Shown in pieces: positions 1-36,649 of a stretch of 36,649 nucleotides of DNA. The translations under genes and the position numbers were made by a program. This DNA is from Gammaproteobacteria bacterium F7 (lineage in GTDB: Bacteria; Pseudomonadota; Gammaproteobacteria; Pseudomonadales; IMCC2047): positions 1-36,649 of the forward strand of contig LUKI01000023.1 of NCBI GenBank assembly GCA_001593685.1, read 5' to 3'. Below the pieces are notes generated by a model that was not told where the DNA came from, ran no database searches, and saw nothing but the letters and a program-made list of their open reading frames with translations. Position 1 is the stretch's first letter; the number at the start of each line of letters is the position of its first letter.

Positions 1-178
1 CCATTAGCGGCTCTGCTATTTAAAAGCTAAAATGCGATGACTCGATATTTCCAAAGCCGCCGCTAGTGCCAAAAGAGCATTTTTGTACCACTCGCTGACT
101 AGCCTCAATGGGCTATTCGACGTATCCTTACGCGTTCTTAAAATCCAATCTATTGATCTAAATATGCAGTCAAAAAGC

Positions 179-2726
179 ATGAGCGCAAGCAAAGAAACTC
201 AACACACTCCCATGATGCAGCAGTACTTAAAAATTAAGGCTGAGCATGCAAATGAATTAGTGTTTTATCGCATGGGTGACTTCTACGAACTGTTTTTTGA
301 CGATGCTGAAAAAGCCTCCAAACTGCTGGATGGGTATTCCCTTTCACTCAGCGGATGGTTATATCGCCCGTATCGTGAAGGCCGGCGAATCGGTCGCCAT
401 CTGTGAACAGATTGGTGATCCGGCCACCTCTAAAGGGCCCGTTGAGCGCCAGGTGGTGCGCGTTGTTACTCCCGGCACCTTGACAGATGAAGCCTATCTT
501 GATGAACGCCGCGATAATTTAATCGCCGCGCTATGTGTGGCTGAGCAGGATGAGAATCAGATATACGGCCTGGCAACGCTGGACATCACCAGCGGCCGTT
601 TCAGTGTGATTGAAATGAACTCTGAAGAAGCCTTTCTGGGCGAATTACAACGCGTCAGCCCTGCCGAACTGCTAATTAACGAAGAACTAGAGATCGCCGC
701 CTTGAGCGAGCGGCAGGGACTGCGCAAGCAGGCACCCTGGCTATTTGATGCCGAAACGGCTCAGCGCCTGTTAACCCAGCAATTCCACACCAAGGATTTA
801 TCCGGTTTTGGTTGCGACGATTTTGGCGTTGCTCTGCAGGCAGCCGGTTGCTTGCTGCAGTACGCCAAGGACACACAACGCACCACTCTGCCCCACATTC
901 GCAGCCTCACCGTTGAGCAATGCGACGACAGCGTAATTCTTGATGCCGCAACGCGCCGCAATCTGGAAATAGACACTAACCTGACCGGCGGTCAAGACAA
1001 AACCCTCGCCAGCGTCTTTGACAATACCGCCACTCCGATGGGCAGCCGTCTGTTGTTACGCTGGCTAAATCGCCCGTTGCGTAGTCAGGCCGCTTTAAAA
1101 CAACGCCAGGCTGCTATTGCAGATTTATTGGACCAGTACACCTACGAGTCATTGCACGACGTGCTGCGGAAAATCGGCGATATCGAACGAATTCTGGCGC
1201 GTGTTGCATTACGCTCCGCGCGTCCACGCGACCTGTTGCGCCTGCGTGAAGCCTTTGTGCGTCTGCCAGAAATTCAGTCGCTATTGGCCGAAAAACATAC
1301 GCCACGCCTACAACAGCTGGCTACTCAAATCAGCGAATTCCCGGACTTTGCGAACCTGCTCAGCCGCGCCATTATTGATAACCCGCCCGTGGTCATCCGT
1401 GACGGCGGCGTGATCGCCAACGGCTTTGATTCGGAGCTGGACGAACTGCGCACCCTCAGTGAAAACGCCGGACAGTTTCTCGTCGATTTAGAAGTTCGTG
1501 AGAAAGAGCGCACCGGCATCAGTACCCTGAAGGTGGGCTACAACCGTGTGCACGGTTACTTTATTGAAATCAGCCGGCTGCAATCGGAACAGGCTCCCGT
1601 GGACTATATCCGCCGCCAGACACTGAAGAATGCGGAACGCTTCATCACACCGGAATTAAAAGAGTTCGAAGATAAGGTACTGAGCAGTAAAAGCCGCGCC
1701 CTGACTCGCGAGAAAATGCTTTATGAACAATTGGTCGAGCAATTGGCTGCCGAGCTTGCACCTCTGCAGGACTGTGCCGCCGGTTTATCTGAACTGGACG
1801 TGCTCACCAACCTGGCCGAACGCGCCGAAACACTGTGTTTGGTAGCGCCAGAGTTAAACGAACAGGACGGCATTAGCATTACTCAGGGGCGCCATCCGGT
1901 GGTCGAGTCGTTACAGGATGCGCCCTTTGTTCCCAATGATGTGCAGCTCACCGCGCAGGAGCGCATGATGATTATTACCGGCCCCAACATGGGCGGTAAA
2001 TCAACCTACATGCGGCAAACGGCACTGATCGTGCTGCTCGCCTACGTCGGCAGCTACGTGCCCGCACAGGCCGCCAGCATTGGCCCGATTGATCGGATTT
2101 TCACCCGTATGGGATCTTCCGACGATCTGGCCGGTGGCCGCTCAACCTTTATGGTGGAAATGACCGAAACCGCTAACATCCTGCACAACGCCACAGCCAA
2201 TAGCCTGGTATTGATGGATGAAGTGGGGCGTGGCACCAGCACCTTTGACGGGTTATCACTGGCGTGGGCCAGCGCCCAGCATTTAGCCATTCAAACACAG
2301 GCTTATACGTTATTTGCTACCCACTATTTTGAATTAACAACACTGCCTGAACTCACAAACAATGCCATCAATGTGCATTTAAACGCCACCGAATATGAAG
2401 ACCACATTGTCTTTTTACATAGCGTTCAGCCAGGCCCGGCCAGCCAGAGCTTTGGTTTACAGGTCGCTAAATTAGCGGGCGTGCCAGATACCGTCATTGG
2501 CGAAGCGCGTGAGAAGCTGATCTCACTGGAGCAACAGGAATTACAAAGTCAGGTCTCAAAAACCGCTAGTCAGCGTGAAAAGCCGGAACAGGCAATACAG
2601 GCCGACCTGTTCAGCGTACCCGTGCCTCATCCGCTGGTGGATAAGGTTAAGGATTTAGAGTTGGATAACCTGACACCTCTACAGGCATTGCAGTTACTTT
2701 ATGACTTAAAGAAACTCACCAAATAG
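179..2726 (+). pseudogene. mutS: DNA mismatch repair ATPase MutS, split by a frameshifting deletion
   Basis: MutS recognises mismatched bases and starts methyl-directed repair with MutL. The N-terminus (ATG 179, family-like start [17 protein letters not shown]) carries the mismatch-binding F-x-E motif (F35, E37 in GDFYELF) and runs to KLLD at 329-331. Homology resumes in another frame at 333 (GIPFHSA) and is then uninterrupted to the stop at 2726: connector, lever and clamp regions, Walker [10 protein letters not shown] (about 1980-2006), the signature segment [12 protein letters not shown], Walker [14 protein letters not shown], a QADLF clamp-binding-like motif and a C-terminal helix pair. 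Family members have about 17 residues between KLLD and GIPFH. Here one base (332) remains, so about 50 bases are absent and the upstream frame stops at 404-406. The downstream frame has ATGs at 276 and 330 but would lack the F-x-E motif. Either a true null or mutator allele, or an assembly error. No clear Shine-Dalgarno sequence was seen before 179; ATG 164 is an alternative start. Confidence 0.88.
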
Positions 2727-2759
2727 CACCTCGGTAAAGAGATGGCTCAGGTCATAGGC

Positions 2760-2778
2760 CGGCAATCAGGGTTTGCCG
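2760..2778 (+). terminator. Weak hairpin after mutS
   Basis: CGGCAA and TTGCCG form a 6-bp stem around a 7-base loop, 34 bases after the mutS stop. The following ATTTATTCT is a poor T tract, so this is only a candidate terminator or a stabilising 3' hairpin. Confidence 0.3.
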
Positions 2779-2807
2779 ATTTATTCTCCCTGAGCTACCC
2801 TTTCACC

Positions 2808-2836
2808 TTGTGTTAGTTTAGCTGTCGCATTAAAAT
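2808..2836 (+). promoter_or_regulatory. Candidate sigma-70 promoter of fdxA
   Basis: TTGTGT (2808-2813) and TAAAAT (2831-2836) are separated by exactly 17 bases. The -10 hexamer matches the consensus at five of six positions, the -35 less well. Transcription would start near 2843, about 30 bases before the fdxA ATG, and the leader contains a TTTGGAG Shine-Dalgarno sequence. This is inferred from sequence match only. Confidence 0.45.
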
Positions 2837-2874
2837 GCGCGCTGCAAAAATTTTGAGTTTGGAGAATCGCGCCC

Positions 2875-3198
2875 ATGACATTTATTGTCGCTGAAAACTG
2901 TATCAAGTGTAAGTACACCGACTGTGTTGAAGTTTGCCCGGTTGACTGTTTCTATGAAGGTCCAAACTTTCTGGTGATTCACCCGGATGAGTGTATCGAC
3001 TGTGCACTGTGTGAGCCAGAATGTCCGGCCGAGGCGATCTTCTCAGAGGATGAAATACCTCAAGGCCAAGAGGACTTCCTGGAGATCAATGCCGAACTGG
3101 CTGAAGTTTGGCCCAATATCAGCGAGCGCAAAGATCCTCTGCCAGATGCTGAAGAATGGGATGGCAAGCCAAACAAGCTGGAACTACTAGAACAGTAA
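2875..3198 (+). CDS. fdxA: 7Fe ferredoxin FdxA (Azotobacter FdI type)
   Basis: Small low-potential electron carrier of 107 residues in the cytoplasm. Nine cysteines are visible at 9, 12, 17, 21, 25, 40, 43, 46 and 50. By alignment with Azotobacter ferredoxin I (offset of one), C9, C17 and C50 would hold a [3Fe-4S] cluster and C21, C40, C43 and C46 a [4Fe-4S] cluster. The acidic C-terminal extension (about residues 55-107, with PDAEEWDGK) is typical of the family. A GGAG sequence precedes the ATG. The gene lies beside mutS as in Pseudomonas, but has its own candidate promoter and a strong terminator, so it is probably monocistronic. Its physiological partner cannot be told from the sequence. 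Confidence 0.96.
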
Positions 3199-3233
3199 TA
3201 CCAGGCATTAATGCTGGAAAGTTTCGATAGATT

Positions 3234-3261
3234 AAAAAAGGTGGCTTAAGCCACCTTTTTT
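3234..3261. terminator. Bidirectional terminator between fdxA and the chemoreceptor gene
   Basis: AAAAAAGGTGGC, loop TTAA, then GCCACCTTTTTT: a perfect GC stem with T tracts in both directions. It ends fdxA on the plus strand and could also end the convergent chemoreceptor transcript on the minus strand. Confidence 0.9.
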
Positions 3262-3338
3262 ATTGCCTGCGAAAAACAGGACCGCACGCCCAATATTACT
3301 GTCCTCGAAAACAACTCAGTGACAGCGTGATTCATCAC

Positions 3339-4946
3339 CTATATTTTGAAACGGTCAACCAGACCATTCAAAGCATGGGACAAGGTCACCAGCTCATTAC
3401 TCACCGTTTTACCCTGCTCGGCATCCTGCTCTGAATCAGCGGCAATGTTTCGCAGCTCGATAATATTTTGATTGATGGCGCTGGCCACCGAGTTTTGCTC
3501 GTCAGCGGCAGAGGCCACCTCCGCGTTAAGCTGATTAATCTCAACAATATGATTGGCAATCTCCTCTAGCGCTTGAGCAACACCCTCGACATGTTTGGCC
3601 TGTACATCGGCGCTATGACAGGCCGTATTCATAGCCTCAACACCCAGCTTAGCCTCTTCTTTCAAGCTGTTAATCGCGGTACGGATTTCTTCCGTTGACT
3701 CATGGGTTCTCGTTGCCAACGTGCGCACTTCTGTCGCCACCACTGCAAAACCTCGTCCCGACTCACCGGCGCGTGCAGCTTCCACAGCCGCATTCAATGC
3801 CAGCAGATTAGTTTGGCGGGCAATATCACTGATCATTTCCAAGACATCACCGACCTCATGCGTTTTTTCATCCAGCTTGGAAATCACTTCAGAGGTCCGC
3901 GTAATCTCAGTGCGCAACCCTTGAATGCCGTCAACAGCGCCCATCGCAATTGAATTACCCTGCTCCGCCTTGTCCGCAACCGTTTGCGACACATTGGCAT
4001 TATTCTGCGCATTGTCCTTTACTGCCAGCGAAGAGCTCTCCAGCTTATTAATAGCGTTAGCGACCATATCGGTACCGCCATTTTGCTTGTGAACCGCTTC
4101 ACGCGTGGCATCGGAAATAGAGGCGATTTTTTCTGCCGAGCCATTAATTTTGTGGGTCGTATCAGACACTTCCCGAATACTGTCATGAAATTTTTCTACC
4201 ATGCGATTCAGCGCAGAAGACACCTCATCAATTTCATCATCACCCTCAATATCAAGGCGGCGATTCAAGTCAGTATTTTCCTCGATGTCTTTCATGGTTG
4301 TTGCTAAACGTTTCAAACGGTGAGCCACAACTTTTCTGAAAATTAACGCAATGCCACCAAAACCAATAATGAAAACAACCAGCTGGATTAGCGCGCCACC
4401 CAATAAATCACGATTAACCTTGTTATCGAGGCTTTCCAGAGAATAAGTGACTCGAACAGCCCCTAAAATTTCGCCTTCACTGGATTGGTGACAAGCCAGA
4501 CAATTAATCCCGTGATAATCAGACATGCCGACTAAGGGCTTTACAACCGTTAAATGTCGACCATTCTCGCCATCGGTAAGCTCAAGAACTTCCTCGCCTC
4601 CCATAGCGCGCTGATCAAGCGAGTCTTCAATACCTTGCTCCGGCCCGCCGGCCCCATACAAAGCCTTAACCTTGTCACCTCGAATAATTCGCGCATCAAT
4701 TATTCCTGGAAGTTGCAGGACTTTTTGCCGATAAATATCTCGGTTCGCCGTTGTGCCGGTTAACATCATGGTATTCACAGCATCAAAATAGGACGCAGCG
4801 ACTGTCTCGACCTGCTGAGTAACGACCCCCTCTGTCAACTCGCGTCCACTCATAGCGCTTTGAAAATTAGATATCACAAGGATTACGACACCAATCGCAG
4901 CCAGGGACAAATTGATTTTTGCTCGAATCGTCAGGTTTTTTAGCAT
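3339..4946 (-). CDS. Methyl-accepting chemotaxis protein with a periplasmic haem-c motif
   Basis: Transmembrane chemoreceptor of 535 residues. TM1 is at about 11-27, a periplasmic sensor at about 28-182, TM2 at about 183-203, HAMP at about 204-256, and the cytoplasmic signalling coiled coil at 258-535. The conserved hairpin tip lies around 373-402 ([20 protein letters not shown]). The sensor contains C149-L-A-C152-H153, the CxxCH site for covalent haem c, close to TM2, and the domain is on the side of the membrane where haem c is attached. Haem-c chemoreceptors are known (Geobacter GSU0582 and GSU0935, Desulfovibrio DcrA) and respond to redox or oxygen. No C-terminal CheR-binding pentapeptide is seen (ends DRFKI). 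The gene sits between fdxA and rpoS, which are adjacent in Pseudomonas, and a perfect FNR-type box lies 190 bases upstream. The ligand is inferred, not shown. Confidence 0.93.
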
Positions 4947-5078
4947 TTAAATTAATCTTCTTTTGTGTCTGTAATTAACCGTGCCGTCTCTAGCATTGTA
5001 TCGGCGGAGTATTGAATAAATGCAGCGCTAACAGCCACAACTTGAAGTAAAAAAACGTCGGCCTTTTCCTTGGCACTA

Positions 5079-5084
5079 AATATA
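5079..5084 (-). promoter_or_regulatory. Candidate -10 element for the chemoreceptor gene
   Basis: Reads TATATT on the minus strand, five of six matches to the sigma-70 -10 consensus. No good -35 hexamer is found 16-18 bases upstream, as expected for an activator-dependent promoter. The FNR-type box centre is 61 bases further upstream, which would put it near -70.5, close to a known class I spacing. Confidence 0.3.
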
Positions 5085-5135
5085 GGCGCGAACGCTTAGC
5101 CCTGCTGAACTAATGGCTATACGAATAGGGGATTT

Positions 5136-5149
5136 TTGATCTGCATCAA
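5136..5149. promoter_or_regulatory. Perfect FNR/Anr-type operator
   Basis: TTGAT-CTGC-ATCAA is an exact match to the FNR/Anr consensus TTGATnnnnATCAA. It lies in the non-coding stretch between the rpoS terminator and the chemoreceptor start codon, so the chemoreceptor gene is the only gene it could directly activate here. Function is inferred. A CRP-family relative such as Dnr could use the same site. Confidence 0.65.
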
Positions 5150-5200
5150 CCAACCTGCAAACACATAAAAAACACGGGCAGGCCAGCAAACAGCAGGCAC

Positions 5201-5227
5201 AAAAAAGGCAGCCTAAGCTGCCTTTTT
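5201..5227 (-). terminator. Rho-independent terminator of rpoS
   Basis: AAAAAAGGCAGC, loop CTAA, GCTGCCTTTTT. On the minus strand this is a 6-bp GC-rich stem followed by six T, 24 bases after the rpoS stop. The rest of the 4947-5250 gap holds the FNR-type box and candidate -10 element, and no gene. Confidence 0.88.
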
Positions 5228-5250
5228 CATTATTTATAACTGTAATAACA

Positions 5251-6216
5251 CTATTGGCTAAATAACACTTCGCTGCTCAAACCTTCTTTCTCCATCACAG
5301 CGCGCAGACGCTTCAGTGCCTCAACCTGAATCTGACGAACCCGTTCTCGAGTCAGACCAATTTCGCTACCCACCTGCTCTAGTGTGCTCATCTCATAACC
5401 CAGTAAACCAAAACGGCGCGCAATGACCTCACGCTGCTTTTCAGACAGCTCACCCAGCCAGTGAGTCAGATTACCATGCAGGTTATCGTTTTGTAGTAGT
5501 TCGGAAGGATCATCAACATTTTCACCCGTGATGTTTTCAGCCATTGAGCGCTCAGAGTCGCCGCCCATTGGCGCATCAATAGAAGTTACGCGCTCATTCA
5601 GCTTTAACATGCGTTTGACGTTCTCAACCGGACGATCCAGCATTTCAGCGATTTCCTCAGCGCTGGGCTCGTGATCCAGTTTTTGCGTCAATTCGCGTGC
5701 AGCGCGCAGGTAAACGTTAAGCTCTTTAACCACATGTATTGGCAGGCGGATGGTACGCGTTTGGTTCATCAAAGCGCGTTCGATCGTCTGGCGAATCCAC
5801 CAGGTAGCGTAAGTTGAAAAACGGAAACCACGCTCCGGATCGAATTTTTCAACAGCGCGGATTAAACCCAGGTTACCCTCTTCGATTAAATCCAGCAGCG
5901 TTAAACCACGGTTCACATAACGACGGGAAATTTTAACCACTAAACGCAGGTTACTTTCGATCATGCGTTTACGGCCAGCCTCATCACCCTTAAGGGCCAG
6001 ACGCGCGTAGTACACCTCTTCTTCAGCACTCAGCAGTGGCGAAAAACCAATTTCATTAAGATAAAGCTGGGTTGCATCGAGTGATTTTTTACTACTTAAG
6101 TCTTCCTTAATTTGGCCTTCACTGACGAGTTGGTCCTGCTTTTCTTCAACCGTTTCCTCATCAAGCAAAGCATCTTGTGTATCGACCATGGCTTTATCCC
6201 TATTGTTATGAACCAT
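5251..6216 (-). CDS. rpoS: RNA polymerase sigma factor RpoS (sigma-38)
   Basis: Stationary-phase and general stress sigma factor of 321 residues from ATG 6216. Region 1.2 begins near [16 protein letters not shown], region 2 has [17 protein letters not shown] and [15 protein letters not shown], region 3 follows [10 protein letters not shown], and region 4 has the helix-turn-helix [20 protein letters not shown]. Region 1.1 is short and acidic. The start is uncertain: ATG 6216 has GGGG nine bases upstream, ATG 6189 has AGGG eight bases upstream, and a TTG at 6231 is the longest option. It is the last gene of the pcm-DUF368-nlpD-rpoS run and has a 150-base leader after nlpD, where post-transcriptional control could act. 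Confidence 0.97.
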
Positions 6217-6366
6217 TATTATTAACCCCAATGACTCCCGATCTTAATCTCAAAATAATTAGATGTGAACCGGTTTTTCAAAAAAACTATAAATTTTTCA
6301 CTAAGTTACCGGCATCTATTAAAGTAAGTTCAGGTTTCATAACGTCTAATCATCTGGTTCTCAATG
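6217..6366 (-). promoter_or_regulatory. nlpD-rpoS intergenic leader of rpoS
   Basis: AT-rich 150-base stretch with no gene. On the minus strand it contains CCGGT and ACCGG arms about 34 bases apart that could pair, enclosing an A5...T7 segment (T7 is the complement of 6280-6286) followed by the start region. Such U-rich, foldable leaders are typical of rpoS messages controlled by Hfq and small RNAs in enterics. Here this is only suggested by sequence. A TATAGT hexamer is present but lacks a convincing -35 element. Confidence 0.3.
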
Positions 6367-7143
6367 TTATTTCGGCAAATACCAGAGAGGATTCACAGGC
6401 TTACCATTTTTACGAATTTCGAAATGCAGCTTATTTTCGCTGGCTCCACTTGAACCTATTTCGGCAATTTTCTGGCCAGCTTTAACTTTATTTTTTTCAG
6501 CGACCAGCACTTTTTTATTGTGTGCGTAGGCACTTAAGAAGGTTTGGGAATGCTTAATAATCACTAAGTTGCCATAACCAATTAACCCACTGCCGGCATA
6601 AACCACCACCCCGTCAGCGGCTGCTCTGACTGTTTGGCCAGCTTTCCCTTTGATATCAATACCCTTATTGCTAATGCCATTGAAACGACCAACAATCGCG
6701 CCCTTAACAGGCCAACGCCAACTAATAGGCCCTTTTGTCACAACCGGCTGCGGTGCTGGCTTAGGCTGTACTACTCGCTGTTGTGGTTTTTTGGCTACCT
6801 GTGTTGTTTTGCTAGGCGCTGAAGCCGGTGGAGCCGACTTATACAGGCTAATCCGCTGTCCCAAATAAATCGTATAGGGCCAGCGAATACCATTAGCTCG
6901 CGCTAATTCGCGATAATCACGCCCATAGCGCCAGGCAATGGCATAGAGAGTTTCTCCCTTACGGACAGTATGCACACCTTTTGTGACAGTTTTAGGACGC
7001 TCTAAATTATAGATGGGTGCATAATTGTTATTGGTGCAGGCAGATAACAATAGCAAAATAAGCAAACCACACAGCACCACCCCTGGCAGGCGCAGCCAGG
7101 GCGTCAATTGATTGTTTCCGTACTTAATCTGCCGTCTTTGCAT
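6367..7143 (-). CDS. nlpD: NlpD-type lipoprotein, LysM plus degenerate LytM domain
   Basis: Outer-membrane lipoprotein that activates a cell-division amidase (AmiC in E. coli). 258 residues: lipobox LLSAC with lipidated C36, LysM peptidoglycan-binding domain at about 58-101, a Pro/Gln-rich linker at about 103-138, and an M23/LytM fold at about 142-258. The M23 zinc ligands are degenerate: the first His of HxxxD is N159 (NKGID) and the first His of HxH is K238 (KLHFEI), as in E. coli NlpD, so it should regulate rather than cut. The start codon lies 20 bases inside the DUF368 gene, which suggests translational coupling. In enterics nlpD carries an rpoS promoter; that was not resolved here. Confidence 0.95.
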   Translation of the reverse strand: MQRRQIKYGNNQLTPWLRLPGVVLCGLLILLLLSACTNNNYAPIYNLERPKTVTKGVHTVRKGETLYAIAWRYGRDYRELARANGIRWPYTIYLGQRISLYKSAPPASAPSKTTQVAKKPQQRVVQPKPAPQPVVTKGPISWRWPVKGAIVGRFNGISNKGIDIKGKAGQTVRAAADGVVVYAGSGLIGYGNLVIIKHSQTFLSAYAHNKKVLVAEKNKVKAGQKIAEIGSSGASENKLHFEIRKNGKPVNPLWYLPK

Positions 7144-8086
7144 TATTGCTCAGGTTAATTAGAAACACAGTCAGCAAGCCTAGTCCCGCCATCAGCAATA
7201 CCCCCGCTAATTGCGGGTCTGCTTGCGTGACCAGCTGATACTGTGACGGCCAAACATTACTCTCTAACACTCCGCCCAGCGCGACACTGTCCACAGACGT
7301 CTTCCATGGCCACACCTTATTGAGCGACCCTAACATGAAGCCCGTTAACGCCGCTAAAGTCGCCGCATGGAAACGTCGTAACAACCACGACAGCAGGTGT
7401 GTAAAGCTTAAAAGCCCAACCGCACAACCCGCAGCAAAGGTTATCAGCACCAGACCATTGAAATTATGGACGGCATCAATGACTGGCTGATACATGCCTA
7501 ACAGCAGCAAAATAAAACTACCGGAAATACCCGGTAGAATCATCGCACAAATAGCGATTGCCCCCGCAAAGAAGAAGAACAGCGTAGATGGTGAGGCCTG
7601 CACACCGCTAACCCGTGTGATTTCAAACGCCAGCCAGGCGGCTAGCACAAACACCAACGCATTCAGCCATCGCTTGAAGTTGATATCCCGCCCCATAGTG
7701 ATTACCGAGGCAAAAATCAGCCCAAAGAAGTAGGACCACACCAGTAGCGGATGATTGATGAGCGCCCAGGAAATAAATTTAGTTAACGAAAAAATACTGG
7801 TAAGAATGCCGCCAAACAGCACTAGCAGGAAGCTTGCGTTCACATGCTGCCAAAGCGCTTTGATTTTGCCTGCAAATAGCAGCTTTAATGCCCCCACATT
7901 AAAAGCCGTCAGCGAATTAATCAGCTCTTCATAAATGCCTGTGATGAAAGCCACTGTGCCGCCCGACACGCCGGGCACCACGTCAGCAGCCCCCATCCCC
8001 ATGCCTTTAAAATACACGCTGATACGGAAGGCCTGTTTTTTGGGATCATCGGAGACACTCATGTTACTGTCTTTTAACTCATCCAT
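7124..8086 (-). CDS. DUF368 membrane protein, probable polyprenyl-phosphate translocase (PopT family)
   Basis: Polytopic inner-membrane protein of 320 residues with about eight to ten hydrophobic segments. It has two related motifs, PGVSGGT at 38-44 and PGISGS at 185-190, which fit the internal duplication of the DUF368 family. Members of this family in Vibrio cholerae and Gram-positive bacteria were reported in 2022 to recycle undecaprenyl phosphate from the outer to the inner leaflet. Assignment here is by family. The start overlaps the pcm stop as TAATG, and the 3' end overlaps nlpD by 20 bases, so it belongs to the pcm-nlpD-rpoS transcription unit. The carrier lipid synthase gene uppS lies in the same window at about 32.1-32.9 kb. 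Confidence 0.88.
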   Translation of the reverse strand: MDELKDSNMSVSDDPKKQAFRISVYFKGMGMGAADVVPGVSGGTVAFITGIYEELINSLTAFNVGALKLLFAGKIKALWQHVNASFLLVLFGGILTSIFSLTKFISWALINHPLLVWSYFFGLIFASVITMGRDINFKRWLNALVFVLAAWLAFEITRVSGVQASPSTLFFFFAGAIAICAMILPGISGSFILLLLGMYQPVIDAVHNFNGLVLITFAAGCAVGLLSFTHLLSWLLRRFHAATLAALTGFMLGSLNKVWPWKTSVDSVALGGVLESNVWPSQYQLVTQADPQLAGVLLMAGLGLLTVFLINLSNNAKTAD

Positions 8087-8754
8087 TAACGAATAACCCC
8101 ACCCAACAAGGGTACAAACTTTACTGCCTCCATGACGTGCCGCTGAAAGCCACCCTGTTCATCCCGCTGAATATAAAGTAGCTGCTGATGCTCATCCGGA
8201 CCAACCGGAATCACCAGACGCCCATTAGGCGCAAGCTGTTCCAGCAACTCCTCTGGCACCTCACGCGGAGCTGCGGTCACAATAATCGCGTCAAAAGGCG
8301 CCTTCTCTGGCCAGCCCATGCCACCATCGGAATGCTTCATTTTGACATTACGCAGGCCCAGCTGGTCGATTCTGGAACGCGCTAACTCCTGCAACGGTAA
8401 AATACGTTCAACACTAAAAACCATATCCACCAGCTGAGCAAGAATCGTGGTTTGATAGCCTGACCCCGTGCCTACTTCAAGGACCCGTTTAGGTGTGCCC
8501 ATCGACAACAGCGCTTCGGTCATTCGCGCCACGATATAGGGCTGAGATAGCGTCTGGTTAAAACCAATCGGTAGGGCGGTATCCTCATAGGCACGATGCG
8601 CCAGTGCTTCATCACAAAATATATGGCGCGGCGTATTGAGAATCACAGTCAACACCCGCTCATTGCTAATCCCCTCATCACGAAGGCGCTTCACCAGGCG
8701 CTCACGCGTACGCCGCGAGGTCATACCAATACCGCTTAAATCGTTATTACTCAA
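8086..8754 (-). CDS. pcm: Protein-L-isoaspartate O-methyltransferase
   Basis: Repairs isoaspartyl residues in aged proteins using S-adenosylmethionine, in the cytoplasm. 222 residues from TTG 8754. The SAM-binding motif [12 protein letters not shown] is at about 91-102 and the family substrate-site segment [10 protein letters not shown] at about 64-73. TTG 8754 has GGGGAAAG a few bases upstream; ATG 8724 ([10 protein letters not shown]) is the other plausible start and has no clear Shine-Dalgarno sequence. The stop overlaps the DUF368 start as TAATG. In most relatives surE lies immediately upstream of pcm, but here only 87 non-coding bases separate pcm from truD. Confidence 0.94.
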
Positions 8755-8841
8755 ACACTTTCCCCGTTAACAAAATAACCGCCTCAATCATCCCCAGCGA
8801 TGCTAAACACGCAATTTTTGTTTATTTATCGGCTGTATATA

Positions 8842-9852
8842 TCAGCCTTTATGCGCGTCACGACTACGATCAGGCTCTCGATAATTCACCACTTCGCGAA
8901 CCACACTGGTGGCATAGCCCCCCACGGGCAAGCCAAAACTCAGCTCAATACTGCTACCAACTCCCGATGCCTCACAGCACCACTTCAAATCGGCCACAGG
9001 CAAGCATAACGATCTACGTTCTTGTTTTAAACCCGCGTGTTCAAGACCATGACACCAACCGGCAAATTTGTCGGCAAGGTGATTTTCCAGCTCAGCGATA
9101 CGCTGTCCACTTGCCAAGCGCCCCCTTCCCCACAACGGCCCGGTTGGTCGCTTACTGCTAGCATCCAGAGCAACATCGCCGGCCTCAAAATCTAGCCAGC
9201 TACCCTCCACAACGCGTTGTCTCAGCACTTGGTTGAACAGATAAGAGCGCGCTGCCGATAAATACAGGCCTCGCAGTTGTCGATTACGCACAGGTTGCTT
9301 TTCCACCAACAGGCGTTGCGCAGCCGCCAGGTTTCCACCACCAAAACCAAAACGCTGGGGACCAAAGTAATTCGGCACCCCCAACCTCTCAATTTGCTCA
9401 AACCGCTGCTGCAGTGAATCAAAGTTACCGCTGCAGTCTGTAAGCCTTAGGTGAAACTGATTAGCAGCATGCTGACCGCGGCGTAACTTCTGCTGATGAC
9501 GGCTGACCTGCAATAACTGAACCTGCTCATTCTCAAGCTGCGACCAATCCACCGCCTCACCCTTAGGGCGATAAACACTAAACCACTGACTGGTAATAGC
9601 ATGACGATCCTTAAGCCCGGCATACCCGACATCCATCGGCTTAACACTCGCCAGCCGAGCGATATCCTTCGCTAGCTGCGCCGTATTTAAACCCGTTTTA
9701 CGGACATGCAGGTATTCGTGCTCACCTTCACCACTGAGCTCGAAACCTAACACTTCATCAACCTGAAAATCTTCAGGCTTAAAACGCAACAGCCCCTCTA
9801 GTTGAGGGCCGCCATGCGCGTACTCACAGGTTAATGGAAAATGATCAACCAT
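8842..9852 (-). CDS. truD: tRNA pseudouridine(13) synthase TruD
   Basis: Converts U13 of tRNA-Glu to pseudouridine. 336 residues, against about 349 in E. coli. The catalytic aspartate is D82 in the conserved motif YAGLKDRHA. The FGPQRFGFGGGN segment (about residues 163-174) marks the TRUD insertion domain region. The start overlaps the ispF stop as TAATG, so truD is translationally coupled to ispF. The downstream 87-base gap to pcm holds no gene. Confidence 0.96.
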   Translation of the reverse strand: MVDHFPLTCEYAHGGPQLEGLLRFKPEDFQVDEVLGFELSGEGEHEYLHVRKTGLNTAQLAKDIARLASVKPMDVGYAGLKDRHAITSQWFSVYRPKGEAVDWSQLENEQVQLLQVSRHQQKLRRGQHAANQFHLRLTDCSGNFDSLQQRFEQIERLGVPNYFGPQRFGFGGGNLAAAQRLLVEKQPVRNRQLRGLYLSAARSYLFNQVLRQRVVEGSWLDFEAGDVALDASSKRPTGPLWGRGRLASGQRIAELENHLADKFAGWCHGLEHAGLKQERRSLCLPVADLKWCCEASGVGSSIELSFGLPVGGYATSVVREVVNYREPDRSRDAHKG

Positions 9853-10337
9853 TAACTACCCGAACCCAACAGAACCACAGCATGACAGGCAATACCTTCC
9901 TTACGACCAGCATAACCCAAGCCTTCCGTTGTGGTGGCTTTAATATTTAGCTGCGAGAGTTCACAACTTAAATCAGCAGCAAGATTATCTCGCATCTGCA
10001 GTTTATGTGGCGCCATTTTGGGAGCCTGGGCGACCAGCGTAATATCGGCATTAATCAACCGGTAGCCAGCCTGCTCCAGACTGGCAACCACATCACGCAG
10101 CAACACACGACTGTCGGCATCTTTATACTGCGCATCGGTATCGGGAAAATGCTCACCAATATCGCCCATCGCGGCCGCACCAAGCAGGGCGTCACAGAGA
10201 GCGTGTATTAACACATCGCCATCAGAGTGCGCCAGCAGCGGCCGGTCACTGGCAATTTTCACACCACCAATGGTGATTTCAGCATTCGCCTGCTGATCGC
10301 CAAATTTGTGTACATCAAAACCATGCCCGATTCGCAC
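9852..10337 (-). CDS. ispF: 2-C-methyl-D-erythritol 2,4-cyclodiphosphate synthase
   Basis: Fifth step of the MEP isoprenoid pathway: cyclises CDP-methylerythritol 2-phosphate with release of CMP. 161 residues. Metal ligands are D8 and H10 (GFDVH) and H45 ([11 protein letters not shown]). The [11 protein letters not shown] segment is also characteristic. The start is GTG 10337, with GAGGG six bases upstream. Works with IspD and Dxr in this window; homotrimer in characterised relatives. It follows ispD after a 107-base spacer that holds a repeat-like sequence. Confidence 0.97.
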
Positions 10338-10362
10338 GCTATTCCCTCATATATTTTTATTC

Positions 10363-10418
10363 GTCGCTCAAGCGAAAGCCGGAACCCATTAAGCCCTAAA
10401 CCAGCCAGAATGGATACC
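10363..10418. repeat. Degenerate palindromic dispersed-repeat-like sequence
   Basis: Within the ispD-ispF spacer, GGAACCCATT (10381-10390) and AATGGATACC (10409-10418) are inverted repeats matching at 8 of 10 positions. On the minus strand the flank reads like the ends of short palindromic repeats common in gammaproteobacteria (…GGTTCCGGCTTTCGC…GACGAAT). Only one copy is visible here, so a repeat family is not shown. Confidence 0.3.
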
Positions 10419-10444
10419 GAATTAAGTTTGCTGTGACGTAAGCC

Positions 10445-11149
10445 CTATTGATTAGCCAAATTCAAAATAAACTCGGCCATTGGTAAATCCTCAGGGCGGG
10501 TGATTTTAATATTGTTAGCACTGCCCGCTATCATCTGCACCGAGTGACCACATTGCTCCATTGCCGATGCTTCATCGGTCACCAGCTTGCCCGCTTCAAG
10601 GCAACGGTCAATAGCGGCCAACAGCTCTCCCAAACGGAACATTTGGGGTGTAAAGGCATGCCACAACCGACTGCGATCCGGCGATTGTTCAACCACACCT
10701 TCGGCGTTGGTCTGCTTCATGGTATCGCGCACCGGCATACCCAACACAAAACCGTCAACGCTCAACGCTTCGGTTGCTACAAACAAGCTATCCAGTTCTT
10801 CATGGGTCAAACAGGGGCGCGCCACATCATGCACCATCACCCAATCAGCGGGCCCGGCATAGGTCATCAGCTTCTTCAGCCCATTTAATACCGAGTGACA
10901 ACGCTCTTCTCCGCCAGCTACGGCTGTTACACGCGGATCACCGGCAATACCCAACAGCGGCCAATACTCATCATGTTCGGCCACACTCACAATCAAGCCT
11001 ATAACCTGTGGGTGAGAGAGTAACTGCTTAAGGGTGTATTCGAGCACCGTCATACCCGCCAACGGCAGGTATTGCTTGGGTCGGTCAGCCTGCATTCGAG
11101 CGCCAATACCGGCGGCAGGCACGACCACCCAGCAGCTTTTAGCATTCAT
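10445..11149 (-). CDS. ispD: 2-C-methyl-D-erythritol 4-phosphate cytidylyltransferase
   Basis: Third step of the MEP pathway: CTP plus methylerythritol phosphate to CDP-methylerythritol. 234 residues. The nucleotide-binding N-terminus VVPAAGIGARM (about 9-19) with DRPKQYLPL is the family signature, and VMVHDVARP (about 105-113) carries a conserved substrate-binding Asp. The start overlaps the ftsB stop as ATGA, as in many gammaproteobacteria where ftsB and ispD are coupled. The downstream neighbour is ispF. Confidence 0.97.
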   Translation of the reverse strand: MNAKSCWVVVPAAGIGARMQADRPKQYLPLAGMTVLEYTLKQLLSHPQVIGLIVSVAEHDEYWPLLGIAGDPRVTAVAGGEERCHSVLNGLKKLMTYAGPADWVMVHDVARPCLTHEELDSLFVATEALSVDGFVLGMPVRDTMKQTNAEGVVEQSPDRSRLWHAFTPQMFRLGELLAAIDRCLEAGKLVTDEASAMEQCGHSVQMIAGSANNIKITRPEDLPMAEFILNLANQ

Positions 11150-11436
11150 TGCTTAGCCTCACCGTGAGGCTCAATCAGCTGATAAAAAGTTTCGTTTTCC
11201 TTAATCATGCCTAACTCGCTACGTGCTCGTTCCTCAATTGCATCCAGGCCCTGCTTAAGATCAGACACCTCGGCCTTAAGCGCATCATTACGGGCTTGCA
11301 GCTCACTATTAATCGACTGTTGCTCCTCGAGCTTTTTTTTCACCCCCCAGAGTTCAGCCAAGCTATTTTCACCGACCCACAGGCGGTATTGCAGTCCGAG
11401 AATAAAAACTACCAGCAACACCCAAAGCCACTTCAT
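11146..11436 (-). CDS. ftsB: Cell division protein FtsB
   Basis: Bitopic inner-membrane divisome protein that forms a complex with FtsL and FtsQ. 96 residues: a short cytoplasmic start, one TM helix at about 3-20 (WLWVLLVVFILGLQYRLW), then a periplasmic coiled coil at about 28-72 (KKLEEQQSINSELQARND), and the conserved LGMIKENETFYQLIE tail. Overlaps ispD by four bases. It is preceded by a 262-base gap that contains the eno terminator. Confidence 0.95.
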   Translation of the reverse strand: MKWLWVLLVVFILGLQYRLWVGENSLAELWGVKKKLEEQQSINSELQARNDALKAEVSDLKQGLDAIEERARSELGMIKENETFYQLIEPHGEAKQ

Positions 11437-11648
11437 GGAAATAACATCATCCAGTTAACCAAAAAAAGAATAATACAGAAGGTTTGTGCTTTAGGGCATA
11501 CCTCAGCTCTGGATATTTCCAGAATATGTGTTTCAAAACAGAACAAAGAACTGCTCTTTAAAAGTCCTCAACAGATTTCTACCTCAAGGTAGTGTCGGCT
11601 TGAAGCATAACGTCAAAGTAACCGTATTTTTAAGGGTCTTACAGACAC

Positions 11649-11678
11649 AAAAAAAGGGGCTAAAAAGCCCCTTTTTTT
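11649..11678 (-). terminator. Rho-independent terminator of eno
   Basis: AAAAAAAGGGGC, loop TAAAAA, GCCCCTTTTTTT. A perfect stem, 21 bases after the eno stop, with T tracts in both directions. The remaining 11437-11648 stretch is AT-rich, should hold the ftsB promoter, and contains no gene I can support. Confidence 0.9.
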
Positions 11679-11698
11679 AACTCAATCTGGTTAAGCGG

Positions 11699-15540
<3,842 letters not shown>

Positions 15541-15586
15541 TTATTAACCGTTTAGATGGATTAAGGTGTATTCAAGATGGGAGGGT

Positions 15587-15615
15587 AGACTACCAGTTTC
15601 GCCCCTTTATCTCAA
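15587..15615 (-). promoter_or_regulatory. Candidate sigma-70 promoter of the pyrG-kdsA-eno unit
   Basis: On the minus strand TTGAGA (15615-15610, five of six matches) and TAGTCT (15592-15587, three of six) are separated by exactly 17 bases, about 47 bases before the pyrG ATG. Sequence match only. Confidence 0.4.
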
Positions 15616-15667
15616 TTGAAAGCGCCATTGAAATGCATGAAACTTTTATGACTTGGTGAGCGGTTTA

Positions 15668-16993
15668 TTAAGGCCGCTGCCAGCTTAAAACATAACCAGC
15701 CTGCCCTTCTGAGGCCTGAAACCCTTCACAAATTGCCACATCACCCAACGCCGCCAGCTCTCCATCCACATAGATCAACGGCAGCCGATCACGCAGCCAG
15801 GGCGGCACCTGCAAACTGTTAAGCTGCTTTTTTAATAGTTTGGAATGATCACGTCCAGCCAGTTTACAGCGCTCCCCGCCTTGCCTAAAGCGTACACAAA
15901 CCTCCGCCTGCTCATCTATCCGAAAAACACCACGCCCAACTGCGGGCTCTGCCTTCAACAAGCCCGAACCAGCCATTAATAACGACTTATCAAGCCGCCA
16001 CTTATATACTTTAGAAGCATCATGAGCGGGTAACGGCTTATTTGCGTAGACGATACCTTGAAAACGTCGCACCTCAACCCCGGGCCAACTCACCAACGAT
16101 TGCGCATCGACACGCACCGCCACCACCTCCGTCAACACTTGCTGCAAGTGCTTATAGCCTGGCAATGGCAAATTTTGAATATTAAGCCAGCTTCGTAACA
16201 GATTAATTTGCAGCGCTGTCGGAAAGCCCAACAACCACGCGCAATCAAGACCGGTTTCATTCGCCTGTATTTGCGGCTGTAACTCACGTTCCAGAAAATA
16301 GTCGAGGCTGCTTAAGGCATCTTTATTGACCTGCGCATTACGGAAAAAGTTTTTCCGGTAGTAGGGCCAGCGTCGAGCCAGCTTGGGCATAACTTCATGG
16401 CGCAAATAATTTCGATCAAAACGGGTATCGGCATTGCTATCATCTTCAACCCAGCTCAAACCATGATGCTGCGCATAACTTTCCAGCTCAGAACGGCAGT
16501 GTTCAAGTAGTGGCCGGATCAACATACCCTGCCCCAGATACCGCTGAGATGGCATGCCGGCCAGTCCCTGAGGCCCGGTACCGCGCAACATTCTCAGCAT
16601 CATCGTCTCGACCTGATCATCGGCATGGTGCGCCAAGGCAAGTAGATCGCCATCATTCAACACCTTGATAAAAACCTGGTAACGCAATTCACGCAGCTGA
16701 TTCTCCAAACTTGCCTGCGGCATTTCAGCTCTTACATGTCGAACCGTTAGAGGCACCGACAGCTGATCACAAACATACTGGCAGTGCGCCGCCCAATCAT
16801 CAGCATAATCACTAAGCCCATGATGCACATGCAACGCTTCGAGTATGAAAGGCTGCGTGAGGCTGTCACGCAATTGTGCAAATCCGTGTAGCAATACGTG
16901 GGAGTCTAACCCACCACTATAAGCGACAATAAGGCGTTGTTTTTTTTCGAGCTGGGAGAGGTGAGCGAGCAGCTCTTGGGGAGTAAACGACAT
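15668..16993 (-). CDS. tilS: tRNA(Ile)-lysidine synthase TilS
   Basis: Modifies C34 of the tRNA-Ile CAU anticodon to lysidine, which switches its codon to AUA. 441 residues. The PP-loop SGGLDS is at 26-31, with LALAHHADDQVETMMLRMLRG (first 20 as LALAHHADDQVETMMLRMLR) near 118-138 as the second conserved block. A C-terminal substrate-binding domain (about 360-441) includes CVRFRQGGERC and KLLKKQL. The N-terminal catalytic core is intact, so the gene looks functional. It follows accA after a hairpin. Confidence 0.96.
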   Translation of the reverse strand: MSFTPQELLAHLSQLEKKQRLIVAYSGGLDSHVLLHGFAQLRDSLTQPFILEALHVHHGLSDYADDWAAHCQYVCDQLSVPLTVRHVRAEMPQASLENQLRELRYQVFIKVLNDGDLLALAHHADDQVETMMLRMLRGTGPQGLAGMPSQRYLGQGMLIRPLLEHCRSELESYAQHHGLSWVEDDSNADTRFDRNYLRHEVMPKLARRWPYYRKNFFRNAQVNKDALSSLDYFLERELQPQIQANETGLDCAWLLGFPTALQINLLRSWLNIQNLPLPGYKHLQQVLTEVVAVRVDAQSLVSWPGVEVRRFQGIVYANKPLPAHDASKVYKWRLDKSLLMAGSGLLKAEPAVGRGVFRIDEQAEVCVRFRQGGERCKLAGRDHSKLLKKQLNSLQVPPWLRDRLPLIYVDGELAALGDVAICEGFQASEGQAGYVLSWQRP

Positions 16994-17048
16994 AATGCTT
17001 TCCCTAACCAGACAGGACGTCTACAAGTGGGCCGGGGATAAATAAACA

Positions 17049-17070
17049 GGCGAGCACCCAAGTGCTCGCC
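17049..17070 (-). terminator. Hairpin after accA
   Basis: GGCGAGCAC, loop CCAA, GTGCTCGCC: a perfect 9-bp stem, nine bases after the accA stop. On the minus strand it is followed by TGTTTATTTA, a moderate T tract. Probably a partial terminator between accA and tilS. Confidence 0.6.
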
Positions 17071-17078
17071 ATCACAAA

Positions 17079-18032
17079 CTAAACAGCAATGCCGTAGGAC
17101 ATATAGCGCTGGTAACGGCGCTCAATCATTTCTTCAGTTGAGAAAGCCTGCACTTTGCCCAACGCATCTTTGAGCTGTTCCTTTAACGTCGCACACATCT
17201 GATTAAGATCACGGTGCGCACCACCCAAAGGCTCCTTAACAACACGATCTGCAAGCCCCAGCTGATTTAAGCGCTCAGCGGTAATACCCATCGCTTCGGC
17301 CGCATCAGAGGCACGTTCGGCACTGCGCCAAAGAATCGATGCACAACCTTCGGGCGAGATCACCGCATAGGTGGCATATTGCAGCATCATCAACTCATCA
17401 CACACACCAATGGCCAGCGCACCGCCGGAACCGCCTTCACCAATCACGGTTGTAATAATCGGTGTTTTAAGGCGCGACATGACAGCCAGATTATAGGCAA
17501 TCGCTTCAGCCTGGCCGCGCTCTTCGGCACCAATGCCTGGATAAGCACCCGGCGTATCAATAAAGGTTAATACCGGCATATTAAAACGTTCAGCCATCTC
17601 CATAAGACGACAGGCTTTGCGGTAACCCTCTGGACGAGGCATACCAAAATTGCGCGCAACCTTTTCCTTAACCGCACGGCCTTTTTGATGTCCAATAATC
17701 ATCACGGGCTGATCATCGAGTCGGGCAATACCACCAACAATCGCCGCATCATCGGCATAATGACGATCACCATGTAGCTCATCAAAATCATCAAAAATAC
17801 CGTTAATGTAATCCAACGTATAAGGGCGCTGTGGATGTCGAGCCAGCTGGGCAACCTGCCATGCGCCCAAGTCGCTGAAAATGCTTTTCGTTAACTCACC
17901 ACTTTTAGTTTCCAGCTTGGAAATTTCATCGGCGATATTGAGGTCGTTATCACTTCCAACCAGACGCAGCTCTTCAATTCTTACTTCTAGTTCTGCAATG
18001 GGCTGCTCAAAATCTAAATAATTTGTATTCAT
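17079..18032 (-). CDS. accA: Acetyl-CoA carboxylase carboxyltransferase subunit alpha
   Basis: With AccD it transfers the carboxyl group from biotin to acetyl-CoA, giving malonyl-CoA for fatty-acid synthesis. 317 residues, as in E. coli. Starts [19 protein letters not shown], then [13 protein letters not shown]. The oxyanion-hole glycines lie in [12 protein letters not shown] (about 205-216). [20 protein letters not shown] (about 161-180) is the family signature. Follows dnaE by 133 bases with a candidate own promoter, as in several gammaproteobacteria. Confidence 0.98.
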
Positions 18033-18089
18033 TTATTCCTGATCCGTGCTGTTTTCAGCTAAATGGGGAGTGGCGTCACTATTGCGGCA

Positions 18090-18118
18090 ATGGTAGTAAG
18101 AATTGCCTAAAATAACAA
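18090..18118 (-). promoter_or_regulatory. Candidate promoter of accA
   Basis: On the minus strand TTGTTA (18118-18113) and TACCAT (18095-18090) have a 17-base spacer, about 58 bases before the accA ATG. Each hexamer matches the consensus at four of six positions. Confidence 0.3.
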
Positions 18119-18165
18119 CTTGCGGCGACACGAACTGTCGATTAATTTTCCTGTCAAGCCTGCTA

Positions 18166-21100
18166 TCAATAGCTTAGTTCAACCCGTTTATCCCCCAAAC
18201 TTTCCTGCAAACTTAACAGCAATTCATCACTCGGCGTCACTCGCCAGTCGGCACTTAACGGCAATCGCGCATGTGCCGTGGGTGCCGTATATTCAAGCAC
18301 ACAGGGGCAGCCTTCACTGCGATAGGGAGCCAGCAAGCTGGCAAGCTGTTGATTGACCTGTTGGCAGTTATCCTGATTGACACGAATCACCAACTCTTTG
18401 GCAAACGCGATTCTGGCCATCCCCATGTCATAAAGGTTTTTAGCCCGTACCTTTAACGATCCAGAGTAATCATCATTACTCACCTCGCCCTCGATAACCA
18501 AAACGGCATCCTTCATCAAGATATTACGATAACGCTCATAAACCTCACCAAATACCGATACCTCCATGCGACTGGTACGATCATCCAGTGTGACAAAGGC
18601 AATCGTATCCCCGCGCTTGCTTTTCATGGTACGCAGCGCGACAACCAAACCGGCTATTTTTTGATCATTCTTAGAGGCTTGCAAGGCAACCAGCGGATCT
18701 TTGGCGATATTTCGCAACTCTGCTTCATACTCATCAATCGGGTGCCCTTGCAAATACAGACCCAGCGTTTCCTTTTCCGCTTGCAAACGCACCTTATCTG
18801 TCCAGGGCTTGATACGCGCATAGTTCGCGTATACATCCTCATCTTGGGTAGCGACAGAGCCCGGCATATCGCCAAACATATCCATCATGCCTGCATTTTG
18901 ATTTTTGACATGCTGTTCAGCCACTTTAACAGCCTCATCCTGACAAGCCATCAGCGCGGCGCGATGAGTACCAAGCTTGTCCATCGCCCCGGAGCGAATC
19001 AACGCTTCCAGCGCACGACGATTGACCCGCTTAAGGTCAACACGCGCACAGAAATCAAACAGATCTTTAAACGCTCCGCCCTGCTGCCGGGCCTCGATAA
19101 TGGCCGACACCGGCCCCTCACCCAAGCCCTTAATAGCACCCAAGCCGTATACCACACGGTCTTGCAAATCGACCGTAAACTTATACTCACTGACGTTCAC
19201 ATCTGGCAGCACGATGGGCAATTCCATCTGCCGACAGTCTTCAATCAGGATCACCACCTTGTCAGTATTTTGCATATCCGCCGACAATACGGCTGCCATA
19301 AACGGGGCGGGATAATGATGCTTGAGCCAAGCCGTTTGATAGGACAATAGCGCATAGGCTGCCGAGTGCGATTTGTTGAAACCATAACCGGCAAACTTTT
19401 CCATCAGGTCGAAAATATATTCTGCCTGCTTTTTATCAATGCCGCGCTTATCCGCACCTTCACCAAAAATCTGCCGCTGTTTAGCCATTTCTTCGGGCTT
19501 TTTCTTACCCATGGCGCGACGCAGCATATCCGCCTGACCCAGGCTGTAATTTGCCAATACCTGAGCAATCTGCATCACCTGTTCCTGATACAGAATCACC
19601 CCATAGGTGTTACCCAGCACAGGTTCCAACTCCGGATGCGGGTATTCAACCTTGGAGCGACCGTGCTTACGGCTGATAAAGTCATCCACCATCCCTGACT
19701 GCAAAGGACCAGGACGAAACAGTGCCACCAAGGCGATAATATCTTCAAAGTTACTGGGTAGCAGACGCTTGATCAGATCCTTCATACCGCGTGATTCAAG
19801 CTGAAAAACAGCGGTGGTATTACCCGCCTGCAACAGCTTGAAAACGGCTTGATCATTAAGCGGTATTTCATTGATATCGAGAAAAGCTTCGTCCTTTTTC
19901 TCATTGAGCTGGTTAATATTTTTAACGGCCCAATCAATAATAGTGAGGGTACGTAACCCTAAAAAGTCGAACTTGACCAACCCGACCTGTTCAACATCAT
20001 CCTTATCGTACTGCGTTACCAGGTTGCCACCACTTTCATCACAATAAAGCGGTGAAAAATCAGTCAATACCGTCGGCGAAATAACAACACCACCGGCGTG
20101 CTTACCCACATTACGGGTAATACCCTCCAGCTTGAAGGCCATCTCCATAATTTCGGCGACTTCCTCGTTTTCAGCAACAAAGTCCCGCAACGCCGCTTCC
20201 TGCTCCATCGCCTTACTCAGAGTCATACCCACTTCAAAGGGAATCATCTTGGAAAGCTTATCTGCCAAACCATAGGGCTTACCCTGCACCCGCGCGACAT
20301 CGCGCACTACCGCCTTGGCCGCCATGGTGCCAAAGGTGATAATCTGCGATACCGCATCACGACCATAGGTCTGCGCCACATAATCAATCACACGGTCACG
20401 GCCATCCATGCAGAAATCAACATCGAAATCGGGCATGGAAACCCGTTCGGGGTTGAGGAATCGCTCAAACAGCAGGTCGTATTCCAATGGATCAAGGTCT
20501 GTAATTTTCAGCGCATAAGCCACTAGAGAACCGGCACCGGACCCCCTTCCCGGCCCCACCGGCACATCGTTATCCTTAGCCCACTGAATAAAATCCATCA
20601 CGATCAAAAAGTAACCGGGAAACCCCATTTGAATAATGATATCCAACTCAAAATTGAGCCGATCAATATATTCCTGATGGCGCTCCGCATAATCATCGGC
20701 CTGAGGGTCAAGAATGCGCGTCAACCGCTCTTCGGTGCCTTCCAGCGAAATTTTGCGGAAGAACTCGTCCATCGTCATGCCATCGGGCACGGGATAATTA
20801 GGCAGGTAATTTTTGCCGATTTCGATATCCAGATTACAGCGTTTAGCAATTTCAACCGTATTCTCAATCGCTTCGGGAATATCCGAAAACAACTCGATCA
20901 TTTCGGCACTGGATTTGAGGTACTGCTCTTCGCTATACAGATGCGTTCGACGCGGATCGTCCAGCGTTCGACTATCATGGATACAGACCCGGGCCTCATG
21001 GGCCTCAAAGTCTTCCGATTTAATAAACCGCACATCGTTAGTGGCCACAACGGGCAACTGAAACTTATCCGCCAACGCAATTGCCAGGTGCAAATAGCGA

Positions 21101-21636
21101 TCTTCGTTTTCACGAGCAGTTCGTTGCAGCTCGATGTAAAAACGGTCCGGGTAGTATTGCTGCCACTGCTGGGCTAAACGTTCAGCTTCAGCGATCTCAT
21201 CGCTGAGCAGTGCCTGACCGACATCCCCTTCACGAGCACCGGACAACATAATTAAACCGTCATTTTGCTGCTCTAGCCATTCCCGCTGAACCAGCGGACG
21301 CCCTTGCCGTTGCCCTTTCAAATAGGCTTGAGAAATCAGCCGTGTCAGATTGGCATAACCGCTACTATTCATGACCAGTAATGTCAGCCGTAAAGGCTGA
21401 CCATCACTTTGATCACTATCGAGCCACAGGTCAGCGCCAATAATCGGCTTAATACCTGCCCCCCGAGCGGCACTATAAAATTTCACGAGCGCACAAAGGT
21501 TACCCTGATCAGTAACGGCAACAGCGGGCATGCCATCATCAACAACCGCTTTAATCAAGGGTTTGACACGCGTCAGCCCATCAATCAGGGAAAATTCCGT
21601 ATGGATGCGCAGGTGGACAAAGGTCGATGCAGTCAT
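18166..21636 (-). CDS. dnaE: DNA polymerase III alpha subunit
   Basis: Catalytic subunit of the replicative polymerase. 1156 residues, close to the 1160 of E. coli. The N-terminal PHP domain starts FVHLRIHTEFSLIDG. The palm holds VGPGRGSGAGSLVAY and the catalytic Asp pair in PDFDVDFCMDGRD near residue 400, with a third Asp expected in LVKFDFLGLRTL near 555. The fingers have FGYGFNKSHSAAYA-like FAGYGFNKSHSAAYALL. A helix-hairpin-helix region follows (LKRVNRRALEALIRSGAMD), then an OB fold near residue 1000 (IAGLVVALRTMKSKRG). No break is seen. Lies between rnhB and accA, the usual order. Confidence 0.98.
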   Translation of the reverse strand: MTASTFVHLRIHTEFSLIDGLTRVKPLIKAVVDDGMPAVAVTDQGNLCALVKFYSAARGAGIKPIIGADLWLDSDQSDGQPLRLTLLVMNSSGYANLTRLISQAYLKGQRQGRPLVQREWLEQQNDGLIMLSGAREGDVGQALLSDEIAEAERLAQQWQQYYPDRFYIELQRTARENEDRYLHLAIALADKFQLPVVATNDVRFIKSEDFEAHEARVCIHDSRTLDDPRRTHLYSEEQYLKSSAEMIELFSDIPEAIENTVEIAKRCNLDIEIGKNYLPNYPVPDGMTMDEFFRKISLEGTEERLTRILDPQADDYAERHQEYIDRLNFELDIIIQMGFPGYFLIVMDFIQWAKDNDVPVGPGRGSGAGSLVAYALKITDLDPLEYDLLFERFLNPERVSMPDFDVDFCMDGRDRVIDYVAQTYGRDAVSQIITFGTMAAKAVVRDVARVQGKPYGLADKLSKMIPFEVGMTLSKAMEQEAALRDFVAENEEVAEIMEMAFKLEGITRNVGKHAGGVVISPTVLTDFSPLYCDESGGNLVTQYDKDDVEQVGLVKFDFLGLRTLTIIDWAVKNINQLNEKKDEAFLDINEIPLNDQAVFKLLQAGNTTAVFQLESRGMKDLIKRLLPSNFEDIIALVALFRPGPLQSGMVDDFISRKHGRSKVEYPHPELEPVLGNTYGVILYQEQVMQIAQVLANYSLGQADMLRRAMGKKKPEEMAKQRQIFGEGADKRGIDKKQAEYIFDLMEKFAGYGFNKSHSAAYALLSYQTAWLKHHYPAPFMAAVLSADMQNTDKVVILIEDCRQMELPIVLPDVNVSEYKFTVDLQDRVVYGLGAIKGLGEGPVSAIIEARQQGGAFKDLFDFCARVDLKRVNRRALEALIRSGAMDKLGTHRAALMACQDEAVKVAEQHVKNQNAGMMDMFGDMPGSVATQDEDVYANYARIKPWTDKVRLQAEKETLGLYLQGHPIDEYEAELRNIAKDPLVALQASKNDQKIAGLVVALRTMKSKRGDTIAFVTLDDRTSRMEVSVFGEVYERYRNILMKDAVLVIEGEVSNDDYSGSLKVRAKNLYDMGMARIAFAKELVIRVNQDNCQQVNQQLASLLAPYRSEGCPCVLEYTAPTAHARLPLSADWRVTPSDELLLSLQESLGDKRVELSY

Positions 21637-21679
21637 TTCAAATTACAGCCAGATAAACGCGATTTCAAATAATTGAGAA

Positions 21680-22276
21680 CTACTCAGGTTCAGACAACAG
21701 ATTCTTTACCGGCGCGAAGGAGCGCCGATGAATAGGTGTCACGCCGAGAGTTTTTAGTGCCTGCATATGTTGTGCTGTCGGATACCCTTTATGCCTGGCA
21801 AAGCCGTAACCCGGATAAGTTTCCTCAAAAGCGACCATTTCATTATCACGCACAACCTTCGCTAAAATAGAGGCGGCACTAATGGCCTCGACTTTACTGT
21901 CTCCCTTAACAATAGCCTCGCTGGGGTAAGGTAAATCCGGGCAACGATTACCATCCACCAATACCCGATCGGGCTGTTGGCTCAAACCTAATACAGCTCG
22001 ACGCATAGCCAACAAACTAGCATGCAGAATATTCAAACGATCAATTTCTGCTTCCGACGCCCGCGCAATACACCAGGCCAGCGCCCGCTCTTGAATCAGC
22101 GGAAATAGTGCCTCGCGACGTTTTTCTGTAAGTTTTTTGGAGTCAGCCAGCCCTGCAATCGGGTTTGCCGGATCAAGAATAACTGCCGCGGCTACAACCG
22201 GCCCAGCCAGCGGGCCACGCCCGACTTCATCAACACCAGCAACCAAGCCTAATAAGTCGCCATTAAACTGCGACAT
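21680..22276 (-). CDS. rnhB: Ribonuclease HII
   Basis: Removes RNA from RNA-DNA hybrids and misincorporated ribonucleotides. 198 residues from ATG 22276 ([11 protein letters not shown]). This start has an excellent AAGGAG sequence nine bases upstream, so a longer upstream start was not used. The motif [12 protein letters not shown] supplies two catalytic acids (D, E), and further conserved acids lie in VLVDGN and [18 protein letters not shown]. Overlaps the end of lpxB by 14 bases. Confidence 0.97.
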
Positions 22277-23450
22277 GCTCAGCCTCTCCTTCAGGAGCTG
22301 GAACAGGCAAACCAATTTCCCCCAGCACCGCCTCGGCCGCCTTAGCACTGGCATTTTGGCGCAGCTGCAAATGAATATCCATAAAGGTATCTGTTTGCGC
22401 TTTTACTGCTTTTTCATCATTCATATACGTTAACAGCGCTTGGGACAGGTTTTCCGGACTGGCTTCATCCTGAATAAACTCCGGCACCATGGGTTTTTTC
22501 GAGAGCAAATTGGCTAACGCAATATGATCAACCTTGATCATTTTTCGAGCAATACGGTAAGTCATTTTAGAAACTTTATAGGCCACGACCATTGGCCGCT
22601 TCAGCAGTGCAGCTTCAAGCGTAACCGTACCTGAGGCTACTAATAGTGCATCCGCCGCGGCCATCACGTCACGTGACTGGCCAACACTGATCTGTACATG
22701 TTTCAGATCAGGAAATTCAGCCAGCTGTTCAGCAATCAAAGCACTGGTTTTTTCCGTTAACGCCGCGATAAGAATCTTGCAATTGGGCATCTGTCGCTGC
22801 ACATGCAGCGCTGTTCCCAAAAAGGTCGCCGCTAATTTTTTCACTTCACTGGAACGACTACCAGGTAGCAAAGCCAGGATCTTATCGTCAGCCGCAAGCT
22901 CTAATCTTTCTCGCGCAGGCCGCTGCGGAGTTTCAAGATCAATAGTGTCTGCCAACGGGTGTCCAACAAAGGTAACAGGGACCTGGTGATCCCGGTAAAA
23001 GGTTTGCTCAAAGGGCAATAAGGCTAATACCTGATTAACGCTTTCGGCAATATGCTTGACTCGGTTCTGTCGCCAGGCCCACACCTGAGGACTGACGTAT
23101 TGAATCGTTTTGATACCGGCTTTTTTGAGTTTGTTTTCAAGCTGGAGATTAAAATCCGGCGCATCGATACCCACAAAAACATCCGGCGGATTATCAATAA
23201 AATGTCTGACCAGATTCTTACGGATTTTTAGCAGTTCAAACAGTCGGGATAAGACCTCAAACAACCCCATCACCGACAGCCGCTCCATCGGCACATGGCT
23301 ATGAAAACCTTCGGCCATCATACGAGAGCCGCCTATTCCCTCAAAGGTAGCGTCAGGGTAATGGGCTTTAATGGCTTCAATCAGCCCCGCACCGAGAATA
23401 TCACCCGAAGCCTCGCCTGCCACAATACCGATGCGCAATGGTTTGCTCAT
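22263..23450 (-). CDS. lpxB: Lipid-A-disaccharide synthase
   Basis: Glycosyltransferase family 19 enzyme that joins UDP-diacylglucosamine and lipid X into the lipid A disaccharide, at the inner face of the inner membrane. 395 residues from ATG 23450 ([17 protein letters not shown]). A longer start at 23507 would overlap lpxA and adds non-homologous residues. Motifs: [13 protein letters not shown] near 10-22, [36 protein letters not shown]. The family is near 380 residues, so the C-terminal tail is slightly long. Follows lpxA by 46 bases. Confidence 0.96.
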
Positions 23451-23496
23451 AAACGTCTTCTTTGAGTGATCATAAAAGCTTAAAAAGCTTCTCTGC

Positions 23497-24276
23497 TTAG
23501 CGCACAATACCGCGGGTTGAGGTTAGAACAGAGTCAATCAACACATCCAGTTCAGCCCCTTGATAGGACAGCTTACGAACTTCTTCAACGGCGTCCTGAA
23601 CAGTCAAACCTTTGCGGAAGATAATACGGTAGGCGCGATGCAAGGCTGTAACAGCCTCTTTACTAAAACCGCGTCGGCGCAAGCCTTCAACATTAATGCC
23701 ATGCGCGGAAGCGGTGTTGCCGTTTACCACGGTATAGGCGGCCACGTCTTTGAGTACCACACTGCCGGCGCCACAAATACTATGCGCACCAATATGACAG
23801 AATTGATGCACCGCACAATAGCCGCCGAGCACAGCATAATCACCCACATGTACGTGACCTGCCAGCGAGGCATTGTTCGCAACAATGGAGTGGCTACCCA
23901 TGATAACGTCATGAGCTACATGCACATTAACCATCAGCAAATTATCGTTGCCAATCTTGGTAATACTGTTGTCCTGCACCGTACCACGGTGAATGGTGCA
24001 GGATTCACGGATCACATTACCATCACCGATTTCCAGCAAGGTGGCCTCGCCTTTATACTTCTTATCCTGGCACTCTTCACCAATACTGGAAAACTGAAAA
24101 ATTCGATTGTTGGAGCCGATTTTTGTCGGCCCTCGAATAACAACATGCGGGCCGATAACGGTTCCAGAACCGATACTGACGTCCGGGCCAATGATCGTCC
24201 ACGGACCGACTTCAACACCATCTGCCAGCTCTGCGCCGGGGTCAACAATCGCACTGGGGTGTATCAAACTAGACAT
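23497..24276 (-). CDS. lpxA: UDP-GlcNAc acyltransferase LpxA
   Basis: First step of lipid A synthesis: moves a 3-hydroxyacyl chain from ACP to UDP-GlcNAc. 259 residues forming a left-handed beta-helix of hexapeptide repeats, then a helical C-terminus (INVEGLRRRGFS). The catalytic His is H122 in VHVAHDV, equal to E. coli H125. At the position that sets acyl length (E. coli G173, Pseudomonas aeruginosa M169) the residue is A170 in SICGAGSV, by alignment. So the preferred chain length is not obvious from known rules. Preceded by fabZ. Confidence 0.97.
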   Translation of the reverse strand: MSSLIHPSAIVDPGAELADGVEVGPWTIIGPDVSIGSGTVIGPHVVIRGPTKIGSNNRIFQFSSIGEECQDKKYKGEATLLEIGDGNVIRESCTIHRGTVQDNSITKIGNDNLLMVNVHVAHDVIMGSHSIVANNASLAGHVHVGDYAVLGGYCAVHQFCHIGAHSICGAGSVVLKDVAAYTVVNGNTASAHGINVEGLRRRGFSKEAVTALHRAYRIIFRKGLTVQDAVEEVRKLSYQGAELDVLIDSVLTSTRGIVR

Positions 24277-24315
24277 GCTTCAGAAACCAATACAGGTATT
24301 AATATTAACGCGTTA

Positions 24316-24753
24316 TTATTTTTGTCTATCAGCACAGATAATAATACCTGAGCTAACCAGCTCACCTTCTACCGTCGCTTTACAGTCAAATTTCCAGATA
24401 CCACGTTTTTCAGTCATGATGGTTGCTTCGAGGCGCAGCTGGTCACCCGGTACAACCGGACGCTTGAAACGCAACTTTTCGCTACCGACAAAATAATAAA
24501 TCGAGCCGTCACTTGGTTTTTTGTCCATCGTTTTAAAGCCAAGAATACCGGCCGCCTGAGCCATGGCTTCAATAATTAACACACCCGGCATAACAGGCGT
24601 ATCAGGAAAATGACCGTTAAAAAACTCTTCGTTCACAGTGACATTTTTATAGGCAACGATCGACTTACCCAAGTCCATTTCCACAACACGATCAACCAAC
24701 AAAAAGGGATATCTGTGTGGCAGGTATTCCCTGATTTCATCAATGTACATCAT
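24316..24753 (-). CDS. fabZ: 3-hydroxyacyl-ACP dehydratase FabZ
   Basis: Dehydrates 3-hydroxyacyl-ACP in fatty-acid elongation, and so competes with LpxA and LpxD for substrate. 145 residues, hot-dog fold. Catalytic H48 (FNGHFP) and E62 (LIIEAMAQA) are present; [13 protein letters not shown] is the N-terminal signature. Two adjacent ATGs (24753 and 24750) are possible. Starts two bases after the lpxD stop; the lpxD-fabZ-lpxA-lpxB order is the classic one. Confidence 0.97.
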
Positions 24754-24755
24754 AC

Positions 24756-25802
24756 CTATTGATCCTGATCTCGAAGTTTAGTGATCTGTTTTTCCAGCTG
24801 CCTAACCTGTTTGGTTAGCTCATCCAGCTGCTTTAGTCGTACTGAATTCTTTTTCCACTGAGGCGTGGGCATCATCGCTGTACCCGAAGAGTAACTTCCC
24901 GGTTCCTTGATGGAACCAGTCACAAAAGACATCGCGGTGATAAAAACTCGGTCACAAATTTTGAGGTGCCCAGCAAAACCAACACCTCCGGCAATCATAC
25001 AGTGACTACCAATTTCGGTACTACCAGAGATTCCTACACAGGCAGCAATCGCCGTATGCGAACCAATCCGCACATTATGGGCCACCATGACTTGGTTATC
25101 AATCTTAACCCCCGTCTCAATGACAGTATCTTGAAGCGCACCGCGATCAATGGTGCTATTCGCACCAATTTCCACATCGTTGGCAATGGATACACCGCCC
25201 AACTGGGCAATTTTTTCCCATTTACCTTGCTGGTTTGCAAACCCAAAGCCATCTGCACCAATAACGGCGCCACTGTGTACAATGCAGTTTTGGCCGACGC
25301 AAACACCATGATAAAGCGTCACATTCGGCGCCAGTATCGTGCCACGCCCAATTTCAACATGAGCACCAATAAAGCAGCCTGCCCCAATTTCTACATCAGC
25401 AGCAATACGGGCACCAGACTCAATAACCGTATTTGGGCCAACCGCAGCCGAAGCATCGATATCAGCATCCTCAGCAACTAACGCACTCTGATGAACACCT
25501 TTGCCTAATACCGGTCGACCATCAAATAAGTGCGATATTTTTGCAAAGCCTAAATAGGGGTTATCAGAAATCAGTACATTACCGGGTGCTTCAGCGGCAT
25601 GCTCAGGTTTCAAAATAACGGCACCCGCCCGACTGGTTTTAAGCGTCGATAAATACTTGCGATCAGATAAAAAGCTAATATCAGAACCACCCGCATCGGG
25701 TAAGCTGGCAAGACCATTGACCACAAATTCGGCCTCGCCTCGCAACTCAGCATCAAGATGCCCGGCCAGCTCAGCCAACGTATACTCAGCCTTTTTCTGC
25801 AT
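24756..25802 (-). CDS. lpxD: UDP-3-O-acylglucosamine N-acyltransferase LpxD
   Basis: Third step of lipid A synthesis: adds the second 3-hydroxyacyl chain to the 2-amino group. 348 residues from ATG 25802 ([16 protein letters not shown]). TTG 25820, adjoining the skp stop, is an alternative that adds six residues. The N-terminal uridine-binding domain (about 1-100) is followed by a left-handed beta-helix of hexapeptide repeats. The catalytic His lies in MVAHNVRIG, equal to E. coli H239. GADGFGFAN and DRGALQDT are family motifs. The C-terminal helix ([17 protein letters not shown]) is coiled-coil-like. Confidence 0.96.
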
Positions 25803-25820
25803 TCTCAGAAACGCTGCCAA

Positions 25821-26324
25821 TTAAGGATTTGCGTTAATAATTTCTGTTACACGCTTCGTTAAATTGTCATTTTCATCGACAATTAGCGCCGCTTTAAGGT
25901 GCATAAGAACGGTGTAATCGCCCTTTTCCATCAGCTGAGTAACCGCCTGCTTGAACTTGGGTGCCAGTTCGTTCATCAGTTCCTGCTGACTCTGTACCTG
26001 AGACTCCTGCAACTTTTTATAACGCTGTTGATACTCAACCGCTTTAATCTCAATCTCGTTCGCCAGATCACGCTTTTCAGCATCGCTCATGACCGCCGCA
26101 TCCTGCTGCAATTTAGTTTGCAGTCCACGCACTGTCGTTTCCAGATCTTTCACTTTGTTTTGCTCTGGTGCCAAACGGCCTTTGAGCTCAGAAATTTTCT
26201 CTTTGGCTGGCTCAGAGTTGAGGATAGCAGCATCAGCATCCACAAAGGCAATTCGCTGTTCTGCGTAGGCCGTGCCCGCCATCAATGTAGCGGCCATAAA
26301 TAAACCAATAACTAATTTTTTCAC
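25821..26324 (-). CDS. skp: Periplasmic chaperone Skp/OmpH
   Basis: Holds unfolded outer-membrane proteins on their way to the BAM complex. 167 residues from GTG 26324, with GAGG seven bases upstream. Signal peptide 1-21, predicted cleavage in TAYA|EQ. The mature protein starts RIAFVDADAAI and continues with long amphipathic charged helices (about 45-125), the tentacles of the trimer. It sits between bamA and lpxD, the usual place. Confidence 0.95.
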   Translation of the reverse strand: MKKLVIGLFMAATLMAGTAYAEQRIAFVDADAAILNSEPAKEKISELKGRLAPEQNKVKDLETTVRGLQTKLQQDAAVMSDAEKRDLANEIEIKAVEYQQRYKKLQESQVQSQQELMNELAPKFKQAVTQLMEKGDYTVLMHLKAALIVDENDNLTKRVTEIINANP

Positions 26325-26391
26325 GTTACATCCTCATTAACTGTTTAATCTTTTTAATAGTGTCTAATGGTGCCCGACTTCGAAAACCAAC

Positions 26392-28728
26392 CTAGAAAGA
26401 GGTTCCGAAAGAGAACTGGAAAAACTCCGTATCTTCGAATTGCCCCTCGTTCAAGGCGCTCGCCAAGCTGACGCTCAACGGGCCAAAGCCCGATAACCAG
26501 GTAACAGAGAAGCCAACCGAATAACGTAACTCTCCAGCATCAAACTTGGAGCACTCGCGACTTGTTGCCGAGCAGTCAGTTTCAAACACATTACCCGCAT
26601 CCACAAAGAATCCTGTTTCAAAGGAACGGCTATCCTTAACAAAAGGCATCGGGAACAGCAGTTCGGTACTACCAGTAACCAGAATATTACCGCCAAAGGC
26701 TTCGGGGTCTTGATCCGGATCTGTTGTCGCTGGCGTGCTTCGCGGGCCAAGCGTGTTATTGGAAAAGCCACGCACTGAATCAAAACCGCCTGCAAAGAAG
26801 TGTTTATAGAAAGGTAAGCGACCGGTACTGCCATAGGCATCACCATAACCCAACTCGGTTCTCAAGCGTAGCGTAAACGTATCGCTTACCGGGAACAGTA
26901 TTCGTCCGTTATAGGTCAGTTTGTAATAGCTCAGATCGCTGCCAGGCAAGGACAACTCTAACGCTAAAGATTGAGAGGCACCTCGTGTTGCGAAAATACC
27001 TCGGTTCAAGGTCGACTCACGCCATCTGACAGTAGAAACAAAATTGCCATAATCATCCCCTTCTGCGGCTAAGAAGTTGGTGATTTCCTGAACAGGGTAA
27101 AGCCCAGTTTCAACAGCCACATTGTCATAACCAACCGAAAAAGATAAATACTGTGTTTCAGACAACGGGAAACCATAATTAAGGTTTGCCCCATAGCTGT
27201 CGGTGGTATAGCTGGAAACGTCATCTTCTTCATAATCCAGTTCACGGAAATACACATCAAAACCACGACTTACACCATCCACTGTGTAATAGGGATCAAG
27301 ATAGGAGAAATTATAGCTGGTACGCGAATCACTTTTATTCGCCCCCACCGAGACGCTTTTACCCGTTCCCAAAAAGTTCTTTTGGGTCACATCTGCACCC
27401 AGAGTCAGGCCGGACCCACCTGAAAAACCAACACTTAAGCTTACCGAACCAGAGGGCTGCTCTTCCACTTGATAATTAACATCGATCTGATCATCGGTAT
27501 TTGGCACTTGAGGCGTTTCTACATTTACCCCCTTAAAGAAACCCAGTCGCTGTAGTCGGATTTTCGACTGTTCAATTTCTTTGTTCGATGCCCAGGCAGA
27601 CTCCATCTGACGCATTTCACGGCGCAGCACTTCATCGTTAGTCTTAGTATTACCGGTAAAACTGATTCGTCTCACATAGGCGCGCTTACCAGGATCGACA
27701 AACAAGTTTATATCAACACGCTTTTCTTCTTCGTTAATATCAGGAATAGCGTTAACGTTGGCAAACGTATACCCATCATCACCCAAGCGATCGGTCATCG
27801 CTTCGGTTGTTTCAGTTAAACGCTCATTGGAAAAGATATCGCCAGGAGAAACCTTTAATAGCGGCAAGAATTCCTGTTCAGAAACCTTCAGGTCGCCACT
27901 GAACTTCACCTCACCAATAGTGTATTGCTCACCTTCGACAACGTTGACGGTGATAAAGACACTCGCTTTATCAGGTGTAATCGATACCTGAGTGGATTCA
28001 ATGTTAAAATTGATATAACCATTATTCAGATACTTGGAACGCAATCTCTCCAAATCGCCCGCCAGCTTTTCACGGGCGTATTTATCGTCGTTTTTGTAGA
28101 AGCTCTGCCAGTTTGTCGTGCTCAGCGAAAAACGATCAACCAGTTCTTCGTCATCAAACACTTTATTACCAACAATGTTAATGGCTTCAATAGTGGATGG
28201 TTTGCCCTCAAAAATATTAATCGTTAATGCAACACGATTACGCTCTAATTCCTCGACCTGGGTCTCCACTGTCACACCATAGCGACCTTGCGAGATATAT
28301 TGTCTTACCAATTCCTGTTCAAGACGTTCCAGCGTGGCGCGCTGAAAAATATCGCCTTCGCTTAGTCCGGACTGCTTTAGCCCGGCTTTAAGCTCATCCG
28401 TGCCAATCTTGTCATTCCCCACAATGCCAATCGCACTGATTGAGGGTCGTTCCTTCACCACAACGACCAAGACATTGCCATCACGGCCAATCTGAATATC
28501 ATTAAAATTGCCGGTTTTAAACAGGCTGCGTGTTGCCTCAATCACCTCTTTATCATCAACCGCATCACCGATATTAATGGGAAAGGCCTGAAATAAAGAG
28601 CCCGCAGAAACACGCTGCAAGCCCTCAAGGCGGATATCGGTAATAACGAAGGGTTCAGCCTGAGCCAGCCGTACAGTTGCGGCCAGAAAAACACTCAGGG
28701 ATAAAAGAAAATACGTCAGTCTTTTCAT
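26392..28728 (-). CDS. bamA: Outer membrane assembly factor BamA
   Basis: Central Omp85 protein that inserts beta-barrel proteins into the outer membrane. 778 residues. Signal peptide 1-24 (AQA|EPF), five POTRA domains at about 25-420 (the first begins ITDIRLEGLQRVSAG), then a 16-strand barrel ending in Phe, with the VRGF motif (FDSVRGFSNNTLGP) of loop 6 around 650. The length is slightly below the 810 of E. coli. Follows rseP by 26 bases and precedes skp by 67. Confidence 0.97.
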   Translation of the reverse strand: MKRLTYFLLSLSVFLAATVRLAQAEPFVITDIRLEGLQRVSAGSLFQAFPINIGDAVDDKEVIEATRSLFKTGNFNDIQIGRDGNVLVVVVKERPSISAIGIVGNDKIGTDELKAGLKQSGLSEGDIFQRATLERLEQELVRQYISQGRYGVTVETQVEELERNRVALTINIFEGKPSTIEAINIVGNKVFDDEELVDRFSLSTTNWQSFYKNDDKYAREKLAGDLERLRSKYLNNGYINFNIESTQVSITPDKASVFITVNVVEGEQYTIGEVKFSGDLKVSEQEFLPLLKVSPGDIFSNERLTETTEAMTDRLGDDGYTFANVNAIPDINEEEKRVDINLFVDPGKRAYVRRISFTGNTKTNDEVLRREMRQMESAWASNKEIEQSKIRLQRLGFFKGVNVETPQVPNTDDQIDVNYQVEEQPSGSVSLSVGFSGGSGLTLGADVTQKNFLGTGKSVSVGANKSDSRTSYNFSYLDPYYTVDGVSRGFDVYFRELDYEEDDVSSYTTDSYGANLNYGFPLSETQYLSFSVGYDNVAVETGLYPVQEITNFLAAEGDDYGNFVSTVRWRESTLNRGIFATRGASQSLALELSLPGSDLSYYKLTYNGRILFPVSDTFTLRLRTELGYGDAYGSTGRLPFYKHFFAGGFDSVRGFSNNTLGPRSTPATTDPDQDPEAFGGNILVTGSTELLFPMPFVKDSRSFETGFFVDAGNVFETDCSATSRECSKFDAGELRYSVGFSVTWLSGFGPLSVSLASALNEGQFEDTEFFQFSFGTSF

Positions 28729-28754
28729 TGTTATATCGCTTTTTGACGGGCTGT

Positions 28755-30113
28755 TTATAACAGCCTCATAAAATCGTTGTAGAGGGCAAAGAACATCAGG
28801 GTCATGATTATACCGATACCAATTCTTAATCCCAGCATTTGTACCTTTTCAGGCACCGGTTTACCACGCACAAGCTCCGCAAGGTAATACATCAAGTGAC
28901 CGCCATCAAGCATTGGAATTGGCAGAATGTTAATCACCCCCAAACTAATACTCAGATAAGCCAAAAAATTAAGGAACGTTTCCAAACCACGCTCAGCGGA
29001 ATCACCAGCTACCTGAGCAATCGTTATCGGGCCACTGAGATTCTTAACAGAAATTAATCCGGTGATCATTTTTTTGATCGAAACCAAAATCAGTGCCGTC
29101 ATATCCCAGGTTTTTTCAACACCTTCAATAAGGGCAACCGGCAAAGAGTAACGAATATCACGGCGCATCTCTTCGGGCCAGTCAGGCATCTGCACAGCCA
29201 CCCCCATACGCCCTGTTATATTTCCCTGATCATCCGTATGACTGCCCAGCACCACCCCTTGCAGCAGACTAGCGCCGTCACGCTCAAGCTCCAAAACAAT
29301 TTTCTCGCCTGGTCGCGCCTGCACATAATCAACCAATTCCTGCCACACTGTCACTGGCCTGCCGTCCACTGACAGGATCAAATCCTGTGGTTTTAGGTTT
29401 GCAGCGGCAGCGGCACTACCGCTAACCACTTTTGCCACTCGCGGCAAAATCGTCGGACGGTAGGGCTTAAGGCCTAAGCCACCCAGCACGTCAGGCGTCT
29501 CGGTATTGACCAACCAATTTTGCAGCGGAATGGTCAGCTGCTGCACCGCATCTTGATTAAAAGGGCTGACCTCTAGAATGATCTCATCACTGTCGCCAAC
29601 ATGGTTTAGCAGCTGCATACTGACCGCCTGCCAAGAGGGGGTCTGCACGCCATCAACAGAGAGAATTTCATGCTGTGTTTGCAGACCAGCTCGGGCAGCC
29701 AGGGAATCAGGCTCAACCCCACCGATAACCGGTGCCACCGAGCTGGTGCCGATCATGAACATCAGCCAATAGGCAAAAATAGCAAATAAAAAATTAGCTG
29801 CCGGGCCAGCTATAACAACAGCAATACGCTGCCAAACAGTCTTTCGGTTAAAGGCTTGCGATAACTCCTCCTCGGCAACCGGGCCCTCTCGCTCATCAAG
29901 CATCTTGACGTATCCGCCAAGCGGTATAGCCGCAATGCTAAACTCGGTACCATGGCGATCAACCTTCGTGTAAAGCGCTTTACCAAAGCCAACAGAAAAG
30001 CGTAGCACCTTGACACCACAACGGCGCGCAACCCAAAAGTGACCGAACTCATGTACCGTAACTAATATGCCCAACGCCACAATGAACGCCAGGACAGTTT
30101 GCAAGAAATCCAT
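28755..30113 (-). CDS. rseP: Site-2 protease RseP
   Basis: Intramembrane zinc protease that cleaves the anti-sigma factor RseA (in E. coli) after DegS, releasing sigma-E on envelope stress. 452 residues. The HExxH zinc site is H21-E22-F23-G24-H25 in the first TM helix, and the third ligand D403 is in MLDGGH. Two PDZ domains lie in the periplasm between about 110 and 310. About four TM segments are seen. It lies between dxr and bamA, in the usual order. Confidence 0.97.
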   Translation of the reverse strand: MDFLQTVLAFIVALGILVTVHEFGHFWVARRCGVKVLRFSVGFGKALYTKVDRHGTEFSIAAIPLGGYVKMLDEREGPVAEEELSQAFNRKTVWQRIAVVIAGPAANFLFAIFAYWLMFMIGTSSVAPVIGGVEPDSLAARAGLQTQHEILSVDGVQTPSWQAVSMQLLNHVGDSDEIILEVSPFNQDAVQQLTIPLQNWLVNTETPDVLGGLGLKPYRPTILPRVAKVVSGSAAAAANLKPQDLILSVDGRPVTVWQELVDYVQARPGEKIVLELERDGASLLQGVVLGSHTDDQGNITGRMGVAVQMPDWPEEMRRDIRYSLPVALIEGVEKTWDMTALILVSIKKMITGLISVKNLSGPITIAQVAGDSAERGLETFLNFLAYLSISLGVINILPIPMLDGGHLMYYLAELVRGKPVPEKVQMLGLRIGIGIIMTLMFFALYNDFMRLL

Positions 30114-30127
30114 TGATAAGCTCTATT

Positions 30128-31306
30128 TTACAGTAGGGAATTTGCCATCTGGCGGGCACGCTGATCTTCGGCCATCACCAGCTCAACACTCGTTGCGGCT
30201 TGTTGCTGGTATTGCTGCAACACGCGATCAACCAAGCGATAGATGCCTGTGTAGGATAATCGTTCCTCAAGAAATGCGGCTACCGCTACCTCGTTGGCAG
30301 CATTCAGTGCTACCGGCACAGTTCCTCCAGCCGCAATCGCACTGGCGGCAAGAGACAAACAGGGAAACCTGGCATGATCAAGTGGCTCAAAGTCGAGTTG
30401 CGCAATCTCAGCCAGGTTAAGGGAACTAACACCGGAGTCGATGCGTTGCGGCCAGGACAGCCCATAGGCAATTGGAATACGCATATCTGGATTGCCCATT
30501 TGCGCCAGTACCGAACCATCTGTGTACTCAACCATCGAGTGAATGACACTTTGACGGTGCACCAACACGTCCACCTGATCATGACTACAGTTGAACAACC
30601 AACAAGCTTCGATCAGCTCTAGGCCTTTATTCATCATAGTGGCCGAATCAACAGAAATTTTCTGCCCCATACTCCAATTAGGATGAGCACAGGCCTGTTG
30701 TGGAGTAATGTGCTCAAATTCAGCTAATGCCTTATCTCTGAACGGTCCTCCAGACGCCGTCAAGATAAGCTTTCGCACACCTATCGACGCAAGCCCCTGG
30801 CGATGCTTGGCCGGCAAACATTGATAGATGGCATTATGCTCACTGTCAATCGGCAATAGCTCTGCGCCACTTTGTTGCACGGCCTCCATAAACAATCCGC
30901 CGCACATCACGAGCGCTTCTTTATTTGCCAGAAGAATACGCTTTCCCGCACGTACCGCTGCCAAGGTTGGTAGCAACCCTGCCGCTCCAACAATGGCGGC
31001 CATCACATAATCAACATCGGTATGCTCGGCAACCTGTGCCAATGCAGCCTCACCACCAAGCACTTCGGTAGAGCTACCAATGTCTTTCAGACGCTCACGT
31101 AATTGAGCCGCAGCATGCTCATCACTCATGACCGCGTATCGAGGTGATAGCGCACGCACCTGCTGCACCATCACCTCAACATTACCATTAGCTGTTAACG
31201 CAAAGATTTGAAATTGATCCGGATGTCGCGCAACCACATCCAGCGTACTGACACCAATCGAACCCGTAGACCCGAGTACAGTGATTTTTTTTACTTGGCA
31301 GGCCAT
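30128..31306 (-). CDS. dxr: 1-deoxy-D-xylulose 5-phosphate reductoisomerase
   Basis: Second step of the MEP isoprenoid pathway, NADPH-dependent. 392 residues. The NADPH-binding motif GSTGSIG is at 12-18. The metal site is in [14 protein letters not shown], and the flexible loop in TASGGPFRD and [20 protein letters not shown]. It is read between cdsA and rseP. With IspD and IspF in this window it gives three MEP enzymes. Confidence 0.97.
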
Positions 31307-31309
31307 CGT

Positions 31310-32131
31310 TTACAGGTGACCCATCTGGATCAAGGCAACCGTATACAGTGGCAATGCAGCAACCAGGCTATCAATACGATCCATAATTCCGCCGTGACCA
31401 GGCAATATTTTACCGCTGTCTTTCACACCCCGATGACGTTTCACCATACTTTCGGCCAAATCACCCGCGATAGAAACGACCGTCATCACAACCGCCAACA
31501 AAGCAAACAACAACCAGCTCGAGACCGGCGCATTTTGCAGATAGTCAGAGAAAAAAAGCATCAGGAAAGTAACAAGCACCGTAGAAACTAACGCACCATA
31601 AACGCCCGCCCAGGTTTTACCGGGACTCACTGCTGGCAGTAATTTGCGGTCACCCCACCGACGCCCTGCGAAGTAGGCTCCAATATCCGCCGCCCACACC
31701 ATCGCCAGCAACAGAAAAATCAGGAAAACACCCTGCTCATGTTGTTTAAGCAGGTTAAGGCTAAGCCAGGAAAAGCACAGTATAAACAGGCCAAGGAAAG
31801 CTCGCTTAGTGCTACTGCCCCACACCGTCGCACTGCCAGGATAGGTTTTCACCCACCAGAAAATAATCCCCCAAAGCACCAATGATGCATGCAGCAAGCT
31901 ACGCTGCGTTTGCACATCAAAATCCCACATCGCTTGAAATGCTAACAGCACAGCGCCACTAAAAAATAATCGTGACCGGGCAGGTAAACCAGACAGGTCA
32001 CCCCACTCCCAAGCAGCAAGGGCTAAAACGATAGCGGAAAAAATAGCAAAATAAAGTGGTGACAAAAAGATAATAGCGGCCAGCACTAGCGGCCCTAAAA
32101 TCAGAGCCGTAATAATTCGTGTTTTAAGCAC
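31310..32131 (-). CDS. cdsA: Phosphatidate cytidylyltransferase CdsA
   Basis: Integral membrane enzyme that makes CDP-diacylglycerol from phosphatidate and CTP for all phospholipids. 273 residues with about eight hydrophobic segments. The C-terminal signature SGKILPGHGGIMDRIDSL is complete. GTG start at 32131, which lies inside the end of uppS (8-base overlap), so translation is probably coupled. Three bases separate it from dxr. Confidence 0.96.
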   Translation of the reverse strand: MLKTRIITALILGPLVLAAIIFLSPLYFAIFSAIVLALAAWEWGDLSGLPARSRLFFSGAVLLAFQAMWDFDVQTQRSLLHASLVLWGIIFWWVKTYPGSATVWGSSTKRAFLGLFILCFSWLSLNLLKQHEQGVFLIFLLLAMVWAADIGAYFAGRRWGDRKLLPAVSPGKTWAGVYGALVSTVLVTFLMLFFSDYLQNAPVSSWLLFALLAVVMTVVSIAGDLAESMVKRHRGVKDSGKILPGHGGIMDRIDSLVAALPLYTVALIQMGHL

Positions 32132-32933
32132 TCATGTCCTCGCTTTTATCTCCGGTTGTCTGGCTGGCATCACTACTTTCATTGCTAGTACGGCCAAAAC
32201 GGCGGTCACGACGCTGAAAATCAGCGACAGCTTCATAGAATGCCTCTCGACCAAAATCCGGCCAATATGTATCGGTAAAATACAGTTCAGAGTAAGCCAT
32301 TTGCCACAACAGAAAATTACTGATTCGGTGCTCACCACCGGTCCGGATACACAGATCAGGCATCGGCAAGTCACTGAGACAAATACGCTCATGTAAGCTT
32401 TGTTCGTTAATGTCAGACAACTCAATTTTACCGGCACAGGCATCAGCCGCTAAAGACTGCGCCGCCTGAGCGATATCCCATTGCCCGCCGTAATCGGCAG
32501 CAATCACTACCGTGCAGCCATCATTGTTCGCCGTAAGCTTTTCGGCGTCAGCAATACCCTGCTGGATCTTGTCACTGAAGCGCGAGCGATTACCAATCAC
32601 CCGCAAACGGAAATTATTTTTGTGGATTTTTTTGACTTCTTGACGGAGCGCCGTCAAAAAAAGCGTCATCAGCGCACTGACCTCTTTTTCAGGTCGACGC
32701 CAGTTTTCGCTGCTAAAAGCAAACAGGGTCAGCACCTCGACTTTCAGCTCTGCGCAGACACGCATGACCGAACGCACGGACTCCAGTCCCGCTTTATGGC
32801 CCGCCGCACTCGGCAGACTGCGGCGCTTAGCCCAGCGATTATTACCATCCATGATAATTGCAACATGTCGAGGTACTGTTTCCAGGCTAGCCCGATCCAT
32901 TTGCAATTCACCAACAGCTGCTTTATTGCCCAT
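32124..32933 (-). CDS. uppS: Undecaprenyl diphosphate synthase
   Basis: Adds isoprene units from IPP to farnesyl diphosphate, giving the C55 carrier for peptidoglycan and O-antigen. 269 residues from ATG 32933, with AGAGG four bases upstream; TTG 32957 and ATG 32900 are alternatives. Catalytic D29 in IIMDGNNRW, FAFSSENW, and the C-terminal RTGGEHRISNFLLWQ. The tail after RRFGR is polar (Ser/Thr/Asp rich) and adds about 20 residues to the family length. Overlaps cdsA. Confidence 0.96.
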   Translation of the reverse strand: MGNKAAVGELQMDRASLETVPRHVAIIMDGNNRWAKRRSLPSAAGHKAGLESVRSVMRVCAELKVEVLTLFAFSSENWRRPEKEVSALMTLFLTALRQEVKKIHKNNFRLRVIGNRSRFSDKIQQGIADAEKLTANNDGCTVVIAADYGGQWDIAQAAQSLAADACAGKIELSDINEQSLHERICLSDLPMPDLCIRTGGEHRISNFLLWQMAYSELYFTDTYWPDFGREAFYEAVADFQRRDRRFGRTSNESSDASQTTGDKSEDMSA

Positions 32934-33004
32934 ATTGCCTCTGTTATCGCGACCCAAGTAGCAGTGATAAAATCACTGTATTTGAGCGCACCCTAAAAAT
33001 AGAG

Positions 33005-33050
33005 ACAGCCCGGCAAAAGCAGGGCTGTAAAAATCACCGCCCCCAGGGCG
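33005..33050 (-). terminator. Hairpins between frr and uppS
   Basis: Two stems lie in the 132-base gap: ACAGCCC (33005-33011) with GGGCTGT (33022-33028), and CGCCC (33038-33042) with GGGCG (33046-33050). On the minus strand the first is followed four bases later by a TATTTTTA stretch. A partial terminator after frr is plausible. Confidence 0.45.
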
Positions 33051-33065
33051 ACGTACAATACTCAA

Positions 33066-33617
33066 TCAGATCTCTTTAAGATCCGCCTCTTTAGCGGTAA
33101 ACGCCTCTTCAATTTTGGCGATATATTTATCCGTGATTTTTTGGATTTCATCAGACGCTTTACGTTCCTCGTCTTCGCTGATTTCCTTTTCCTTTTGTAA
33201 GATATCACTGTTGGCATCACGGCGAACACTGCGTACAGATACACGTGCCTGCTCCGCTTCCGCCTTAGCTTGCTTAACCAGATCTTTGCGAGTTTCTTCT
33301 GTCAAGGCAGGCATTGGGATACGAATAATATCGCCCGTTGTAACAGGGTTTAAGCCCAGGTTAGACTTCAGAATGGCCTTTTCAACTTCAGGAATCATCG
33401 GCTTTTCCCAAGGCGATATCATCAATGTACGACCATCATCAACGGAAATGTTAGCCACTTGGTTTAGCGGAGTTTCAGAACCATAATAAGTCACACTCAC
33501 GCTATCAAGGATACTGGCGTGAGCACGCCCGGTACGAATTCGGTTAAAGGCAGCCCCCAGTGCAACAAGGGCTTTCTCCATACGTTGTTCTGCGTCTTTT
33601 TTGATTTCGTTAATCAC
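33066..33617 (-). CDS. frr: Ribosome recycling factor
   Basis: With EF-G it splits the post-termination ribosome. 183 residues against 185 in E. coli; three-helix bundle. Start GTG 33617 preceded by a GAGAGAAAG stretch. Motifs: [45 protein letters not shown], and a charged C-terminal helix. Follows pyrH by 86 bases. Confidence 0.97.
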
Positions 33618-33703
33618 AGCTTTCTCTCTTTAACTATTCAATCACTATTGGTTCAACAGATATGAGTTGAATCGATATTATTTATCGTCTCATTAGCAAG
33701 TCG

Positions 33704-34429
33704 CTAATCAATCAGCGTGCCTTCATCGCCGCCAACCACGGCCGTGGCCAATGCACCAGGCTTATTCATATCAAATACTCGCAGCGGCATATTTTGGTCC
33801 TTAGCCAAACAGATCGCTGTCAAGTCCATGACAGCCAGTTGCTTTTCGAGTACCTCGTCATAACTCAGGTGGTCATATTTAGTTGCAGTAGGATCTTTAA
33901 CCGGATCAGCACTATACACACCGTCAACTTTAGTCGCCTTCAAAACGACATCAGCATTAATCTCAATCCCCCGTAAACAGGCGGCAGAATCTGTGGTAAA
34001 AAAGGGATTACCTGTACCAGCCGAAAAAATCACCACATCACCAGCATTTAAATAACGCATCGCGTTACGGCGATCATAGTGATCAACAACACCACTCATG
34101 GGAATCGCTGACATCACTCGGGTTGCAATATTTGAGCGCTCTAATGCATCACGCATGGCCAGCGCATTCATCACTGTTGCCAGCATACCCATATGGTCAC
34201 CGGTGACACGATCCATACCCGCTGCATTCAGTGCGGCGCCACGGAACAAATTACCGCCACCAAGCACAACGCCTACTTGTACACCAATACCAATCAGCTG
34301 GCCAATTTCCAGTGCCATTCGGTCAAGCACTTTCGGGTCAATACCAAATACTTCATCACCCATTAGGGCTTCACCGCTTAACTTAAGGAGGACACGCTGA
34401 TATTTGGATTTATTGACAGAACTAGGCAT
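33704..34429 (-). CDS. pyrH: UMP kinase
   Basis: Phosphorylates UMP to UDP; essential for pyrimidine nucleotide synthesis. 241 residues from ATG 34429 ([22 protein letters not shown]), in line with E. coli. A TTG at 34456 would add nine residues. [32 protein letters not shown], and [19 protein letters not shown] are family motifs. Stands between tsf and frr, as in most gammaproteobacteria. A small hairpin (33692-33708) overlaps its stop. Confidence 0.97.
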
Positions 34430-34530
34430 GTGATTGGGCACTCTCAAATGTAACAAAATGGTTTAAAGCGTTTGCTTCAAAAGTTTTTGCCTAAGACTCA
34501 TCTGTAAGCCCTAACCAAAAATCTTTGACA

Positions 34531-34560
34531 TAAAAACAGGGCAGCTGACGCTGCCCTGTT
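34531..34560 (-). terminator. Rho-independent terminator of tsf
   Basis: AACAGGGCAG, loop CTGACG, CTGCCCTGTT: a perfect 10-bp stem, 12 bases after the tsf stop. On the minus strand it is followed by TTTTTA (complement of 34531-34536, overlapping the stem end). It separates rpsB-tsf from pyrH-frr. Confidence 0.85.
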
Positions 34561-34571
34561 AATATAATATT

Positions 34572-35438
34572 TTACAGGCCTGCCTGAGCGGCTACTTCGG
34601 CTGCAAAATCAACTTCTTCTTTCTCGATACCTTCACCAACTTCAAAGCGTGTGAAAGAAACGATTTCGGCCCCACCTTTCTTAACCAAAGCACCCACCTT
34701 AACATCCGGGTCTTTAACAAAAGGTTGCTCAGTCAAGCTGATTTCAGCCAGGTACTTACGCATACGGCCATCAATCATTTTTTCAATAATTTCAGCGGGC
34801 TTGCCACTTTCTTGAGCCTGAGCCGTGTAAATTTCACGCTCTTTGGCTTGCGCTTCATCAGAAACGTCTTCCGGCTTAACAACCTGTGGGTTAACCGCTG
34901 CAACATGCATCGCAACATCTTTACCCAACTCATCATTTCCACCTTTCAGCGTGACCAATACAGCGATACGGTCGTTACCGTGCACATAGGCACTGACCAC
35001 ACCATCATCAGCTGACGCTGTTACAACGCGACGTACGCTGACGTTTTCACCGATCTTTTGAACCAATGCTTCGCGCGCCACTTCCAACTCACCTTCCATC
35101 AACACGGCCACATCAGTTTGCTTTTCAGCAAATGCTTTATCCGTTACCAGTTGCACAAAAGCACGGAAACCTTCGTCGCGAGCAACGAAGTCGGTTTCAC
35201 TGTTGACTTCAACCATTAAACCAAACTTACCGTCTTCTGAAACCTTACAGTTAGCGATACCTTCAGCTGCCGTACGACCTGCTTTCTTAGCCGCTTTCAT
35301 ACCGCTGGACTTACGCAGTTCTTCGATCGCTTTGTCGATATCACCACCATTTTCAGTCAACGCTTTTTTACAATCCAACATTCCAAGCCCCGTGCGGTCA
35401 CGAAGCTCTTTAACCATTGCTGCAGAAATTGCCGCCAT
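34572..35438 (-). CDS. tsf: Elongation factor Ts
   Basis: Guanine-nucleotide exchange factor for EF-Tu. 288 residues, near the E. coli 283. The N-terminal UBA-like domain is at about 1-55 ([22 protein letters not shown]), and the EF-Tu contact motif [10 protein letters not shown] is near 80. Two core subdomains follow, with a coiled-coil-like segment around 180-220. rpsB-tsf is the normal pair; an intergenic hairpin may tune tsf expression. Confidence 0.98.
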
Positions 35439-35472
35439 TTTTCTAAACCCTTTTGCTTAAATTTTGATTCAA

Positions 35473-35522
35473 AAAAGGGAGCGTACAGCCCCCTTTTCTT
35501 TTCACGCCGATACAAGGATCGG
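35473..35522 (-). terminator. rpsB-tsf intergenic attenuator-like hairpins
   Basis: AAAAGGGAGC (35473-35482) pairs with GCCCCCTTTT (35488-35497), with one G-T pair, and on the minus strand is followed by a TT run. A second stem CCGAT/ATCGG lies at 35507-35522. Because tsf follows on the same strand, read-through must be substantial; a ratio control between S2 and EF-Ts is possible. Confidence 0.5.
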
Positions 35523-35532
35523 TGTTTAATAC

Positions 35533-36288
35533 TTAGCTAGCAGCAGATTCCGCAGCATCGCTTTCAGCAGCATCCACTTCAACGAACTCAGAGCTACCTT
35601 CTGGTGCCACGTCAGCGCTTTCCAGTACGTTATCAGCAACTGCTTGAACGTAAATCTGAATAGAGCGAATCGCATCATCATTACCTGGGATCACGAAATC
35701 AATACCGTCTGGATTACTGTTAGTATCAACCACACCGATAACAGGAATACCCAGTTTATTTGCTTCATTTACAGCAATACGCTCATGATCAACGTCAACC
35801 ACGAACAATGCGTCAGGCAGGCCACCCATTTCTTTAATACCGCCAATACTGCGCTCCAGCTTTTCCATTTCGCGAGTACGCATCAGCGCTTCTTTCTTAG
35901 TAATCTGATCAAACGTGCCATCAGCTTGCTGTGCTTCCAGGTCACGCAGACGTTTAATAGACTGACGAATTGTTTTGTAGTTCGTCAGCATGCCACCTAA
36001 CCAACGGTGGTTAACGTAAGGCATGTTAGCGCGAACCGCCTGCTCTTTGATGATTTTGCTGGCAGCACGCTTAGTACCAACAAACAAAATTTTGTTTTTG
36101 CTTGAAGCCAGCTTACGAACAACGGCTAGGGCATCGTTCAACGCAGGAACCGTATGCTCCAGGTTGATGATATGAATTTTGTTGCGAGCGCCAAAGATGA
36201 ACGGCGCCATTTTTGGGTTCCAGTAACGCGTCTGGTGACCGAAGTGTGCTCCTGCTTTAAGCAGGTCTCTCATGCTTACTTGTGACAT
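35533..36288 (-). CDS. rpsB: 30S ribosomal protein S2
   Basis: Small-subunit protein that recruits S1. 251 residues from ATG 36288 ([20 protein letters not shown]). A start at 36324 (adding 12 unrelated residues) was rejected. Family motifs: [44 protein letters not shown] and [20 protein letters not shown]. The acidic Ala/Glu-rich C-tail is variable in the family. First gene of the minus-strand run seen in this window; promoter at about 36502-36530. Confidence 0.98.
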
Positions 36289-36495
36289 AAAATTTTCTCT
36301 TTGTAGTGGGTTAGGCCTCCACAAACCCCATCATCTAACCACTTGAATCAATTAAGTTTTAAAATCAATTCGCGCAGCACCCAAGATCATGTGTCGGTCT
36401 GTGTGCGTATTTAAAATAGCAGACAAAAAAATCTGCCGTTAGGTTAACTTCCAAAGCGACCAAAAAGCCAAGGCTCTGACAGCTCTTGAGAAGCG
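36289..36495 (-). ncRNA. Candidate rpsB leader with S2 autoregulatory (t44-like) structure
   Basis: About 206 bases of untranslated leader lie between the candidate start of transcription and the rpsB ATG. Visible stems include GCAGA/TCTGC around a T-rich loop (36419-36436) and GGGTT/AACCC around TGTGGAGGCCT just upstream of the start codon (within about 36306-36330). In E. coli the rpsB leader binds S2 and represses itself (known as the t44/S2 leader). I infer the same role from position and structure; the conserved sequence could not be checked. Confidence 0.4.
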
Positions 36496-36501
36496 GGCTG
36501 A

Positions 36502-36530
36502 TTTATACCATAACGGCCCCACAAATTAAA
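36502..36530 (-). promoter_or_regulatory. Candidate rpsB promoter
   Basis: On the minus strand TATAAA (36507-36502) lies 17 bases after TTTAAT (36530-36525). The -10 is good, the -35 weak. The bases after the -10 are GC-rich (CAGCCCGC), like discriminators of stringently controlled ribosomal promoters. Confidence 0.45.
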
Positions 36531-36649
36531 GCATCTTGAGCACTGCAAACGATAAAAATGAGTTAAAAAAACAGGGGCTTTGTGGTACAAAGTAACGCTC
36601 GCATAGCGAGCCTGATTTTGGCTCAAAACTCATTAAACATTGGATAATT
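36531..36649. other. Upstream region of rpsB, window end, no gene seen
   Basis: No credible coding sequence. Contains a perfect stem GCTCGC-ATA-GCGAGC (36597-36611) and an overlapping second stem GAGCC/GGCTC (36608-36624), which cannot both form. In relatives a divergent map gene lies upstream of rpsB; its start would lie beyond the window. Confidence 0.4.

Follow-up and report, generated by a model that had tools for sequence, protein, structure and literature searches.

A perfect FNR/Anr-type box upstream of a putative haem-Cache chemoreceptor gene in Gammaproteobacteria bacterium F7

We found that a chemoreceptor gene of Gammaproteobacteria bacterium F7 is preceded by a palindrome of the FNR/Anr type, TTGATCTGCATCAA (TTGAT-CTGC-ATCAA, 5136-5149), which agrees with the consensus TTGAT-N4-ATCAA in 10/10 positions. 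No other perfect match occurs in the window, as we call the whole stretch of 36,649 nt that was analysed, and, judged against the whole draft genome, the box is more than a chance match. We consider it reasonably probable that the receptor is activated by FNR/Anr at low oxygen through this box, from a class I-type promoter, and that its haem-Cache sensor reports nitric oxide (NO) or redox state.

Results

The box and its surroundings

The box is flanked by the terminator of rpoS on one side and by the chemoreceptor gene on the other (Table 1). Since rpoS is also encoded on the minus strand and there is no plus-strand gene on the other side of the box, the chemoreceptor is the only evident target. 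Two parts of the original prediction, the perfect box and the chemoreceptor as its sole downstream target, were thus borne out: the gap holds the rpoS terminator and, beyond it, only the minus-strand receptor. The centre of the box lies 196 bp upstream of the ATG of the receptor gene, which is the greatest distance to a start codon among the plausible box targets of the genome. A regulatory RNA in the gap was rejected, because all Rfam scores were under the gathering cut-off and fell only over the 3' end of rpoS and its terminator, and because the leader folded no better than shuffled sequences (z 0.43).

Table 1. Features around the box, with positions in the window.
Feature	Position	Strand	Remarks
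fdxA-type ferredoxin	2875-3198	plus	neighbour on the other side of the chemoreceptor
Chemoreceptor (MCP), 535 aa	4946-3339	minus	two TM helices, periplasmic haem-Cache-like sensor, HAMP, MCP signalling domain
Candidate sigma28 (FliA) promoter, TGCATTTA-N11-GCCGATAC	within 4980-5025; -10 octamer 5006-4999	minus	start would be at ~4993
TATATT, candidate sigma70 -10	5084-5079	minus	5/6 match, no good -35; inference only
FNR/Anr-type palindrome, TTGAT-N4-ATCAA	5136-5149		minus-strand reading TTGATGCAGATCAA; pattern match
rpoS terminator, palindrome	5202-5227	minus	found by the scan on the plus strand; separates rpoS from the box
rpoS	5251-6231	minus	neighbour gene, same strand as the chemoreceptor

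Perfect boxes in the genome

The window comes from a draft genome of 2.58 Mb in 214 contigs, which is 86% complete and has 14 occurrences of the perfect pattern TTGATN4ATCAA, compared with a single one of the reversed control pattern. Ten of these sites read as non-coding; two of the ten (L008, L009) lie within ORFs called mechanically, but there the true start seems to come only after the box. Assuming that 10-16% of the genome is non-coding, such a distribution has a probability of ~1e-7 to 6e-6. The four boxes inside genes (L001, L003, L006, L013) are as chance matches would give, and their number implies that chance alone would place about 0.5 perfect box in non-coding DNA.

The other boxes adjoin ccoN, genes for UbiT, OmpW and NnrS, an FKBP/slyD-like gene, a porin gene next to moeA and an Aer-like PAS-MCP gene. 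The genes ccoN, ompW, ubiT and nnrS are classic FNR/Anr targets, and the UbiT box has U32-peptidase-type genes, UbiU/UbiV-like, on its other side. The FKBP/slyD-like gene also belongs to the core Anr set of Pseudomonas, as does the chemotaxis-related gene PA2867 (PMC6588701).

Conservation in relatives

Both same-family genomes compared (n=2) lack the receptor; in these, rpoS and fdxA are adjacent and no box is present. The rpoS-fdxA gap is ~110 bp in both (L135, L136), while in the window it is filled by the receptor and the box (3339-5149). The two may have been gained together here, or lost together in the two relatives, or the box may have come later. Among 73 upstream regions of related CxxCH-sensor genes, two carry a perfect box and three carry at least 9/10 matches, where 1.1 would be expected at this threshold. 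The two perfect boxes belong to the receptor of the window and to a CxxCH-sensor diguanylate cyclase (GGDEF) gene of another genome (L036, 1492-3357), whose box lies 109 bp from the start. An MCP gene (L029) has two 9/10 sites, 92 and 174 bp from its start.

Hence, the box does not characterise the receptor family: in the scan of orthologous upstream regions that had been proposed as a check, nearly all homologues were without a box. The absence of the box from close relatives had been named as an argument for refutation. It does not apply cleanly here, since both same-family genomes lack the gene itself and the distant homologues mostly lack the box.

The lacking conservation would fit a box that is a chance match without function, as would the expectation that about one in 20 of the non-coding perfect boxes is accidental. 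Given the genome-wide enrichment and the typical targets in whose company the other boxes are found, we regard this explanation as highly improbable.

The promoter of the chemoreceptor gene

FNR usually activates from a position near -41.5, or from -61 to -92 relative to the start. A class II position of the box was rejected, as no -10 element is present at the expected spacing. With TATATT as the -10 element, the box would be centred near -70.5, so that the predicted class I-like position near -70 holds as arithmetic. The promoter itself is less well founded: a promoter scan of the gap found no sigma70 promoter with a -35 matching TATATT. A class I promoter is therefore a weak candidate, as it depends on one -10-like hexamer, of which 5/6 matches are common, and has no -35.

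Alternatively, the receptor might be transcribed from a sigma28 (FliA) promoter near 5025-4999, with the box ~150 bp upstream either having no effect or only modulating expression. The -10 octamer of this candidate, GCCGATAC, agrees in 7/8 positions with the FliA -10 and is identical to that of a strong sigma28-type site before the Aer-like gene. Good FliA sites also precede several homologous receptors and, in the genome of the window, genes reading as flgM and fliC. However, the -35 is poor (4/8), the site does not score above shuffles (p 0.235), and genome-wide the FliA pattern with 3 mismatches is at the level of the control (47 vs 46). From a start at ~4993 the box would be near -150, a position too distant for ordinary activation. 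The Aer-like gene moreover shows that the presence of a FliA site is compatible with that of an FNR box. We consider this alternative unlikely. In the Aer-like gene (L007), the strong site TTTAGTTT-N11-GCCGATAC lies between the gene and its perfect box (1501-1514; G000:C34:5787-5800), placing the box near -58 of the sigma28 start.

Regulators encoded in the genome

The genome encodes an FNR/Anr protein (L014), which matches NF008365 above the cut-off and has the recognition helix ETVSR. It keeps all four cluster cysteines (Cys 21, 24, 30 and 123) and would thus be fit to carry an oxygen-sensitive 4Fe-4S cluster. Two more regulators of the CRP/FNR type (L015, 1378-2166; L016, 1136-1972) were found, with ETFSR helices and a Cys-rich C-terminal tail (CxxC...C...C).

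On the contig of the porin/moeA box, the C-terminal domain of NarH, the beta chain of nitrate reductase, was confirmed by Pfam, and the ORFs that follow it read as narJ and narI. From these genes, the organism likely respires nitrate. A complete denitrification pathway was rejected for this genome, as the 86% complete draft yielded no protein of the NirS type, and neither of the only two haem-copper oxidases in it was judged to be NorB.

These findings bear on the possibility that an NO-responsive, DNR-like member of the CRP/FNR family binds the box instead of, or besides, FNR/Anr, in which case NO would both induce the receptor and be sensed by it. Both additional regulators share the ET-x-SR recognition-helix motif of FNR, and the gene of one of them adjoins the boxed porin/moeA genes and the nitrate reductase genes. 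In P. aeruginosa, the boxes of Anr and Dnr are indistinguishable (PMC6588701). On the other hand, the closest named family of the two proteins is FtrB, and this under the cut-off, and the failure to find NirS and NorB in the draft also argues against a DNR-like regulator. We therefore hold its involvement to be quite unlikely.

The sensor domain of the receptor

Pfam recognises only the HAMP and MCP signalling domains of the receptor. Its periplasmic part contains the haem motif CLACH (residues 149-153), of which C149, C152 and H153 are invariant in an alignment of 13 sensor domains. The profile built from these 13 sensors covers the whole c-haem sensor domain of GSU0582 (3b47), with the CxxCH motifs aligned (E 9e-4). 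An AlphaFold model of the sensor, for which three sequences were used and which has a mean pLDDT of 75, matches the GSU0935 sensor (3b42) in Foldseek with E 9e-5 and ~19% identity over the alignment; it also matches other Cache sensors, such as CitA and DcuS. For 3b42 a swapped dimer is known, and the large rmsd of the model to this structure may stem from it.

PF11845 did not match the sensor of the window and was only weakly matched by two of the 13 relatives. On the basis of profile and model, we describe the sensor as a divergent member of the haem-Cache domains, with GSU0582 and GSU0935 as relatives; it probably carries a c-type haem. Elsewhere in the same genome, an apparently stand-alone protein scores well against PF11845 (Tll0287-like; L037, G000:C4:17274-17705). 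A recent foreign origin of the receptor gene was rejected on composition, its GC and GC3 resembling those of its neighbours.

Discussion

Our data point to a chemoreceptor whose amount and whose output may be set by different signals. When oxygen falls, FNR/Anr would bind to the box and increase transcription of the receptor gene; the simplest route would be a promoter of the class I type with TATATT as its -10. The periplasmic Cache domain would hold one covalently bound c-type haem, and the receptor would most likely report NO or the redox state to the flagellar motor. Oxygen would in this way determine how much receptor is made, and another signal what it reports. Several points speak against this explanation: related receptor genes mostly lack the box, it stands at a distance of 196 bp, the promoter lacks a -35, sigma28 may provide an independent promoter, and the sensor stays below the threshold of PF11845.

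The ligand of the haem can be approached through related proteins. A haem-Cache protein fused to a signalling module was shown in vitro to hold NO with a slow off-rate and to form no stable O2 complex (2026 preprint, PMC12889525), and GSU0582 and GSU0935 bind NO tightly (PMC3460858). DcrA of Desulfovibrio vulgaris, likewise an MCP with c-type haem, was reported as a sensor of oxygen or redox potential, going by the title of the work as cited in PMC13401364. Since a relative that was tested binds NO and not O2, the Geobacter proteins bind NO and DcrA may respond to redox, we suggest by analogy that the haem of the receptor more probably senses NO or redox than oxygen. The original prediction had proposed oxygen sensing at two levels. 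On the level of expression, this is supported by the box, the regulator and the set of targets; on the level of the signal, oxygen sensing by the haem is not supported, given a member of the family that binds NO and not O2.

NO is a by-product of nitrate respiration. It is tempting to combine these elements in a haem-Cache NO chemoreceptor that is expressed at low oxygen under FNR/Anr or an NO-responsive relative and steers the cell by NO during nitrate respiration; we put this forward as a tentative idea that may well not hold in full.

Chemoreceptors under the control of Anr are known. In P. aeruginosa, ANR governs the transcription of aer (Hong et al. 2004, as cited in PMC13401364). Anr boxes precede the orthologues of aer and of PA2867, described as "related to chemotaxis", in several Pseudomonas species, and PA2867 is up-regulated in anaerobiosis in P. 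aeruginosa (PMC6588701). As with aer, we would have here a chemoreceptor gene under an FNR-type regulator and a taxis tied to the oxygen supply. However, Aer relies for sensing on a FAD-PAS domain in the cytoplasm, whereas the receptor of the window has a periplasmic haem-Cache domain. The PA2867 orthologues resemble it as chemotaxis-related genes with an Anr box, but PA2867 is not known to carry haem.

On the side of the sensor, GSU0582 and GSU0935 of Geobacter sulfurreducens share the periplasmic c-haem MCP architecture, the place of the CxxCH motif and, by Foldseek, the fold, although the identity to GSU0935 is low. We met no description of FNR control of this pair in the literature examined. 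The sCache_heme family (DUF3365/Tll0287, PF11845) is alike in its Cache fold, in the CxxCH insert before the last strands and in the fused HAMP and signalling modules (PMC12889525), but the protein of the window falls under the Pfam threshold.

The original prediction knew no precedent for the pairing. Anr-controlled chemoreceptors as such are on record, and the box and the receptor plausibly add a further example; a combination of an FNR box with a c-haem chemoreceptor was not found in our literature search, outside which most subscription papers lie.

If our explanation is correct, the control of taxis by Anr would extend from the flavin-based Aer to receptors with c-type haem. The Aer-like and the haem-Cache receptors, which differ in their chemistry, would then both be brought in at low oxygen under similar boxes. 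Moreover, the organism would offer a natural setting for testing what periplasmic haem-Cache chemoreceptors sense.
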